A stretch of DNA of 64,000 nucleotides. It comes from Desulforamulus ruminis DSM 2154 (GTDB taxonomy: Bacteria; Bacillota; Desulfotomaculia; Desulfotomaculales; Desulfotomaculaceae). Each line of letters begins with the position of its first letter. Position 1 is the stretch's first letter. The translations under genes and the position numbers were made by a program. Positions 1 through 64,000 of this stretch are shown piece after piece. Under the pieces are notes generated by a model. That model saw nothing but the letters and a program-made list of their open reading frames with translations, had not been told where the DNA came from and searched no databases. The DNA is taken from positions 1,674,001 to 1,738,000 of the forward strand of contig NC_015589.1 in NCBI RefSeq assembly GCF_000215085.1. The letters are read 5' to 3'.

Positions 1-191
1 GGAAAAAGGGGCTGCTGATGGCCAGCGGAGAAGCTTTGAAATGGGCAGACCGCAATATGGATCTTCAAATAGCCAACCCCGATACGAAATGGAGATTGAG
101 CCCTTATGAGCCGCCTTTTCTGGGATTTCGTGGAGCCATAAATTTGGTCAGCTTGTGGATCAATGGAATTATAGAGCAAGACCATGATTAA
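1..191 (+). CDS. C-terminal fragment of a nitrogenase component-1-like protein (partial)
   Basis: An open frame enters from the left edge (first full codon at base 3) and stops with TAA at 189-191, leaving about 62 residues. The tail has the pattern P-F-L-G-F-R-G-A-I-N-L about 20 residues before the end. It resembles the conserved C-terminal stretch of nitrogenase alpha/beta-like subunits (component 1 type oxidoreductases), where a G-[FY]-x-G motif precedes a final helix. No catalytic region is visible, so the family call is tentative and the specific subunit cannot be named. It could instead be an unrelated oxidoreductase tail. About 90 bp without a clear gene separates it from the next, oppositely oriented gene. 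Confidence 0.4.
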   Translation, partial: KKGLLMASGEALKWADRNMDLQIANPDTKWRLSPYEPPFLGFRGAINLVSLWINGIIEQDHD

Positions 192-281
192 ACCTTTACA
201 CCAGTTGTGGGCATGAAATAGCCTGTCTCGGGATCTCTAGTTTATGTGGTTACTGTTGAGCCGGGTGAAGCGAGCGAGTTA

Positions 282-1136
282 TTATAAAACTAAGGAGCGT
301 TGCGTTGGAGATTTGTAGGGGTATTTATTCTCAAGTGCAATAAATAGTATCAGGCATACGGCACGCACTAGCATCAGGTAGTATATATTCCATCCGTCGT
401 TAAAGAGGAGAATTCCCCTATTCAAAAGGATGGCATCAAAAGAAAAATAGATGAAGAAGGGAACCAGTTTCCAATACCATTTTTTCAAAACGCAAATAAA
501 GAAGACGCAAAAGAAAGACAATGCGGCGTTATAAAAAACGGAGAATACTCCGGAGTCCCGATAAAGGTTTTCAAACCAGCCGACGAATGTATATTGCCAT
601 CCGGCAAGCAGAAGAAGGGTTACAGGAAGTTTTAATGTAACCAATAAAATAAACCAGAAAACGATATATCTCAAAATACCCCTCCGTTTGCTTTTTAACT
701 GGACGAACCATCTTTTCATTAAAACGCAATAAATGAAAACGGCAACGCTGGTCATCCAGGTTTCCCACCAATTATGCTGATAGATTCCCAGATGCACATA
801 GAGAAGGTCCAAAAGTGTAAAGATAACGGTTATTAATACAATCCAGCGATAGCGCAGCGAGTAAGCCACTACCAGCAGAGCGGTCGCAGGCCATAATAAA
901 GCATTGGGTACGATATGCCCAAAAATGTTTTCCGCATAGTAATCCGTATAAACGCCGGGCTTATAAGAATAGCTTTTAAAAAAGAGCAATACAATCATTT
1001 CACCTATAAAAGCGATCATCATGGCAAACAAAAAAAATGATATGAATTCATAAAAATTCTTTTTCTTATATATAATGAAAATTGTCATTCCAACGCCGAT
1101 AATCCCAAGGGCGCAATACCAATAGATGGCTGCCAT
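282..1136 (-). CDS. polytopic membrane protein, CBO0543-like
   Basis: A 284-residue, very hydrophobic protein with about eight predicted membrane segments and no catalytic motif. The first half carries an aromatic-rich stretch around residues 55-125 ending in Y-x-H-N-W-W. This resembles the small CBO0543-type membrane proteins of clostridia and bacilli, and the second half looks like a looser repeat of the same layout, as if two units were fused. I chose the ATG at 1136 because a GAGGTG Shine-Dalgarno lies six bases upstream; a GTG three codons earlier overlaps that site. Function unknown. Confidence 0.6.
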   Translation of the reverse strand: MAAIYWYCALGIIGVGMTIFIIYKKKNFYEFISFFLFAMMIAFIGEMIVLLFFKSYSYKPGVYTDYYAENIFGHIVPNALLWPATALLVVAYSLRYRWIVLITVIFTLLDLLYVHLGIYQHNWWETWMTSVAVFIYCVLMKRWFVQLKSKRRGILRYIVFWFILLVTLKLPVTLLLLAGWQYTFVGWFENLYRDSGVFSVFYNAALSFFCVFFICVLKKWYWKLVPFFIYFSFDAILLNRGILLFNDGWNIYYLMLVRAVCLILFIALENKYPYKSPTQRSLVL

Positions 1137-1149
1137 ATACTTCACCTCA

Positions 1150-1545
1150 ATTGCTATGCAACAAAGCTATTAAAGATATTCTTAACTCTTTTAAATGAAG
1201 TATACCTTTGGAACAAAGGACGCCGCCATAAGCCATCGCAGGACAGTACCATTCTATATTGTCATAGCCCTTTACTAGGTGTCAGAATTAAAAAACCGTT
1301 GACAACTCTTCATGCAGAAGAGTTTCAACAGCTTTGCCGGTTAGTATTTTGTTGTTAATCTATTGCGCAGGGTTCAAATCCAATAAAAAGGCTCCAAACT
1401 ATGTTTTGCATAACGGAAACGTATTTTGATAAACTGGTTAACAGCAAAAAAAGCCTATACTAAAGGTTTTTCTTTGCTGTATCTATTTTATTAGCTTTAT
1501 ATGAAAAGTTAGGTAAAAAGATGCCTATGAATCGTTTAACTTATT
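1150..1545. other. 396 bp without a confident gene
   Basis: On the minus strand an open frame of about 43 codons (roughly 1276 down to 1147) ends at a TGA just upstream of the membrane-protein Shine-Dalgarno. It contains a Cys-Pro and a second Cys, but has no ATG, GTG or TTG start, so it is more likely a gene remnant than a gene. The rest is AT-rich with no clear terminator, tRNA or repeat. Confidence 0.3.
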
Positions 1546-2007
1546 TCATGCAGGTGCTAACCTTTTTTTAAAATAAACCCTTTCATATCCATTTTCCTCT
1601 CTTCTGGAGTATTCAGAGTAGCCAAGCTTATGATAAAAGGCTATATTTTCGATCATCTTGACATTCGTGTAAAGCCGAATTTCATCGTAATTATTTTCAG
1701 AAGCATAGTGTTCAGCAAATGCAATCAACTGTTTCCCAAAACCTCTACCCTGGTATGCCGAGAGCAAGGCCACGTTGTCAAGCAATATATAGCCATCAAA
1801 TTTCTTTAATACCAAGGCACCTACGATTTCTCCACAGAATTCCCCGCAGAAAACCTTTTCATCTACGATAAGGGGTAAATAATCATTGAGCATAGGCCCA
1901 GGTTTTTTTCCTATCCGAACAATGTATTTTTCATAAGCATTCTGTATACATGTGACAATGGCCGCTTCGTCGGCGGGGTTTGCTTTTCTTATTTTTAATA
2001 TTGCCAT
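1546..2007 (-). CDS. GNAT family N-acetyltransferase
   Basis: A 153-residue protein with the GNAT acetyl-CoA-binding signature Q-G-R-G-F-G-K-Q-L near residue 97, preceded by the beta-strand L-x-N-V-A-L. The C-terminal Y-x-K-L-G-Y motif is also typical. It should transfer an acetyl group from acetyl-CoA to an amine; the substrate cannot be inferred. A GGGAGG Shine-Dalgarno lies ahead of the ATG. It stands alone between unrelated genes, and standalone GNATs of this length are common in Firmicutes. Confidence 0.85.
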   Translation of the reverse strand: MAILKIRKANPADEAAIVTCIQNAYEKYIVRIGKKPGPMLNDYLPLIVDEKVFCGEFCGEIVGALVLKKFDGYILLDNVALLSAYQGRGFGKQLIAFAEHYASENNYDEIRLYTNVKMIENIAFYHKLGYSEYSRREENGYERVYFKKRLAPA

Positions 2008-2041
2008 GCTTCAGTACGCCTCCCTAAAATAAAAATACGGG

Positions 2042-2881
2042 CTATCCTTTTGTTTGAAGATTTTTTAAAATTTCATGATAGCGTATTGTTGCCAATACAC
2101 TTGTTTCACCCTTTTTACAGAAAGAAAGCCCGGCCAGCTTCGGAACAATGCGTTCAACCACAATCTGCCCATCCACCATTTTGGATTCCAGTGTTTGCAA
2201 AGCTTCGAGAAAACGTTTGTCCTTCTTGGCCCGGTTGTAAAAGGATAAGACATAGACGTATACAAAAAGGTTGTAGTTTCGGAAGGGGTATTCCACCTGC
2301 ATGAATAATGTGCCGATTCCATAGTGGCATGGGCCAATGGGTTTCCTGATGGTCCAATGCTCCAGCAAAAAATCCACGGCCTTATCAAGGGCAGGTTCCT
2401 TGTTGAGATAATTGCTAAAGCGGAACGCATTCAGGGCAGTAAGTGTGGGGAAGGGATTTGAATGCTCCGTTTCTGGCCCCCGGCCAAAGCTGAATTTATT
2501 GCAGCGCCAGCCACCGTCTATATATTGGATATCTAAAAGATGCCGGAAGGTTTTTTGCAGTCTGGCATCGGAAGCATACCCCAGGTGACAAAGTGCATTG
2601 GCGGCGTGGATGGTATGGCATGGATAAATAGAACCTTTAGGGTATATCTTGAAACGTCCATCATCCAGCCAAGTACTAAAGAATAATTCGGTAGCCCCTT
2701 TCAGCAAAGGATCGGTAGGTTCCATACCCAATTCCAGCAGGAAAAGTACGCTCTCCAGAGTTGAGAACGGGGCTCCTTTTAGCAGACGTTTGTCGGGTGT
2801 AGTCCAAAGATCGCCTCCATTATCGTATCTATGAGACAATATCACTTCAACATCTGATGCATATTGCTTCTCTACAGCCAC
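2042..2881 (-). CDS. alpha/alpha-toroid (prenyltransferase/squalene-cyclase-like repeat) protein
   Basis: About 279 residues. Repeated helical units containing D-G-G-W/D-G-R motifs (for example I-D-G-G-W-R-C near the middle and D-D-G-R-F earlier) resemble the QW-type repeats of prenyltransferases and squalene cyclases. The DXDD protonation motif of true cyclases is absent, so enzyme activity is doubtful. The frame stays open to 2944, but I chose the GTG at 2881: it follows a G-rich AGAGGTGGGAG site, and a perfect TATAAT -10 box (2912-2917, minus strand) lies inside the longer reading. No substrate or partner can be inferred. Confidence 0.6.
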   Translation of the reverse strand: MAVEKQYASDVEVILSHRYDNGGDLWTTPDKRLLKGAPFSTLESVLFLLELGMEPTDPLLKGATELFFSTWLDDGRFKIYPKGSIYPCHTIHAANALCHLGYASDARLQKTFRHLLDIQYIDGGWRCNKFSFGRGPETEHSNPFPTLTALNAFRFSNYLNKEPALDKAVDFLLEHWTIRKPIGPCHYGIGTLFMQVEYPFRNYNLFVYVYVLSFYNRAKKDKRFLEALQTLESKMVDGQIVVERIVPKLAGLSFCKKGETSVLATIRYHEILKNLQTKG

Positions 2882-3082
2882 TTCTCCCACCTCTCTCAAG
2901 ACTAAGTGTACATTATATAAATAATCTGCACTTAAGTATATCAAAAAAACATAAAAACAAAAGAACCCAAACCACGAGGTTTTAAGTTCTTTGCTTCATT
3001 ACTGAATGTGTCATTTGGTCAGAATAGATGCAAGGGAAGATAGTCCGTATTCACCGATAATTTGAATTTTTAATCAAATACG

Positions 3083-3577
3083 CTATTCTGAAATGAGGCA
3101 ATCAAGGTTTTTTAGGTCAATTTTATCAACTTCTCTAAGCTTATATCCGCTATGAAATAGTTTTTGAGCTTCCGCAGAAATACACGGAATAATTCGCTCT
3201 TCAAACCAAGCACTCGAAAACCATTCTGCTTTAAAATCATACCAATCATCATTTAATCCAGCCTGTTTTGCACTTCCATCTTCACTTATTATTAAAGGAT
3301 GTATATCTATATATCCCAATTCCGGATGATACAACTCAATGCGTGTCGGACTCCAATCCGTTGTAATCTCATAGCCTTTTCCTTTTAATGTATCTAATAA
3401 AATCTCTGTAAATTTCCCATCAAAATCTACATCAATATCTCTGTGTTCTCTGTTTTGTTTCCCAAGTAAAATATCTACACCCCAGCCTCCATCTATCCAA
3501 TATTTTATTTTTAAACTATCCAGCAAATCCAAAACTTCCATTAGATTTTCCTTATTGGTTATTTCTTTTTTGACCAT
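3083..3577 (-). CDS. lincosamide nucleotidyltransferase Lnu(A)/LinA-like
   Basis: 164 residues, the usual length of Lnu(A)-type enzymes, which inactivate lincomycin and clindamycin by adenylylation. Visible signatures are D-G-G-W-G-V-D near residue 34, the E-H-R-D-I-D-V-D-F-D acidic motif around 43-52 that would carry the metal-binding aspartates, D-I-H-P near 94, and I-P-C-I-S-x-E-A-Q with F-H-S-G-Y near the C-terminus. All of these match the Lnu(A) layout as I remember it. The start ATG has a nearby AGGAG. It is chromosomal, next to tRNA genes, with no mobile-element genes in sight, so it may be an intrinsic nucleotidyltransferase rather than a proven resistance gene. Confidence 0.75.
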   Translation of the reverse strand: MVKKEITNKENLMEVLDLLDSLKIKYWIDGGWGVDILLGKQNREHRDIDVDFDGKFTEILLDTLKGKGYEITTDWSPTRIELYHPELGYIDIHPLIISEDGSAKQAGLNDDWYDFKAEWFSSAWFEERIIPCISAEAQKLFHSGYKLREVDKIDLKNLDCLISE

Positions 3578-3703
3578 AAAAACTCCTTGTCACAAATTAT
3601 TGTTTATCTGTTTTGTTATATCCAGCGATCTTCATTTATTATAACATAAAAAAACCAAGCTAATAAAAATGCACTCCTTGCATCTTTATTAGCTTGGTAA
3701 CTA

Positions 3704-3790
3704 TGGTGCGGCAGAAGGGACTTGAACCCCCACACCCTAACGGGCATAAGAACCTGAATCTTACGCGTCTGCCAATTCCGCCACTGCCGC
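3704..3790 (-). tRNA. tRNA-Leu(CAG)
   Basis: The minus strand folds into a long-variable-arm tRNA with a paired acceptor stem GCGGCAG/CTGCCGC and an anticodon loop TTCAGGT giving CAG. The T-loop is GGTTCAAGTCC and a 3' CCA is encoded (3704-3706). Confidence 0.95.
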
Positions 3791-4069
3791 ATGGATAAAC
3801 TTTGAAGTTACTCAGTGCATTTTGAATTATAACAAAAAAATTCCCATGCCGCAATCATAAAGTTGCAAAAAAATTCCCGGTAGCTATACCGGGATAAAAG
3901 GGTAACTTTCAAGTGTACTATTATTATGATTTAGTTTGTCCAATTGTACTGACATCCAAATGACAAAAGGACCTGTAAATACTTGTACTGCCATCCATAT
4001 ATTAGAAAAATATTCGCATCCGTTCAGGAGACAATATCAATAAAGTTAAAGTTAAAAGGAGTGAAGGAA

Positions 4070-4231
4070 GTGCGCAAAAGGATCAAAGGCTGGGTGAAGA
4101 ATCCGGGAAGCGCCGGGGAAGCGTCGTTGGTTGGAAGAACCGGAGGATATCACGATACCTGGGAGACAGGAAAAGCCCATTTTAAGAAATACCAACAAAA
4201 ATTAAGAGGCGTTAACCGTCCTGCTGAATAA
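4070..4231 (+). CDS. small basic protein of unknown function
   Basis: A 53-residue, Lys/Arg- and Gly-rich protein. I chose the GTG at 4070 because AAGGAG (4056-4061) lies eight bases upstream. A longer open frame back to 3983 lacks a ribosome site. There is no cysteine, signal peptide or membrane segment. It ends just before the tRNA cluster on the other strand. The central G-G-Y-H-D-T-W motif is not one I can assign. Confidence 0.5.
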   Translation: MRKRIKGWVKNPGSAGEASLVGRTGGYHDTWETGKAHFKKYQQKLRGVNRPAE

Positions 4232-4260
4232 AAAACGAGAGCTTATGCTCTCGTTTAAGT

Positions 4261-4335
4261 TGGCTGGGGCGGCTGGATTCGAACCAACGAATGCCGATTC
4301 CAAAGACCGGTGCCTTACCGCTTGGCGACGCCCCA
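4261..4335 (-). tRNA. tRNA-Gln(TTG)
   Basis: Acceptor TGGGGCG/CGCCCCA, anticodon loop CTTTGGA giving TTG, T-arm GGTTCGAATCC and an encoded CCA. First of three tightly packed minus-strand tRNAs. Confidence 0.95.
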
Positions 4336-4338
4336 GTA

Positions 4339-4424
<86 letters not shown>

Positions 4425-4436
4425 ATGTATTTAATT

Positions 4437-4512
4437 TGGTGACCCCTACGGGATTCGAACCCGTGTTACCGCCGTGAAAGGGCGGTGTCTTAGGCCGCTT
4501 GACCAAGGGGCC
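4437..4512 (-). tRNA. tRNA-Glu(TTC)
   Basis: Acceptor GGCCCCT/AGGGGTC, anticodon loop CTTTCAC giving TTC, and an encoded CCA. Probably the first gene of the Glu-Tyr-Gln tRNA transcript. Confidence 0.95.
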
Positions 4513-4750
4513 TTGCTTGCATGTTTTTATTGCGACGGAGTTTATTATAACAAAACAATAGTACAATGGCAAGTCTTCAGGAAGTAAAATTTAATCAAAA
4601 AAACACTATTTATTACCTAATTGTAAAGGTGCTAAACTATGTTAAGAATTATTTTTAAATGTAATCTTTTTGTAAGACTTTAGTTAACCAAAATCAATCC
4701 ATATTTGATATGATCCTAATGTAATCATGTTGCTCAACGGAGGTGCCTGG

Positions 4751-7700
4751 GTGAGAGAGAAACTAATTGAGTTACTCAACCAGAATGAAGATAGGGTTAT
4801 TGAAAAATTAATTAACTTTGCTAAAGCCGGTGGTTTCACCCGATTTACCTCCACCCGCCATGATGATTGGCATTTATCCGTGCGGGAAATCATTCAGGGC
4901 CTAAGCACGTATTTGATGAAGCATGCGGATGATGTTGTCAATGTTCACGATGCGGCTGAAAATCCGGCCTGTGAATTTGGGGTAAGGTGTGCCAGGATGC
5001 ACCGGGCCCGAGGAATTACCTTAAAAATGTTTTTAGGACTGTTTAAATATTATCGCCGCGCTTATCTGGATATGGTAAATGAAAGTTATTTGACTGCGGA
5101 GGAAAAACAAGCTGCTAAAAAATCCATGAACACCTATTTCGACCGTCTTGAACTGGGTTTTTGCAGTGAGTGGGCCGGAGAGGGAAAAGACTCCCGGATT
5201 CATGAATTGCAGTTGGTCAACCGGCATCTAACGAATGAAAAAAATAAGCTTAGAACAATTTTTGAAAGCATGACCGAGTGTGTCTTTGTGGTAGATCCTC
5301 AAATGTGCATCACTGAAATAAACAGTGCGGCTGCCGCTTATTTCGAGGTTCAGCCGGAAGAAGTTATTGGTATGACCTGCTCCAGCCTTTTAGGGTGCGA
5401 TTGTAAACAGGAAGAATGCCATCTTTACATTGCAATGAATAAAGCCGGTTGCTATAAGGACGTGGAGGTTGAGGTAACGACCAAGAGGGGCCGGAGGAGA
5501 TTGTTAACCAGCGGCTCTTTTCTTCATGATATCAGCGGCAAATACGCCGGCGGGGTGCAAGTATTCGTTGATGTTACCGAGAAATACCGTATGGAGCAGG
5601 AACTGCGGCTGCACATGCAGGCAAACAATAGCTCCAGCGAATGTATTACCATCTTTGACGAGAGTGCCCAATTGATTTATGCCAACCCGGAAGCGGAAAA
5701 AATGCTGGGAAAAGGCATTAAGGAACTGCTGGGTTTAGGGATCGAAGATGTCTATCCTGAAGGAGAAAGAATTCTCTTTTTTCTGATTCGGGGCAATTAC
5801 TGGCGCGGGGAATTATTGTTGAAACAGGGCTTAAAGGAAATCATTATTGAAGTTCATGCAACCCCCATCCGGCGCTCAATTGGTCAAATCATAGGATTCC
5901 ATGTGGCGGCTAAAGATATAACCGAACAAAAAGCCATTCAAATTAAACTACAGCAGGCCAGGGAGGATACCGAGCGGGAAGCTGCCAAACTCAGGGCCAT
6001 TATTTCCATGATGGGCGCGTTCATTGCTCTGGCGGATGCCGAAGGGACTATCACGGAAGTTAATGAAAAAGTGATAACCATGACCGGGGAAAAAAAGGCC
6101 AATATTATAGGAAAGAAGCTGTGGGATATCCACCAGGGGGACACCCTGGAAAAAGTACAGGAGCTTATAAAAAAATATCAAGAACAGCCTAATCAGCCCC
6201 CCCTAACCTTTACCCGTATTTTCTGCGGGCATGATGTGATTATGAATATTCAGCCCATCTACCGGGATGCTAATTACGATGGCATTCTGCTGATGGTGAT
6301 TGATGTCACCGAGGTGGCGGAGTCCAAAAGACAGGCGGAACAGGCCCGGGAAATTGCGGAAAAGGCGAGTCAGGCCAAGTCTGAATTTTTAGCCAATATG
6401 AGTCATGAAATACGGACACCCATGAATGGAATCCTTGGTTTTGCAGAGGTTTTAGCCCAGCAGGGGTTGAATCAGGAGCAGCAGGAAAGTGTTAAGATTA
6501 TCCGGCAATGCGGCGAGCAATTAATGGACTTAATCAATGATATTTTGGATCTTTCAAAAATTGAATCCGGAAAACTGATCCTGGAAGAAACTGTTTTTAG
6601 TTTACGTAAAATGATCTATGAAACGGTCAATGTCATTGAACCGATTCTAATGGAAAAGAATGTAGAGATGAAAATATCCATTGATCCGCATTTACCGGAT
6701 TATTTAAAAGGAGATTCCTTCCGCATTCGCCAGATTTTAAACAATCTTCTCTCCAATGCGGCGAAGTTTACCCATGAGGGTTGTGTTGAAGTGAAAGTTC
6801 AGGGAGAAAGGACCCTGGAGAAAACCGATCATCGAAATTTTGTACTAACCTTTATCGTATCGGACACCGGGATTGGCATTCCCAGCGATAAACTGGCTGA
6901 AATTTTTGAGACCTTTACCCAGGCGGATGGTTCAACCACCCGAAAGTACGGCGGAACAGGCCTTGGATTAACCATCAGCCGCAGCCTTACAGAACTGATG
7001 GGCGGACAGCTTCAGGTACAGAGTGAATTTAAAAAGGGTTCGCAATTCTCTTTGACCCTTCCGGTGGCTTTGGTTCATGTGGAAAAGAAGCTTGCGCCGC
7101 AGCAAAGAAAAGAAGGTTCTACCCGGGAGGGCGTGGTTTTAGTTATTGAAGATGACTGGACCACCAAACAACTAATCACCAATTACCTGGAAAAGGCCGG
7201 TTATACGGTAATTGCCACGGACCATGGCAAACAAGCCCTGACCCTGGCTAAGATTTACCAACCGGATGCTATTATACTGGATATTCTGCTGCCGGATCTC
7301 AGCGGCTGGGATATTTTAGTCAAAATGAAAAAGACGGAAGAAATACAACAAATCCCTGTGATTGTTTGTTCGGTGCTGCCGGAAAAAGAAAGGGCTTTTT
7401 CCTTGGGCGCTGTTGACTATATAGAAAAACCAATCTCAGAAGAAATATTGATCAGCCGTTTGGAAAAACTTACGTTATCGCGAACAAGTGAAGATACCCA
7501 CATTATCCTGGTGGATGACGACAAGACGGCATTGGAGTTTCTGCGCTGTGTCATTGAAGGGGCGGGTTTTAAACCCCACCCATTTATGTTGGCCCAGGAA
7601 GCCTTAGATTTCATCTTTCGCCACGAACCGGTCCATGCCGTTATTTTGGATTTGCTCATGCCTGGGATGGATGGCTTTGATTTTCTGGATCATTTAAGAA

Positions 7701-8581
7701 GCAATCCAAAGTTCAAAAGTTTACCGGTTTTAATCAATACCGGGAAGGACCTGACGCAACAAGATTATCAAAAGTTAAATGATAAGTATGAAAGAATCCT
7801 AAACAAGAGTTATATTCATCCGGAAGCGTTACTAAGGGAGCTAAACCTATTAATCAGAGACGGGGTGCAAAGAAAACCAGTGAATCAGAAAATGAAAAAA
7901 GGACCGGTGAATGTCCTGCTGGTAGAGGATAATTCATTCAACCAGAAACTGATTGAACACCTGTTAACCGGCGACGGATATAAGGTTACCATGGTGGAGA
8001 ATGGACAAGAGGCTCTAGCCGCTTTGGACCAAGGAGAATATGACATTGTATTAATGGATATGCAGATGCCGGTTATGGATGGCTACGAGGCCACCAGGCA
8101 AATTCGCAATATGGAAAAGTATAAAAAATTGCCGGTGATTGCCCTGACCGCCCATGCCATGAAAGGGGATTGCGAAAAGTGCCTGTCGGCAGGGTGTGAT
8201 GATTATCTGGCTAAACCGGTGAACAAAGACATGTTGATTAAGACAATCAAAAAATTTACCGACTCTCCTGCAGAGGAGTCCCGGGGGAAAAAAACCAGGA
8301 TTAGAGATAAAGGAATTGAACTGTTGGTGCCCTGGTATTTGCAGGATCTGGCAGGTGAAATGGATAAGTTAAAAGAGGCGGCACGCATCAATGATCTGGT
8401 CACTGTGCGATACATCAGTCACGGATTGAAAGGCAGCGGGGGGGCTTACGGTTTTCCCGAGCTTTCCAACCTGGGTGCGGAGATCGAACGAGCCGCCGTC
8501 AATCAAGATCTGGAGCTGGTAAGAAGCCTGGTAAACCAACTGCGGGAGTTATATACGGAAATTTTAGAAGAGGAACTTTAA
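4751..8581 (+). CDS. soluble hybrid sensor histidine kinase (RsbRD-like N-terminus, PAS x3, HisKA, HATPase, REC x3, Hpt)
   Basis: About 1,276 residues from a GTG at 4751, seven bases after GGAGG (4739-4743). In order: a helical N-terminal sensor resembling RsbRD/sporulation-kinase domains (to ~160), three PAS-like regions (~165-285, 295-400, 410-530), a dimerisation domain with S-H-E-I-R-T-P (phosphoaccepting His552), and an ATPase with N-box and G-T-G-L-G-L. Three receivers follow, with probable phospho-Asp at 844, 967 and 1103, then a C-terminal Hpt domain with H-G-L-K-G-S-G (His1224). The second receiver lacks the canonical Lys context (N-K-S instead of a K-P motif). No membrane segments are evident, so the signal should be cytosolic. 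It is monocistronic with no output domain, so phosphate must leave to an unlinked regulator. The ligand is unknown; sporulation or stress input is a guess. Confidence 0.93.
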   Translation: MREKLIELLNQNEDRVIEKLINFAKAGGFTRFTSTRHDDWHLSVREIIQGLSTYLMKHADDVVNVHDAAENPACEFGVRCARMHRARGITLKMFLGLFKYYRRAYLDMVNESYLTAEEKQAAKKSMNTYFDRLELGFCSEWAGEGKDSRIHELQLVNRHLTNEKNKLRTIFESMTECVFVVDPQMCITEINSAAAAYFEVQPEEVIGMTCSSLLGCDCKQEECHLYIAMNKAGCYKDVEVEVTTKRGRRRLLTSGSFLHDISGKYAGGVQVFVDVTEKYRMEQELRLHMQANNSSSECITIFDESAQLIYANPEAEKMLGKGIKELLGLGIEDVYPEGERILFFLIRGNYWRGELLLKQGLKEIIIEVHATPIRRSIGQIIGFHVAAKDITEQKAIQIKLQQAREDTEREAAKLRAIISMMGAFIALADAEGTITEVNEKVITMTGEKKANIIGKKLWDIHQGDTLEKVQELIKKYQEQPNQPPLTFTRIFCGHDVIMNIQPIYRDANYDGILLMVIDVTEVAESKRQAEQAREIAEKASQAKSEFLANMSHEIRTPMNGILGFAEVLAQQGLNQEQQESVKIIRQCGEQLMDLINDILDLSKIESGKLILEETVFSLRKMIYETVNVIEPILMEKNVEMKISIDPHLPDYLKGDSFRIRQILNNLLSNAAKFTHEGCVEVKVQGERTLEKTDHRNFVLTFIVSDTGIGIPSDKLAEIFETFTQADGSTTRKYGGTGLGLTISRSLTELMGGQLQVQSEFKKGSQFSLTLPVALVHVEKKLAPQQRKEGSTREGVVLVIEDDWTTKQLITNYLEKAGYTVIATDHGKQALTLAKIYQPDAIILDILLPDLSGWDILVKMKKTEEIQQIPVIVCSVLPEKERAFSLGAVDYIEKPISEEILISRLEKLTLSRTSEDTHIILVDDDKTALEFLRCVIEGAGFKPHPFMLAQEALDFIFRHEPVHAVILDLLMPGMDGFDFLDHLRSNPKFKSLPVLINTGKDLTQQDYQKLNDKYERILNKSYIHPEALLRELNLLIRDGVQRKPVNQKMKKGPVNVLLVEDNSFNQKLIEHLLTGDGYKVTMVENGQEALAALDQGEYDIVLMDMQMPVMDGYEATRQIRNMEKYKKLPVIALTAHAMKGDCEKCLSAGCDDYLAKPVNKDMLIKTIKKFTDSPAEESRGKKTRIRDKGIELLVPWYLQDLAGEMDKLKEAARINDLVTVRYISHGLKGSGGAYGFPELSNLGAEIERAAVNQDLELVRSLVNQLRELYTEILEEEL

Positions 8582-8587
8582 GTTATA

Positions 8588-8628
8588 AAGCCCGGATACC
8601 CCGGAAAGATTATCCGGGGTATTGGCTT
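8588..8628 (+). terminator. stem-loop after the hybrid kinase
   Basis: A GC-rich hairpin (ATACCCCGG/CCGGGGTAT with outer AAGCC/GGCTT) starts shortly after the kinase stop codon. There is no T-run, so it may be a weak terminator or a 3' end stabiliser. Confidence 0.45.
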
Positions 8629-8731
8629 GTGAAAAATTATATTTGTCCAAATTGACAGGAAAATGACGAGCTATAGGCGAATACCATAAAAAACAAAACG
8701 GGAGAATGAATAACGGAACGGGAGTGAAACC

Positions 8732-9808
8732 ATGAAGATCAATGTTGAACCGATTGCAGACCAGGAATTAAAACCCTTGTATCAGGATGCTTCTCAACTT
8801 GGTTTTGGCCGTATTTTTACCGACCGTATGTTTACCATGAGGTATACCGATGGCCGATGGACCGATGCCAAAATCGAAAAATACAAAAATTTTAGTTTAG
8901 ACCCTTCTGCCTGTGTATTTCACTATTCCCAGGAAATTTTTGAAGGAATGAAGGCGTATGCCGCTGAAGATAACAGGTTGCTGCTGTTTAGACCGGAACA
9001 GAATGTGCGGCGCATGAACCGCTCCGCAGAGCGACTGGTGATGCCCGCCATTCCAGAAGAAACCATGCTGCAGGCTATTGAAGAGTTGGTTTTGACGGAA
9101 AAGCGGTGGATTCCTAAGGCTCCGGGCACATCTCTTTATATCCGGCCTACCATGATTGCGGCCGAACCCTTTTTAGGGGTACATCCTTCGGCGGAATATA
9201 TTTTCTTTATTATTTTGAGCCCTGTGGGGGCCTATTATAAAGGTGGATTTCAGCCTGTCCCCCTTTATGTGGAAGATACCTATGTGCGGGCTGCGGTAGG
9301 TGGTGTTGGAGATATTAAAACCGGTGGTAATTACGCAGCCAGTTTATTGGCCGGATATCAGGCGCAGAAAAAAGGTTTTTCTCAGGTACTTTGGTTGGAC
9401 GCCAGAGAAAGGAAATACATTGAAGAAGTGGGCGCTATGAACATGTTCTTCGTTTTTGGCAATAAATTGGTGACCCCGGCCTTAACCGGCTCCATTCTAC
9501 CGGGGATTACCCGGGCTTCGGTCCTCGAACTGGCCGCACATCTGGGTTTGACCACAGAGGAGAGGGCCATCACCATTGATGAAGTAATCGAGGGAATTCA
9601 AACGGGAGAAATTACCGAGGCCTTTGGTTCAGGGACTGCGGCAGTGATCTCCCCGGTTGGATCGCTTTTCTTTCAGGGAAAAGATTACGTCATTAACCAT
9701 AATCGGGTTGGAAGCGCAACGCAAAAGCTTTACGATACCTTGGTGGATATTCAATACGGTAAAGCAGAGGATCCCTTTGGCTGGGTAAAAGTTATCGGTG
9801 AACTATAA
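8732..9808 (+). CDS. ilvE: branched-chain amino acid aminotransferase
   Basis: A 358-residue fold-type IV PLP enzyme that interconverts Leu, Ile and Val with their 2-oxo acids using 2-oxoglutarate/glutamate. Seen: the Y-S-Q-E-I-F-E-G-M-K-A-Y block near 70, R-P-T motifs, the G-G-V-G-D-I-K-T-G-G-N-Y-A-A-S region carrying the probable PLP lysine near residue 197, and the E-A-F-G-S-G-T-A-A phosphate-binding motif near 297. Length and motifs match the long bacterial BCAT II group. It is monocistronic with its own terminator. Confidence 0.95.
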   Translation: MKINVEPIADQELKPLYQDASQLGFGRIFTDRMFTMRYTDGRWTDAKIEKYKNFSLDPSACVFHYSQEIFEGMKAYAAEDNRLLLFRPEQNVRRMNRSAERLVMPAIPEETMLQAIEELVLTEKRWIPKAPGTSLYIRPTMIAAEPFLGVHPSAEYIFFIILSPVGAYYKGGFQPVPLYVEDTYVRAAVGGVGDIKTGGNYAASLLAGYQAQKKGFSQVLWLDARERKYIEEVGAMNMFFVFGNKLVTPALTGSILPGITRASVLELAAHLGLTTEERAITIDEVIEGIQTGEITEAFGSGTAAVISPVGSLFFQGKDYVINHNRVGSATQKLYDTLVDIQYGKAEDPFGWVKVIGEL

Positions 9809-9815
9809 CCACTAT

Positions 9816-9844
9816 AAAAAGGGGCGATAAGCCCCTTTTTATTT
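9816..9844 (+). terminator. intrinsic terminator of ilvE
   Basis: Hairpin AAAAAGGGGC / GCCCCTTTTT with a five-base loop, continuing into a T-rich tract. Confidence 0.9.
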
Positions 9845-9977
9845 ACAAATAAGAATCATAACATTCTTAAAAATTAAACAATTTAAAATATTGTAAAAAA
9901 ATTAACCTTTTAGGCAGGAATTTTTACGCTGATATAGAAATATAGAATATACATATTATAGTATAAGGGGTGTTCCT

Positions 9978-10151
9978 ATGGTAACCCTTTTAGAAGATTT
10001 GGCCAAAGATAAGGAAAAATTTCTGGCTTTTCTGCAGTATTTAATTGATAGCGGCAGACTAACAGAGGAAGAAGTTATTAATTTGGTGCGGGAACAGCAG
10101 GTATTTTTAGAAAGGAAAAAGGATACTGATCTTCAAAAAAGTAGTGATTAA
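9978..10151 (+). CDS. small acidic helical protein (paralogue of the next gene)
   Basis: A 57-residue ORF beginning with ATG after an AAGGGG-type ribosome site. It is strongly charged and predicted helical (F-L-x-F-L-Q-Y-L pattern followed by L-T-E-E-E-V). The next small ORF has the same pattern (F-L-N-Y-L then I-T-D-D-E-I), so the two look like tandem paralogues. Function unknown. Confidence 0.6.
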   Translation: MVTLLEDLAKDKEKFLAFLQYLIDSGRLTEEEVINLVREQQVFLERKKDTDLQKSSD

Positions 10152-10241
10152 ATTATTATTAAATTTTTTATTTTCATTTTTTAAACTCTTTTTTGGTTAC
10201 TTAGCAGGAGATGCTTGTGAAATGTCGAATTTGTCTTTAAT

Positions 10242-10466
10242 GTGACAAGTAAGGGGGTCATCGATATTTACAAGCTGCAGGAATTGCTAAGCGAGAATGA
10301 AGATATGCTTATGTGCTTTCTAAATTATCTTCAGTTAAATAAAAAAATTACTGATGATGAAATTAAGGTTTTTTTACAGCTCTATGAAGAACAAAAAAGC
10401 GATCAGGGAAAAGAGAAAGAAAAAAGAAAATATAAAAGCTTAAAAGATCTGCAATTTATAAAATAA
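10242..10466 (+). CDS. small charged helical protein (paralogue of the previous gene)
   Basis: 74 residues if begun at the GTG at 10242, which has no good ribosome site. Alignment with its upstream paralogue puts the natural N-terminus about 6-9 codons later. There a strong AAGGGGG (10251-10257) precedes only ATC (10260) and ATT (10266), so a non-standard start is possible. The C-terminus is Lys-rich. A terminator follows directly. Function unknown. Confidence 0.55.
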   Translation: MTSKGVIDIYKLQELLSENEDMLMCFLNYLQLNKKITDDEIKVFLQLYEEQKSDQGKEKEKRKYKSLKDLQFIK

Positions 10467-10497
10467 TTACACCGGTACATCTGGTGTAATTTTTTTA
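10466..10497 (+). terminator. intrinsic terminator
   Basis: Hairpin ATTACACC / GGTGTAAT followed by seven T. Confidence 0.9.
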
Positions 10498-10661
10498 TGT
10501 CTTTCGATAAAAATAAAAAGAGAATGACTGTTCCAACCTGCTAAAAATTTTCCACAAACTTTAAATACCATATTCGGCCTATATTTTTCCATATGCTTGA
10601 AATTCTACAAGTGAATAAGTATATTGTTAAAGAAAGAATTTTTCTTAAAGGAGGCAAATTC

Positions 10662-11816
10662 ATGCTGGGAAAAAGGAGAAAGCCATTTTCCGTTATAATA
10701 CTCAGTTGCTTATTGTTGTTGCTGATTCCAGCGGCGGCACTGGCTGTGGATATTCGGGATGAGGCAGCAACAACTGTGATTGATTCCGGGGAAACGGTAA
10801 AGGGGCCTGGTTTTTACAGCGGAAATGTAGTGGAAATAAACGGTACCATTGACGGATCACTTTTTGTGGCGGCCCAGAAAGTACACATTAGCGGCAAAGT
10901 AAAGGGAAATGTTTATAGTGCTTCGGAAGAGATTCAAGTATCGGGTATGATTGAAGGCACTTTACACAGTGTAGCCCGCAATATAAGCATTGGCGGTCAA
11001 GTAAACGGAGATGTTTTAACCGCTTCTGAAAAAATATCCATTCTGAGAGAAGCGGTACTGAAGAGGGATGTTATGTCCGTTGCTTCCCAAGTAGAACACG
11101 ATGGAAAGATTGAGCGCCAAATGCTGGCTGCTGCCAAGCACATGATGATATCCGGTGAAGTAGGGGATGACACAAGAATCACGGCAGAAAAATTAGCTAT
11201 ACTGGACTCGGCCAGTTTGCACGGCAACCTTGCTTATGAAAGCCCGGTTCAGGCAACCGTTGAAAGTAAGGCGAAAATTACCGGAGAAACGCAATGGAAA
11301 AAGGCTGAGACAAAGGAGACTACGGAAAATCAATTACTCAACCGGTTTGTTTCCCTACTCCTGGGTGTGGCCGGCGCCTTGCTGGTCTGGCTGATTGTTA
11401 TTCTTTGGCGCCCGAAGCTCTGGCTTGCTATTGCCAGACCTATCTTTGAACGCCCTTTGGCTTCCCTGGGGGCAGGGGCTTTGACGCTGGTGCTGATTCC
11501 CCTGACCGTACTTCTATTAATGCTGACTGTGGTCGGGATTCCCTTGGCAGTTGTCCTGGGGTTGATTTACGGCATCTCTTTGTATATAAGCAAAATTATT
11601 GTTGCCGTATGGGCCGGTTATTGGCTGGCCAATCGCTTTAACTGGTCCCAACGGCACAAGGGCGCCTGGTTAGTCCTGTTGGGACTTGCAATTCTTGCCT
11701 TGCTGACAAACCTGCCCTATTTCGGTCTGTTCTTTAGCCTGCTGGTTCTATTCGCAGGACTGGGAGCCTTGGTATTATCCCAATGGAGGCAAGGGGACGG
11801 CCCCGCTGCTTCCTAA
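10662..11816 (+). CDS. exported bactofilin-like polymer-forming protein with C-terminal membrane domain
   Basis: 384 residues from the ATG at 10662, behind a strong AAAGGAGG. An N-terminal signal/anchor (residues ~8-30) ends in A-L-A. It is followed by about 170 residues of repeated short strands of the form G-x-[VI]-x-G-x-[VIL] (for example V-E-I-N-G-T-I-D-G and V-H-I-S-G-K-V-K-G), the right-handed beta-helix pattern of bactofilin/polymer-forming proteins. The last ~130 residues hold about four membrane segments. Cytosolic bactofilins lack this membrane part, so the helix is probably displayed outside the membrane. Function unknown; an envelope role is an inference. Confidence 0.7.
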   Translation: MLGKRRKPFSVIILSCLLLLLIPAAALAVDIRDEAATTVIDSGETVKGPGFYSGNVVEINGTIDGSLFVAAQKVHISGKVKGNVYSASEEIQVSGMIEGTLHSVARNISIGGQVNGDVLTASEKISILREAVLKRDVMSVASQVEHDGKIERQMLAAAKHMMISGEVGDDTRITAEKLAILDSASLHGNLAYESPVQATVESKAKITGETQWKKAETKETTENQLLNRFVSLLLGVAGALLVWLIVILWRPKLWLAIARPIFERPLASLGAGALTLVLIPLTVLLLMLTVVGIPLAVVLGLIYGISLYISKIIVAVWAGYWLANRFNWSQRHKGAWLVLLGLAILALLTNLPYFGLFFSLLVLFAGLGALVLSQWRQGDGPAAS

Positions 11817-11977
11817 TGCGGATCCGTCAGCCTTTCCATTGGTTAAGGATGGAAGCGATGGCAATTTCTAATTTAAAACATTAAAGTTTTGCAGGAAAGG
11901 AAAATAGGTCTATACTAACTTTAAAGAAACTGTAAACCCCGCTACCTGATACCTTTCCAAATAGAGGGAGAATGATT

Positions 11978-12937
11978 ATGGAAATGATAAATACCCGGTA
12001 CGGAATACTTCAGGGAGTTTCCTATACGGATTACCATCCAAATGGCATGCTGAGAAATTGTGTGGTGGTGGAGCCTAATGAATTGCCCACTCCCTATGGC
12101 GTTTTGGTGCCCCTGTATAAAGACAACGAAATTCGCAGGAAAACCGGTAAGCCCATGACCTTTTATCCCAACGGGTGTTTAAAAAACCTTCCCTTGCAAA
12201 AGCAGACGGATATTTCAACGTCATTGGGAATCTTGCCCGGCGAATACCTGAGCTTTTATGAAGACGGCTCCCTGCACCGGGTGTTTCCTTTGGATGGCAA
12301 GTTATCAGGCTACTGGAATGAGGAAGATGAACGCCAACTGGCCCATGAAATGGAGTTTCAACTTTTATGCGGGCAGTTCAAAAGCAAAATTATCGGGGTT
12401 CAGTTTTATCCCGAAGGCTTTTTAAAGAGCGTCACTCTGTGGCCCGGAGAGGTGGTTGCCATCGAGTCGCCCCTGGGTCCGATGGAGGTTCGGACAGGGC
12501 TTTCCTTTTACCCGCGAGGGAGGATTAAGTCTTTGGAACCGGTTCGACCCACGCCGGTACTCACTCCTGTGGGCATAATGCATGCTTATGATTGTCAGTC
12601 TTTAGGATTAAGCGGGGATGCCAATTCCCTTTGCTTTTCCGAAGAAGGAACCCTGGTTTCCCTGTTAGCTTCTACTGATCAGTTAGAAATAACCGGCAAA
12701 GACGGAGAGAAGCACCTGTTTCAACCGGGTCACAAGCCAAATCTTTTCAATCCGGAGGTTATGGACCCCATACCGTTGAAAGTGGAGTTCTTTGGCAAGG
12801 GTATTCGCTTATACCAAGATAGAGTAAAGGAGTTCCACCTTCAGGAGTATATCATTAGGGTAAAACCTTTGGAATTGCAAATGAGTTGTTCCGGCTGTGC
12901 TGGCTGCACAGGCTGTAACAGCCTGCCATTGGGTTAA
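11978..12937 (+). CDS. MORN-like repeat protein with cysteine-rich C-terminus
   Basis: 319 residues; the ATG at 11978 is chosen because AGGGAG lies seven bases upstream. At least five copies of a beta-hairpin motif of the form Y/F-Y-P-x-G-x-L/I-K-x-L/V occur (for example F-Y-P-N-G-C-L-K and F-Y-P-R-G-R-I-K), resembling MORN or toxin-antitoxin-type repeats. The C-terminus carries C-x-x-C-x-x-C-x-x-C, suggesting a bound metal or disulfides. No signal peptide. Its close spacing to the next gene suggests one transcript. Function unknown. Confidence 0.6.
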   Translation: MEMINTRYGILQGVSYTDYHPNGMLRNCVVVEPNELPTPYGVLVPLYKDNEIRRKTGKPMTFYPNGCLKNLPLQKQTDISTSLGILPGEYLSFYEDGSLHRVFPLDGKLSGYWNEEDERQLAHEMEFQLLCGQFKSKIIGVQFYPEGFLKSVTLWPGEVVAIESPLGPMEVRTGLSFYPRGRIKSLEPVRPTPVLTPVGIMHAYDCQSLGLSGDANSLCFSEEGTLVSLLASTDQLEITGKDGEKHLFQPGHKPNLFNPEVMDPIPLKVEFFGKGIRLYQDRVKEFHLQEYIIRVKPLELQMSCSGCAGCTGCNSLPLG

Positions 12938-12965
12938 AAGCGGAAATGGGACGGGGCAGTGTAAT

Positions 12966-13568
12966 ATGTTTTTCATAAAAGCTGATTCAGAGGTTGCGGT
13001 CATCGTAATTCATGAGATTTACGGGTTAAATAAGCATATGGCAACCTTTTGCAATAAGATAGCTCAACAACAGATGGATGTGTTTTGCCCGAATTTATTG
13101 AATAAAAATAAACCCTTTGACTACCGGCGAGAGAATAAAGCCTACAGTTATTTTATTGGCCATGTGGGTTTTAAAGATTCGGTTGCCAAAATTACAGATC
13201 TCAATCAATCCCTTCGCAATCAATATCGTTCTGTTTATGTAATCGGTTTTAGCGTGGGGGCCACCATTGCTTGGTTGTGCAGTGAAAACGAGCAATGGGA
13301 TGGGGTGGTTGGCTATTATGGTTCCCGGATTAGGGATTATATGGATATTAAGCCTCGTTGCCCGGTACTATTGCACTTTCCGGAACAAGAAAAATCCTTT
13401 CATGTGGACGATTTAATAAGGACTCTGTCCCAAAAAGAAAGCACGCAGGTGCTTAAATATGAAGGCCTGCATGGATTTGCCGACCCTTATTCAAAAAATT
13501 ATTGCAGGGCTTCCTGCGAAAGGGCCTTTCGACAGACACTTCACTTTATTAAAAAATCTACTTTTTAA
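12966..13568 (+). CDS. dienelactone hydrolase-like alpha/beta hydrolase
   Basis: About 200 residues from the ATG at 12966. The frame is open further upstream, but that part overlaps the preceding gene. It shows the H-E-I-Y-G-L oxyanion-region motif near the start, the nucleophile elbow G-F-S-V-G-A, Y-Y-G-S-R-I after it, and G-L-H-G-F-A-D-P supplying the catalytic His. These match the dienelactone hydrolase family, but the nucleophile is Ser rather than the Cys of classical enzymes. The substrate is unknown. It ends at a strong terminator. Confidence 0.75.
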   Translation: MFFIKADSEVAVIVIHEIYGLNKHMATFCNKIAQQQMDVFCPNLLNKNKPFDYRRENKAYSYFIGHVGFKDSVAKITDLNQSLRNQYRSVYVIGFSVGATIAWLCSENEQWDGVVGYYGSRIRDYMDIKPRCPVLLHFPEQEKSFHVDDLIRTLSQKESTQVLKYEGLHGFADPYSKNYCRASCERAFRQTLHFIKKSTF

Positions 13569-13599
13569 TTCGCTCAAGACATCAATTTACAGTAAGGCA

Positions 13600-13656
13600 G
13601 CAGTGCATCTGAATAAAAAGTGACGCCGGGGACCGCGGTAAAACGGGTTCAGATAT
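13600..13656 (+). other. possible structured RNA element of unknown class
   Basis: A perfect seven-base pairing (ATCTGAA 13607-13613 with TTCAGAT 13648-13654) encloses a GC-rich core (GCCGGGGACCGCGG) and a TAAAAC loop. It sits in the 3' untranslated region just ahead of the terminator. It stands out from the AT-rich surroundings but matches no riboswitch class I can name. Confidence 0.3.
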
Positions 13657-13662
13657 TAAACG

Positions 13663-13702
13663 AACCGTAATGACATTTTAAAGTGTCATTACGGTTTTTT
13701 TT
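13663..13702 (+). terminator. intrinsic terminator
   Basis: A 13-base stem AACCGTAATGACA / TGTCATTACGGTT with a following T-run. Perfect pairing. Confidence 0.95.
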
Positions 13703-13870
13703 ATCCATATGAGAAAAAGCTAAGGTTTATCGACAAAGAATTGTTGTATCAACACAAGGTTTACTTGTTTGTCATCCCCGCGACCAATCGGTATGATTGT
13801 AATAAAGATAATTATCACAATGATGACTGAGCTCGGAAATCAAAAATAACTGCAGGGGGGCAATGATGTT

Positions 13871-15211
13871 ATGGATAAAACCATCTCCAACGAAAAAATA
13901 TCCAATAACTATTTTGATGGCTTAAAGGTATCCAACACGCATAAAATACTTTTCTTTATCATTATGCTCGCTTATTTTTTCGAACAAATGGACAACTGGA
14001 ATTTTGGTTTTATTGCCCCGGCGCTAATGAAATCCTGGGGAATCACCATGACAGATGTAGGCAGAATCCAATTTGCCTATTTTGTAGGAATGACCCTGGG
14101 TGGGCTCACAGGCGGGATAATCTCCGATCTCATCGGTCGCAGGAAAACATTCCTGGGGGCCATCGTGTTGTTTTCACTGGCCTCAGTGGTTAACGGTCTT
14201 ACCAGCGACCTGACAGTATTCACCATTTCCAGGGCTTTAACCGGATTTGGCGTCTTTTGCCTTATGGTGACCTCCCAGGCCTATATTGCGGAAATGGCTC
14301 CTGCCGAAAGCCGAGGTAAGTGGCAGGGACTGGTGGCTGCGGTGGGATTCTGCGCCGTTCCCTTTATCGGGGCCATGTGCAGGGCGGTGGTACCTATGCA
14401 TGACGATGCCTGGCGTTATATTTTCTATCTGGGCGGGCTTGGATTGATTGGATTTCTTATCGGGCTCAAATATTTGAAAGAGTCTCCCCGCTGGCTTGTG
14501 GCGCAAAAAAGGCTGTCAGAAGCAGAAAAAGTAGTAGAAGAAATTACCGGCATAAAAGTGGACTTGACGGAAGCTGCGGCCAAAATATCTCCCAGGAATA
14601 AGGTAATGGAAGTGCTGATAGGCATGTTTTCTAGAAAATATATCAAGAGAACACTGGTGGTATTGTCTTTCATAGCGCTTACCACTCCCGCCACCTTTGT
14701 GGTGACTGTATGGACGCCTACCCTGTTAAGCCAAAGAGGTTTAAGCCTGGAAGACAGCCTGATGGCTTCTACCATTCTAATGATTGGGGTACCGGTAGGA
14801 TGCTTCCTGGCCTCACTGATTTCCGACAAGGGCGGCAGGAAAATTCCGCTGGCCATATTAGCTGTTTTGATTAGCTTATGTGCTGTTATTTTTGGTCAAG
14901 TTAACGGATTTATTCCCATTGTTTGTTGCGGTTTTGTCCTCATAGCCTGCGTTATGGCCTTAGGTTTTGTAAGCTTCAGCTATATTGCCGAACAGTACCC
15001 CACTAAAATGCGTAACACCGCCACCGGCTTTCATAACGCTTCGGGACGCATGGCCACTTCAGTTATCCAACTGGCCGTACCGGTGGTTTTTGCCCAGCAC
15101 AGTTTTGCCGGAGTCTATAACATGGTGGCGCTATTAGTCCTTCTGCCAGTGGTGCCGTTGTTAATCTGGGGGATGCGCACCGGGGGCAAATCACTGGAAG
15201 AAATCAGTTAG
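13871..15211 (+). CDS. MFS transporter (organic acid/sugar-type, 12 TM)
   Basis: 446 residues with 12 predicted membrane segments. The signature loop after TM2, D-L-I-G-R-R-K-T, and a matching D-K-G-G-R-K in the second half place it in the sugar-porter/aromatic-acid symporter part of the MFS. E-S-P-R-W-L in the central loop is also typical. The ribosome site is AGGGGGG. It faces a convergent LysR gene and precedes the lipoyl/arylsulfotransferase gene run, so it may import that pathway's substrate; that is inference only. Its C-terminal codons are partly duplicated just after the stop. Confidence 0.85.
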   Translation: MDKTISNEKISNNYFDGLKVSNTHKILFFIIMLAYFFEQMDNWNFGFIAPALMKSWGITMTDVGRIQFAYFVGMTLGGLTGGIISDLIGRRKTFLGAIVLFSLASVVNGLTSDLTVFTISRALTGFGVFCLMVTSQAYIAEMAPAESRGKWQGLVAAVGFCAVPFIGAMCRAVVPMHDDAWRYIFYLGGLGLIGFLIGLKYLKESPRWLVAQKRLSEAEKVVEEITGIKVDLTEAAAKISPRNKVMEVLIGMFSRKYIKRTLVVLSFIALTTPATFVVTVWTPTLLSQRGLSLEDSLMASTILMIGVPVGCFLASLISDKGGRKIPLAILAVLISLCAVIFGQVNGFIPIVCCGFVLIACVMALGFVSFSYIAEQYPTKMRNTATGFHNASGRMATSVIQLAVPVVFAQHSFAGVYNMVALLVLLPVVPLLIWGMRTGGKSLEEIS

Positions 15212-15252
15212 TTCCTGTCCGAAAGGGGCAAATCACTGGAGGAAGTGGCCTA
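15183..15252 (+). repeat. duplicated C-terminal tail of the MFS gene
   Basis: A 16-base unit (GGGGCAAATCACTGGA) occurs at 15183-15198, inside the last codons of the MFS gene, and again at 15225-15240 beyond its stop. There it could encode K-S-L-E-E-V-A-stop, a close variant of the real tail. This looks like the scar of a lost paralogous copy. Confidence 0.7.
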
Positions 15253-15283
15253 AGTAACTTAATTTCCTGAATGAAAAATAAAT

Positions 15284-15320
15284 AAGGCTGATTATGAAAG
15301 TGACCATAATCAGCCTTTAT
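15284..15320. terminator. bidirectional terminator between MFS and LysR genes
   Basis: A 13-base perfect stem AAGGCTGATTATG / CATAATCAGCCTT between convergent genes, overlapping the LysR stop codon. Confidence 0.85.
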
Positions 15321-16242
15321 GCACTCTTTTTCCGGTTAGTTTGTGGGCCGCAACAAGTTTAAGAATGCTAAGAAAACCCTCGGTGACAGGATTTAAAGAG
15401 TTAATAAAGCACCCGTAAATCAATTTAAAGCTGTTTTCGATGGGGACGGTGATAATGGCCTCATCATCAAGCAGTCTGAAGTCTGAAAAACTTGTAAGAC
15501 CAACGGCTTTGCGATCCAGAATGGCTTTTTTATAAACTTCCACATAACTGGTTTTTACAGAGATATTTAAAGAACTGAGATCCTTAAACATGTGTTTAAT
15601 CATACTCAGGTAGTTTTCGTGGCTGTATAAAGCAATGGGATGAGCGGATAGTTCTTTTATGGTAATGATTTTCTTTTTGGCCAGCACAGAGGTTTTAGCC
15701 ACACAGGCCAGCAACGGATTTTCCGATATTTTTTCAAAGGTGGCATTCACTCGAAGAATCTGCTCCTGATAGGAATAGTCCGGCAGAATCACTAAACCAA
15801 TATCCACAACGCCGTCGTTTATTTGTTGGATAATTTCAAGGAAGTGCTGCTTTTCTTCAACCTGAACATCCACCTGTGGAAACTTCCGGTTAAATGAGTC
15901 CAATACTTCAGGTAAATAGTTGTAACTTACGTTGGGCGCAGCACTGATGGACAGATGACCCTTTATGGATTGCACGTTGGTATTGGTCAGTGGCTGCACC
16001 ACCTGCAACAGTTCTTCATATTTTTGAACGATTTCCAGAGCCTGCTCAACCACGGCTTTACCGGCGTCGGTTAAGGTCACTCCGTGACGGTTGCGGTGGA
16101 GCAAGGTAACGTTTAAATCGTTCTCTAATTTTTGAATAATTTGGCTTAAGCCCTGTTGGGAAATGAAGAATCGCTTGGCAGTTAGCGAGATGGATTCTGT
16201 TTTAGCGATATCCACCAAATAATTTAAGTGCTGAATGTCCAT
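15310..16242 (-). CDS. LysR family transcriptional regulator
   Basis: About 310 residues. An N-terminal winged helix-turn-helix (L-N-Y-L-V-D-I-A-K-T-E-S, then S-Q-Q-G-L-S-Q-I-I-Q-K-L-E) and a ~200-residue substrate-binding domain with C-V-A-K-T-S-V and A-L-Y-S-H-E-N motifs fit the family. The second ATG (16242) is preferred, being seven bases after AAGGAG. It is convergent with the MFS gene and divergent from the gcvH-like run, so it probably controls one or both in response to a small organic ligand. Confidence 0.9.
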   Translation of the reverse strand: MDIQHLNYLVDIAKTESISLTAKRFFISQQGLSQIIQKLENDLNVTLLHRNRHGVTLTDAGKAVVEQALEIVQKYEELLQVVQPLTNTNVQSIKGHLSISAAPNVSYNYLPEVLDSFNRKFPQVDVQVEEKQHFLEIIQQINDGVVDIGLVILPDYSYQEQILRVNATFEKISENPLLACVAKTSVLAKKKIITIKELSAHPIALYSHENYLSMIKHMFKDLSSLNISVKTSYVEVYKKAILDRKAVGLTSFSDFRLLDDEAIITVPIENSFKLIYGCFINSLNPVTEGFLSILKLVAAHKLTGKRVHKG

Positions 16243-16296
16243 TCGCATACTCCTTTCCCAGGAAATGATTGATCCAGTTGTATACAGGCCTAGCTT

Positions 16297-16449
16297 ATCA
16301 TAAGCTTTTTATTTAATCAAGAAACCCTATGGCTAAAGCAACGGGCTGAAAAACCATCTTTACAAGTAGCCCACACTACCGATTTATTCGCCGGCAATAT
16401 GTTAATCTTGGGGCAAAAGGGCAGTGAAAACTTTCCCAAAGTTGATTAG
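16297..16449 (+). other. open frame resembling a protein C-terminus, no start
   Basis: About 50 codons stay open up to TAG (16447-16449). The reading is coding-like (contains D-L-F-A-G-N-M-L-I-L-G-Q-K-G) but has no start codon with a ribosome site and begins inside the LysR promoter region. Possibly the remnant of a gene lost when the lipoyl/arylsulfotransferase run was inserted. Confidence 0.3.
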
Positions 16450-16475
16450 AGAAAAGCAAAGAAAGGAATGTGAAC

Positions 16476-16874
16476 ATGACAAAACCCATCGAAGAACTGA
16501 CTTTCCTTAACGACCTTCATTACTTCCACGAACATACCTGGGCTAAAGTTGAAGGAGATTTAGTTAAAATAGGGATTACCGATTTTGCCCAGGACAGTTT
16601 GGGCAGCATTATCTTTGTCGAACTACCCAATCCGGGCGAGGTCTATGATCAAGGAGATGAATTTGGACAGGCTGAATCAGCCAAAACTGTTTCAGCACTC
16701 TATATGCCCGTGAGCGGTGAAATTGTTAAGGTCAACAGTGTACTGGAGGACGCCCCCCAAAATGTGAACGAAGATCCCTATGGTGCCGGCTGGATGGTGA
16801 TTGTAAAGCCCAGCAACCCTGCTGAAGTAAAAGAACTGCTGTCTAAGGAAGAGTACCTGAATCAGATTAAGTAA
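16476..16874 (+). CDS. GcvH-like lipoyl carrier protein
   Basis: 132 residues from the ATG at 16476 (AGGA eight bases upstream). The fold matches glycine cleavage H protein: W-A-K-V-E-G near 22, G-I-T-D-F-A-Q-D-S-L-G, and the lipoylation hairpin E-S-A-K-T-V-S-A-L-Y-M-P-V-S-G with the modifiable Lys70. No gcvT or gcvP gene is nearby, so it probably does not serve glycine cleavage. It is first in a run with a glutaredoxin fusion, an ASST-fold protein and dihydrolipoamide dehydrogenase, suggesting that the lipoyl arm carries electrons or a sulfur/acyl group for that set. Confidence 0.85.
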   Translation: MTKPIEELTFLNDLHYFHEHTWAKVEGDLVKIGITDFAQDSLGSIIFVELPNPGEVYDQGDEFGQAESAKTVSALYMPVSGEIVKVNSVLEDAPQNVNEDPYGAGWMVIVKPSNPAEVKELLSKEEYLNQIK

Positions 16875-16889
16875 AAGGAGGGATGAAAT

Positions 16890-17729
16890 ATGAGTTTTAC
16901 CATTTACACAGCCACCGGCTGTACCCGTTGTAAAATCATTAAACAATTGATGGATGAACGGGGGATTGTTTTTGAAGAGCAAGATATGAAGGCCGAAGGA
17001 AAAGAAGCCTTTCAAAAGTTTTATGCTGCCAACCGCAAAGCTATTTTTCGCGGCCCGGAAGGTGTGGAGTTTCCCCTGCTGACCGACGGTACCGCCATTC
17101 GTCAGGGTATTGGCGCTTCCATCGCCTATCTTCTCTCCGGCAATAAACTGGACGGTTTTTTTAGCGCAGGCACTTTGCATAAAGAATGGGTGGACGGAAT
17201 CCATGTTTCTGGCGGCGACCCGGTATATGCTGCAGACTTTATGGCTGTTCTGAGGTACCTGAAAGGCAATCATATGAAACTGCAGATCGATACCAATGGC
17301 TTAAACAGCCAGATTCTTCAGCAGATCCTGGATGAGCAACTGGCTGAAGTGGTTATTATGAATGTATTGGCACCCAGGGAACTTTATCGTTACATGGTGG
17401 GTTCCAACATGGATATTGTGGAAGTAGAAAAGACCATGACCCTGGTTACTCAGTTTCCCGAATATAAATTTCAGACCCTCGTAGCTCCCGTCCTGCGTTC
17501 CGAAGGAGAGATTGGTTATCTTACTGCCAAAGAGGTAGGAGAGACCGCTAAATTCATTGCCGAGGTAACCGGCAGTATGAAAAATCCTTATCTGATTAAG
17601 CGCTTCAATCCCAAAGAATGCAAGGATGAACGCTTTAAAACCGTGAAACCCATGGCGGCGGAGGACTTATTACCTTACCGCACGGCCGCCAGAAACCATC
17701 AGGTGTTTGTGGAAGTGGAAAAGGCTTAA
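16890..17729 (+). CDS. glutaredoxin fused to a radical-SAM-activase-like domain lacking the cluster motif
   Basis: 279 residues. Residues 1-85 form a glutaredoxin/NrdH domain with T-G-C-T-R-C (Cys11, Cys14) and a cis-Pro region (F-P-L-L-T-D-G). Residues ~95-245 resemble the barrel of pyruvate-formate-lyase/ribonucleotide-reductase activating enzymes, with V-S-G-G-D-P (107-111, cf. the G-G-E-P SAM motif) and D-T-N-G (134-137). The C-x3-C-x2-C cluster motif that should precede G-G-D-P is absent, so it is probably not a working radical SAM enzyme. It sits 15 bp after the lipoyl carrier gene, with a GGAGGG ribosome site. It may reduce or activate the ASST-like protein; this is inference. Confidence 0.7.
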   Translation: MSFTIYTATGCTRCKIIKQLMDERGIVFEEQDMKAEGKEAFQKFYAANRKAIFRGPEGVEFPLLTDGTAIRQGIGASIAYLLSGNKLDGFFSAGTLHKEWVDGIHVSGGDPVYAADFMAVLRYLKGNHMKLQIDTNGLNSQILQQILDEQLAEVVIMNVLAPRELYRYMVGSNMDIVEVEKTMTLVTQFPEYKFQTLVAPVLRSEGEIGYLTAKEVGETAKFIAEVTGSMKNPYLIKRFNPKECKDERFKTVKPMAAEDLLPYRTAARNHQVFVEVEKA

Positions 17730-17761
17730 GCCTTAATATAAAAAGTACAGGAGGAAGGAAT

Positions 17762-19210
17762 ATGACATATCCAAGTGTTTACCCCACAGGGGTCACCATT
17801 TACAAGCCGGAAAAAAGTTGGAGCGGTTATACCATTTTTCAAGCCAGGGAGCTTGGTGCGCTGCTCATTGATATGAACGGTTCGGAAATCAATCTTTGGA
17901 AAGGACTGCATGGATTTCCCAATAAGCTTTTTCCCGGCGGCTACGTCCTAGGCCATACCGCCGAAAGAAATAACGCCTTTGGCATGCAGGACCAGACCGA
18001 TCTGGTGCAGGTGGACTGGGAAGGCAATATTGTCTGGAAGTTTAACCAGTATGAGTTTATTGAAGATCCCGGTGAAGAACCTCAGTGGATGGCCAGACAG
18101 CACCATGACTATCAGCGCGAAGGAAATCCGGTAGGGTACTATGTTCCCGGCATGGACCCCCAGGTGAATAAAGGCAATACGCTGATCCTCTGCCATAAAA
18201 ATGTTAAGAATCCGAAAATTTCGGAGAAAATGCTTTTAGACGATGTCATTATTGAAGTAGACTGGGAAGGGAATATTATTTGGGAATGGGCCTGCAATGA
18301 ACACTTCGACGAATTGGGTTTTGACGAAGCCGCCAAAAACATCTTGGCCCGGGATCCCAATATGAGGTCCGCCGGCGGCGGCATGGGCGACTGGATGCAC
18401 GTGAACTCCATGTCTGTGCTGGGCCCCAACCGGTGGTACGATGCCGGTGATGAGCGCTTCCACCCCGATAATATCATTATTGATGGGCGTGAAACCAATA
18501 TTATCGCCATTATCGATAAGCAAACCGGCAAAATTGTTTGGAAATTAGGGCCCTACTATGATAGCAGCGAAGAGTTGAAGAAACTGGGCTGGATCATCGG
18601 CCAGCACCATGCCCACATGATTCCCCGGGGGCTGCCCGGTGAAGGAAATATTTTGGTATTTGATAATGGTGGCTGGGCCGGTTACGGTTCACCTAATCCC
18701 GGTTCTCCCACCGGAGCGAAAAATGCTCTGCGGGATTATTCCAGAGTATTGGAAATTGACCCTACCACACTGAAGATTGTTTGGCAGTACACTCCTGCTG
18801 AAGCCGGTTTGGTGGTGCCTGCCGACAGCAACCGTTTCTATAGTCCCTTCATCAGCAGCGCCCAGCGACTGCCCAACGGCAATACTTTAATTACGGAAGG
18901 ATCCGGCGGACGTCTAATTGAGGTAACCGCAGAGCATGAAATTGTTTGGGAATATATCAGTCCCTATTGGGGTGAAAAATTTAAACTAAACATGATTTAC
19001 CGGGCTTACCGGGTGCCTTATGAATGGGTTCCTCAGGTGGAACGCCCCCAGGAAGTTCCCATCCAGCCCATTGATGTTACTACCTTCCGGGTACCGGGCG
19101 CTGCAGGCCCCGGCAGAAAGAAAGAGGTTGCGGTGGAAGGCACCAAGCCTTACCAGGGTGACGGTGCCCTGTGCGTTGCCGCAGGCGACGAATTTGAAGA
19201 AAAAGAATAA
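17762..19210 (+). CDS. arylsulfotransferase (ASST)-fold protein, cytosolic form
   Basis: 482 residues with repeated beta-propeller blades of the type V-D-W-E-G-N-I-V/I-W-x-W/F. It has histidine-bearing motifs D-W-M-H-V-N-S (His213) and G-Q-H-H-A-H (282-285) followed by L-V-F-D-N-G, the arrangement of arylsulfate sulfotransferases that move sulfate between phenols through a sulfo-histidine. Unlike the periplasmic E. coli-type enzyme there is no signal peptide and no N-terminal beta-sandwich region. It lies between thiol-redox genes with an AGGAGG site, so it may act on a sulfur compound in the cytosol. Exact reaction unknown. Confidence 0.7.
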   Translation: MTYPSVYPTGVTIYKPEKSWSGYTIFQARELGALLIDMNGSEINLWKGLHGFPNKLFPGGYVLGHTAERNNAFGMQDQTDLVQVDWEGNIVWKFNQYEFIEDPGEEPQWMARQHHDYQREGNPVGYYVPGMDPQVNKGNTLILCHKNVKNPKISEKMLLDDVIIEVDWEGNIIWEWACNEHFDELGFDEAAKNILARDPNMRSAGGGMGDWMHVNSMSVLGPNRWYDAGDERFHPDNIIIDGRETNIIAIIDKQTGKIVWKLGPYYDSSEELKKLGWIIGQHHAHMIPRGLPGEGNILVFDNGGWAGYGSPNPGSPTGAKNALRDYSRVLEIDPTTLKIVWQYTPAEAGLVVPADSNRFYSPFISSAQRLPNGNTLITEGSGGRLIEVTAEHEIVWEYISPYWGEKFKLNMIYRAYRVPYEWVPQVERPQEVPIQPIDVTTFRVPGAAGPGRKKEVAVEGTKPYQGDGALCVAAGDEFEEKE

Positions 19211-19278
19211 ATCTAATGGGGGGCTTCCGGCCCCCCGTTCATTCATCAGGAAAGTATTCGTGAACAGGGGGTAAGGTC

Positions 19279-20655
19279 ATGACGTACAATGCTGTGGTTA
19301 TTGGCGGCGGTCCCGGGGGATATGTCGCAGCCATTCGAATTGCCCAGTTAGGCGGCAAAGTAGCGCTGGTGGAAAAGGATCAACTAGGCGGTACCTGTCT
19401 AAACAGAGGCTGCATCCCAACGAAATCCCTGATTGCTGCTGTAGACAAATTAAAGGGCGTGGAGGAGGCAGCGGCCTTTGGTATTGCAGTGAATCAGCCG
19501 GTGGTGGATTTTAACAAAGTTCAGGGCAGAAAAGAAGAAGTGGTAGAAAAACTGGTCAGCGGCATCCAATTTCTATTGAATAAAAATAAGGTAGATTTTT
19601 TTAAGGGCGCCGCTAAAATTAAAGCTCCCGGTGTGGTGGAAGTTGCCGGCGACGGTGAAACCAAGGTACTGCAGTGTGAAAATATGGTGATTGCCACCGG
19701 TTCCAGCCCGGCTTTAATTAAAAGTCTGGGGTACAACGGCACCAGCATCATTACCAGCGAGGAAGCTCTGCAACTGCAGGAAATACCGAAAAGCCTGCTG
19801 ATTATCGGAGCCGGGGTTATTGGCTGTGAATTTGCCCATATTTACGGCAGTCTGGGAACAGAGATTACCATGGTGGAAGCGGCACCCAGTATTTTATCTC
19901 TTCAGGATAAAGACATTTCCCGGCGCATGCAAACAATTTTTAAAAAGAAAAAGGTTACTATCAAAACCAATGGGTGCATTAAAAAGATTACCGAAGTGGA
20001 TGGCGGCATACAGGCCGAATTGGAAAATGGTGAACGCCTTACCGCCGAGAAAGCCCTCATCTCCATCGGTCGGGTGCTCAATACCCATAACCTGGGCTTG
20101 TCCAAAGCAGGGGTTGCCTTGGGAGAAAAGGGACAAATTTTAGTGAATGATCAAATGCAAACCAATATAAAAGGGATTTATGCCATTGGCGATGTGGTTA
20201 TGAAATACCAATTGGCCCATGTGGCTTCGGCCCAGGGAGTAATTGCGGCGGAAAACATCATGGGCAAGGAGGCGGTCATGGATTACCGGGCGGTTCCCAG
20301 TTGTGTTTTCACCAGCCCTGAAATCGCTTCGGTGGGGATGACCGAGCAGCAGGTTAAGGACAAAGGCCTTCCGGTCAAAACCGGCAAGTTTAATTTTATG
20401 GCCAACGGCAAGGCCCTGAGCATGGGCGAAGGGGATGGGTTTGTTAAGGTTGTGACCCACGCCGAAACCGATAGAATATTGGGCGTACACATCATTGGTC
20501 CCCATGCCTCAGATTTAATTGCCGAAGCCACCCTGGCGGTCCAAAAGGGTCTGACTGCCAAGGAACTGGCTGGGGTTATTCACGCTCACCCCACCCTGGC
20601 GGAAGCGTTGATGGAAGCGGCGGAGAATGTACACGGCTTAAGTATTCACGGCTAA
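19279..20655 (+). CDS. lpdA: dihydrolipoamide dehydrogenase
   Basis: 458 residues. An FAD-binding G-G-G-P-G-G-Y, the redox disulfide G-G-T-C-L-N-R-G-C (Cys40/Cys45), a second nucleotide-binding G-A-G-V-I-G-C-E-F, Y-A-I-G-D-V and the C-terminal catalytic H-A-H-P-T-L-x-E make this a full E3-type enzyme that reoxidises dihydrolipoyl groups with NAD+. It would serve the lipoyl protein at the start of the run, since no E1/E2 genes of a 2-oxoacid dehydrogenase are near. The gap from the ASST-fold gene is 68 bp with no clear terminator. Confidence 0.93.
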   Translation: MTYNAVVIGGGPGGYVAAIRIAQLGGKVALVEKDQLGGTCLNRGCIPTKSLIAAVDKLKGVEEAAAFGIAVNQPVVDFNKVQGRKEEVVEKLVSGIQFLLNKNKVDFFKGAAKIKAPGVVEVAGDGETKVLQCENMVIATGSSPALIKSLGYNGTSIITSEEALQLQEIPKSLLIIGAGVIGCEFAHIYGSLGTEITMVEAAPSILSLQDKDISRRMQTIFKKKKVTIKTNGCIKKITEVDGGIQAELENGERLTAEKALISIGRVLNTHNLGLSKAGVALGEKGQILVNDQMQTNIKGIYAIGDVVMKYQLAHVASAQGVIAAENIMGKEAVMDYRAVPSCVFTSPEIASVGMTEQQVKDKGLPVKTGKFNFMANGKALSMGEGDGFVKVVTHAETDRILGVHIIGPHASDLIAEATLAVQKGLTAKELAGVIHAHPTLAEALMEAAENVHGLSIHG

Positions 20656-20829
20656 CGGCGTTGGCAGAGGAAACGGCAATGAAGGTTTGTTAAGATTTTT
20701 CCTTTAGATAAAAACTTTCATTGTGGCAGTACAGATTCTTGTTGTTTGTCTTCTGAAAGTCCCTTCGTTATGATAATAATGAGATAACCATCACCAATAT
20801 GGGGTCTAAGGTCCGGGGGGAAAGAAGGC

Positions 20830-21540
20830 ATGAAGGATAAGGCGGCTTTACTTTCGACATCACCTTGGGTAAAAGCACATTTCTTAAAATCAGAGGATTT
20901 AACCAAAGAGGATATTGACTGGATTCAAAAAATCGGTCAAAAAAGGTGTTTTCCCCGAGATGCCATAATCATTGGGATGGGCAGTTGCGGCGAGCAAATG
21001 TACTATTTACTGAAAGGAACGGTACGCAACTCCATCTTAAATGCCGGTGGGGTGGAAAAGTCGGTTTGCTATGTAACTGCCGGCTGTTTTCTGGGCGAGG
21101 AGCCTTTTTTTCACGGACAGCCTACCCTGTACCATACCGTGGTTCTTGAGGAGGTTGAAGCCCTGGAGATCAGCCGTAAATACATGAAAGAAATGATATC
21201 GCGACCGGGCTTAGCCCATATTTTGCTAAATTCGGTAAGCTTTAAATCCCGTATCCTGGCCACCCAGATTGAAGACCTTGCCTTTCGTAATACGCTGGAA
21301 AAGGTCTCGCGAATCCTTTACTGCATTTTGGCGGAGAATAACGGAGACCGGGAAAAATCCCGGCCCATCCACACAAGTCAACAGGAATTGGCCGCCATTG
21401 CCGGTGCTCATCGGGTATCCATTACCAATGCCATTTCCCAGCTAAAAAAGGAAGGGATCATTAACAGGGCCAGGGATGGGTCCATTATCGTGCGGGATTG
21501 GGAAAGACTGAAAGAGAAAGGATTTAGCTGCCATATCTAA
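20830..21540 (+). CDS. Crp/Fnr family transcriptional regulator
   Basis: 236 residues: an N-terminal cyclic-nucleotide-type sensor domain (G-x-x-G-E-Q-M-Y-Y-L-L-K-G-T-V, then G-E-E-P-F-F-H-G) and a C-terminal helix-turn-helix (S-Q-Q-E-L-A-A-I-A-G-A-H-R-V-S-I-T-N-A-I-S-Q-L). It lacks an N-terminal Fe-S cysteine set like that of Fnr, although scattered Cys are present. The position after lpdA suggests control of the lipoyl/ASST run, as CprK/Crp-type regulators do in related anaerobes. Ligand unknown. Confidence 0.88.
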   Translation: MKDKAALLSTSPWVKAHFLKSEDLTKEDIDWIQKIGQKRCFPRDAIIIGMGSCGEQMYYLLKGTVRNSILNAGGVEKSVCYVTAGCFLGEEPFFHGQPTLYHTVVLEEVEALEISRKYMKEMISRPGLAHILLNSVSFKSRILATQIEDLAFRNTLEKVSRILYCILAENNGDREKSRPIHTSQQELAAIAGAHRVSITNAISQLKKEGIINRARDGSIIVRDWERLKEKGFSCHI

Positions 21541-21582
21541 TTTTTTATAAAATCCTATGGACGTTCTTATGATAGAAAGACG

Positions 21583-21611
21583 TTGACAAGAACATCTAGG
21601 ATCGATAAACT
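21583..21611 (+). promoter_or_regulatory. sigma-A promoter of the fluoride locus
   Basis: TTGACA (21583-21588), 17-base spacer, TAAACT (21606-21611). It lies about ten bases ahead of the riboswitch aptamer. Confidence 0.85.
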
Positions 21612-21619
21612 AAGTACAA

Positions 21620-21672
21620 ATAATGGCGATGGAGCTCGCCATAACCGCCCTTGGGCTAATGGCTCCTACCTA
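21620..21672 (+). ncRNA. fluoride riboswitch (crcB motif)
   Basis: Contains the conserved aptamer features: GGCGATGG ... CGCC ATAA hairpin, then CCGCCC-TTGGGCTAATGGCTCC. This matches the crcB-motif layout with its pseudoknot-forming segments. It lies upstream of two crcB genes, the expected regulon. Fluoride binding would stabilise the aptamer and prevent the terminator that follows. Confidence 0.92.
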
Positions 21673-21696
21673 GAAATAGGTAGGGGTCTTTTGTTT
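21664..21696 (+). terminator. riboswitch-controlled terminator
   Basis: CTACCTA / TAGGTAG hairpin followed by a T-rich tract. Its 5' side overlaps the aptamer's 3' strand, as expected for transcriptional control. Confidence 0.85.
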
Positions 21697-21739
21697 TTTC
21701 GTATCTGGGTTAGTATTTAGTATAAGGAACCATTTATTT

Positions 21740-22117
21740 CTAAGGAGGTATTTTTTATAGCGGAGGAAGGAATAAATCTTCAAATTTCAGTTTTAACGGT
21801 TGTTACCTTAACTGTGGAAATTGCTCAGGTAGACGGGCTTAACAAAAAGACGAGTACTATAAATTGGTTGAAATAAGAGCGAACTCTATTTTTAAAAAGC
21901 ATAAGGAGAAACTGATCATTATAAACAATTAAAAGTAGAATATATCGTCAAGCAAGGGGATATGGCACAGGAAATTGTTGATTTTTCCGAGAAAGAGCAA
22001 CATGACCAAATTGTAATAGGCAGCCGGGGCCTTAGTAATATCAAAGAATTATTTCTTAGCAGTGTAAGTCATAAGGTGATTCAAATAGCCAAATGCCCAA
22101 TCGTTATTGTGAAGTAG
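21740..22117 (+). pseudogene. decayed universal stress protein (UspA) gene
   Basis: The last ~60 codons before TAG at 22115-22117 read as a typical UspA C-terminus: Q-G-D-M-A-Q-E-I-V, D-Q-I-V-I-G-S-R-G-L-S, S-V-S-H-K-V, and C-P-I-V-I-V-K. Upstream coding continues in another frame (Y-Y-K-L-V-E-I-R-A-N-S from about 21849), separated by a frameshift near 21905-21925. In-frame stops occur near 21840. A good AAGGAGGT remains near 21741 but no start codon survives. It lies between the riboswitch and crcB, so it was once fluoride-controlled. Confidence 0.8.
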
Positions 22118-22125
22118 GTGATTCT

Positions 22126-22530
22126 ATGATGAATTATTTAGTAGTTGGCCTGGGGGGGATCTTAGGCTCTATAAGTAGATATGCCTTGAGTTCCTTTGTC
22201 TCAGGATTAAACAAAACGGCTTTTCCCTATGGCACATTAAGTGTCAATCTGATTGGTTGTTTCTTGTTAAGTTTTATTGCTTATGGAAGTATTCTTAAGT
22301 GGAATCTACCCAAAAGATATATTCTTGCTATTAATACCGGATTTATTGGGTCTTTTACGACCTTCTCAACATTTTCACTAGAAGCTCTAAACCTAATCAT
22401 TGAAGGCAAACTTATACTAGCCATTGCCTATGTGTTAGTCAGCGTAATGGCAGGGCTAACGCTCTCCTGGCTGGGAATCTATGCTTCAACCAAGATTTAT
22501 CAAAAAGCCCGGTTAAGAACAGGCATGTAA
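22126..22530 (+). CDS. crcB: fluoride channel CrcB/Fluc, first copy
   Basis: 134 residues, four membrane helices. Family motifs G-G-I-L-G-S-I-S-R-Y near the N-terminus, P-Y-G-T-L-S-V-N-L-I-G-C-F-L and T-G-F-I-G-S-F-T-T-F-S-T-F-S are all present. It exports fluoride as half of a dual-topology dimer. The ATG at 22126 follows AGGTG within the end of the usp remnant. It is paired with a second crcB 13 bp on, which suggests a heterodimeric Fluc as in other Firmicutes. Confidence 0.95.
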   Translation: MMNYLVVGLGGILGSISRYALSSFVSGLNKTAFPYGTLSVNLIGCFLLSFIAYGSILKWNLPKRYILAINTGFIGSFTTFSTFSLEALNLIIEGKLILAIAYVLVSVMAGLTLSWLGIYASTKIYQKARLRTGM

Positions 22531-22543
22531 AGGAGTCCTGGTT

Positions 22544-22906
22544 TTGAAAATATATCTTTTAATTGCTATTGGTGGATTATTTGGTGCCATCAGCAGGTTT
22601 GCGCTATCAGCTTTTATTCAATCCAAGCACAACAGACGATTTCCCTATGCAACTTTTATCATTAATCTCACTGGCTCATTTTTACTTGGTTTTCTCTTTG
22701 GAAGGCATAATTTAAGGCCTGAATTCTTCTTTTTGTTTGGAACTGGCTTTATGGGAGCATATACCACTTTCTCTACTTTTGAGTTTGAAAGCATAGAATT
22801 GATACGAAAAGAGAAGTTATTACTCGCTATAAGCTATCTGGTTTTCAGTGTTATTATTGGCGTCTTTTTAGCATATCTTGGTTATTTAATCGGAAAGGGT
22901 TTATAA
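22544..22906 (+). CDS. crcB: fluoride channel CrcB/Fluc, second copy
   Basis: 120 residues beginning with TTG behind AAGGAG. Four membrane helices with G-G-L-F-G-A-I-S-R-F, F-I-I-N-L-T-G-S-F-L-L-G and T-G-F-M-G-A-Y-T-T-F-S-T-F-E-F-E. Its charged-residue pattern differs from the first copy, consistent with opposite membrane orientation. Controlled by the upstream fluoride riboswitch. Confidence 0.95.
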   Translation: MKIYLLIAIGGLFGAISRFALSAFIQSKHNRRFPYATFIINLTGSFLLGFLFGRHNLRPEFFFLFGTGFMGAYTTFSTFEFESIELIRKEKLLLAISYLVFSVIIGVFLAYLGYLIGKGL

Positions 22907-22937
22907 AGTTGAACCAAAACAAAACAATAAATAGAAA

Positions 22938-22972
22938 ACTCGCTGGCTAAAATGCTGGCGAGTAATTTTTTT
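22938..22972 (+). terminator. intrinsic terminator of the crcB operon
   Basis: ACTCGCTGGC / GCTGGCGAGT hairpin followed by a T-run. Confidence 0.85.
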
Positions 22973-23232
22973 ATCTTTTTTCCTGGCTGCGTTATATTGG
23001 AAACTGAATCTTTCATTATATTGTACGGGATTAACAAGCCTCAAAAAATTTGCTGTAGGAGAAACAGATTTATTAAATTGCTGTTTTATGATTGAAATTT
23101 CCATTTATAGTTTGTTTTAGGACTGCTTCTCTGATACCTAGCAGAAGATCCTTAGAAAGTCCTTATGTTGAGACGCTTTGACACTAATGGCATGGGGTCC
23201 TTCCGTGAACTAGGTTTGGCGCAGACAAATAC
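22973..23232. other. 260 bp with nothing recognised
   Basis: AT-rich spacer between the crcB terminator and the tRNA-Pro terminator. No ORF with a ribosome site, no repeat and no hairpin beyond background. Confidence 0.5.
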
Positions 23233-23270
23233 AAAAAAGAGTCCGGAGGTTTGATTACCTCTGGACTCTT
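23233..23270 (-). terminator. terminator downstream of tRNA-Pro
   Basis: On the minus strand AAGAGTCCAGAGGT / ACCTCCGGACTCTT is followed by six T. Confidence 0.9.
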
Positions 23271-23284
23271 AAAATATAAAGATT

Positions 23285-23361
23285 TGGTCGGGGTGACACG
23301 ATTTGAACGTGCGACCCCCTGCTCCCAAGGCAGGTGCGCTACCAAGCTGCGCCACACCCCG
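23285..23361 (-). tRNA. tRNA-Pro(TGG)
   Basis: Acceptor CGGGGTG/CACCCCG, anticodon loop CTTGGGA giving TGG, encoded CCA at 23285-23287. Confidence 0.95.
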
Positions 23362-23621
23362 AATGTTTTTCTCACGAGGTTTATTTTAACAAATAAAAAC
23401 CGGCATTGCAATAGAGGGAATGATGGCAGACAAAAAAAGTCCAGCTTCATAGCTGGACGGGGAGAGATAAACTCACCAAAGCGGAGTTAATGATAGTTTT
23501 GACAAATAAGCGTTACTTTATTCTTTGAATGGAAAAATTTTTAAATACAGGAAATATTAAGTGGACAAAGCCCATATACATTTAATACTAGAAATTGTAA
23601 ACCCGGAGGGGGTCTATAGGT

Positions 23622-24776
23622 ATGAGTATACGTAGAATACCGTGCATATTGCTGGCGCTCTTTATTTGTCTGGCATTTTCATCCCAGGGTCTGGCCGAGC
23701 CGGAATCGGGAGATACAAGTTCACAAGAGAGTCCGGTGGTAACGAGTAAAATATTTATTATCATTATAGACGGACTGCAGGATGACGTCCTGCAAAAAAC
23801 CTCAGCCCCCAATATGAATGGAATGGCCAATACCGGAATTCGTGCCTCTGGGGTTGTTTCGGTTTATCCGGACACAGCCCAAGCTACCGTTGCCTCGGTG
23901 CTTACCGGCAGGCTGCCGGCAAAGCACCAATTCATTAAACCGGGAGATCAATTCAACGGTTTAACCCTGCAAGGAGCAATGGAACAAAAGAAAATTAGTA
24001 CTTCCTTCTTTGGGGCCGAGGGGGAATTGAAAAAACTGTTGTATCGCGGAGAGCATAATTGCAGCGGACCTTTTAACGGCAAGGATGAGCTTGTGATCAA
24101 TAACCTCTTGAATGAATGGTCACAGACCCAGTCCTATTTAAATATTATTGTTTTGCCCGAACTACGCTCGGTTATCAATGAATACGGTATTGACAGCAAT
24201 GAGTATAAAATGGCGGTTACCAAGACGGATAATCAGGTGGGGCGTTTATTTAGAAAATTACATGATGAGAACACCTTTGCCAGGAGCATGATTATTATTA
24301 CCGGGACCATGGGAAAACCACCGTTGTTTGTGAAAGGATTACCCTTTAAGGAAAGTATTCAAATCCCACCGGTAAGCCTTTGTGACATTGCACCCACCAT
24401 CGGATATTTAAATGGTGCGAAGCTGGATCAAGCCGACGGTATGATTCTTTGGAACGTGCTAAAAGATATGCCGGGGCAAGACGAGAATGTCTTAATGAAG
24501 GAGCGAGTAAAGGATCTGAGTAATGCCAATGCCCGCTTGCAGGAAGAGATGCGGCGATTGGAAAAGGAGAAAGTACGTGTTAAAGAAGAACAGGCACTGG
24601 TGGCCCGGGAAAAAGAAAATATCCAGGGACAGATTCGGTTGAGAGATCAAAAAATTGCGGGGTTGGAAAACAGAATCAGCCTGTACCATATTGGATTTGT
24701 CGCCATTATCATCCTGTTAGGATTGGGTTATTTAATTCTTTTCCGTTTATTAAGGAAAAGGTATCTCATGTTTTAA
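23622..24776 (+). CDS. exported, membrane-anchored alkaline-phosphatase-fold protein (probably degenerate)
   Basis: 384 residues: an N-terminal signal peptide ending near A-E (~26), a phosphodiesterase/sulfatase-like domain with I-I-I-I-D-G-L near 46 and P-D-T-A-Q-A-T-V-A-S-V-L-T-G-R (nucleophile Thr), and D-I-A-P-T-I-G-Y-L late. A coiled coil (~290-350) and a C-terminal membrane helix (~355-375) follow. The S-D-H-G-type metal motif expected mid-domain is replaced by T-G-T-M-G-K, so the second metal site looks lost. It probably binds rather than cleaves, or acts on an unusual substrate. Monocistronic. Confidence 0.65.
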   Translation: MSIRRIPCILLALFICLAFSSQGLAEPESGDTSSQESPVVTSKIFIIIIDGLQDDVLQKTSAPNMNGMANTGIRASGVVSVYPDTAQATVASVLTGRLPAKHQFIKPGDQFNGLTLQGAMEQKKISTSFFGAEGELKKLLYRGEHNCSGPFNGKDELVINNLLNEWSQTQSYLNIIVLPELRSVINEYGIDSNEYKMAVTKTDNQVGRLFRKLHDENTFARSMIIITGTMGKPPLFVKGLPFKESIQIPPVSLCDIAPTIGYLNGAKLDQADGMILWNVLKDMPGQDENVLMKERVKDLSNANARLQEEMRRLEKEKVRVKEEQALVAREKENIQGQIRLRDQKIAGLENRISLYHIGFVAIIILLGLGYLILFRLLRKRYLMF

Positions 24777-24777
24777 A

Positions 24778-24810
24778 TAAAGAAGTCCGGATTTTTCCGG
24801 ACTTCTTTAT
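24778..24810. terminator. bidirectional terminator
   Basis: AGAAGTCCGG / CCGGACTTCT between convergent genes, with A/T runs on both sides. Confidence 0.9.
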
Positions 24811-25253
24811 TTGCGTAGATGGCCTGCGATTTGGGTAGAGATTTCTTCGCTTTGTTGCTTCACCTTGGCCAAGTACATAAACACACTGCCAGGATAATCA
24901 ATTTGCTCCTGAAGAACCGCATGTTCCAGGGAGGTCCTTACCAGTGAAATGACACAGTCCGGCGAATGGTTGTCCCGGCATTCCTTACATAGTTTACAGC
25001 TTTCAGCAATGGTCTTGGATATGGCATCGGAATAATAGGGCTTCAAGTCATTTTGGGGAATTAACTTACTGGCCCCCGGTATGTCCAACACACCCTTTTG
25101 ATCGGCGAAATGCAAAACCTTTTTGGCAAAGCCCACCAGACAAGTAGACTCTTTGCATTGGCCGGCTGAGAGGGTATCACAATTCTGACAAAAATCGTTT
25201 AACATCTTCATTAAGGTCTCAAAATTCACATCCGTGTTCTTGGCAACCGACAT
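24807..25253 (-). CDS. cysteine-rich protein next to a siroheme-type reductase
   Basis: 148 residues with two Cys groups: F-C-Q-N-C ... Q-C-K-E-S-T-C near the N-terminus and C-K-L-C-K-E-C-R ... D-C in the middle. These could hold metal or Fe-S clusters. The rest is helical with no signal peptide. AAAGGAT precedes the ATG. It lies 19 bp after the reductase-like gene in the same direction, so the two are probably co-transcribed and may interact. I do not recognise the family. Confidence 0.6.
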   Translation of the reverse strand: MSVAKNTDVNFETLMKMLNDFCQNCDTLSAGQCKESTCLVGFAKKVLHFADQKGVLDIPGASKLIPQNDLKPYYSDAISKTIAESCKLCKECRDNHSPDCVISLVRTSLEHAVLQEQIDYPGSVFMYLAKVKQQSEEISTQIAGHLRK

Positions 25254-25272
25254 AGGATCAATCCTTTCCGCA

Positions 25273-25983
25273 TTACTCCATTAAAAATGCCGCAAATTCG
25301 TCTTGTTCTTCCTTTCCACTGCTGTAAAGCTCTGTAGGTGGGGTAAAGGTCTTTATACCCACCCGTTCAATGGTTTTGCACAAGCGTTCGTGAGGCTCGG
25401 CATGACTGCGATATTTTTCCAGAATAAAATCAACCACGTTAAATAGATTATTTTTGTTTACATCAGCGGCTACTTTGCTGCCATGAATGGGTTGATTAGT
25501 GGCGCCTCTGCCGCCAATCACAACATCAAATTTATCCCCGCCTCTGGCAATGAGGCCAAGGTCTGCACAATAAGGTTCCGTACAGCCCCGGGAACAGCCG
25601 GCGGTAGAGATCTTAAAATCTTTGGGCACGTCTTGGCCCAGATAGCGCTGCTGCAGCTCGATTCCTACCTCAAGGGCCGGACCCAAGGATCTGGGGCAAA
25701 GTTCGGCGCCACCCGGACAGGCCTTTATACTGCGGACCTTATTGCCAAAGGGTGCAATTTGCAGATCCAGTGTTTTCAGTGCCTGCAATAAAGCGGGAAT
25801 ATTTTCTTCCTCCAGAACGGCAATCAAAGTCTGCCGAATGCCACATTTAATTCTCCAGACGCCTGTGTCCCGTGCGGCTTCGGCTAGTCCCATAAATTGT
25901 TCCGGCGTAAGAATGCCTCCGGGAACAACAATATTTACCGCATATAAACCGTTACGCTGTTGACGGAAAATGGCTTCGCCCAA
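25273..25983 (-). CDS. nitrite/sulfite reductase-like 4Fe-4S siroheme half protein
   Basis: About 236 residues: a ferredoxin-like half domain (L-Y-A-V-N-I-V-V-P-G-G ... W-R-I-K-C-G-I-R-Q-T) followed by a cluster/siroheme domain with A-C-P-G-G-A-E-L-C-P and A-G-C-S-R-G-C, the C-x5-C and C-x3-C pairs of sulfite/nitrite reductases. It is shorter than DsrA/B or NirA. The frame is open to 26043, but a perfect AGGAGG seven bases before the TTG at 25983 sets the start. It may reduce sulfite or a similar oxyanion for assimilation; electron donor and true substrate are not shown. Confidence 0.7.
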   Translation of the reverse strand: MGEAIFRQQRNGLYAVNIVVPGGILTPEQFMGLAEAARDTGVWRIKCGIRQTLIAVLEEENIPALLQALKTLDLQIAPFGNKVRSIKACPGGAELCPRSLGPALEVGIELQQRYLGQDVPKDFKISTAGCSRGCTEPYCADLGLIARGGDKFDVVIGGRGATNQPIHGSKVAADVNKNNLFNVVDFILEKYRSHAEPHERLCKTIERVGIKTFTPPTELYSSGKEEQDEFAAFLME

Positions 25984-26212
25984 AGTGATTCCTCCTATAC
26001 AAATATTTTCCATTATGGCTGCCATTCTCCGTTGATAGGACAAATGGTTGCAGCCTACTGCTCAAGGGTTTTAGCCTGAGCTGGTGGAAACGATGATCCA
26101 ATATTAACCATTTAATTCGACAATTTTATTTAATTTTCCTCTTCTTGCAAAGACTTTTCCCGATTTCGGGGTTTGCGCTGAGTTGTATCAACTTCCCAAA
26201 GGAACCCACGGC

Positions 26213-26243
26213 TAAAAAAAGAACACCCTGTTGTTAGGGTGTT
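26213..26243 (-). terminator. terminator of the DegS/DegU-like operon
   Basis: Minus-strand AACACCCT / AGGGTGTT hairpin followed by CTTTTTTT. Confidence 0.9.
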
Positions 26244-26901
26244 ATAGGTCTACAAATTTTTCTTTGATGGCGTATAAGGCCGCTTGGGTTCGATCCACCA
26301 CCCCGATTTTTTGAAAGATATTGGTGAGATGGTTTTTCACTGTTTTTTCACTGATAAATAAGGATTTGGCAATGGCCTTGTTGCTCTGGCCTTTGGCCAC
26401 ATGTTTAAGAACTTCGATTTCACGCTCGGTAAGCGCCTGATGCTTTTTGTCATACTGCTCGCTGGAAGTGAGCCGGCTGAATTCGGCCAGGACACGGGCT
26501 GTGAGCGCAGGAGGGATGAAAGATTCACCCCGGGCTACGCCGAGAATGGTTTGGATCAGTTGGTCCGGGTGGACATCTTTGAGTACATAGCCGGAGATGC
26601 CATGTTTTATGAGTTCAAATAAATATTCATCCTGGTCATGAATGGTTAAAGCAATAATACCGATTTGAGAATGTTCCTCTTTAATGGCCCGACAGGCTTC
26701 AATGCCATTCATCAGCGGCATATTAATATCCATTAAAACAATGTCAACTTCCTTTTGCTTGCAGAATTCCACAGCCTTTTGTCCGTTTTCAACCTCACCC
26801 ACCACCTGGATTTGCGGCTCGATGGACAAAATCTTTCTTAGTCCTTCCCTAATTAAAGCATGATCATCAGCAATTAATAAATTAATGAGCTTCATCCCCA
26901 T
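26242..26901 (-). CDS. NarL/DegU-type response regulator
   Basis: About 219 residues. The receiver domain has D-D near the N-terminus, phospho-acceptor Asp58 in L-M-D-I-N-M-P, the T-I-H-D switch region and V-L-K-D lysine. The C-terminal LuxR-type helix-turn-helix is L-T-E-R-E-I-E-V-L-K-H-V-A-K-G-Q-S-N-K-A-I-A. The start is uncertain among ATG 26901, ATG 26895 and an upstream TTG; all follow a GGGGGTG. It forms a pair with the kinase immediately upstream and probably is its target. Confidence 0.92.
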   Translation of the reverse strand: MGMKLINLLIADDHALIREGLRKILSIEPQIQVVGEVENGQKAVEFCKQKEVDIVLMDINMPLMNGIEACRAIKEEHSQIGIIALTIHDQDEYLFELIKHGISGYVLKDVHPDQLIQTILGVARGESFIPPALTARVLAEFSRLTSSEQYDKKHQALTEREIEVLKHVAKGQSNKAIAKSLFISEKTVKNHLTNIFQKIGVVDRTQAALYAIKEKFVDL

Positions 26902-26919
26902 ATACACCCCCAAATGAAA

Positions 26920-28065
26920 TCACTCATTGTTTTCGATAGGTATCCAGAAAGATACTTCCGTACCTTTTCCTGGTGCAGAGGAGATCGTTAAATCTCCCTC
27001 CAGGAGCTGCAACCGCTCCCGCATCCCGATGAGACCATAACCACTGCCGTCTTCACGGGGCTTGGTCAATTCTCTGTTAAATCCACAACCGTTATCCTTT
27101 ACATATACGTTGATGCGCTTGGATTTTAGTTCCATTTTTATAATAACGTTGCTTGCCTGGGCATGTTTTTTTACATTGGTTAGTGCTTCCTGTATCATTC
27201 GGAAGATGGAGACTTCCAATGAAGCATTCAGTCGGCGTTCATTGCCAAAAAAAACGAATTCCACATGAATGCCGTTTTGAACTTTATAATCTTCCATATA
27301 TCTTTTAAGCGCCGGTATTAATCCAAGATCATCCAAAACCATGGGGCGCAGATCAAAGATAATTTTTCTGACATCCTGCAAACCATGACGAACCAGTTGT
27401 TGCAAAGAAATAAGCTCTTCTTTCACCAGACTGGGATTCATTTCAAGCAGTTTTAAACAAAATTCCGCCCTCATGACAATATTGGCCATGGACTGGGCGG
27501 GGCCGTCGTGAATATCCCGAGCCACCCTTTTGCGCTCTTCCTCTTGGGCCCGGATAATGGAAAGCCCTAGCTGCTGCATATCATGCAGGTTCTCCAGCTT
27601 TTCACTTAATCCGGACAGACCGTTGCTGAGAAACTGCATGGCTACACCCACCTGAGAAACCAGCTTTTCTGCCCGTTCAGCGGTATCCTTCATGCGTTTT
27701 AAGGTAAGCTCCAGATGATCCCGTTTAAAACGCAAGGTTTTTTCCTCTTCCCGCAGCATGATTAACTTTATTTGAATGGCCTGGGCCTGTTCATAAGCCT
27801 GTTTTATATCTTTTTCAGAGTAGCGGCGGAAGTCCCTGCTTACCTCCATTAAACGGATTCTGGATTTTCGTTCATCGGACTCCAGGGTATTCACATCACG
27901 GATGATAATCGCTACCTGCTCTTTGATATCTTGAATTTGATCCTGAACTCTTTGCTGTTCCTGGCGAGCGCTCTCTGCAATAAAATAAAGCTGTTCCTTA
28001 CTTTTTTCGATAGCGGCAATGGTTTCTTTAATAATATTATCCAAAGTTTTAATATCAATTGGCAT
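26920..28065 (-). CDS. DegS-like cytosolic sensor histidine kinase
   Basis: 381 residues without membrane segments. A long N-terminal coiled-coil sensor region (to ~160) resembles DegS. It is followed by a HisKA_3 domain with R-D-I-H-D-G-P-A-Q-S (His186) and an ATPase with N-V-K-K-H-A and D-N-G-C-G-F, G-Y-G-L-I-G-M-R-E-R. It should phosphorylate the adjacent NarL-type regulator. In Bacillus the DegS/DegU pair controls exoenzymes, motility and competence; the regulon here is unknown. Confidence 0.9.
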   Translation of the reverse strand: MPIDIKTLDNIIKETIAAIEKSKEQLYFIAESARQEQQRVQDQIQDIKEQVAIIIRDVNTLESDERKSRIRLMEVSRDFRRYSEKDIKQAYEQAQAIQIKLIMLREEEKTLRFKRDHLELTLKRMKDTAERAEKLVSQVGVAMQFLSNGLSGLSEKLENLHDMQQLGLSIIRAQEEERKRVARDIHDGPAQSMANIVMRAEFCLKLLEMNPSLVKEELISLQQLVRHGLQDVRKIIFDLRPMVLDDLGLIPALKRYMEDYKVQNGIHVEFVFFGNERRLNASLEVSIFRMIQEALTNVKKHAQASNVIIKMELKSKRINVYVKDNGCGFNRELTKPREDGSGYGLIGMRERLQLLEGDLTISSAPGKGTEVSFWIPIENNE

Positions 28066-28293
28066 ACGAAGACCGCCGTTCCGACTTTATTTTTGGATCT
28101 ATCTCCTTATTCGTTAAAATCTGGAGAATTTCCTTCAAAAAAATGTAAATTAGCACAAAGTCTTTTATTGGTAAATATATTAACATTTTCTACGCAAAAT
28201 TTAATCTTCCGGTTACATTCTCCTAATTCCCTTGTATTATGCTTGCCTTAGGACAAGGAACCAACGGTTCTATATAGGATAGGAGGAAATTGG

Positions 28294-30144
28294 GTGTTAA
28301 GAGGCATTTTGAACAGGGTAAAAGCGAAAAAAAGCAAGAGAAAGATCAAAAGGAAAGTCCCAGGGACAGGCTTTTCTTTCTTTTTAAATTATTTGACAGT
28401 AAAAAAGCCGTCCTTTAAGCAATGGGTTATGAAACCCTTTTCTTTTAAGCGGACTTTTTCTATTCCCAAACCGTCCATGGAAAATATTTCGCTGCAGGCC
28501 AGAATGGTCATTGTTTTTGCGGTAATCATTTTATTGATCACTGCCGGGATGGGAACGGTGATTTTTGAAGAAGCCAAAACCAGTATTGCCAGTGTGATGA
28601 CCAGCAGGATAAAAATTACCGCAACGGATAATGCAGATAAAATTTCCATCATGCTTCACAGTATGGATAAAAGAGAAATTGCCAGTAAAACAGACTATTA
28701 TTTAACCAAGCAGCGCAATGCTTATAAAGTTTTAAACTACCGCGCCTATGTGGATGTAGTGGATGACCAAGGTAAAACGGTGGTGCCGGTGAAGCAGGAA
28801 CAACCCCTGCAGCCAAAGGAAAGCGACCTTGCAGCTTTATTAAAAAAAGGAAAAAATGGGGAAAGTCAGTCGGCTTTGCTGGGAGGAGTTCAATGCACGG
28901 TAGTCATGGAGCCCATTCCGGGTAGACCCTGGTACTTTGTGGCAGGAGTTGCCGAAGAAGATTACCTGGCACCCGTGAGTCATATGAGAATGATGGCCCT
29001 GGGGGTAGGTCTGGGGGCGTTGGTATTGGCCACCATTCTTTGTATTTATGGGACACGCAAATTTTGCCTGCCGCTGCAGCAGATGATTAAAATGATGGAG
29101 CGGGCCCGTACCGGTGACCTAACGGTTCGGGCTGTGGAAAGGGGGGTCGGTCCGGAATTTAACCAGTTGGGAGTTGCCTTTAATGCTATGCTTAAGGAAC
29201 TGGCATATTTGTTAAATGAATTAAATCAAACCACCCAGGTGCTTTTAAAAAGCAGCCGGGAAATGTCTCAGGTAGCCGATCAGCAGTTGGATGCTGTGAA
29301 AAAAACGGGCCAGGCTGTAGGGATGATGTCTTCCTCGGTGCAGCAAATTACAGCCATGGCCGGAGTTACCCAGGAGTCCGGCAGCAGCATGATGAAGGCT
29401 GCGGGAGAAGGAACCGGGTCTGTGAAAAAACTGGTTGAGGTGATCAATCAGAACCATGAAGTTATTGCAGAAGAAGCCAGAGCTGTGGGCAATCTGGGAA
29501 CCCGGGTTCAGGAAATCAGCCGATTAGTGGATTTAATTCGAAAAATATCAAAGGACACCCATTTACTGGCACTGAACGCTTCCATTGAGGCTGCCCGGGC
29601 AGGTGAACAGGGAAGGGGTTTTGCAGTGGTGGCCGCTGAAGTGGGGCGATTGGCCGAAGATACGGCCTCCACCACCAAAGAGGTTGAACAAATCATTGCC
29701 GCCATTGCCAAGGAAAGTTCTCTGGTCCTGGAAAAGGTGGAACAAAGCAAAAGTATTGCGGAGGAGGGGATTTCGGCCACCTTGAGGGCCGAGGATGCTT
29801 TACAGCACATTGTGGATACCATTCATTCTACCTGGCAGCAGATCAGCAATATTTACCAGGGGGCGGAACAAATATCCCTTGGTACTGCCACCGTGGAAGA
29901 GCTCATTCAGGATTTGGCCGGGGATCCGTACCGCCAGGAGGAGCAGCACAGCGCCACGGCACATCAAATTGCCAGCACTGCCCGGACCCTGGATGAACTG
30001 TCCGGTGCCTTAAGAAGCAGATTGGCCGGTTTTAAGCTGGCTTCGCTAAATCCAGTGGAAACGATGGAAAAGGAATCTTTAGCCGATTGCACTGTGTACG
30101 GTGAAGAAGGCAAGCAAAGCAATGAGACCATACAGGTAGCTTAA
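28294..30144 (+). CDS. methyl-accepting chemotaxis protein
   Basis: 616 residues starting with GTG behind AGGAGG. A basic N-terminal extension of about 65 residues precedes the first membrane helix (~70-92). A periplasmic single-Cache-type sensor follows (~93-225), then a second helix (~230-250), a HAMP domain (~250-305) and the signalling domain with the hairpin-tip sequence [16 protein letters not shown]-x-G-R-G-F-A-V-V-A. It reports an extracellular ligand to CheA/CheW. The long basic N-terminus is unusual. It is monocistronic, with no che genes nearby. Confidence 0.93.
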
Positions 30145-30166
30145 CTTTTTGCCTTTTAATACAAAC

Positions 30167-30194
30167 TTAACAAGCATTTAATGCTTTGTTTACC
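30167..30194 (+). promoter_or_regulatory. candidate PHO box upstream of pstS
   Basis: Three hexamers, TTAACA (30167), TTAATG (30178) and TTTACC (30189), recur at exactly 11 bp with five-base spacers. This is the direct-repeat arrangement of PhoP sites in Firmicutes. They lie about 160 bp before pstS. Confidence 0.55.
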
Positions 30195-30352
30195 AAGGAA
30201 AAATTAAATATTAACAAACTACGGATAAAATTGAATCAGGAGGTGGGAAGCAAAGAGGAAGCGGGGTTCGTTTCAATTCATCATGACTACGAGATCCTTC
30301 AACCATAAAGGCCGATGAACTAATTAATTGAATAAGATCAAGGAGGAAGAAA

Positions 30353-31213
30353 ATGTTTAAGAACACAAAAAAATGGATGCTGGTATTTGCACTTATTTTA
30401 ACTGCCTCAGTGGTTTTTGCCGGTTGCGGCAACAAAGAAGAGACTCCCTCAACGGAAGGAGAGAAAAAAGAAGGCAGTCTGTCCGGTTCCATTACTATCG
30501 CAGGTTCTACCTCGGTACAACCTCTTTCGGAAGAATTGGCTAAAGCCTTTATGTCCAAAAATTCCGGTGTTACAATTAATGTTCAGGGTGGCGGATCTTC
30601 TGCCGGGGTAAAGGCAGCCAATGAAGGAGCTGCTGAAATCGGAGCTTCTTCCCGTGAACTGACGGAAGAAGAAAAGGGCATGGGCATTACGGAACATAAA
30701 ATTGCCCTGGACGGAATTGCGGTAATTGTTAACTCCAAAAATGCGGTTGCTGAACTAACCATGGATCAAGTTAAAGATATCTTTTCCGGAAAGATTACCA
30801 ACTGGAAAGAAGTTGGCGGTAAAGACGGTGCCATTAGTGTGGTAAACCGTGAAGAAGGCTCCGGTACCCGTGGCGCTTTTGAAGAACTGGTACTAGGCAA
30901 AGAAGCCAAGTTTACTGACAAGGCCTTGACCCAGCCTTCTACCGGTGCGGTACGCACAACGGTTGCCGGTGACGAAAATGCGGTGGGTTATATCTCTCTC
31001 GGTTCTTTAAACGAAGAAGTTAAAGGGATAAAAATTGATGGTGTTGAACCCAATGTTGATAACGTTGTGTCCGGTTCCTTTAAAATCTCCCGTCCCTTCC
31101 TGTACCTGACCAAAGGGGATGTAAATGATGTAACCAAAGCCTACATTGACTTCGTGATGAGTGAAGAAGGTCAGAAGATTGTAGAAGAATCCGGCTTCAT
31201 TTCTGCAAAGTAA
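30353..31213 (+). CDS. pstS: phosphate ABC transporter substrate-binding lipoprotein
   Basis: 286 residues with a lipoprotein signal (V-F-A-G-C, Cys near 25). The family motif G-S-T-S-V-Q-P-L precedes Q-G-G-G-S-S-A-G-V-K-A, and R-E-E-G-S-G-T-R-G lies in the second lobe; these form the phosphate site. It captures inorganic phosphate outside the membrane for PstCA. A strong AAGGAGG precedes the ATG, and a possible PHO box lies upstream. Confidence 0.95.
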   Translation: MFKNTKKWMLVFALILTASVVFAGCGNKEETPSTEGEKKEGSLSGSITIAGSTSVQPLSEELAKAFMSKNSGVTINVQGGGSSAGVKAANEGAAEIGASSRELTEEEKGMGITEHKIALDGIAVIVNSKNAVAELTMDQVKDIFSGKITNWKEVGGKDGAISVVNREEGSGTRGAFEELVLGKEAKFTDKALTQPSTGAVRTTVAGDENAVGYISLGSLNEEVKGIKIDGVEPNVDNVVSGSFKISRPFLYLTKGDVNDVTKAYIDFVMSEEGQKIVEESGFISAK

Positions 31214-31352
31214 TTCCGTAAACAGATTATTTGAACTATACTGGGAAGAGGGGGCTTGTGCCGCCCTCTATCCCGATTTCACCCGGTCTCCATTTTTGCC
31301 CAAGTTTGGCGGAGGCCCAATTTTCTTTATTATTTCATATGGGGGCCAATGG

Positions 31353-32204
31353 ATGAAAAAAATACATGAAGCAATCATAGAAAAATTTTTACTGATCAGC
31401 GCGGTTGTTGCCGTTTTAGTAGTGTTGCTGATTACCTACTTCATTTTTGCCGACGGATTTCCTGTAATGCAAAAATATGGTCTTACCCATTTTATTGCCA
31501 ACAGTGATTGGCATCCTTTGGACAAACATTTCGGCCTGCTGTCTATGATTGTGGGTTCCTTCCTGGTCACTTTCGGAGCGCTTCTTTTGGGCGTGCCGCT
31601 AAGTGTAGGCTGTGCCATTTTCCTGGCGGAAATTGCTCCCAAGGGGGTTACCCGGATTGTCCGACCGGCCATTGAGCTGCTGGCAGGCATTCCGTCCGTG
31701 GTCTATGGATTTTACGGTTTGATCATCCTGGTTCCTTTAATTCGAGAAATATTCGGGGGCAGGGGTTTCAGCATATTAGGCGGTTCCATCGTTTTAGCCA
31801 TTATGATTCTGCCAACGGTGATTAATATATCGGAAGACGCCATCAGGGCCGTACCCCGGGAATATAAGGAAGGTTCCCTGGCCCTGGGCGCTACCCACTG
31901 GCAAACCATAAAAAAAGTGATCGTACCCAGTGCCCGTTCAGGTATTCTTACAGCCATTGTGCTGGGGATGGGACGGGCCATCGGTGAAACCATGGCGGTT
32001 ATCATGGTAGTGGGCAATGTTGCTTCTCTGCCCAAAGGCATCCTTGAACCGGTTAGAACTTTAACCGGCAACATCGCCATTGAAATGGGTTATGCTGCCG
32101 GGGAACATTCTCAGGCTTTGTTTGCCACCGGGATTGTATTATTTGTGATTATTATGATTTTAAACTTTATGGTGATGCTGGTACCTAAAAGGATCGGTGA
32201 ATAA
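31353..32204 (+). CDS. pstC: phosphate ABC transporter permease PstC
   Basis: 283 residues from the ATG at 31353 (GGGGGCC upstream). Six membrane segments; the inner-membrane permease EAA-type loop is E-G-S-L-A-L-G-A-T-H-W-Q-T. E-L-L-A-G-I-P-S-V-V-Y-G-F-Y-G is a PstC hallmark. It pairs with PstA to form the phosphate channel. Confidence 0.94.
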   Translation: MKKIHEAIIEKFLLISAVVAVLVVLLITYFIFADGFPVMQKYGLTHFIANSDWHPLDKHFGLLSMIVGSFLVTFGALLLGVPLSVGCAIFLAEIAPKGVTRIVRPAIELLAGIPSVVYGFYGLIILVPLIREIFGGRGFSILGGSIVLAIMILPTVINISEDAIRAVPREYKEGSLALGATHWQTIKKVIVPSARSGILTAIVLGMGRAIGETMAVIMVVGNVASLPKGILEPVRTLTGNIAIEMGYAAGEHSQALFATGIVLFVIIMILNFMVMLVPKRIGE

Positions 32205-32205
32205 C

Positions 32206-33054
32206 ATGCAAAAAGTTCGGTCAGCGGTATATCTGGAAGAAAAGATTGCCCGCATATGTCTATGGGCGTCTGTTATGATCACGGTTGGAGCCCTTATGGC
32301 CATTATTTTTCATATTTTACAGCACGGTCTGGCGCACGTTAACTGGTCCTTTCTAACAGAACATCCGGAGCGTATGGGAAAGGAAGGGGGAATTTTCCCT
32401 GCCATTGTCAGCACGGTATATTTAATCGGCATCTCCCTGGCCATCGCCACGCCCATCGGTATTATGGCCGCCATTCAACTGACGGAATATACTAAAAAAG
32501 GCCCCTTGGTCAAGGTGATCCGTTTTGCCACCGAGACCCTGGCAGGAATTCCTTCTATTATTTTTGGATTATTTGGTTTTGCTTTTTTGGTTTTGTTTAT
32601 GGGATTTTCCTGGTCTCTGTTGTCAGGGGGGCTTACGCTTGCTTTCATGGTTCTTCCCACCATCGTTCGCACCAGTGAAGAGGCCATTAAAAGCGTTCCT
32701 GCCAGTTACCGGGAAGGAAGTATGGCTTTAGGGGCTACCAAATGGCAGACCGTTTGGAAGATTGTACTGCCCTCGGCTTTGCCCGGTATTGTTACCGGAG
32801 TAATCCTCAGTATTGGCAGGGTGGTTGGTGAAACCGCTGCGGTTATTTTAACGGCCGGCAGTTCCCTGAATGTGCCCACATCCATTATGGACCCCGGGCG
32901 AAGCATGTCCGTTCACCTGTATATCCTGGCCATGGAGGGAATATCTATGGAAAAGGCCTATGCCACAGCTACGGTGTTAATTATTTTAATCTTTATCATT
33001 AATATGCTGGCTACCCGAATCATGAAAAAAATGAGTTCAAATCTGGCTGCCTAA
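32206..33054 (+). CDS. pstA: phosphate ABC transporter permease PstA
   Basis: About 282 residues, with six membrane segments, E-T-L-A-G-I-P-S-I-I-F-G-L-F-G and the coupling loop E-G-S-M-A-L-G-A-T-K-W-Q-T. The ATG at 32206 follows the pstC stop by one base; a GTG nine bases earlier overlaps pstC. It is followed at once by a terminator, so no pstB or phoU gene belongs to this operon. Confidence 0.94.
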   Translation: MQKVRSAVYLEEKIARICLWASVMITVGALMAIIFHILQHGLAHVNWSFLTEHPERMGKEGGIFPAIVSTVYLIGISLAIATPIGIMAAIQLTEYTKKGPLVKVIRFATETLAGIPSIIFGLFGFAFLVLFMGFSWSLLSGGLTLAFMVLPTIVRTSEEAIKSVPASYREGSMALGATKWQTVWKIVLPSALPGIVTGVILSIGRVVGETAAVILTAGSSLNVPTSIMDPGRSMSVHLYILAMEGISMEKAYATATVLIILIFIINMLATRIMKKMSSNLAA

Positions 33055-33088
33055 ATCAAGGTCCTCAAGGACCTTGATTTATTTTTTA
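33053..33088 (+). terminator. terminator of pstSCA
   Basis: AAATCAAGGTCC / GGACCTTGATTT with tetraloop TCAA and a T-run. A second, weaker AACC-CTC / GAG-GTT hairpin with eight T follows near 33108-33148. Confidence 0.9.
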
Positions 33089-33227
33089 TTAAAAGGACGT
33101 AAACAAAACCCTCATTGTCCAAGGACATGAACCAGAGGTTTTTTTTGATATGTTTTGGTTTAATGGTGGTGGACAAGATTGCCAACCTTACCGTAAAATA
33201 ATGGAAGGAATTAAAGGGGGGTTGGTC

Positions 33228-34058
33228 ATGTCACCAAACAGAAGACCACTTAAAAAGGAATTTGACGCTACTAACATGACCGTTTACTTCGGATCTGCTC
33301 TTTTTACCAGTGGAATAACCGGAATTCCTAACCTGTTTTTAAAATATTACCGGGAAGTTGGAATTACCGATGCTGAAATGATGCTGATTATTCAGTTGCT
33401 TAGGTTCCGCAATGAGGAGCAGCAACTGATGCCCGGCACGGAAGCGCTGGCCGGCTGCCTGGCAGCGGATCCGCTGCTCATAGAGAGGCAAATTAAGAGC
33501 CTGCTGGATAAAAAAATCATTGGCATTACCAACTATTACAATCACAGCGACGGTTCCATTGTCCAGGGATACGATTTTGAACCGCTGGTTTTTGAGCTTT
33601 CGGAGGTCTGGGCCTTAAATCAAAAAAGAGAGTTGGACCATATTGCTCAAAAAATGAATCATAAGGGAAAAGGACCGGAGAAAATAGAAGATGAACCGGA
33701 TCTGTCCTTTTCCGCCCAGCAGAAAATTTTGTGCCAGACCTTTGAAAAGGAATTTGGACGGTTGCTCTCCCCCATGGAAGTGGAGCAAATCGCGGCTTGG
33801 ATAGAAGAAATGGAAGTTGATTTAATTCTGGAAGCCTTGAGACAAGCCGTGATGAGAGGAAAGCACAATTTTAAGTACATTGGCAGTATTTTATTGGGAT
33901 GGAAGAAAAATAACCTGAGAACCCTTCAGGAAGTGATGGAATACCAACGAATATTTTCGGAAAATCGAGCTAAGCAGGGTCAGCGCAAAACTGAGACCGA
34001 ATCAGGATCCCGAATGGACCAAAAAAAGAAAGCTTTAATGAGATCCATGTACAGCTAA
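33228..34058 (+). CDS. DnaD-domain replication-associated protein
   Basis: About 276 residues from the ATG at 33228, after AAAGGGGGG. An N-terminal winged-helix part (residues ~10-120, with L-R-F-R-N-E-E-Q and M-P-G-T-E-A-L-A) and a C-terminal DnaD/DnaB_2 domain (F-E-K-E-F-G-R-L-L-S-P-M-E-V-E-Q-I, then K-Y-I-G-S-I-L-L-G-W) fit the family of primosomal DnaD-like proteins. The C-terminus is basic. Unlike B. subtilis dnaD it is not beside nth or asnS, so whether it is the primosomal DnaD or a paralogue is open. Confidence 0.8.
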   Translation: MSPNRRPLKKEFDATNMTVYFGSALFTSGITGIPNLFLKYYREVGITDAEMMLIIQLLRFRNEEQQLMPGTEALAGCLAADPLLIERQIKSLLDKKIIGITNYYNHSDGSIVQGYDFEPLVFELSEVWALNQKRELDHIAQKMNHKGKGPEKIEDEPDLSFSAQQKILCQTFEKEFGRLLSPMEVEQIAAWIEEMEVDLILEALRQAVMRGKHNFKYIGSILLGWKKNNLRTLQEVMEYQRIFSENRAKQGQRKTETESGSRMDQKKKALMRSMYS

Positions 34059-34073
34059 GAACTTTTTCGTATA

Positions 34074-34103
34074 AAACGCTTAAAGGCGTTTTATTTTTTT
34101 TAT
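34074..34103 (+). terminator. intrinsic terminator
   Basis: AAAACGC TTAAAG GCGTTTT followed by a T-run. Confidence 0.85.
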
Positions 34104-34168
34104 TAGTTCATATGTATATTGTTGCCAGAAATGTGCAAACTATCAATTGGGTAAGAAAGGAGGAAATA

Positions 34169-34882
34169 ATGAATAGGAAGTACCGTAAAATCGCCGGAAT
34201 ATTGGCGATTGTATTAGCAGTCACATCCGGCTTGGTTGGCGTTACGGCGGCTGCCGCTGGGGAGACTAGCGACGGTGCGGGTGCTTTAGAATACGGTTCT
34301 ATGGAACCGGATCAATCCAGTTTCCAAATTGGTTACACCGTCAGTGCGGGGGATACTTTATATCAGATTTGTAAGGATTATAATGTATCTCTAACTTCTT
34401 TAATGAGAGTAAACAATCTCAAAAAAACGGTCATCTACCCTGGACAAAGGTTAACGATTCCCACCGCCACTGTGTCTCCCTACGGCATGGTTTTGTCCCG
34501 AGGTGAAGCATCAAGGGATGAAATCCGGTTGCTGTCCAAACTGATTCATGCCGAAGCCCGGGGAGAATCCTTTGAAGGAAAAGTTGCTGTTGGGGCAGTG
34601 ATCTTAAATCGATTGGCCAGTCCGGATTTTCCCAAAAGCATTAAAGAAGTCATTTTAGAAAGCAATGGCCGGGTTTACCAGTTTTCACCCGTGCAGGATG
34701 GATCCATTAATCTGGAACCGGATCAGGAATCTGTGGAAGCTGCGTTACAAGCTTTGATGGGCCACGATCCTACCGACGGAGCACTGTTTTTTTACAACCC
34801 GTCCGTAGCCAAAGATCAATGGATTAGAACCCTTCCGGTTATTACGAAAATCGGTAATCACGTTTTTGCCACCAAGATATAG
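34169..34882 (+). CDS. LysM-containing cell wall hydrolase, SleB-like
   Basis: 237 residues from the ATG at 34169 behind AAAGGAGG. A signal peptide (to ~32) is followed by one LysM domain (Y-T-V-S-A-G-D-T-L-Y-Q-I, ~52-97) and a SleB/Hydrolase_2 domain with L-I-H-A-E-A-R-G-E-S-F-E-G-K-V-A-V-G-A-V (catalytic Glu) and Q-F-S-P-V. Such enzymes cleave spore cortex or vegetative peptidoglycan. It is probably a germination or sporulation lytic enzyme, although the LysM domain replaces the usual PG_binding_1 repeat. Confidence 0.88.
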   Translation: MNRKYRKIAGILAIVLAVTSGLVGVTAAAAGETSDGAGALEYGSMEPDQSSFQIGYTVSAGDTLYQICKDYNVSLTSLMRVNNLKKTVIYPGQRLTIPTATVSPYGMVLSRGEASRDEIRLLSKLIHAEARGESFEGKVAVGAVILNRLASPDFPKSIKEVILESNGRVYQFSPVQDGSINLEPDQESVEAALQALMGHDPTDGALFFYNPSVAKDQWIRTLPVITKIGNHVFATKI

Positions 34883-34910
34883 AAGTCGGCCCCGGGCCGA
34901 CTTTTCCTTA
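34883..34910. terminator. terminator between convergent genes
   Basis: AAGTCGGCC / GGCCGACTT with a short loop followed by TTCC. Confidence 0.75.
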
Positions 34911-34922
34911 TGCTTAGGAAGT

Positions 34923-35687
34923 TTAAAGGCTAATTTGCTTTAGGCTGATCCAACGGGAATTAACAACAGCCCAATCAATATTCTTAAAAAATGCTTCCAT
35001 ATAGCTGGTTCGGTTGGTACCATAGTCCAGAAAATAGGCATGTTCATGAACGTCCATGACCAGGATGGGTTCAAAACGAAACACAGAACCGCAGTCGTTG
35101 GCATCTAAGCCATAATTGTGGAGGTGGCCGTCGTCAAGGTCAAAACCTAAAATAGCCCAGCCTCGGCTGGCTGAACCGGTAGCGCGGAAATCTTTCTCCC
35201 AATATTCGGAAGAGCCAAAATCTTTTACAATGGCCTGTAAAATGGGACCATTGACCGGTCCCCCGCGGCCGCCCAGATTGTCAAAGTACCATTCATGAAG
35301 CTTGCATCCATTGATGGCAAAGGCTTCTTCTTTTTTTAGAGAACGGATGGAGCTAAAAATAGTATTTGTTTCAGTGCGATCCGCTAAACCGAGTTTTGAA
35401 CGAATTTCATTGGTTTTGCTTACGTAACCCTGGTAAAGGGCGTAGTGTTCTTGTATTTGCCGGACGGATAGGCCCAGCATCGTCAGCAATGAGGGTTTTA
35501 AAGGACGAATCTCTAACTGGGCAAAGGTTCCGTCGGTAAAACCGGGAATATAAACGGTATCTCCGGGACTCAGACGTTCAAATTGGTTTAAGTGGGGATT
35601 GGCTAAAATTAAAGCGTCAAGGTCAATTTTATACTTTTTCATAATATTTTTAATGGTGTCGCCCGGTTTAACAATATGCTTTGGCAT
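34923..35687 (-). CDS. LysM-Fe/Mn superoxide dismutase fusion
   Basis: 254 residues from the ATG at 35687 (AAAGGATG upstream; a longer frame to 35813 has no such site). Residues 2-49 are a LysM domain (H-I-V-K-P-G-D-T-I-K-N-I). Residues ~65-250 are a superoxide dismutase with all four metal ligands visible: His81, His131, Asp212 and His216 in M-D-V-H-E-H-A-Y. The conserved His-His after the first ligand in usual enzymes is replaced by Leu-Tyr. There is no signal peptide, so it likely reaches spore coat or wall by mother-cell assembly and protects it from superoxide. Confidence 0.85.
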   Translation of the reverse strand: MPKHIVKPGDTIKNIMKKYKIDLDALILANPHLNQFERLSPGDTVYIPGFTDGTFAQLEIRPLKPSLLTMLGLSVRQIQEHYALYQGYVSKTNEIRSKLGLADRTETNTIFSSIRSLKKEEAFAINGCKLHEWYFDNLGGRGGPVNGPILQAIVKDFGSSEYWEKDFRATGSASRGWAILGFDLDDGHLHNYGLDANDCGSVFRFEPILVMDVHEHAYFLDYGTNRTSYMEAFFKNIDWAVVNSRWISLKQISL

Positions 35688-35879
35688 GAATATCACATCC
35701 TTTAACTTCCTGGTAATATTGTATTCGACTGGAACTTTTTGGTTACCGGAACCCAAAGCATAAGGGTTTTTATTGAGGAGATAATAAAGAAAGTACGTTT
35801 TGCAATTTGCCATTTATACGGGTTATTTTTAAATAACCACAGAATCATTCCCTTAAATCAATGATCTGGAGGAAATACA

Positions 35880-37913
35880 TTGAACCGGGTAAACTGGTTG
35901 CAACGAATCATCATCCTGGCCATTGGGGTCAATCTGCTGATTGGCTGTACTTCAGCGGGGACAATGGAGCCGCCGGAAGTGCCCGTACCCTCTAAAATTG
36001 TGGATGCCAACAACCGGTTGATAACCACGGTATCCCAGGTTAACACCGTACCCGTTGAGTTGGATCAAATATCTATTCACCTTCAGCAGGCCATTGTGGC
36101 CATTGAGGATGAACGGTTTTATCAACATCAGGGCATTGATTTTAAAGGCTTAGGCAGGGCGGTTTACCAAAATTTAATTAGCCGTAAAATCGTTCAGGGA
36201 GGAAGTACCATTACCCAGCAGTTGGCTAAGAATCTCTATCTAGGTCCTGAACGAACCTTTGCCAGGAAAGCCAAAGAGATTTATTATACCTTCCAACTGG
36301 AACGTAAATATACCAAAAAAGAAATTTTAAATATGTATTTAAACCATGTTTATTTTGGACAAGGGGCCTATGGAATTGAAGCGGCAGCCAGGACTTATTT
36401 TAACAAATCTGCTGCGGACCTAACCCTTGGTGAAAGTGCCATGCTGGCGGGCTTGCCCCGGGCTCCCAGCTATTATGCACCGACCACCAATCTGCAAGGG
36501 GCCAAGGAAAGGCAGAGCGTGGTTTTAGCAAGAATGGTTGAACTGGGCATAATTTCACCCGAAGAAGCCCAGGCGGCCAGAGAGGAAACCATTGAGCCGC
36601 AAAAACAGTCTGAAAACCTTAAACAGGCCCCTTATTTTGTCGCTGAGATTATCAAATATATAGAGAGTAAATATCCCGATGGCTTGGAAATGCTGTATTC
36701 CAGCGGACTGACCATTCAAACAAGCCTAGACCTTGAACTGCAGAAAACCGCTGAGCAAGCCCTCCGTCAAGGGCTTGAAAAAATAAATCCGGAGATTAAC
36801 GGTGCCCTGGTGGCCGTTGATCCTACCAATGGATACATTAAAGCCATGGTGGGGGGGAGAGATTGGCAAAAATCCCAATTCAACCGGGCTCTGGCCAAAA
36901 TGCAGCCGGGATCTGCCTTTAAACCATTTTTGTATACGGCGGCCATTGATGCAGGATATACAGCGGCTACGGTCCTCACCTGCGAACCTCAGACTTATCG
37001 GCAGGAAGGCGCGCCTCCTTATACACCAAAGGATCATAAAGTGGGTTATCATTACCGTCCCTTTATTTTAAAGCAGGCTTTGGCCATATCCGATAACGTG
37101 ATTGCGGTAAAACTGGCCAATATGCTGGGACCGGAAGCCATTGTACGGTTTGCCCAGGCCATGGGCGTTGAAAGTTCCTTAAGGCCGTATCTTTCCCTGG
37201 CCCTGGGAACCTCTGAAGTAACCCCTCTGGAAATGGCCACTGCCTTTGGACCGTTAGCGCAGGCGGGAATTCGTACCAAGCCCTTGTATATTTTAAAAAT
37301 AACCGACAGCAACGGCCGGGTACTGGAAGAGTACACGCCTCAGCGGGCCAAAGTTTTGGATGAGAAGGTGGCCTATATTGTTACGGATATGCTTCGGGCG
37401 GCGGTAACCACCGGAGGGACGGCAGCGCAGCTTTCTCAACAGGTTCATCGGCCCATTGCCGGAAAGACCGGCACCACCGAGGATTATACCAATGCCTGGT
37501 TCGTAGGGTATACTCCCGGTTTGGTTGCCTCCGTTTATGTAGGATACGACGACAAAAGCAAAAGGGTTGGTTTAACCGGAAGTGATGTTGCCGCACCCAT
37601 TTGGGCACAATTCATGGAACAGGGATTAAAAGATACTCCGGTAGAAGATTTTAAAGAGCCTGACGGAGTCACTCGGATGGAAGTATCCACCACCGATGGC
37701 TTAAAAGCAACGGAATTAACGGAAGAAAAAATGGAAGCGGTTTTTGTTGAAGGAACTGAACCCAAAGTACCTTCCCTGGGTGAGTTTTGGTGGCAGCAAC
37801 CCATTGATTCCGGAGAGGGCCCGGGAGATCTAACGGATAACACGGAAGAATCGCCTGGGGAAGAGAGGCCTGAAAATGATGATCCCTGGAGAAACTCAAT
37901 TGACAATGAATAA
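35880..37913 (+). CDS. class A penicillin-binding protein (PBP1A family) with lipobox
   Basis: 677 residues from TTG, after GGAGGAAA. The signal resembles a lipoprotein leader (L-I-G-C, Cys23) instead of the usual uncleaved membrane anchor. The glycosyltransferase domain has E-D-E-R-F-Y-Q-H-Q-G-I-D (Glu76) and G-G-S-T-I-T-Q-Q-L. The transpeptidase has S-A-F-K (Ser345), S-D-N (404) and K-T-G-T-T-E (Lys529). The tail is acidic and Pro/Glu-rich. It polymerises and crosslinks peptidoglycan outside the membrane. Its final codons lie in a perfect palindrome shared with the next gene. Confidence 0.93.
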   Translation: MNRVNWLQRIIILAIGVNLLIGCTSAGTMEPPEVPVPSKIVDANNRLITTVSQVNTVPVELDQISIHLQQAIVAIEDERFYQHQGIDFKGLGRAVYQNLISRKIVQGGSTITQQLAKNLYLGPERTFARKAKEIYYTFQLERKYTKKEILNMYLNHVYFGQGAYGIEAAARTYFNKSAADLTLGESAMLAGLPRAPSYYAPTTNLQGAKERQSVVLARMVELGIISPEEAQAAREETIEPQKQSENLKQAPYFVAEIIKYIESKYPDGLEMLYSSGLTIQTSLDLELQKTAEQALRQGLEKINPEINGALVAVDPTNGYIKAMVGGRDWQKSQFNRALAKMQPGSAFKPFLYTAAIDAGYTAATVLTCEPQTYRQEGAPPYTPKDHKVGYHYRPFILKQALAISDNVIAVKLANMLGPEAIVRFAQAMGVESSLRPYLSLALGTSEVTPLEMATAFGPLAQAGIRTKPLYILKITDSNGRVLEEYTPQRAKVLDEKVAYIVTDMLRAAVTTGGTAAQLSQQVHRPIAGKTGTTEDYTNAWFVGYTPGLVASVYVGYDDKSKRVGLTGSDVAAPIWAQFMEQGLKDTPVEDFKEPDGVTRMEVSTTDGLKATELTEEKMEAVFVEGTEPKVPSLGEFWWQQPIDSGEGPGDLTDNTEESPGEERPENDDPWRNSIDNE

Positions 37914-37944
37914 CAGGCCTTAAGGCCTGTTATTCATTGTCAAT
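37899..37944. repeat. 46-bp perfect palindrome spanning two convergent gene ends
   Basis: The left arm 37899-37921 and right arm 37922-37944 are exact reverse complements of 23 bases, with no loop. It encodes the last codons (I-D-N-E-stop) of both the PBP gene and the facing small gene, and could act as a bidirectional terminator. Confidence 0.9.
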
Positions 37945-38055
37945 GGCACTGGAATTTTCAGCTAGATAGCAGTTATCGCAATAATAAAGCATATCTTCAT
38001 CATAAATCACGTCTGGAGTAGAGTTTTCTATTCCGCAGATGCAGCATTTAACCAT
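37930..38055 (-). CDS. small zinc-ribbon-like protein
   Basis: 41 residues with C-C-I-C near the N-terminus and C-D-N-C about 25 residues on, a likely four-Cys metal knuckle. GGGAGG lies upstream of the ATG at 38055. The last five codons are mirrored in the convergent PBP gene by the palindrome. Function unknown. Confidence 0.65.
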   Translation of the reverse strand: MVKCCICGIENSTPDVIYDEDMLYYCDNCYLAENSSAIDNE

Positions 38056-38105
38056 GCCTTCGTCCCTCCCGGGATGATTTCATTAAGTATAAAGGTTTGG
38101 TCAAA

Positions 38106-38294
38106 TTATAGAATTTGCCGGCACCGTTGTTTTGCTTCTTCCAGCAAAACCCCGGTTTTTTTGCACAGATCCTGAAGCTGTTGTACCTCTTTAGAATCGC
38201 CGGGAAGATGACTGATGACCTTACCCATATTCATGGTACACTCCTGAGCATTTTGAATGCAATTTTTAAGTTCTGCCTGATCACTTGTATTCAA
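38106..38294 (-). CDS. small helical protein of unknown function
   Basis: 62 residues from the TTG at 38294, seven bases after GGGAGGTGA. A longer frame to 38381 overlaps the upstream gene and lacks such a site. It has four Cys (K-N-C, E-C-T, L-C-K, R-C-R) and a helical, Gln/Glu-rich composition reminiscent of the four-helix cysteine proteins found in spore formers. It follows the DUF2892 gene by about 50 bp. Unassigned. Confidence 0.55.
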   Translation of the reverse strand: MNTSDQAELKNCIQNAQECTMNMGKVISHLPGDSKEVQQLQDLCKKTGVLLEEAKQRCRQIL

Positions 38295-38347
38295 CCTACT
38301 TTCACCTCCCTCTATATTGGATGAGAAGATATTTTTAGCCGTGTTGA

Positions 38348-38611
38348 CTACTTCTCCGAATCCCGATCCCAGGTTATCCATTTGGTGGGCACCACCTTCT
38401 TTACGAATTGTTTTGCTTCAAGGCTAGAGATGTCTAACAGAGCATAGAGAGGACTGTAACCGGTAAGCGCGACCAGCAGTACTTCAAAGCCGAGCAGCCC
38501 AAAGAGGATTGACCAGGTGGGGCTAAAATGTTTTAGTAATCCAATGGCAACAAAGGCCAGGCCAAAGGGAAAGCGAAATATGCGATCCGCCGTGCCAACA
38601 TTTTTTTGCAT
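38348..38611 (-). CDS. DUF2892-type inner membrane protein
   Basis: 87 residues from the ATG at 38611 (GGAGG upstream). The start K-N-V-G-T-A-D-R-I-F-R-F and two membrane helices with G-Y-S-P-L-Y are the hallmark of the YgaP-like DUF2892 membrane module. It lacks the rhodanese domain that often accompanies it. Function unknown; the family often lies near sulfur or thiol genes. Confidence 0.8.
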   Translation of the reverse strand: MQKNVGTADRIFRFPFGLAFVAIGLLKHFSPTWSILFGLLGFEVLLVALTGYSPLYALLDISSLEAKQFVKKVVPTKWITWDRDSEK

Positions 38612-38828
38612 GGGCATTCCTCCAGCTTGTTTGATTTTAGTATCCGCAACTCCCCTGTGATTATACTTTTCCCCGGACAAAGACTTCATGGAAAGAATTA
38701 AACTGATATTTTTTTGACGAAAGATAGGGGTTTGGGAATGGAGACACCTGAATCAACAGAAGGTGGGACCGTGAGAGGAGTGGATCTATGTTCCCAAGAA
38801 AATAACTGCTTACATGTGATGGCGACTG

Positions 38829-38857
38829 TTGACGAGGTCAGTCAAGTGCAGTATAAT
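38829..38857 (+). promoter_or_regulatory. promoter of tRNA-Pro(CGG)
   Basis: TTGACG (38829-38834), 17-base spacer, TATAAT (38852-38857). Transcription should begin just ahead of the tRNA at 38870. Confidence 0.85.
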
Positions 38858-38869
38858 TGTATTTGCCCT

Positions 38870-38946
38870 CGGGATGTGGCTCAGCTTGGTAGAGCGCTGC
38901 GTTCGGGACGCAGAGGCCGCAGGTTCGAATCCTGTCATCCCGACCA
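38870..38946 (+). tRNA. tRNA-Pro(CGG)
   Basis: Acceptor CGGGATG/CATCCCG, anticodon loop TTCGGGA giving CGG, encoded CCA at 38944-38946. Confidence 0.95.
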
Positions 38947-39095
38947 TATGTTTTGTCAAAAGAAGTTGATTTTTATAAATCAGCTTCTCTTGCTTTTATG
39001 CTAGAATGTAAAGTGAATTTAGATAGTTTATAGGATACCAGCAGTAGTATACTTATTTCCGACTGGAAATAAGTAAACAAAAGGATCGTGTTAAA

Positions 39096-39503
39096 TTGTA
39101 TAGCAAGGATTTGGTTTTTCACCATATAGGGATTCCCGTAGATAAGTCTAAATTGAGCAAGCAAGCACGATACTCTCCCCTTTTTAAGATGTACTCAGAA
39201 GAAGGGATAAATGCACTTGGACTGCACATAGAATTTCATGCATTTGATGAAGGTAGTTCTCTTGACAAACGAATACAAACCTACCCACATGTTGCATTTA
39301 AAACTGAAAATATTGATATAGCATTAGAAAACCAAGATGTTATTATGCCTTTATATGAACCCTTTGCCGGTTACCGCTGTGCTATGATATTGGTAAATGA
39401 AATGTTGATTGAATTGATAGAAACAACACTGCCGGAAGAAAAAATATGGAAAGATGAAAAGACGCTTAAAAATGGTGTTTTATATGGACAACCTAACAGT
39501 TAA
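39096..39503 (+). CDS. VOC (glyoxalase-fold) family protein
   Basis: 135 residues. The opening H-H-I-G-I-P-V and the repeated beta-alpha-beta pattern with H-V-A-F-K-T-E-N-I and L-I-E-L-I-E near the end are typical of vicinal-oxygen-chelate proteins. It probably begins at TTG 39096 behind AAAGGAT. The substrate is unknown, and it has no obvious partner in the neighbourhood. Confidence 0.7.
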   Translation: MYSKDLVFHHIGIPVDKSKLSKQARYSPLFKMYSEEGINALGLHIEFHAFDEGSSLDKRIQTYPHVAFKTENIDIALENQDVIMPLYEPFAGYRCAMILVNEMLIELIETTLPEEKIWKDEKTLKNGVLYGQPNS

Positions 39504-39631
39504 TTCGTCTTGTTACGGAAAAACAAGCCATTGTATGTTTACAGCATTGATTAATGGCCGGCCTCGCTAGTTATTATTTCTTGCTATCGAGGAGGTAGAA
39601 TGAAAAATGAAACGAAAGGAGGGTTTGCAGT

Positions 39632-39757
39632 ATGTATAGCCTTGCCGGAATGAAAATCACCCTTTGCCCTATGATTCCTGTCATCTCTACCTATAGGGAT
39701 AAGTACGTCTATTTTTCATCTGTTACTATATTGGAGAAGGCACAAGAATACTGCTGA
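39632..39757 (+). CDS. leader peptide of the MFS drug pump
   Basis: A 41-codon ORF with a very strong AAAGGAGGG. It lies between the VOC gene and the drug pump and ends 24 bp before a terminator hairpin. Its position suggests a leader peptide whose translation stalls when the ribosome is inhibited, allowing read-through. The amino acid sequence itself (M-Y-S-L-A-G-M-K start) is not one I can tie to a known family. Confidence 0.55.
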   Translation: MYSLAGMKITLCPMIPVISTYRDKYVYFSSVTILEKAQEYC

Positions 39758-39781
39758 CCTTTCGTTTGTTCATAAAGGCGA

Positions 39782-39818
39782 AGCGACAGCGGGCTTCTTT
39801 GCTCCTGTCGCTTTTTTG
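39782..39818 (+). terminator. attenuator terminator ahead of the MFS pump
   Basis: AGCGACAG / CTGTCGCT hairpin followed by TTTTTTG, placed after the leader ORF and before the pump ribosome site. Confidence 0.85.
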
Positions 39819-39854
39819 TGTCTTTCTCCTTCGATAAAGGGAGGAAGATTTTAT

Positions 39855-41066
39855 ATGAATATAACAATATCTAAAAACCCCGGCTGGAAAAAGAGGATGG
39901 TCCTGTTTCTTCTAAGCCAGAACATTTCCCTTTTTGGCTCCTCGGTGGTAGGGTTCGCCATAATCTGGCATATCACCCTAACAACCTCCTCCGGCACATG
40001 GCTGATGTTGTCCACCCTCTGCTCCATGCTGCCACAGGTGCTGGTCTCGCTCTTTGGCGGCGTGTGGGCCGATCGATATAGCCGTAAGCATCTTATTATG
40101 CTGGCCGACGGCTTTATCGCCCTTGCCACTTTAGGATTGGCAGTTGTCTTTCTGCTGGGTTTTGAACGGCTGGAACTTTTGCTGATGGTAGCGGCGGTAC
40201 GCTCTATCGGTGCAGGCATCCAAACGCCTGCCGTCGGCGCAATCTACCCTCAACTTGTACCACAGGAGCATCTGACCAAGGTGCAGGGGATCAACCAGAC
40301 CTTAAATTCGGTTCTGATGCTGCTCGCCCCCGCTGTTGGCGGTCTGATTTTGGGCTCGGTGGGGATTGTGGCCGCCTTTTTTGTGGACGTGGTCACGGCT
40401 ACGCTGGCCATTTTAGTTATGAACCGGATAAAAGTGGAAAAGATCCATCGCCAGGAAGCCTCAGACTCCGTATGGGCCGATCTGAAGAGCGGACTGGATT
40501 ATGCTTATGGTCATCCGCAGCTACGGCGCATCATCATCTGTTACTTGTTTTCTTTCTTCCTCATCACCCCGGCGGCGGTGCTCTCGCCCCTGATGGTGGA
40601 GCGCACTTTCGGCAACGAGGTTTGGCGGCTGACCGCTAATGAAATGGTCTGGACGGTGGGGTCGTTTTTCGGCGGGGTGTTTGTTTCTCTCAAGGGCCAG
40701 TTCAAGGATAAGGTGCGGACAGTGTCCCTTTGCCTGGTGGCCTTCGGTGTGATGTTCGGACTGCTGGGCGCGGCATGGAATTTTTTATCCTTCCTTACTT
40801 TCATGGGGATTGCCGGATTCTTCCTGCCACCCATGGCCACCGCGCAGACGGTACACATTCAGGAGATCACCAAGCCCGAGGTGCTGGGCAGGGTATTTTC
40901 TATTGTGCAGATTATCTCCGCAAGTGCCATGCCGGTAGCAATTTTGCTGTTCGGGCCTCTGGCGGATATAGTGAGTGTGGAGTCCATTCTGATCGTGAGC
41001 GGCATCCTGCTGGCACTGGTGGGCATACTATACGGGCGAGGGCGTAAAGACGAGGCCAATCAGTGA
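39855..41066 (+). CDS. MFS antibiotic efflux pump, Tet(40)/TetA(P)/Mef-like
   Basis: 403 residues from the ATG at 39855 behind GGGAGG. About 12 membrane segments; the N-terminal S-Q-N-I-S-L-F-G-S-S-V-V-G, F-G-G-V-W-A-D-R-Y-S-R-K and R-S-I-G-A-G-I-Q-T-P-A-V place it in the MefA/TetA(P)/Tet(40) group of drug exporters. The exact drug cannot be read from sequence. The upstream leader ORF and attenuator are typical of ribosome-targeting antibiotic resistance genes. The gene is visibly richer in G and C than its neighbours, suggesting acquisition by transfer. Confidence 0.8.
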   Translation: MNITISKNPGWKKRMVLFLLSQNISLFGSSVVGFAIIWHITLTTSSGTWLMLSTLCSMLPQVLVSLFGGVWADRYSRKHLIMLADGFIALATLGLAVVFLLGFERLELLLMVAAVRSIGAGIQTPAVGAIYPQLVPQEHLTKVQGINQTLNSVLMLLAPAVGGLILGSVGIVAAFFVDVVTATLAILVMNRIKVEKIHRQEASDSVWADLKSGLDYAYGHPQLRRIIICYLFSFFLITPAAVLSPLMVERTFGNEVWRLTANEMVWTVGSFFGGVFVSLKGQFKDKVRTVSLCLVAFGVMFGLLGAAWNFLSFLTFMGIAGFFLPPMATAQTVHIQEITKPEVLGRVFSIVQIISASAMPVAILLFGPLADIVSVESILIVSGILLALVGILYGRGRKDEANQ

Positions 41067-41228
41067 TGGACCGAAAGGCAGTCAAGTTGCTTTTAAGAAT
41101 AACCCTTCTGTTAACTGCCTGTAAACCATTGACCTTGCTGGTCTCTTGCGGGAAATGCTGTTGTATCGCCACTGGGACCATCCTGTTTGCTAAGTCAATA
41201 TAGATGAAAGGCCGCCTTGGCCGGCCTG

Positions 41229-41267
41229 CGGGCTTTCTGAGAGCAGTTTCAGAAAGCCCGGTTTTTA
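41229..41267 (+). terminator. terminator of the pump gene
   Basis: GGGCTTTCTGA / TCAGAAAGCCC hairpin followed by TTTTT. The roughly 160 bp between the pump stop and this hairpin hold only a 45-codon ORF that starts at the pump stop and has no convincing features. Confidence 0.9.
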
Positions 41268-41424
41268 TAACTACATCTACAGTAAATACTAAGGAAGATT
41301 TGAATTCTTACAGGGATCGGTAAAAAGCATCTGGTTATTAAGTTTGGTCATAGGGATGATTCAAACCCTTAAGATAATTCGTCCAGGTATGCTGAAGCCA
41401 TACCGGATCTTTTCGCTGAAAGGG

Positions 41425-41865
41425 TTAACGGATAAAAGATTGTACCGTTGGAGTAAGAGCATCTGCCAACCAGAGGGGATGCATTTTTAAAATATCTGCG
41501 GGTAAACGGTCGCAGGGAAAATACCGTAAATCCAGCGTTTCCGGTGAAGCCACTGTAAGTTCTCCAGCTACTACCTCCGCTTGAAAGCAACAGGTTACAA
41601 AATGAGTGACAGTGCCATTGGGGTATTGGAAAATCTGGGAAACGGGGTCGGAATAAACTCCAATCAAGCGAAATATTTTTACTTGAAGACCGGTTTCTTC
41701 AAATACTTCTCTAATGGCAGCATTTTTAACCGTTTCTCCGGGTTCCACATGTCCGGAAGGGATTCCCCAGAGATTTACATCAGCTCTTTTTTGTAGCAGT
41801 ACCTCACGTTCTTTATTAAAGATAACGATCGCCACCCCGGGGCGAATTTCTTTGACTTCAACCAT
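41425..41865 (-). CDS. Nudix hydrolase
   Basis: 146 residues with a complete Nudix box G-H-V-E-P-G-E-T-V-x5-R-E-V-F-E-E-T-G-L near 37-59. It should hydrolyse a nucleoside diphosphate linked to a second group (NDP-X). AGGAGG precedes the ATG. A ykkC-type riboswitch and terminator lie in its 5' leader, which suggests control by a nucleotide related to its substrate. Confidence 0.92.
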   Translation of the reverse strand: MVEVKEIRPGVAIVIFNKEREVLLQKRADVNLWGIPSGHVEPGETVKNAAIREVFEETGLQVKIFRLIGVYSDPVSQIFQYPNGTVTHFVTCCFQAEVVAGELTVASPETLDLRYFPCDRLPADILKMHPLWLADALTPTVQSFIR

Positions 41866-41879
41866 TATACATTCCTCCT

Positions 41880-41942
41880 AAAAAATAGCCCGAGAGGGAA
41901 GATTCTGCGCATGGGAAATACGCCGAACCTTCCCCCTCGGGC
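41880..41942 (-). terminator. riboswitch-linked terminator in the Nudix leader
   Basis: Minus-strand GCCCGAGGGGGAAGGTTC (41942-41925) pairs with GAATCTTCCCTCTCGGGC (41905-41888) and is followed by TATTTTTT. The 5' arm contains the aptamer's conserved GCCCGAGG, so ligand binding should prevent terminator formation (an ON switch). Confidence 0.8.
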
Positions 41943-42042
41943 CTTTTATACCAATAGGTGCTTCCTGCTGCTGCAGGATCTGTAGCCCTCGGTCCAAACC
42001 CTTAACCATTGTAAGGTGGAACCCTAGCTACCCCATCCCGGT
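41930..42042 (-). ncRNA. ykkC-family riboswitch, probably subtype 2c (nucleoside diphosphate sensor)
   Basis: On the minus strand the leader reads GTAGCTAGGGTTCC, then TTGGACCGAGGGCTACAGA, then a variable hairpin, then TATAAAAGGCCCGAGG. This matches the ykkC core (CTAGGGTTCC, GGTCCGAGAG, ATAAAAGCCCGGGAG) with substitutions. The ykkC subtypes sense guanidine, ppGpp, PRPP or NDPs; subtype 2c is described in front of Nudix hydrolase genes, which is the case here. Confidence 0.75.
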
Positions 42043-42253
42043 TCGTGTGTTATTCATTAAATAATAACAGATTCTAAAATGAAGATGTACTATTTCAATA
42101 AAAATAACGGATCCACTTTCGGCAAAAAAGAATGTAATTTGCTTTTTTACGCCTTAATAATAAAGTTATTGATTTGACAAGATGACTACCGGAAGATATA
42201 ATTTGATTAAACAACCAAAATAAAAATTGAACGATCAATAAGGTGGTTCCGTT

Positions 42254-42721
42254 TTGAGTAGTAGCAAGGAGACTGAATTTAATAATCTTCCTCATTGGTT
42301 TCAACGTATAATTCCTTTAATAAGTGTTATTTTGTCTGCACTTGCATTTTCATATGTTGTGTATCGTTACAACCAAGCATCATTGGAGCTCGTACACTGG
42401 GTTAGAATTATAATCTTTGCTCTGATAGGCATAGTGTCATTGTTCTCCGCTGTCCTTTATGCCTTTAATAAAGAATTATCTTGGAAATGGGTAATTGGGG
42501 GCTTATCTTTAATTCCTATCCTGTTGGCACTACAGCTTATCCTGCTATTTATGAATATTTTTAAAGTAGCCATTGGTTCTATTTTGGAAGGACGTTTACC
42601 CGAGACGGTTCGAATGTTTATTGAAAATTACCCAAGCAAATTTGATATTATTATATTAGCAGTGCTTTTTATGGCAGGTATTTTGTGGGTCATTGATAAG
42701 CTAAGAACAAAAGAAAAGTAA
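42254..42721 (+). CDS. small membrane protein of unknown function
   Basis: 155 residues starting with TTG; about four membrane helices and charged ends. It is 16 bp ahead of a TetR-type regulator gene in the same direction, so the two are likely one operon and the regulator may control this protein. No family recognised. Confidence 0.6.
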   Translation: MSSSKETEFNNLPHWFQRIIPLISVILSALAFSYVVYRYNQASLELVHWVRIIIFALIGIVSLFSAVLYAFNKELSWKWVIGGLSLIPILLALQLILLFMNIFKVAIGSILEGRLPETVRMFIENYPSKFDIIILAVLFMAGILWVIDKLRTKEK

Positions 42722-42737
42722 GTATGGGGGAATTGTT

Positions 42738-43331
42738 ATGGGAGATCAACCATCCTTTATAGCAGAAGCAAGAAGAGAGCAAATCATTAAAGCCTCGATT
42801 GAGACACTGGACGAAATCGGTTATGTAAATGTGAGTTTGGCTAAAATAGCAAAAAGGGCCAATGTAAGCACGGGTTTAATCTCTTATCACTTTTTAGATA
42901 AGGAAGATTTACTGAACAATACGCTGGCCTATTTATTAAAAAAACAGCTTGATTACATTCAAGAGAGAATCTCAAAAGAAGAGTCTGCATATGATAAACT
43001 GATTTCCTTTATTGATGCAAGTTTAGCCTATCAAGGAACACATAGGGTTGATAATATTGCATTAATAGAGATCATTTTTAATGCGCGTACACCGGATAAC
43101 GTTCCTTACTATAAAGTATCTAGTCAGGAAGAAGATCCGTTGTATAAAAAATTGCAGGAGATTTTGTGTTTGGGACAAGAGACCAAAGAGTTTGCTAAAT
43201 TCGATTCTAAGAGCGTCTCTATTATAATACAAGGAGCTATTGCTGAAAGTATGCTTATGAACGGAGAAGGATTTGATTTAGAAGCATACAGGGAAGAATT
43301 AGTAAATATGGTGACAAAGATGGTTAAATGA
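42738..43331 (+). CDS. TetR family transcriptional regulator
   Basis: 197 residues. The N-terminal helix-turn-helix (R-E-Q-I-I-K-A-S-I-E-T-L ... G-Y-V-N-V-S-L-A-K-I-A-K-R-A-N-V-S-T-G-L-I-S-Y-H-F) is canonical and BetI-like. The C-terminal ligand domain is not diagnostic. It probably regulates its own operon with the upstream membrane protein gene. Confidence 0.92.
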   Translation: MGDQPSFIAEARREQIIKASIETLDEIGYVNVSLAKIAKRANVSTGLISYHFLDKEDLLNNTLAYLLKKQLDYIQERISKEESAYDKLISFIDASLAYQGTHRVDNIALIEIIFNARTPDNVPYYKVSSQEEDPLYKKLQEILCLGQETKEFAKFDSKSVSIIIQGAIAESMLMNGEGFDLEAYREELVNMVTKMVK

Positions 43332-43621
43332 ACTAATGTTAAATATCCATAAATTTACATTTAATCTAAAATAAATCATAATGGGAGGATTTAAGATTTA
43401 GATAAATTTCTCTTATAGTAAGGTTCATTTTAAAAAGATATAAAATTATATTTTCGTACATATTCAGTAAATATTAAGCTATATTTCAGTGGGTTTTTAT
43501 AAATATGAATTATACTATAGTCAATCGGTGCACATATATAATATTACAATATAATTTAAATACAGTTAATATATTATTAATTAGTGCGCGCGATAATAAG
43601 AATTATACAGGAGGTACCCAC
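43332..43621. other. 290 bp AT-rich spacer
   Basis: No gene seen. It holds an isolated GGGAGG near 43383 without an ORF and a very AT-rich stretch likely to contain the promoter of the following secreted-protein gene. Confidence 0.5.
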
Positions 43622-44080
43622 ATGAAATTAAGGAAGATTGGCTCCACTCTCCTGGCTACCGCTATTCTCACAGGGACCATGACGGGTATGGCTTTTGCCA
43701 ATACCTGCAATAGTCCCCAACAAGTAAAAAAACCAATTGCTTCTGTTGCTCAGGCGAAAAATGATTTATTTCCGAATAAATCCAATAAACAACTTGTCCA
43801 AAAACCTGTGTTGCACCAGGAGTATCTTGAAAAAGCAGCCAATGTACTGCGGATGACGGTGGATCAACTGAGATTTGAACTTGAATCAGGTAAAAAAATT
43901 GAAGATATTGTGGCCCAACATGGCATGACCATGGAACAATTTAATAAGAAGATGCAGGAAATAAGGAAGAAAGAAATTACCGATGCAGTTCGGGATAAAA
44001 AAATGACCCAGGCTCAAGCCAATAAGAACATGAAAGAAATGGATCAATATTTTAAAAATATCGCTCCAAAATATAACTAA
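43622..44080 (+). CDS. secreted helical protein of unknown function
   Basis: 152 residues from the ATG at 43622 behind AGGAGG. A clear signal peptide (A-F-A-N cut near residue 26) is followed by a charged, helical mature part with L-x-M-T-V-D-Q-L-R-F-E-L-E-S-G-K-K-I and M-T-Q-A-Q-A. This layout recalls DUF2680-type secreted proteins of clostridia. It ends at its own terminator. Confidence 0.65.
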   Translation: MKLRKIGSTLLATAILTGTMTGMAFANTCNSPQQVKKPIASVAQAKNDLFPNKSNKQLVQKPVLHQEYLEKAANVLRMTVDQLRFELESGKKIEDIVAQHGMTMEQFNKKMQEIRKKEITDAVRDKKMTQAQANKNMKEMDQYFKNIAPKYN

Positions 44081-44100
44081 CCAAAGACCATTTAATACAG

Positions 44101-44140
44101 AACCCGTTAATGCTTAACCAAAAGCATTAACGGGTTTTAA
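44101..44140 (+). terminator. intrinsic terminator
   Basis: AACCCGTTAATGCTT / AAGCATTAACGGGTT with a six-base loop, then TTTAAAT. Confidence 0.9.
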
Positions 44141-44170
44141 ATTATCTTGAATATTTCATTTACTTCAATT

Positions 44171-44890
44171 TTAGAGAACCGTGTTTGGATTATTTTTTTT
44201 CTTCAAAGTGGTCAGCACACTGCTTAAGTGCTCTTCCATCGCTCTTTTTGCTTCCTGGGGCTTATGCTGAATGATCAACTCCAGGACCTTTTCGTGCTGC
44301 TCAATGGAAAGGTTGGCCCGACCCGGTATGGTATGGGTTTCATCGGAAACATTCTCCAGCAAGTCTAGAATATTTTCCACCATCATAGCGATAACCGGAT
44401 TTTGGGAAGCTTCTGCGATCAAAAGGTGAAACTTGCGGTTTAAATCCGCAAAGCGGTCACCATATTCAATAGGATTTACCGTGTGAGCTTCCTCTAACAA
44501 GTCTTTGATTTTCTCATAATCTTCCTGGGTACATCTCTCTGCTGCCCACTGAGCAGCAAATTTTTCCAGAAGGATACGAACTTCGTAAATGTGTTCAATG
44601 GTATCCAGGTGATAGGTTAAAAGATTGGATAACTGACGCCCCACAAGTGCACCGTCTACCGTAGCAACAAAAATACCAACACCGTGTTTGACCTCAAGTA
44701 AACCAATACCGGCTAAAGTTTTTACGGCGTCTCGAATAACCGTCCGGCTTACGCCGAAATTTTCAGACATAACCCGTTCTGTTGGCAGACGGTCACCCGG
44801 TTTTAACTGCCCTGAAGAGATCAGGGTTTTAATATAGCCCGCAACTTCGTTTCGTAAAGTATCGCTGCGACCAATTTTATTATTAAACAA
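44171..44890 (-). CDS. FadR/GntR-family regulator of the sulfolactate genes
   Basis: About 239 residues from the TTG at 44890, six bases after AGGAGTG. The winged helix (L-P-T-E-R-V-M-S-E-N-F-G-V-S-R-T-V-I-R-D-A-V) and the all-helical FCD ligand domain (A-E-A-S-Q-N-P-V) define the FadR group of GntR regulators, which usually repress until a metabolite binds. It is divergent from slcC. GGTAWTACC sites lie upstream of it, at the slcC promoter and again at the second suyA promoter, so it very likely controls all three. The ligand would be sulfolactate or a close relative (inference). Confidence 0.9.
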   Translation of the reverse strand: MFNNKIGRSDTLRNEVAGYIKTLISSGQLKPGDRLPTERVMSENFGVSRTVIRDAVKTLAGIGLLEVKHGVGIFVATVDGALVGRQLSNLLTYHLDTIEHIYEVRILLEKFAAQWAAERCTQEDYEKIKDLLEEAHTVNPIEYGDRFADLNRKFHLLIAEASQNPVIAMMVENILDLLENVSDETHTIPGRANLSIEQHEKVLELIIQHKPQEAKRAMEEHLSSVLTTLKKKNNPNTVL

Positions 44891-44923
44891 AGAGATCACT
44901 CCTGATAGGTAATGATTGGTATT

Positions 44924-44954
44924 GGTATTACCTCTGATTGGCATTGGTATTACC
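44924..44954. promoter_or_regulatory. paired GGTATTACC operator sites upstream of the FadR-type gene
   Basis: GGTATTACC occurs at 44924-44932 and 44946-44954, 22 bp apart (two helical turns), just upstream of the regulator's start. Probable autoregulatory sites. Confidence 0.65.
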
Positions 44955-45118
44955 ACCGTAATAATACTATACGCAGATGGAGGAAGCAACTACTGTTTTA
45001 ATGAAAAAATAGAATTTTCTGTGCCTGAAAATACTGTTAAAATCGTGTTTATTCATTAGAAAATAGAAGTATCGGAAAGTTATTACTTGAACAAGGTCGT
45101 TTATATGACATTATTAAT

Positions 45119-45163
45119 TTGACGAAATTATGCGGATAAAAGTAAAATTAGATAGGTAATACC
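45119..45163 (+). promoter_or_regulatory. slc/suy operon promoter with operator
   Basis: TTGACG (45119-45124), 18-base spacer, TAAAAT (45143-45148), then GGTAATACC (45155-45163) where the transcript should begin. The same arrangement recurs at 53623-53665. Confidence 0.75.
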
Positions 45164-45319
45164 ACATACCTATTATATCATTCCTAATACCTAATGAATA
45201 TAGTTTCAGTGCAAAAGCAGGGATATTATGTGATTATTTTTTCAAAACTAAATAACAATACCTTAAATGTTTAAAATATTCCTGCTAGGCATGGGAAAAA
45301 ATATGTCGGGGTGAAAAAA

Positions 45320-46261
45320 ATGAAAATTGTAGTAACGGAATTAATCTGGGAGGAAGGCCTTGAAATTCTCCGGGAGTTGGGAGAAGTGGTTTATGACCAG
45401 ACACTTTGGAAAAGTGATAATCTGGCCGAAATCATTAAAGATGCCGATGCCTTGATCGTAAGAAATCAGACCAAAGTAACCAAAGCTTTAATGGGACAAG
45501 CCCCCAATTTAAAAGTTGTTGGCCGGTTAGGGGTAGGGCTGGATAACATTGACGTAGCAGCGGCAAAAGAGGCTGGCATTAAGGTTGTCTTTGCCCGGAA
45601 TGCCAATGCCATCTCGGTGGCAGAATATGTTTTCTCGGCCATGTTTTCTTTCTCCCGTCCTTTAGAAAAGGCGTCTCAGGATGTCAAACAAGGAAATTGG
45701 AACAGAAAACTTTTCACCAGAGAAGAGATTTATGGCAAAACACTGGGCTTGGTTGGAGTAGGTGAGATTGGGGCGAGATTGGCTTCCAGAGCCAAAGCCT
45801 TTGGGATGAAGGTAATTGGTTATGATCCTTTTCTACCTCCCTATGAACTGGCCTGCACAGATATTGGCGTAAGCATGACTTCTCTGGAAACGGTGCTGGC
45901 TGAAGCCGATTATATTAGTCTGCATGTACCGCTTAATGATAAGACCAGAAATTTAATTAATAAAGAACGTCTAGCTACCATGAAAAAGACAAGCTATATC
46001 ATTAATACAGCCCGTGGCGGCGTTATTAATGAAGAAGATCTTTATGAGGCTGTAAAAGCACAAATCATTGCCGGCGCGGCTCTGGATGTGCTGGAGAAGG
46101 AGCCGCCCACCGGAAACAAATTATTGGAACTGGATAATATTATTGTTACTCCACACATTGCCGGCTTAACCGAAGAAGCTCAGGTACGTACTTCCGAACT
46201 GGTGGCCAGAGAATGTGCGAAGGTTCTATGTGGACAAGGGTCCATGTGTATAGTTAGATAA
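45320..46261 (+). CDS. slcC: (S)-sulfolactate dehydrogenase (D-2-hydroxyacid dehydrogenase family)
   Basis: About 313 residues from the ATG at 45320. The NAD-binding G-V-G-E-I-G-A-R-L-A motif, N-T-A-R-G-G-V-I-N-E (substrate Arg) and T-P-H-I-A-G-L (catalytic His) mark a D-isomer 2-hydroxyacid dehydrogenase. Its place before comC and suyAB matches SlcC of Chromohalobacter, which oxidises (S)-sulfolactate to sulfopyruvate with NAD+. The assignment rests mainly on context; without it, phosphoglycerate dehydrogenase-like annotation would be given. First gene after the conserved promoter/operator. Confidence 0.85.
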   Translation: MKIVVTELIWEEGLEILRELGEVVYDQTLWKSDNLAEIIKDADALIVRNQTKVTKALMGQAPNLKVVGRLGVGLDNIDVAAAKEAGIKVVFARNANAISVAEYVFSAMFSFSRPLEKASQDVKQGNWNRKLFTREEIYGKTLGLVGVGEIGARLASRAKAFGMKVIGYDPFLPPYELACTDIGVSMTSLETVLAEADYISLHVPLNDKTRNLINKERLATMKKTSYIINTARGGVINEEDLYEAVKAQIIAGAALDVLEKEPPTGNKLLELDNIIVTPHIAGLTEEAQVRTSELVARECAKVLCGQGSMCIVR

Positions 46262-46282
46262 CTCCAAAGGGAGGCCGAATGG

Positions 46283-47320
46283 ATGAATTTTTCCGGGGAT
46301 CAATTAATTCAGTTTTGTACCAACCTGCTTCAAGGGGTGGGCGTACCGAAGGCCGATGCTGAAATCGTGGCCGACGTATTGGTGGATACCAGCCTGGAAG
46401 GGCTGGACACCCATGGTATCAGCCGGTTGCCCATTTATGTGACTCGTATCCAAAATGGAAGGATCAACCCCCAACCAAACATTAAAGTCAATAAAACCGC
46501 TCCGTCCGTGGCCACGGTGGATGGCGACAACGGATTGGGCCAACTGGTAGGCGTAAAATCCATGGAAGTGGCCATTAATCTGGCCAAAGAAACCGGTGTG
46601 GGCGCTGTAGCCACCAAACACAGCAACCATTATGGCGCATCTTCCTATTTTTGTAAACAGGCTGCAGCAGCAGGAATGGTTGGATTAGCCTTTACCAACA
46701 CACCCTCCGGCATTCCCCCCTGGGGTGGCAGGGAGTCCTATTTCGGAACTAATCCCATTGCCTTTGGGTTTCCCGGTAAGGAACAGCCGGTAGTGGTGGA
46801 TATGTCCTCCAGCATCGTAGCCAGAGGGAATATCATCTTGGCGGCTAAACAAGGCAAACCCATTCCTGAAGGGTGGGCCATTGACAAAGAAGGGAAACCC
46901 ACCACCGATGCTAAGGCCGCCCTTGATGGAGCCGTTCTCCCCATGGCGGGTCCTAAAGGCTACGCCATGGCCCTGGCTGTTGAAATTATGTCCGGTATTC
47001 TTAGCGGTTCGGCCTTTGGTAAGAATGTAGGCTGGATTTATGACGAAAGCACCCAGCCGGTAGATATTGGCCATTTCTTCATTGCACTGGATGTATCAAA
47101 ATTCATGCCCATGGGTGCATTTATTGATCGCATGCAACAGATGATAACAGAAATTAAAGAAACCCCCAAGGCTGAGGGGGTAGAAGAAATCTATATTCCC
47201 GGTGAGCGAAGAACCAATAAGGCCGCTCTGCGGAACAAGGAAGGTGTTCCTGTTTCCGACCAACTGCTGGCGGAATTGAACCAGTTGGCCCAGGGAGTTG
47301 GGGCAACGATCTTAGGATAG
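46283..47320 (+). CDS. comC: (R)-sulfolactate dehydrogenase (Ldh_2 family)
   Basis: 345 residues of the malate/L-lactate dehydrogenase 2 family: D-T-S-L-E-G-L-D-T-H-G-I-S-R near 35, the K-H-S-N-H-Y-G-A-S catalytic His region, and T-N-P-I-A-F-G-F-P. ComC of methanogens and of sulfolactate degraders interconverts sulfopyruvate and (R)-sulfolactate. With SlcC it forms a two-enzyme racemisation feeding SuyAB. It lies 21 bp after slcC. Confidence 0.88.
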   Translation: MNFSGDQLIQFCTNLLQGVGVPKADAEIVADVLVDTSLEGLDTHGISRLPIYVTRIQNGRINPQPNIKVNKTAPSVATVDGDNGLGQLVGVKSMEVAINLAKETGVGAVATKHSNHYGASSYFCKQAAAAGMVGLAFTNTPSGIPPWGGRESYFGTNPIAFGFPGKEQPVVVDMSSSIVARGNIILAAKQGKPIPEGWAIDKEGKPTTDAKAALDGAVLPMAGPKGYAMALAVEIMSGILSGSAFGKNVGWIYDESTQPVDIGHFFIALDVSKFMPMGAFIDRMQQMITEIKETPKAEGVEEIYIPGERRTNKAALRNKEGVPVSDQLLAELNQLAQGVGATILG

Positions 47321-47423
47321 TACTTAATTTTTGTCTAGGATGCTACCGGAAAATCGGTATCATCCGGGCAAAAATTAATGATAAAAAGTCTACACAATCG
47401 TAGCGCAAAAAGGAGGAGTTAAG

Positions 47424-47702
47424 TTGATTAAGTTCCTAGTACACGACCTGGCAGACATGGTTGGTGTAGCCGTAGCCGACATTAAAGCCGGCGAAGCAGT
47501 CACCGGGAAAGTTCAGGACTCGGACAAGACCATTGAGATTCAGTCCATCAGTGATATTCCCCTGGGCCACAAAATCGCCCTGAAAGATATCGCTGCCGGT
47601 GAAAGGGTAATCAAGTATCACGTGCCCATCGGTAAAACCGTACAGGCCATTAAAAAGGGTGAGCATGTGCACACCCATAATTTAAAAACGGAAAGGTGGT
47701 AA
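47424..47702 (+). CDS. suyA: (2R)-sulfolactate sulfo-lyase alpha subunit, copy 1
   Basis: 92 residues from TTG behind AGGAGG. This is the SAF/UxaA N-terminal-like small subunit, with [22 protein letters not shown] and Y-x-V-P-I-G near the end. SuyA works with SuyB to cleave (R)-sulfolactate to pyruvate and sulfite. Altronate dehydratase small subunits share the fold, but the slcC-comC-suyB neighbours decide for SuyA. One silent difference from copy 2. Confidence 0.9.
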
Positions 47703-47710
47703 ACCCAATC

Positions 47711-48871
47711 ATGTCTATCCCCACTTTTTATGGCTATCGCCGGGAGAACGGCACCGTCGGCTGCCGCAATCACGTCATTATTTTACCTGTGGACGATATT
47801 TCCAACGCTGCTTGTGAAGCGGTGGCCAAGCATGTCCAGGGCACCATGGCCCTGCCCCATCCCTACGGCCGTCTGCAGTTTGGTGAAGATTTGGAACTGC
47901 ATTTCCGTACGCTGATCGGCACCGGCTGCAACCCCAACGTAGCGGCGGTCGTGGTCATCGGCATTGAACCCAACTGGACCAATCTGATTGTGGAAGGCAT
48001 TGCTAAGACCGGCAAGCCGGTGGCGGGCTTCTCCATTGAGCGCAACGGGGATTTTAAAACCGTGGAGCAGGCTTCCTGGAAAGCCAAGGAATTCGTTCAG
48101 TATGCCACCGGACTGCAAAGAGTAGAATGCAGCATTGATGAGTTAACCATTTCCACCAAGTGCGGTGAGTCGGATACCACTTCCGGCCTGGCCGCCAATC
48201 CCTCCATCGGCCGTTTATACGACCGTTTGGATCCCATGGGCCTGACCTTGTTCTTCGGGGAAACTTCTGAAGTGACCGGCGGGGAGCATCTGGTCGCGGA
48301 GCGTTGCGCGACGCCGGAAATCAGGGAAGAGTTCATGAAGACCTGGACGGCTTACAACCAGTTCATTTTGGACCAGGGTGTGGATCTGTGCGGTACTCAG
48401 CCCACCCAGGGGAACATTGCCGGGGGTTTGACCACCATTGAGGAAAAAGCCCTGGGCAACATTCAGAAGATCGGTAAAGTGGCGAAAGTACAGGGTGTGC
48501 TGGCTCCGGCGGAAGCGCCCACGAAGAAAGGGCTGCACTTTATGGATACCTCCTCGGCAGCGGCGGAGTGCTTAACCCTGATGGCCGCCGCGGGAGCGGT
48601 ATGCCACTTCTTCCCCACCGGCCAGGGGAACATTGTAGGGAACCCCATTCTGCCGGTGATTAAGGTATCGGCGAACCCCATTACGGTATCCACCATGTCG
48701 GAGCACATTGACGTAGACCTGAGCGGCATTCTGCGGGGCGAGATGGATCTGGACGGAGCGGCGGATGCGCTGATGGACATCATGATCCGTACTTTGAACG
48801 GCCGGATGACCAATGCGGAAACCCTGGGTCATAAGGAGTTTGTTTTGACCAAGTTGTATCGTTCCGCTTAA
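47711..48871 (+). CDS. suyB: (2R)-sulfolactate sulfo-lyase beta subunit, copy 1
   Basis: About 386 residues from the ATG at 47711. Belongs to the UxaA/GarD large-subunit family; conserved cysteines appear in [11 protein letters not shown], with G-Y-x-R-E-N-G near the start and F-F-P-T-G-Q-G-N late. These subunits usually bind iron at the active site. With SuyA it releases sulfite from (R)-sulfolactate. It differs from copy 2 by one residue (Thr versus Ala near residue 14). Confidence 0.92.
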
Positions 48872-48873
48872 TA

Positions 48874-49263
48874 TAGCATTTAAGTATAGCATAGTTTGCA
48901 GGCGTAATGCAGATCTATGTGGCAGGGGGAGCGATTCCTCTGTCACATAGATTCAAATGGATCAAGGGAGCTAACACCTAAAATTTTTTCAATATTTAAA
49001 ACAAATGACATATTAGATTGTCTCTGTATAAAAGACTTTAGATTAAGTGCAAAAATAAGCTTAGATAAATTAATTAATCTTCCTTAACATGCCTTTTCTT
49101 ACAAGAATATTTGCTTTAAAAAATTTTGTCTGAAAGTTAATATTAAATATGACAAACAATCCTTCCATTTTACATTCTTTTTATTTATCAGGTAACTGGT
49201 ATAAATCACCTTTTTCCCATGCTTTCCTTATTTAATATCCATTTAAAATCGGGAGGTGAAAAG
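48874..49263. other. 390 bp spacer with a hairpin
   Basis: An imperfect hairpin ATCTATGTG / CACATAGAT near 48912-48952 lies soon after suyB1, without a T-run; it may end or process the mRNA. The rest is AT-rich and holds no GGTAWTACC site, so tctBAC may be read through from the slcC promoter or have its own promoter. Confidence 0.5.
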
Positions 49264-49761
49264 ATGACTTCTGAAGGAAATGAAGTGACAAATGCACCCT
49301 TGTGGAAGAAGACAGATTTTATAGTCGGCCTTTTCTTTCTCGTGTTTTCGGTTTTTGTACTGGTTGAATCCAGCCAGATGCCTAAAACCATGCCGGGGGC
49401 CGGGTTTGGCCCTGGTGTAATGCCTTACTGGTTGGGTTGGGGTATTGCGGGATTAAGTGTTATTCTAATGGTTCAGGCGTTTCTGAATAAAAAGGGTGGT
49501 TCCGGCGAAGGTCTCTTTAAGTTTTCGGAAATATTTAGTGTAGGGCTTATGTTTGTTACCCTTTTTATTTACCTAGGTTTGATGAATACCATTGGTTTTG
49601 GACTTGACACCCTGTTGTTAGTGACCTTTGTTGCCAGAAGACTAGGTAATTATGCATGGTGGAAATGCGCCCTTTTGGGATTAATTACAAGTGTGGTAAC
49701 CGTCTACCTATTCCGGGTATTACTGGATATGCCTTTGCCCGTCGGTTTCCTGGGCTTCTAG
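49264..49761 (+). CDS. tctB: tripartite tricarboxylate transporter small membrane subunit (TctB)
   Basis: 165 residues from the ATG at 49264 (GGAGGTG upstream). Four membrane helices, with the G-F-G-P-G-V-M-P motif of TctB after helix 1. Partner of TctA in a sodium- or proton-driven uptake system. In sulfolactate degraders a homologous SlcFGH set imports sulfolactate, and that role fits here. Confidence 0.88.
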   Translation: MTSEGNEVTNAPLWKKTDFIVGLFFLVFSVFVLVESSQMPKTMPGAGFGPGVMPYWLGWGIAGLSVILMVQAFLNKKGGSGEGLFKFSEIFSVGLMFVTLFIYLGLMNTIGFGLDTLLLVTFVARRLGNYAWWKCALLGLITSVVTVYLFRVLLDMPLPVGFLGF

Positions 49762-49797
49762 ATTTAGCATAACAAAATTCGATTGTGAGGTGAAACC

Positions 49798-51309
49798 GTG
49801 GAAAGCTTTACCATGCTATTAAATGGTTTTGCAACGGCTTTAACTCCGGAGAATCTGCTTTTTGCATTCTTTGGCTGTCTTTTGGGAACGTTAATTGGAG
49901 TATTACCGGGCCTTGGCCCCACCTCCGGGATTGCGATCCTGCTTCCCCTAACAACAATCTTACCTCCCGTGCCGGCCATTATTATGTTGTCGGGCCTATA
50001 CTACGGAGCCATGTACGGTGGATCGACAACCGCCATCTTGGTAAATATCCCCGGAGAAGTGGCTTCTGTGCCGACGTCTCTGGATGGATATAAAATGGCC
50101 AGGAATGGACAAGCAGGGCCGGCCCTGGCCACAGCGGCCATCTCCTCCTTCGTGGCAGGGACACTGAGTTTGCTCGGCTTGTCTTTCTTTGCACCCACTC
50201 TGGCCGGTTTTGCGCTGGATTTTGGTCCGCCGGAATATTTTGCCCTAATGATCCTGGCTTTAAGTGTAGTGGTGAACCTGACCGGTAAATCCTTGGTCAA
50301 GGGCTTGCTTTCAGGGTTAATCGGTTTCTTGATTTCTACCATCGGGATGGACCCTGTGAGCGGATATGGCCGTTTTGACTTTGGCAGTATCTCCCTAATG
50401 TCCGGTATCGACTTTATTAGTGTAATTATCGGTCTGTTTGCTGTAGGAGAAATCCTGTCCAATGTGGAGCAAGCGGGAGTTCAAGTTTTCAAGACCAAAT
50501 TGGATCGGTTATATCTCAACTTTAAAGAAATTATTATGTTGTTACCAACTATGATCCGGTCCACTGTAATTGGCTTTTTCATGGGTCTGTTACCGGGTTG
50601 CAGCCCTGGGGTAACTGCTTTTGTGGCCTATGATGTAGAAAAGCGGGTATCTAAAAACCCAGAAAACTTTGGGAAGGGGGAGATCAAAGGGGTGGCCGCG
50701 CCCGAAGGAGCCAACAATGCCACGACCAGTGGCGGTTTTGTTCCCTTATTTTCCTTCGGTATTCCTTCCGGTCCGGCTCTGGCAGTTTTATTAGGCGGTT
50801 TCATGATGTACGGCTTACAACCGGGGCCAACCTTGTTTGAAAAGAACGGAGATTTCGTTTGGGCAATTATCGCGTCCATGTACATCGGCAACGTAATGTT
50901 ATTGGTACTGAATCTGCCTCTGGTAGGTTTGTGGGCTAAGCTGGTACGGGTTCCTTACCCTGTGTTAGCGCCCATGGTACTGATATTCTCTTTCCTCGGT
51001 GCCTATAGTGTACGGTTTAAGATGTTTGACGTAGGCGTTGCCATCCTGTTTGGCCTGCTGGGTTGGATTATGAAAAAGGTAGAAATTCCAACAACGCCAT
51101 TGATTCTATGCTTAATCTTAGCCAGTATGTTTGAAACCTCCTTGAAACAGTCCTTAAGTATGTCTAACGGAGATCTTACAATCTTGTTTACCAGACCCAT
51201 TTCAGCGGTATTAATTGCCGTAGCTCTGGCTCTGGTGGCCGGATCGCTCTACACTCGGATTAAACACCCTGAAAAAGCTCAGGCAGCTCTGGCTGAAGAA
51301 TCAGAATAA
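49798..51309 (+). CDS. tctA: tripartite tricarboxylate transporter large membrane subunit (TctA)
   Basis: 503 residues from GTG after GAGGTGA. About 12 helices; the family motifs G-V-L-P-G-L-G-P-T (near 40) and L-P-G-C-S-P-G (near 265), Y-Y-G-A-M-Y-G-G-S-T-T-A-I-L and A-P-E-G-A-N-N-A are all there. Forms the transport channel with TctB, fed by two alternative binding proteins encoded at 51333 and 55424. Confidence 0.95.
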   Translation: MESFTMLLNGFATALTPENLLFAFFGCLLGTLIGVLPGLGPTSGIAILLPLTTILPPVPAIIMLSGLYYGAMYGGSTTAILVNIPGEVASVPTSLDGYKMARNGQAGPALATAAISSFVAGTLSLLGLSFFAPTLAGFALDFGPPEYFALMILALSVVVNLTGKSLVKGLLSGLIGFLISTIGMDPVSGYGRFDFGSISLMSGIDFISVIIGLFAVGEILSNVEQAGVQVFKTKLDRLYLNFKEIIMLLPTMIRSTVIGFFMGLLPGCSPGVTAFVAYDVEKRVSKNPENFGKGEIKGVAAPEGANNATTSGGFVPLFSFGIPSGPALAVLLGGFMMYGLQPGPTLFEKNGDFVWAIIASMYIGNVMLLVLNLPLVGLWAKLVRVPYPVLAPMVLIFSFLGAYSVRFKMFDVGVAILFGLLGWIMKKVEIPTTPLILCLILASMFETSLKQSLSMSNGDLTILFTRPISAVLIAVALALVAGSLYTRIKHPEKAQAALAEESE

Positions 51310-51332
51310 GCTACCAAAATGGAGGTATGTGT

Positions 51333-52328
51333 ATGAAAAAGAAAAACTGGGTGCGTATTTTAACCGTAGTTCTGGCATTAAGCATGTTAAGTTTGGCAGG
51401 ATGTGCCGGAAATAAAGGCGGGGAGCAAGAAGCCAAAAAAGTGGAATATCCCACCAAACCGGTAAACCTGATTATCGCCTTTAACGCCGGTGGATCCAGT
51501 GATGTTCAGGCTAGAATTGTAGAGAAATACTGGAAAAAATATTTTAACAACCAACCTTTGACCTTTGATTATCAGGTGGGAGCCGGCGGTAAAGTTGGTT
51601 TTACCGAGATTACCAAAGCTAAGCCGGATGGCTATACCATTGGTGGAATTAACATTCCCCACATTAACCTTCAGGCTATGAGCGCCCAGGCTACCTTTAA
51701 TACCGATGACTTTGCTTATATTGCCCAGGTGGTTAATGACCCCACCTTGTTAGCGGTAAAAGCGGGCAGCCCCATTACCAATCTGGAGCAATTTGTGGCT
51801 GAAGCCAAGAAAAAAGGCGGCAAAATGACCATTGCTACTGTTGGTACTTTCACAGCCCACCACGTTGCAGCGCTGCAGATTATGGAAAAAATGGGTATTG
51901 AGCTTACCATCGTACCCTTCACCGGGGCTTCGGAACAAAACGTGGCTCTGATGGGAGGACACGTGGATGCCATGGTTGGCAACCTGAATGATGTAATGCG
52001 GGATCTGAGCAAGTTCCAGCTTCTTGCCATTGCTACCGAGGAACGTCATCCCTGGATTAAGGACGTTCCCACCTTTAAAGAGCAGAATATCGATTTTGTA
52101 TCCGATATCCGTCGTGCATTTGCCGCTCCTAAGGATATTGATCCGGCCGTGTTGAAGATTCTTCGGGATGGATTTGAAAAGATCTGCAATGATCCCGAAT
52201 ATTTGAAGGATATGGAGAAAATCGGTCAGCCTGCGGAGTATCTGGGTGGCGAAGAACTAGAGAACTTGGTTAAACAATACAATGAAGAGGCCAAACCTCT
52301 GGTTGAAAAATATGAATTGAACAAATAG
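51333..52328 (+). CDS. tctC: tripartite tricarboxylate transporter binding lipoprotein (TctC), copy 1
   Basis: 331 residues from the second ATG (51333), eight bases after GGAGG. The lipoprotein signal is S-L-A-G-C. The fold motifs Y-P-T-K-P-V-N-L-I-I-A-F-N-A-G-G-S-S-D and A-P-K-D-I-D are typical. It should bind the substrate (probably sulfolactate) outside the membrane and deliver it to TctAB. A close paralogue lies in the second suy unit. Confidence 0.9.
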   Translation: MKKKNWVRILTVVLALSMLSLAGCAGNKGGEQEAKKVEYPTKPVNLIIAFNAGGSSDVQARIVEKYWKKYFNNQPLTFDYQVGAGGKVGFTEITKAKPDGYTIGGINIPHINLQAMSAQATFNTDDFAYIAQVVNDPTLLAVKAGSPITNLEQFVAEAKKKGGKMTIATVGTFTAHHVAALQIMEKMGIELTIVPFTGASEQNVALMGGHVDAMVGNLNDVMRDLSKFQLLAIATEERHPWIKDVPTFKEQNIDFVSDIRRAFAAPKDIDPAVLKILRDGFEKICNDPEYLKDMEKIGQPAEYLGGEELENLVKQYNEEAKPLVEKYELNK

Positions 52329-52340
52329 AAAATGTTTCTT

Positions 52341-52371
52341 ACGGCTTACCCTTCAATAAGGTAAGCCGTAC
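52341..52371 (+). terminator. hairpin after tctC
   Basis: TACGGCTTACC / GGTAAGCCGTA. The T-run is poor, so some read-through into the terC-like gene is likely. Confidence 0.5.
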
Positions 52372-52416
52372 AACATCTTGCACACAGAAAGTTTATTTTA
52401 GGGAGGGGGATGATTC

Positions 52417-53106
52417 GTGGAGTTCTTTTCTTCCGAATTTCTTACTGCATTGCTAAGCATCATTGTGATTAACATTGTGTTAAGCGGGGATAATGCCGTT
52501 GTTATTGCCCTGGCCAGCCGCAAACTGCCGGTGGACCAACAAAAAAAGGCGGTTTTTTGGGGCAGCTTTGCAGCCATCGGTCTGCGGATTATTTTAACAA
52601 CTGTTGCTGTGGTTCTTCTTAAATTGCCTTATGTTCAGGTCATTGGAGGAATCCTGCTGATTCCCATTGCAGTAAAATTACTGGTAGGGGAAGAGGAGGA
52701 AGAGGCCTGCAAAGAGGCGGATTGCTTACGAGACGCCATTCAAACCATTGTTGTAGCCGATCTTCTTATGAGTCTGGACAATGTTCTGGCCGTAGCCGGG
52801 GTGGCCAAAGGAAATATACCCTTGCTGATCATCGGTTTGGCCATCAGTATACCCATTATCATCTTTGGAAGCCAGATTGTAATGATGTTAATGAAACGGT
52901 TTAAAATTATTGTTTACCTCGGAGCCGGATTGCTTGGTTATACTTCCGGGGAGATGATTACCGGCGACAGGCATGTTAGCGCTTTGCTTCATGGTTCTGT
53001 AAGCTTTTTACACTGGCTGATTCCTGTGGCACTGACCGCCTTTGTTATTGTAATGGGGATTTGGTTGAACAAACGGCAGGCTGCCTCCCAGGAAGGACAT
53101 TGTTAG
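52417..53106 (+). CDS. TerC/YjbE-family membrane protein (candidate sulfite exporter)
   Basis: 229 residues, seven membrane helices. Both acidic helix motifs of the TerC superfamily are present: L-S-G-D-N-A-V-V-I-A near 24 and D-L-L-M-S-L-D-N-V-L-A near 112. Known YjbE/YkoY members are linked to manganese or other ion export. Sulfite is toxic and is the product of SuyAB, and no TauE/CuyZ-type exporter is seen in the cluster, so this protein may export sulfite or protect against it. That role is inference from position only. Confidence 0.75.
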   Translation: MEFFSSEFLTALLSIIVINIVLSGDNAVVIALASRKLPVDQQKKAVFWGSFAAIGLRIILTTVAVVLLKLPYVQVIGGILLIPIAVKLLVGEEEEEACKEADCLRDAIQTIVVADLLMSLDNVLAVAGVAKGNIPLLIIGLAISIPIIIFGSQIVMMLMKRFKIIVYLGAGLLGYTSGEMITGDRHVSALLHGSVSFLHWLIPVALTAFVIVMGIWLNKRQAASQEGHC

Positions 53107-53622
53107 CTTTAGCTATTCACGGCTCAAAAAGCAGCGACTCTTTTTACGCTTAGATTTTAGGGCTGCTTCAATAAGAAGGATCAAAGGTATTTTCTGTATC
53201 AGAAAATACCTTTGACTGCGTGGTGGAATGAAGTTACCGGCAATACCAATTTTCAGGCTGCTTAATCAAAACATAATTGTCCTATACCGACGTTAGGCAT
53301 TAGGGTATAAGAGAAAGGGGGAATGACCTCCTTTATGAAAAGTGTGAGTTGCTATACAGCCCTAAACCACAAATAAAAGGTTTAGGGCTGTATTAATCAT
53401 CTAGAAAAGACGGAACTCCCTTAGCGCTAAAGTATAATCCCTAAATCCCTTGTATTTTTGATCAGCCATTTTATTAAATAGAAGAATATTAACGATCCAA
53501 GGATTTCAAAAAGGTGATTTTTGGCTAATCCGAATTATTTAGAAAACATCTCAAATCACAATTAAAACAAAGATAAAGGAAGATTATTACTTGTACAAAG
53601 TCCTTTATATGACATTACTGGC
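53107..53622. other. 516 bp spacer with two strong hairpins
   Basis: A perfect 15-base stem (53182-53196 with 53200-53214, three-base loop) and a second stem, 53354-53368 with 53379-53393, are present. Neither has a long T-run. They probably end the first sulfolactate transcript. No ORF of note lies between them. Confidence 0.6.
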
Positions 53623-53665
53623 TTGACGAGATTGGGTAGATAAAAGTAAAATTAATGGTAATACC
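53623..53665 (+). promoter_or_regulatory. second suy promoter with operator
   Basis: TTGACG (53623-53628), 18-base spacer, TAAAAT (53647-53652), GGTAATACC (53657-53665). The flanking ~100 bp is recognisably related to the slcC promoter region but has diverged. Confidence 0.75.
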
Positions 53666-53835
53666 TCATACCTATTACGTCACTCCTATCTGGGTATAAA
53701 TCGTAAGGGCATGTGATTCATTTTTTAATATAAAGTTTGTACAGCGTCCTTAGGATAGTGCTTGATTTTGTCGGAGATAAGAAAGATTATCTCCAACAAA
53801 ATGAATAATAAAAAGAGCAAAAAGGAGGAGTTAAG

Positions 53836-54114
53836 TTGATTAAGTTCCTAGTACACGACCTGGCAGACATGGTTGGTGTAGCCGTAGCCGACATTAAAGC
53901 CGGCGAAGCAGTCACCGGGAAAGTTCAGGACTCGGACAAGACCATTGAGATTCAGTCTATCAGTGATATTCCCCTGGGCCACAAAATCGCCCTGAAAGAT
54001 ATCGCTGCCGGTGAAAGGGTAATCAAGTATCACGTGCCCATCGGTAAAACCGTACAGGCCATTAAAAAGGGTGAGCATGTGCACACCCATAATTTAAAAA
54101 CGGAAAGGTGGTAA
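53836..54114 (+). CDS. suyA: (2R)-sulfolactate sulfo-lyase alpha subunit, copy 2
   Basis: 92 residues, same protein as copy 1 (one silent change). It begins its own transcript behind the duplicated promoter rather than following comC, so SuyAB dosage can rise independently of the dehydrogenases. Confidence 0.9.
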
Positions 54115-54122
54115 ACCCAATC

Positions 54123-55283
54123 ATGTCTATCCCCACTTTTTATGGCTATCGCCGGGAGAACGGCGCCGTAGGCTGCCGCAATCACGTCATTATTTTACCT
54201 GTGGACGATATTTCCAACGCTGCTTGTGAAGCGGTGGCCAAGCATGTCCAGGGCACCATGGCCCTGCCCCATCCCTACGGCCGTCTGCAGTTTGGTGAAG
54301 ATTTGGAACTGCATTTCCGTACTTTGATCGGCACCGGCTGCAACCCCAACGTAGCGGCGGTCGTGGTCATCGGCATTGAACCCAACTGGACCAATCTGAT
54401 TGTGGAAGGCATTGCTAAGACCGGCAAGCCGGTGGCGGGCTTCTCCATTGAGCGCAACGGGGATTTTAAAACCGTGGAGCAGGCTTCCTGGAAAGCCAAG
54501 GAATTCGTTCAGTATGCCACCGGACTGCAAAGAGTAGAATGCAGCATTGATGAGTTAACCATTTCCACCAAGTGCGGTGAGTCGGATACCACTTCCGGCC
54601 TGGCCGCCAATCCCTCCATCGGCCGTTTATACGACCGTTTGGATCCCATGGGCCTGACCTTGTTCTTCGGGGAAACTTCTGAAGTGACCGGCGGGGAGCA
54701 TCTGGTCGCGGAGCGTTGCGCGACGCCGGAAATCAGGGAAGAGTTCATGAAGACCTGGACGGCTTACAACCAGTTCATTTTGGACCAGGGTGTGGATCTG
54801 TGCGGTACTCAGCCCACCCAGGGGAACATTGCCGGGGGTTTGACCACCATTGAGGAAAAAGCCCTGGGCAACATTCAGAAGATCGGTAAAGTGGCGAAAG
54901 TACAGGGTGTGCTGGCTCCGGCGGAAGCGCCCACGAAGAAAGGGCTGCACTTTATGGATACCTCCTCGGCAGCGGCGGAGTGCTTAACCCTGATGGCCGC
55001 CGCGGGAGCGGTATGCCACTTCTTCCCCACCGGCCAGGGGAACATTGTAGGGAACCCCATTCTGCCGGTGATTAAGGTATCGGCGAACCCCATTACGGTA
55101 TCCACCATGTCGGAGCACATTGACGTAGACCTGAGCGGCATTCTGCGGGGCGAGATGGATCTGGACGGAGCGGCGGATGCGCTGATGGACATCATGATCC
55201 GTACTTTGAACGGCCGGATGACCAATGCGGAAACCCTGGGTCATAAGGAGTTTGTTTTGACCAAGTTGTATCGTTCCGCTTAA
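54123..55283 (+). CDS. suyB: (2R)-sulfolactate sulfo-lyase beta subunit, copy 2
   Basis: About 386 residues, identical to copy 1 apart from Ala for Thr near residue 14. All Cys and glycine-rich motifs are kept, so it should be active. It is followed by a terminator and then a second tctC. Confidence 0.92.
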
Positions 55284-55308
55284 TAAAATGAATGTAGCTT
55301 GTAATACG

Positions 55309-55341
55309 GGTAAAGGTGCTGGTTTATTCAGCACCTTTGCC
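55309..55341 (+). terminator. hairpin after suyB copy 2
   Basis: GGTAAAGGTGCTG / CAGCACCTTTGCC, 13-base stem with a seven-base loop. Weak T content afterwards. Confidence 0.6.
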
Positions 55342-55423
55342 TACGTCTGATTTAGCAGCTTATAAAATGATTACATAAGAGATCGTTTTAAAATTTTTAT
55401 GGTTTCGATTGAGAGGGATATCC

Positions 55424-56410
55424 ATGCGTAAGAATAATCTTTTTGCCCTACTGATGACAGTTCTTTTTTTATCTTCTTCCATGCTGGCAGGCTGCACCGG
55501 CCAAGGTAAAAATCAGGAAGAAAAGGGGACCGGCAGCTATCCTGAAAAACCCATAAACATGATTATTGCCTTTACGGCCGGAGGATCCAGCGATGCTCAG
55601 GCCCGAATCATGCAAAAGTATTGGAATAAATATGTTAAACAGCCATGGCTGTTTTCTTATAAAGCGGGTGATGGCGGCGCTATAGGCTTTGCGGAAATTG
55701 CCAAAGCATCTAAGGACGGCTACACCATTGGCGGCATTAACGTACCCCATATTGTGCTGCAACCCCTGCAGGGAGCGCAATACAAACCGGAAGAGTTCGC
55801 ATATATTGCTCAGGTGGTAACAGATCCCCAGGTATTGGTTGTTAAAAAAGGCAGTAAATTTAAAAATGTAAATGAAGTGGTGGAATTTGCCAGGGCCAAT
55901 CCTGGAAAATTAAAAGTAGGCATTGTGGGTACCTTTACCGGCTGTCACATAGCCCTGTTGGACTTCCAGGATAAAGCCGGCATCCAGGTTGATCAGGTGG
56001 TATATAAAGGGGCAACCGATCAAAATGTGGCTTTGCTGGGCGGCGAGCTGGACGTCATGATGGGCAATTACAACGATGTCATGCGCGGCTTGGATCAGAT
56101 GACCATTCTAGGGATCGCTACTCCCGAGAGGTATAAGTCTTTACCGGAGGTTCCCACTTTAACCGAGCAGGGATATAATGTGGTATCCGACATCCGCCGC
56201 GGCTTTGTAGCTCCCAAAGGGATTCCCGAAGCAAACCTGACCTTCCTGCGGAAGGTTTTTAAGAAGATGGCCGCTGATCCGGACTATATTAAAGAGATGG
56301 AAGAGGCCGGTCAGCCTCAAGAATACCTGGACGGTCCTGCCTTTGAGAAATATGTAATGGAGCAGCAGAAACAGGCCGAGAGACTGTTAATGAAATTCCA
56401 TCTTATATAA
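55424..56410 (+). CDS. tctC: tripartite tricarboxylate transporter binding lipoprotein (TctC), copy 2
   Basis: 328 residues from the ATG at 55424 (GAGGGA upstream). Lipoprotein signal M-L-A-G-C; Y-P-E-K-P-I-N-M-I-I-A-F-T-A-G-G-S-S-D matches the first copy closely. It has no TctAB of its own and must use the upstream pair. Sequence divergence from copy 1 is far greater than that between the suyAB copies, so it may recognise a different stereoisomer or sulfonate (inference). Confidence 0.88.
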   Translation: MRKNNLFALLMTVLFLSSSMLAGCTGQGKNQEEKGTGSYPEKPINMIIAFTAGGSSDAQARIMQKYWNKYVKQPWLFSYKAGDGGAIGFAEIAKASKDGYTIGGINVPHIVLQPLQGAQYKPEEFAYIAQVVTDPQVLVVKKGSKFKNVNEVVEFARANPGKLKVGIVGTFTGCHIALLDFQDKAGIQVDQVVYKGATDQNVALLGGELDVMMGNYNDVMRGLDQMTILGIATPERYKSLPEVPTLTEQGYNVVSDIRRGFVAPKGIPEANLTFLRKVFKKMAADPDYIKEMEEAGQPQEYLDGPAFEKYVMEQQKQAERLLMKFHLI

Positions 56411-56437
56411 AGAATTTTTATAATCAATTTATAAAGG

Positions 56438-56480
56438 ATAACGCAGTGAATCACTGCGTTATCCGGATCATTTTTCTTTA
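56438..56480 (+). terminator. terminator of the second suy unit
   Basis: GATAACGCAGTG / CACTGCGTTATC with a three-base loop; a T-rich tract follows after CGGATCA. Confidence 0.8.
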
Positions 56481-56484
56481 AACT

Positions 56485-56628
56485 TTACTCGGGGGCTTTC
56501 TGGGTTAATGGATGAACCTTTGCCTGAGGACCGGGCGTTTCAATATTTAAATCTTTTAAGGTAACCTGATTACCCCAATGCCAGAGGCAACCTTTAGAAC
56601 CCGGCTTTTTATTTTTTTCATTACTCAT
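56485..56628 (-). CDS. small hypothetical protein
   Basis: 47 residues with a textbook AAAGGAGG ribosome site before the ATG at 56628. Basic start, single Cys in K-G-C-L-W-H-W-G-N, proline-rich end. It lies alone on the minus strand between two sulfolactate-linked units. Unassigned. Confidence 0.55.
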   Translation of the reverse strand: MSNEKNKKPGSKGCLWHWGNQVTLKDLNIETPGPQAKVHPLTQKAPE

Positions 56629-56639
56629 CTTTTTTACCT

Positions 56640-57150
56640 CCTTTGTTTTCAATACCTTCATGCATATTTTTTCCCGAAAAGAAAGATATCATCGAACAAT
56701 AGCCTAAAGAAATGATTGAAAGATTTAATAATAAAGCGGACTTATGAAAATATTTACCTTGGAAAAACTGTCTTATAAATGATCTTTTTCTTGGCGGGTA
56801 AAATTCAGAAAAGCAAGTCATGGAAGTGACTTGAAATAAACGGGGAAAGTCGTTAAAATTTATTTGAGTCAAGTACAAGACAAAATTTGAACAATCTCTT
56901 CAAATTGCATAAATTTTTGCCTGATGTTTCGTTGTTTTGTATTAATAATCCTGGACGCTGTATTACATTCAGGGGTTGGTATGACCATCATGCCTGAGTG
57001 GAAAAATATTTCTGTTTGAGTAACTTTGCAAAAACAAAACCTATAAAAAGTCCAAAAATCTTAAAATATGGGTTTTAAAATAATTGTATCCGGCAAAGTG
57101 ATTTATGTAGCAAGGTTTTAACAAATTTAAAAAGAGGAAGTGGATAAATC
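56640..57150. other. 510 bp AT-rich spacer
   Basis: No convincing gene. It should hold the promoter of the pduL-ackA unit; I see no GGTAWTACC site there. GAGGAAG near 57134 is the ribosome site for the next gene. Confidence 0.5.
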
Positions 57151-57798
57151 ATGTTAAAAGAAGATTCTCCAACCCAAGTGAATCCTGAAGAAATCACACC
57201 CATTCCTGTTACGGTAGGTATTTCAGCCCGCCATGTGCACCTTACCCGAGAAGATGTTGACACCTTATTTGGTCCCGGCTATGAATTGAAAAAGTTTAAA
57301 GAACTCTCCCAACCCGATCAGTATGCCTGTGAAGAAACGGTAACGGTGGTCGGTCCTAAGGGAGTGATTGAAAAGGTTCGCATCCTGGGACCGGAGCGGA
57401 AGCAAAGCCAAGTGGAACTGTCCATATCCGACTGTTTTAAACTGGGGATTAAGGCTCCCTTGCGGGATTCCGGCGACCTGTCCGGTTCTTCTTCCGTCAC
57501 CCTGGTGGGACCGGTAGGTTCCGTTACTATAAAGGAAGGGGCCATTATTGCTGCCCGTCACATTCATATGCATACTTCCGATGCTGAAAAATATGGTCTT
57601 GAAGACAGGGATAGAATTTATGTTCGGGCCAAGGGGCCTAGAGGCATCATCTTTGGTGATGTTTTGGTTCGGGTAAGCGATAAATATAAACTGGAAATGC
57701 ATGTGGACACCGATGAAGGTAACGCGGTGGGTCTCAGGAACGGGGATACGGTTTATGCTTATAAAATTCACGGTCATATCTCTGAACTGGTCAAGTAA
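57151..57798 (+). CDS. pduL: phosphate acyltransferase, PduL-type phosphotransacetylase
   Basis: 215 residues. The two metal-binding PTAC motifs are visible: I-S-A-R-H-V-H-L near 25 and A-A-R-H-I-H-M-H near 137, with G-P-E-R-K-Q-S-Q-V-E between. PduL enzymes convert acyl-CoA and phosphate to acyl-phosphate. No shell-protein genes or encapsulation signal are apparent, so it is a free cytosolic form. Followed at 56 bp by ackA, so its product here is acetyl phosphate. Confidence 0.93.
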   Translation: MLKEDSPTQVNPEEITPIPVTVGISARHVHLTREDVDTLFGPGYELKKFKELSQPDQYACEETVTVVGPKGVIEKVRILGPERKQSQVELSISDCFKLGIKAPLRDSGDLSGSSSVTLVGPVGSVTIKEGAIIAARHIHMHTSDAEKYGLEDRDRIYVRAKGPRGIIFGDVLVRVSDKYKLEMHVDTDEGNAVGLRNGDTVYAYKIHGHISELVK

Positions 57799-57854
57799 CA
57801 TCGCCTTTTTCCAGCAAAGAATATCTTTGTGCTCACACTAAAGGAGGAAAAACG

Positions 57855-59042
57855 TTGCTCATTCTGGTCGTAAACTCTGGCAGTTCTTCAATTAAATACA
57901 AATTAATGGATATGGAGAGGGAAACGGTTCTTTTATCCGGCCTGGCGGAACGAATCGGCTTACATGGCTCCAAAGTCAAGCAAACTTCGGACACCGGAGA
58001 ACTGGTGCTGGAACAGGATCTGCCTGATCATAAGGTAGCCATGGAAATTGTTCTAAGGTGTATTACTGATCCCCAATACGGAGCCATCAACGATGTTTCC
58101 AGCATCAAGGCCGTTGGTCACCGGATTGTCCACGGTGGAGAAAATTTCAAGAAATCCATGGTGGTTACCGATGAATTGATTCAGGGACTGGAGGAAATTG
58201 CCGACCTGGCTCCTTTACACACCATCCCTCACATTGTAACCATTAAGAGCTGCCGGGAACTGATCTCCCATGCTCCCCAGGTAACTGTATTTGATACTGC
58301 CTTTCACCAGACCATACCCAAATACGCCCATATGTATGGCGTTCCCTATGAGCTTTACCAGAAATACAAGATCCGCAGGTATGGATTTCACGGCACTTCC
58401 CACAAATATGTTTCCGGTCGGGCGGCAGAAATTTTAGGAAAGCCCCTAAATGAGTTAAAAATTGTGGTCTGCCATTTAGGCAACGGTTCCAGTATTACGG
58501 CGGTGGGGAACGGTGCTTCTATCGATACTTCCATGGGCTTTACACCGCTGGCGGGACTTCCCATGGGCTCCCGTACCGGCGATATGGATCCGGCTGTGGT
58601 TCCCTTTATTATGGAAAAGGAAAACCTCAATGTTAACGAAATCAATGATCTGATGAACAAGAAAAGCGGGGTACTGGGTGTATCGGGCGTCAGCAGTGAT
58701 TTTCGGGATCTGGAAGAGGCGGCTGAAAAGGGTCACGAGCGGGCGGAGTTGGCTTTGAGCATGTTTGCTTACAGCATCATTAAATATGTTGGCGCCTATA
58801 CGGCGGCACTGGGCGGTCTAGACCTGCTGGTTTTCACCGGCGGCATCGGTGAAAATTCAAAAGATATGCGGGCCAGAGTTTTAAAGGGCTTGGCTTATAC
58901 CGGTCTGGAAGTGGACGAGGAAAACAACAATACCCGTGGCAAAGAAATCATTATCAGCAAGCCCGGGTCCAAAATTACGGCCATGGTGGTGCCTACCAAC
59001 GAAGAGTTAATGATTGCCAGGGAAACAAAGGCTTTAGTTTAA
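57855..59042 (+). CDS. ackA: acetate kinase
   Basis: 395 residues from TTG behind AAAGGAGG. N-S-G-S-S-S-I-K-Y, F-D-T-A-F-H-Q-T, G-F-H-G-T-S-H-K-Y, G-N-G-S-S-I-T-A, D-T-S-M-G-F-T-P-L-A-G and F-T-G-G-I-G-E-N are all present. It makes ATP and acetate from acetyl phosphate. Together with PduL it gives substrate-level phosphorylation from the pyruvate produced by SuyAB. Confidence 0.97.
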   Translation: MLILVVNSGSSSIKYKLMDMERETVLLSGLAERIGLHGSKVKQTSDTGELVLEQDLPDHKVAMEIVLRCITDPQYGAINDVSSIKAVGHRIVHGGENFKKSMVVTDELIQGLEEIADLAPLHTIPHIVTIKSCRELISHAPQVTVFDTAFHQTIPKYAHMYGVPYELYQKYKIRRYGFHGTSHKYVSGRAAEILGKPLNELKIVVCHLGNGSSITAVGNGASIDTSMGFTPLAGLPMGSRTGDMDPAVVPFIMEKENLNVNEINDLMNKKSGVLGVSGVSSDFRDLEEAAEKGHERAELALSMFAYSIIKYVGAYTAALGGLDLLVFTGGIGENSKDMRARVLKGLAYTGLEVDEENNNTRGKEIIISKPGSKITAMVVPTNEELMIARETKALV

Positions 59043-59159
59043 AAGAAATCCCCATTGTATAAAAATGTAAGATAAAAATCATAAATTGTTATTAATAATG
59101 TAAGAACCCGGCTATATAATAATTTTAAGGGAGAAAGTACCGGCCGGGAGGTGAGAACC

Positions 59160-59222
59160 ATGTTTATTAAACACTGGATGCTGCGGGAAACCGCCCACTG
59201 CAAAGAGGGTTGCACGAAATAG
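59160..59222 (+). CDS. 20-codon ORF in a short self-contained transcript
   Basis: ATG behind GGGAGGTGAG; ends in C-K-E-G-C-T-K-stop. A TATAAT box lies near 59115 and a terminator follows at 59253. It could be a small peptide or the leader of an attenuated RNA; a stretch GGGGCAAGACGGTAAACTGCCC-like suggests RNA structure. Function unknown. Confidence 0.4.
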   Translation: MFIKHWMLRETAHCKEGCTK

Positions 59223-59252
59223 TCCGGGGCAAGACGGTAAACTGCCCAAAGA

Positions 59253-59286
59253 GGCTCACCTGTTCAGGTGAGCCCTTATTTTTTTG
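59253..59286 (+). terminator. strong terminator
   Basis: GGCTCACCTG TT CAGGTGAGCC followed by CTTATTTTTTT. Confidence 0.95.
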
Positions 59287-59480
59287 ATTGCAGGATTCTC
59301 CTTCATTACATTTTATTAACCCGGGCTGAGCAAAATAAAGCAGTGGAATAAGGACAAAAATATACTGACCGTTAAGGGGATTGCGGGTTCTTTCGGCCCT
59401 GTGGGCTGCCTTAACCTGAAGAATTATCGGTTGACATACGAACAAACCCGGGAATATAATGATCTTAGTTTAATAAACAA

Positions 59481-59602
59481 AGACCTTCAGGGTTAGGTGC
59501 AATTCCTTACCGGCGGTATGGCTTTAGCCGAGCCCGCGAGCCCGCAAGGGCAGATCTGGTGAGATGCCAGAGCCGACAGTTAAAGTCTGGATGGGAGAAG
59601 GT
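59481..59602 (+). ncRNA. FMN riboswitch (RFN element)
   Basis: The conserved blocks are in order: CCTTCAGGGTTAGGTGCAA, ACCGGCGGTAT, AGCCCGCGAGCCCGC, GATCTGGTGAGATGCCAGAGCCGACAG and TTAAAGTCTGGATGGGAGAAGG. It senses FMN and shuts down the riboflavin operon that follows. Confidence 0.97.
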
Positions 59603-59663
59603 GATTGATTTTGCCCGGCAAAAAACCAATTTTTTGTTGGGCCGTTCTCCTATTGTTTTTCTT

Positions 59664-59695
59664 ACCCTGGGGTATCCCGGGGTTTAATTTTTTTA
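59664..59695 (+). terminator. FMN riboswitch terminator
   Basis: ACCCTGGG / CCCGGGGT hairpin with loop GTAT, then a T-rich tract, between the aptamer and ribD. Confidence 0.85.
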
Positions 59696-59711
59696 ACAGG
59701 AGATGAAGCCG

Positions 59712-60845
59712 TTGGAAGCGGGTACTGACAGTCATTATATGCAAATGGCCCTGGAACTGGCTGCCAGAGCCAGGGGGCGCACCAGCCCCAATCCCCTGGT
59801 GGGGGCGGTTATTGTCAAGGAAGGGCAGGTTATTGGGAAAGGGTTTCATGCCAAAGCAGGGGGCGCCCATGCCGAAGTGGTTGCTCTGATGGAGGCCGGC
59901 GAACAGGCCCGGGATGCCACCCTATACGTCACCCTGGAGCCTTGCTGCCATTACGGGCGGACCGGTCCCTGCACGGAAGCGGTAATCAAGGCAGGCATTA
60001 AACGGGTGGTGGCGGCCATGACCGACCCCAATCCCTTGGTTGCCGGGAAGGGCCTGGAAGTTTTAAAAAAGGCCGGTGTGGAAGTAAAGGCCGGTGTCCT
60101 GGAACAGGAGGCAATGCACTTAAATGAGGCGTTTATCAAATATATTACCACTAAACGCCCCTTTGTAATTTTAAAGTCGGCCACCAGCCTGGACGGTAAA
60201 ATTGCCACTGCCGGTGGTGAATCCCAGTGGATTACCGGAAAGGCGGCCCGGGAACAGGGGCATTGGCTGCGGGACAGGGTGGATGCCATCCTGGTAGGCG
60301 TCAATACCATTCTTGCCGATGACCCTTCTCTGACGACGCGGCTGCCTGAAGGAAGGGGAAAGGACCCCGTCCGCATTGTGGTAGACAGTTTGGCCCGGAC
60401 TCCCACCGCAGCCAAGGTATTGCTGCAGGAATCCGCAGCCCATACCATGATTGCCACCACCGAAGCGGCTCCCGTTGAACGAAGGGCCAGTTTAATGGCG
60501 GCCGGGGCAGAAGTACTGGTTGTCCCGGGTCCGGGCCCCCGGGTGGATCTGGTGAAATTAATGGAATTACTGGGGGAAAAGCAAATAACCCAGATTTTAA
60601 TTGAAGGGGGCGGGAAGTTAAACGGTTCCGCCCTGGCGGCAGGCATCGTAGACAAAGTGGTCTGGTTTATCGCCCCTAAGATTATTGGCGGGGATAGTGC
60701 TCCGGGAGCCATAAGGGGGGACGGGGTTCAGGCTCTTAAAGACGCAACCCAATTATACGATGTTTCTGTTCAGTGCCTGGAGGGAGACTTTGCTTTTACC
60801 GGATATACCTCAAAAAGGGGTGAGAGAATATCTTTACTGGAATAA
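59712..60845 (+). CDS. ribD: bifunctional riboflavin biosynthesis deaminase/reductase
   Basis: About 377 residues. The N-terminal deaminase has the zinc motif H-A-E-V ... P-C-C-H-Y-G-R-T-G-P-C; the C-terminal reductase has K-S-A-T-S-L-D-G-K-I-A and G-G-G-K-L-N-G. It converts the pyrimidine product of GTP cyclohydrolase II in two steps. TTG at 59712 is eight bases after AGGAG; the in-frame ATG at 59703 would sit on the ribosome site, so the start is not certain. Confidence 0.95.
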   Translation: MEAGTDSHYMQMALELAARARGRTSPNPLVGAVIVKEGQVIGKGFHAKAGGAHAEVVALMEAGEQARDATLYVTLEPCCHYGRTGPCTEAVIKAGIKRVVAAMTDPNPLVAGKGLEVLKKAGVEVKAGVLEQEAMHLNEAFIKYITTKRPFVILKSATSLDGKIATAGGESQWITGKAAREQGHWLRDRVDAILVGVNTILADDPSLTTRLPEGRGKDPVRIVVDSLARTPTAAKVLLQESAAHTMIATTEAAPVERRASLMAAGAEVLVVPGPGPRVDLVKLMELLGEKQITQILIEGGGKLNGSALAAGIVDKVVWFIAPKIIGGDSAPGAIRGDGVQALKDATQLYDVSVQCLEGDFAFTGYTSKRGERISLLE

Positions 60846-61480
60846 TTGAGGAGATTGGAACCATTAAGAATGTTTCTAGGGGATCCGACTCCGCCAAGCT
60901 GCATATCCTGGCTTCCAAAGTGCTGGAAGATGCCCGGGTGGGGGACAGTATCGCGGTGAATGGAGTTTGTCTGACGGCTACTACCTTTGGAGACGGGATA
61001 TTTACAGCCGATGTAATGGCAGAGACCCTGGACAAGACCAATTTAAAGGAATTACGGCCGGGCAGCAGGGTAAACCTGGAAAGAGCCCTGCGCTTAGGGG
61101 ACCGGCTGGGGGGGCACATGGTATCCGGCCATGTGGACGGCATCGGGACCATTGTGGGTCTGGAGAAACGAGATATTGCCACCCTGGTTATGGTTCAGGC
61201 GCCGGACCAGGTCATGAAATACATCATCAACAAAGGTTCCATTGCCATCGACGGCACCAGTCTTACGGTGGTAAGTTTCCAGCGGGACCGGTTTCAGGTT
61301 TCCTTGATCCCTCACACCGCCCATGCCACCGTGCTGGGCAGTAAAAAAGTCGGAGAGACTGTAAATCTTGAAGCGGATTTGTTGGGAAAATATATTGAAC
61401 GTTTACTGCAGGGCCGGGGGGAACAAAGGGAAAATTCCCAACTGAACCTCCAGTTCTTGGCGGCCAACGGATTTTTATAA
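60830..61480 (+). CDS. ribE: riboflavin synthase alpha chain, apparent ATC start
   Basis: About 216 residues, the usual length. The protein starts [13 protein letters not shown], the invariant N-terminus of riboflavin synthase, and the codon at the Met position is ATC (60830), seven bases after AGGGGTGAG. No ATG, GTG or TTG occurs in frame until GTG 60920, which would remove 30 essential residues. It overlaps the end of ribD by 16 bp. Two lumazine-binding repeats (V-N-G-V-C-L-T and I-D-G-T-S-L-T-V) are intact. It makes riboflavin from two 6,7-dimethyl-8-ribityllumazine molecules. Confidence 0.9.
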
Positions 61481-61495
61481 AGGAGGAAGACGGAC

Positions 61496-62722
61496 GTGAC
61501 ATTTACGTTTAATACCATTGAAGAAGCCATTGAAGATATCCGGGCAGGGAAAATGGTGGTGGTGGTGGATGATGAGGACCGGGAAAACGAGGGGGATCTT
61601 ATCATGGCCGCCGAGAAGGTGACCACCGAAGCGGTCAATTTCATGGCCACCCACGGGCGGGGGTTGATTTGTATGCCTATTTACGGGGAACGGCTGGATC
61701 AGTTGGCGCTGCCGGCGATGGTCAGCAATAATACCGACCCCCACGGCACCGCTTTTACCGTATCTGTGGATGCCAAGGAATGCTCCACCGGGATCTCCGC
61801 TGTTGAACGGGCCCTGACCATCCAGAAGATTATGGATCCGGACACACAGCCGGAAGATTTACGCCGTCCCGGACACATCTTTCCCCTCCGGGCGAAAGAG
61901 GGTGGAGTGCTGGTGCGCACCGGCCACACCGAGGCGTCGGTGGATTTGTCCCGCCTGGCGGGGCTAAAGCCTGCCGCTGTTATTTGCGAAATCATGAAGG
62001 ACGACGGCACCATGGCCAGGGTGCCGGAATTGGTGGAATTTTGTAAAACCCATAATCTAAAGCTGATTACCATTGCCGATTTAATTAAATACCGCAGCCG
62101 CCACGAGAAATTTATTAAACGCGTTGATTCTGCCAAAATGCCCACCAAGTTTGGGGATTTTACAGCGGTGGCCTATGAAAGCCTGCTGGACGGCAAGGGG
62201 CATATCGCCATGGTGAAAGGGGATCTTTCCAGTGTGGAAGCCCCTTTGGTCCGGGTTCATTCGGAATGCTTAACCGGGGATGTTTTTGGTTCCTGCCGCT
62301 GCGACTGCGGGGATCAGTTGGCCAAAGCCATGCAGGCCATTGAAAAAGAGGGGACCGGTGTTTTGCTTTATATGCGTCAGGAGGGCAGGGGAATCGGCCT
62401 GTTAAATAAAATCAGAGCCTATAAGCTGCAGGATTTAGGCGCTGACACGGTGGAAGCCAACCTGGCCCTGGGTTTTCCCGCCGATCTCAGGGACTATGGA
62501 ATTGGCGCACAAATTTTAGTTGATTTAGGGCTCAGCAAAATTCGCCTGTTAACCAATAATCCTCGGAAGATAGCAGGATTGGAAGGTCACGGTCTGGAAG
62601 TGGTGGACCGGGTGCCCATTGAAATCGCGGCGGGACAGGCCAACGCAAAATATTTAAGCACCAAGAAATGCAAACTAGGCCATTTGCTCACGGTAACAGA
62701 TCAAAATAAAAAGACCAGTTAA
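61496..62722 (+). CDS. ribBA: bifunctional DHBP synthase / GTP cyclohydrolase II
   Basis: 408 residues from GTG behind AGGAGG. RibB half (to ~205): [11 protein letters not shown] and [16 protein letters not shown]. RibA half: [18 protein letters not shown] zinc site and [10 protein letters not shown]. It supplies both precursors of riboflavin. Confidence 0.97.
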
Positions 62723-62759
62723 TAGGAGCATCTAAAACAGAAACAGGGGGATCGAGGAT

Positions 62760-63227
62760 ATGACAAAAGTATTTGAAGGACATTTAGTAGGGAACGGATT
62801 AAAATTTGGCATTGTGGTGGGGCGTTTCAATGAGTTTATCACCCATAAGCTGCTGGGCGGGGCTCTTGACGCCTTGAAGCGGCATGGCGTTGAAGAGGAC
62901 GATATTGAAATCGCCTGGGTTCCGGGGGCCTTTGAGGTACCTCTGGTGGCCAAAAAGATGGCCGGCTTAAAGCGCTATGACGCGGTCATCTGCCTGGGAG
63001 CCATTATTCGCGGGGCAACACCGCACTTTGATTATGTTGCCGCCGAAGTTTCCAAAGGAGTGGCCAAGGTGGGTCTGGATTCCGATCTGCCGGTGGTCTT
63101 TGGCGTAATTACCGCGGATACCATTGAACAGGCCATTGAGCGGGCCGGCACCAAAGCCGGTAATAAAGGCTGGGATGCTGCCAATACCGCTCTGGAGATG
63201 GCCAATTTGTTAAAAGAATTAGCCTAA
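62760..63227 (+). CDS. ribH: 6,7-dimethyl-8-ribityllumazine synthase
   Basis: 155 residues. F-N-E-F-I-T near 22, W-V-P-G-A-F-E-V-P near 54, [15 protein letters not shown] (with catalytic His) and F-G-V-I-T are the classic motifs. Last gene of the riboflavin operon. Confidence 0.97.
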
Positions 63228-63244
63228 GGGGTGTTTCTTTGGGG

Positions 63245-63326
63245 GCCTGTTGCTAGTCTTATGCCGTATTCCTTGAGAGTCCTGTACAGGACCCTTAAGC
63301 ATACCCCATAGTCTAACAACAGGACC
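63245..63326. repeat. long imperfect inverted repeat downstream of ribH
   Basis: About 80 bp that folds on itself around GTCCTGTACAGGAC (63279-63292), with matching outer segments CCTGTTG (63246-63252) and CAACAGG (63317-63323). No T-run follows, so it is not a simple terminator. Confidence 0.75.
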
Positions 63327-63349
63327 TCAGAGGAATACGTTTTAGCTCT

Positions 63350-63392
63350 AACGACAAAAAAACGGCCCTTGGCCGTTTTTGTCGTTTTTATT
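63350..63392. terminator. bidirectional terminator between ribH and rpmB
   Basis: AACGAC-AAAAACGGCC / GGCCGTTTTT-GTCGTT with long A and T runs on both sides. Confidence 0.92.
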
Positions 63393-63404
63393 TACGGGGT
63401 GTAA

Positions 63405-63593
63405 CTAAATAGCACGCTGTACTTTTCCACTCCGGAGACAACGGGTGCAAACCATAATCCGTTTGGGGGAACCATCAATGATGGCCTTTACCCTTTGCAG
63501 GTTGGGAGACCAAGTCCGCTTTGTCCGAATATGGGAGTGGCTTAATTTAATGCCAACGGCAACACCTTTGCCGCAAACCTCGCATTTGGCCAT
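63405..63593 (-). CDS. rpmB: 50S ribosomal protein L28, zinc-ribbon type
   Basis: 62 residues with C-E-V-C-G near the N-terminus and C-T-R-C near the C-terminus (the C+ form with a bound zinc), and S-H-S-H-I-R-T-K-R-T-W. Binds 23S rRNA. Divergent from recG, as in many Clostridia. Confidence 0.97.
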   Translation of the reverse strand: MAKCEVCGKGVAVGIKLSHSHIRTKRTWSPNLQRVKAIIDGSPKRIMVCTRCLRSGKVQRAI

Positions 63594-63837
63594 TGTTACA
63601 CCTCCTTTAGGGACACACCTTCTATGTCCATAAATCCTCTCACAAGCTCACTGAATTAGTATACCACAAATAAAGGTAAAATCAAACGGTATTTTACTTA
63701 TGTTACTTTATGGAGAAATACTTCTCAGGAAAATAATGCCATGTTATAATGAGAACATATGTTTTTGTGCCTTTTAATCATTGATTAAAAAACTTTGGTT
63801 ATAGGCGGACCTTCATGACCTGGATGAGGTGATGATT

Positions 63838-64000
63838 TTGCTGTTACAAAAACCGGTGCAGTTTCTCAAAGGAGTGGGACCCCAGCGGGCCAGACAGTTG
63901 GAGCGGATCGGTATTTTAAGCGTTGGGGATTTACTTTATCATTTTCCCCGGGAATACCAGGACCGGAGCAGCATTCGACCGGCCCACTCCTTTGCTCACG
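63838..64000 (+). CDS. recG: ATP-dependent DNA helicase RecG (N-terminal fragment)
   Basis: 54 codons to the window edge. P-V-Q-F-L-K-G-V-G-P-x-R-A-x-x-L and D-L-L-Y-H-F-P-R-E-Y-Q-D-R are the hallmark start of the RecG wedge domain. The start is probably TTG 63838 (GAGGTG six bases upstream), with ATG 63832 as alternative. It remodels stalled replication forks. Truncated only by the window. Confidence 0.93.
   Translation, partial: MLLQKPVQFLKGVGPQRARQLERIGILSVGDLLYHFPREYQDRSSIRPAHSFAH

Follow-up and report, generated by a model that had tools for sequence, protein, structure and literature searches.

Why Desulforamulus ruminis, a rumen bacterium that reduces sulfate and can also use sulfite and thiosulfate (PMC3569383), should encode a GcvH-like lipoyl carrier and a dihydrolipoamide dehydrogenase (Lpd) on either side of a glutaredoxin (Grx) fusion and an arylsulfotransferase (ASST)-fold protein is not evident. 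The four genes form a tightly spaced run (gaps of 15, 32 and 68 bases; Table 1) in the window, that is, the whole 64,000-nucleotide stretch analysed here, bases 1674001-1738000 of the single-contig D. ruminis DSM 2154 genome (3,969,014 bp). Family profiles and sequence confirm the identities and positions that a sequence-only reading had assigned to all four; the lipoyl lysine counted there as Lys70 is K72 of the longer reading used here, because the start is taken as GTG 16470 rather than ATG 16476. The redox-active disulfide of Lpd is intact (GGTCLNRGCIP), and the D. ruminis run contains neither dsb nor hdr genes.

Table 1. Features of the window, in window coordinates.
Feature	Position	Strand	Remarks
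MFS transporter, aromatic-acid/H+ symporter-like	13871..15211	+	TIGR00895 best match, under its cut-off
LysR regulator	15310..16248	-	divergent from the run; same position in loci L034 and L035
Lipoyl carrier, GcvH-like	16470..16874	+	GTG start; GCV_H 1.5e-39
Lipoyl Lys K72 of the carrier	codon 16683-16685	+	motif ESAK; K70 if counted from ATG 16476
Grx/radical-SAM-fold fusion	16890..17729	+	Grx C11-T-R-C14 at codons 16920-16931; NrdG2-like domain 1.4e-13
ASST-fold protein	17762..19210	+	PF05935 1.8e-28
ASST residues H213, N215, R243, H282 and tail C471	codons 18605-18607 (H282) and 19172-19174 (C471)	+	
Dihydrolipoamide dehydrogenase (Lpd)	19279..20655	+	TIGR01350 lipoamide_DH 565 bits, cut-off 409
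Crp/Fnr family regulator	20830..21540	+	neighbour in 23/81 loci
Two adjoining small membrane proteins	22093-22906		CrcB/Fluc fluoride channel pair-like (by sequence)
Cysteine-rich protein	24807-25253	-	148 aa; beside the siroheme protein; no NCBIfam match
Siroheme nitrite/sulfite reductase-like protein	25273-26043	-	256 aa, small and stand-alone; all matches under cut-offs

It is conceivable that the run merely places a second H/E3 pair of glycine cleavage or of an oxoacid dehydrogenase beside unrelated genes by chance, since the carrier passes the GcvH cut-off (TIGR00527). However, the D. ruminis genome has a full gcvT-gcvH-gcvPA-gcvPB operon at another place, which includes an H gene of its own, the association recurs across phyla, and the ASST-linked H proteins of Bacillota and Desulfobacterota form a group separate from the remaining GcvH proteins that these genomes encode (one change, versus a shuffled mean of 11.7). 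On the strength of the separate operon and the separate H group (59/79 on the tree) the glycine-cleavage explanation was rejected, and we see next to no chance that it is correct. The separation of the H proteins is nonetheless moderate rather than strong, because the dividing branch is supported at only 59/79, and the inference from the protein tree that the ASST-linked protein is a dedicated lipoyl carrier is likewise of moderate strength. An H protein that works only in glycine cleavage, with gcvT and gcvP at another locus, would have refuted the sequence-only reading, but the gcv operon has an H protein of its own. A third, stand-alone GcvH-like gene (G000:C1:2527333-2527689; L116:4828-5199) lies near genes for a sigma54-type regulator containing CBS domains, an OsmC-like protein and a sodium/solute symporter-like protein; its product groups with Desulfovirgula proteins rather than with gcv-operon or ASST-linked H proteins.

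The lipoyl lysine is kept in all ASST-linked H proteins, and lipoate synthesis is linked to the module in some genomes: lipB-lipA follow the Lpd gene in D. aeronauticus and in an uncultured Desulfotomaculum, and lie near it at a third sister locus, in a Clostridiales MAG, while four module-bearing Desulforamulus genomes have a single lipA over the cut-off, which adjoins the module. With the lysine conserved and lipB-lipA linked to the module in some genomes, genuine lipoylation of the carrier is predicted to be likely. The D. ruminis genome yielded no lipA and a single lipoate-protein ligase, so that this organism probably scavenges lipoate, as far as gene content can tell.

A scan of 84,980 species genomes found 240 stretches encoding a relative of the ASST-fold protein, the best 80 of which were analysed. 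In these 80 loci the protein is 67-84% identical over its full length, although they span Bacillota, Desulfobacterota, Fusobacteriota and Enterobacterales, and it is because identity is so high across phyla that we infer horizontal spread. The hosts are sulfate and sulfite reducers of several phyla, Cetobacterium, Paenibacillus and plant-associated enterobacteria; D. aeronauticus is among the genomes nearest to D. ruminis. Of 81 neighbourhoods (the best 80 plus the window) searched with profiles, 44 encode the Grx fusion, 14 the lipoyl carrier, 16 Lpd and 12 both carrier and Lpd; a Grx gene accompanies every linked carrier (14/14) and every linked Lpd (16/16). A comparison of 60 genomes from the order of D. 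ruminis shows the Grx fusion in 8/9 that have an ASST gene, whether full-length or decayed, and in 0/51 without one (Fisher P 3.5e-9), the sole exception being an 86%-complete genome. In one genome a decayed ASST copy with several in-frame stops (G007:C30:15053-16479) was observed, the Grx fusion and lipA persisting together on another contig (C18).

The sequence-only reading had proposed to look for the four families together in the same order. Membership is indeed conserved, but order varies: carrier, Grx fusion, ASST and Lpd (H-G-A-D) succeed one another in D. ruminis and Desulforamulus, whereas H-D-G-A, H-G-A-transporter and divergent D-G-H/A arrangements occur elsewhere. On the ASST tree, the presence or absence of H and Lpd switches about 11 times, which indicates that this link was repeatedly made or lost, and since order and strand vary as well, descent of a single operon cannot be the whole reason for the linkage. 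Most Desulfobacterota loci hold only ASST, Grx fusion and transporter, Moorella has no linked H or Lpd, and some carrier genomes (Desulfobulbales, Paenibacillus) lack the Grx gene without having a thioredoxin fusion; the four-gene set is not the minimal unit. Judged by these comparisons of genome sequence, the run is a co-inherited mobile module and not a product of chance, and the earlier impression of a self-contained, inducible-looking system gains support from its conservation across genomes.

What, then, does the ASST-fold protein do? It meets PF05935 and matches no NCBIfam model. It starts MTYPSVYPTG and has no hydrophobic leader, so that the signal peptide is missing as the sequence-only reading had noted, and in the absence of an export signal it is taken to be cytosolic. 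The ASST gene of E. coli CFT073 served as reference, aligned by profile and with its mature numbering checked. H356, N358, R374 and H436 of the E. coli enzyme, whose roles include that of H436 as the sulfated nucleophile (PMC13426309), pair with H213, N215, R243 and H282, all invariant among the ASST orthologs. E. coli H252 falls outside the aligned part, with H114/H115 as candidate counterparts, and T501 aligns with I364, which adjoins the invariant S365. The predicted structure is good except for the tail (pLDDT 83.5), and its best Foldseek match is the sulfotransferase Cpz4 (8.5e-17) of caprazamycin synthesis (PDB 9kf4/9kf6), the closest solved structure by sequence and fold; Cpz4, however, performs biosynthetic O-sulfation and is only 18-19% identical. 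In Desulfovibrio-type genomes the cytosolic protein has another ASST-like protein nearby (L091, L097, L112), which is probably exported; its N-terminal leader was seen in L091 and L097.

Among the closest known systems is the PAPS-independent AssT of E. coli CFT073 with DsbL/DsbI, which shares the propeller fold, the His/Arg/Asn centre and, probably, an aryl sulfate donor. However, the D. ruminis protein lacks a signal peptide and is not a periplasmic partner of DsbL/DsbI; the thiol partners of the module are reducing whereas DsbL/DsbI are oxidising, and importers are linked to the module. Moreover, only the module ASSTs have an invariant tail cysteine: the C-terminal tail is variable and predicted to be disordered, yet a single cysteine, C471, is present in 98/98 orthologs, and E. 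coli ASST has no cysteine at the equivalent position. As C471 falls in the low-confidence region of the model, its reach to H282 is not shown.

A possible partner for this cysteine is the Grx fusion. The earlier call of a glutaredoxin/SAM-like protein holds, with an NrdH-like Grx domain carrying CTRC at the N-terminus and an NrdG2-like domain behind it; the predicted fold is Grx plus radical-SAM barrel (pLDDT 94), with radical SAM enzymes and NrdH as the best Foldseek matches. C11 and C14 of the Grx domain are invariant in 52/52 orthologs and form the only conserved cysteine pair in this set, in which the CX3CX2C iron-sulfur motif is absent. An active radical-SAM enzyme was rejected because that motif is missing, and we can only guess that the degenerate domain serves in docking.

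The ASST of enterobacteria, Cetobacterium and a Lachnospiraceae is instead fused to a thioredoxin domain (Pfam 8.8e-9 to 7e-14) that begins after the tail cysteine and has both CxxC and cis-Pro. None of the 15 loci with this fused form contains Grx, H or Lpd, and the Grx fusion is absent genome-wide from the nine such genomes that were searched. The mutual exclusion of thioredoxin fusion and Grx (Fisher P 5.5e-5, not corrected for kinship) suggests that one reductant replaces the other, or so it appears. The fused loci do not amount to many independent proofs, because the tree requires only 1-2 fusion events.

A tail cysteine combined with a fused thioredoxin or a separate Grx recalls the architecture of PAPS/APS reductases, which exist with fused and with separate reductants, plant APR having a C-terminal thioredoxin-fold domain. 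If our reading is right, the likeness to CysH and plant APR would extend to function, the sulfo group passing onto a tail cysteine from which thioredoxin or glutaredoxin frees sulfite; the ASST propeller is nevertheless an unrelated fold, its donor would be a sulfate ester rather than a nucleotide phosphosulfate, and catalysis by C471 is not shown. Thiols release sulfite from S-sulfo intermediates, as in PAPS reductase.

The scenario that we favour begins with the uptake of an organic anion that carries a sulfate ester and is most likely an aryl (phenolic) sulfate acid; the importer would be the MFS transporter in D. ruminis and other transporters elsewhere. The sulfo group would pass to the catalytic H282 of the cytosolic ASST-fold enzyme, freeing the phenol. 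It would then move on to a thiol, for which C471 in the mobile C-terminal tail is the likeliest candidate, to form S-sulfocysteine, from which the Grx partner would release sulfite through thiol exchange. The dihydrolipoyl-H protein would re-reduce the oxidised Grx and Lpd would recharge the lipoyl carrier with NADH, so that electrons would flow from NADH through Lpd, lipoyl-H and Grx to S-sulfo-C471; whether Grx or the lipoyl arm itself contacts C471 is open, either being possible. For ASSTs, a ping-pong mechanism with sulfo transfer to histidine is established (PMC13426309), but substrate, thiol acceptor, sulfite product and relay order are inferred in our case. We regard such a reductive organosulfate-cleaving system, with the sulfo group moving to histidine, thiol and finally sulfite, as the probable one, though without biochemistry and with its chemistry untested. 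The sequence-only reading had the propeller receiving electrons from a dihydrolipoyl arm or passing a sulfur group to it. That direction is supported by the embedded lipB-lipA, the invariant tail cysteine and the fusion to thioredoxin, but remains biochemically unproven. The tail cysteine, the thioredoxin-fused form and a likely sulfite product go beyond it.

We cannot rule out that the protein is an ordinary cytosolic arylsulfotransferase with an O-acceptor, in which the thiol proteins do no more than maintain the redox state of C471 and C178 or switch it, and phenol-to-phenol shuffling yields no sulfite. Its catalytic centre is that of an O-acceptor ASST, known arylsulfotransferases (ASTs) transfer to phenols (PMC13426309), and a redox switch would account for conserved cysteines too. 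A chain from NADH through Lpd and lipoyl to Grx, lipoate synthesis genes and a thioredoxin fusion would, however, be a heavy apparatus for housekeeping in an anaerobe's cytosol, a single tail cysteine is no disulfide pair, and import systems accompany the ASST gene, which leaves O-transfer unlikely yet worth keeping in mind. Less likely still is that the S-sulfo group is not freed as sulfite but handed on by a small thiol or the lipoyl arm, in a form such as thiosulfate or an S-sulfo metabolite. Lipoyl arms do ferry groups between enzymes, and presentation of sulfur substrates is the role proposed for LbpA in the Hdr-like pathway (PMC6067878), but an Lpd beside the carrier suggests that electrons are delivered, the loci show no recurrent second sulfur enzyme, and the thioredoxin-fused form needs no lipoyl protein. 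LbpA of Hdr-like sulfur oxidation is likewise a GcvH-like lipoyl carrier in sulfur metabolism with linked lipoate assembly genes, but it has two cysteines (PMC6067878) where our carrier has none, and the D. ruminis run lacks hdr, would be reductive rather than oxidative and encodes Lpd alongside the carrier; membership of D. ruminis in the LbpA/Hdr system was rejected because its carrier has no cysteine and hdr genes are missing.

Organic-anion transporters of five unrelated kinds (MFS, Na/sulfate-type DASS, TctABC, TRAP and SsuABC-like) accompany the ASST in 66/81 loci, and it is for this reason that the module probably acts on an imported compound, the MFS protein of the window being the probable importer of the organic anion. 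Aryl sulfates have a higher transfer potential than alkyl sulfates, and because of this and the aromatic-acid-type MFS (a match under its cut-off) aryl donors are inferred over alkyl ones. That the propeller acts with the same thiol relay on another class, such as a sulfonate, a sulfamate or another activated group, seems quite improbable: enterobacterial loci do encode SsuA-like binding proteins and SsuC-like permeases (under family cut-offs), but the catalytic residues fit sulfo transfer from O-sulfates, and cleavage of a C-S bond requires different chemistry. A link to the Sao system, which a review describes as predicted selenoproteins tentatively linked to metals, was dropped, as it came down to one permease matching SaoP under the cut-off.

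If sulfite is the product, it would serve DsrAB of sulfate reducers as electron acceptor, sparing them the ATP cost of Sat/Apr, and enterobacteria and Paenibacillus would use it in sulfur assimilation. DsrA exceeds its cut-off in 34/48 carrier genomes; enterobacteria and Paenibacillus give only weak matches to the DsrA model, as do control genomes with assimilatory enzymes. In nine of the 34 (G061, G062, G064, G065, G075, G080, G088, G095 and G097) AprA and Sat are both below cut-off or absent, and judged by gene content these should reduce sulfite yet be unable to reduce sulfate, so that the release of sulfate would not feed their respiration. One of the nine is the isolate Moorella sulfitireducens, for which sulfite has been described as electron acceptor (PMC11328732). 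Several of the others are MAGs and possibly incomplete, which weakens the count, the DsrA link is confounded by phylogeny, and no sulfite reductase gene was seen as a recurring neighbour in the ASST loci.

The protein families are all known, and we rate the system rather than its parts as new, because neither the combination nor reductive sulfite release from sulfate esters was found in the open-access literature. Nothing relevant to an ASST-thioredoxin, ASST-lipoyl or organosulfate-to-sulfite link emerged there (most subscription journals lie outside this scope), in keeping with the earlier remark that no described pathway with this gene set was known. On balance we lean towards a new route of reductive desulfation, with sulfate esters turned directly into sulfite by an ASST-fold enzyme together with a lipoyl/glutaredoxin/thioredoxin relay. 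Natural acceptors and physiological roles are unknown for most bacterial ASTs (PMC13426309), and one conserved branch of them thereby gains a directly testable role, with a thiol as acceptor and sulfite as product. If true, lipoate would have another job in sulfur metabolism, in a system outside the classical complexes and the Hdr-like pathway, and organosulfates, such as phenol sulfates of gut and rumen or of plant or marine origin, would serve both as electron acceptors and as sources of sulfur, with no need for sulfate activation. Organisms that respire only sulfite could then live on organosulfates, and an unrecognised source of sulfide production would exist in gut and sediment.

In Cetobacterium, a Fusobacterium relative, pairs of ASST-thioredoxin and DASS transporter genes are arranged in tandem (L093:7986-14264). 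D. aeronauticus has three ASST paralogs (L035, L041 and L081), 83, 81 and 72% identical to the window protein, and the transporter context differs for each, as if they were specialised for different substrates.
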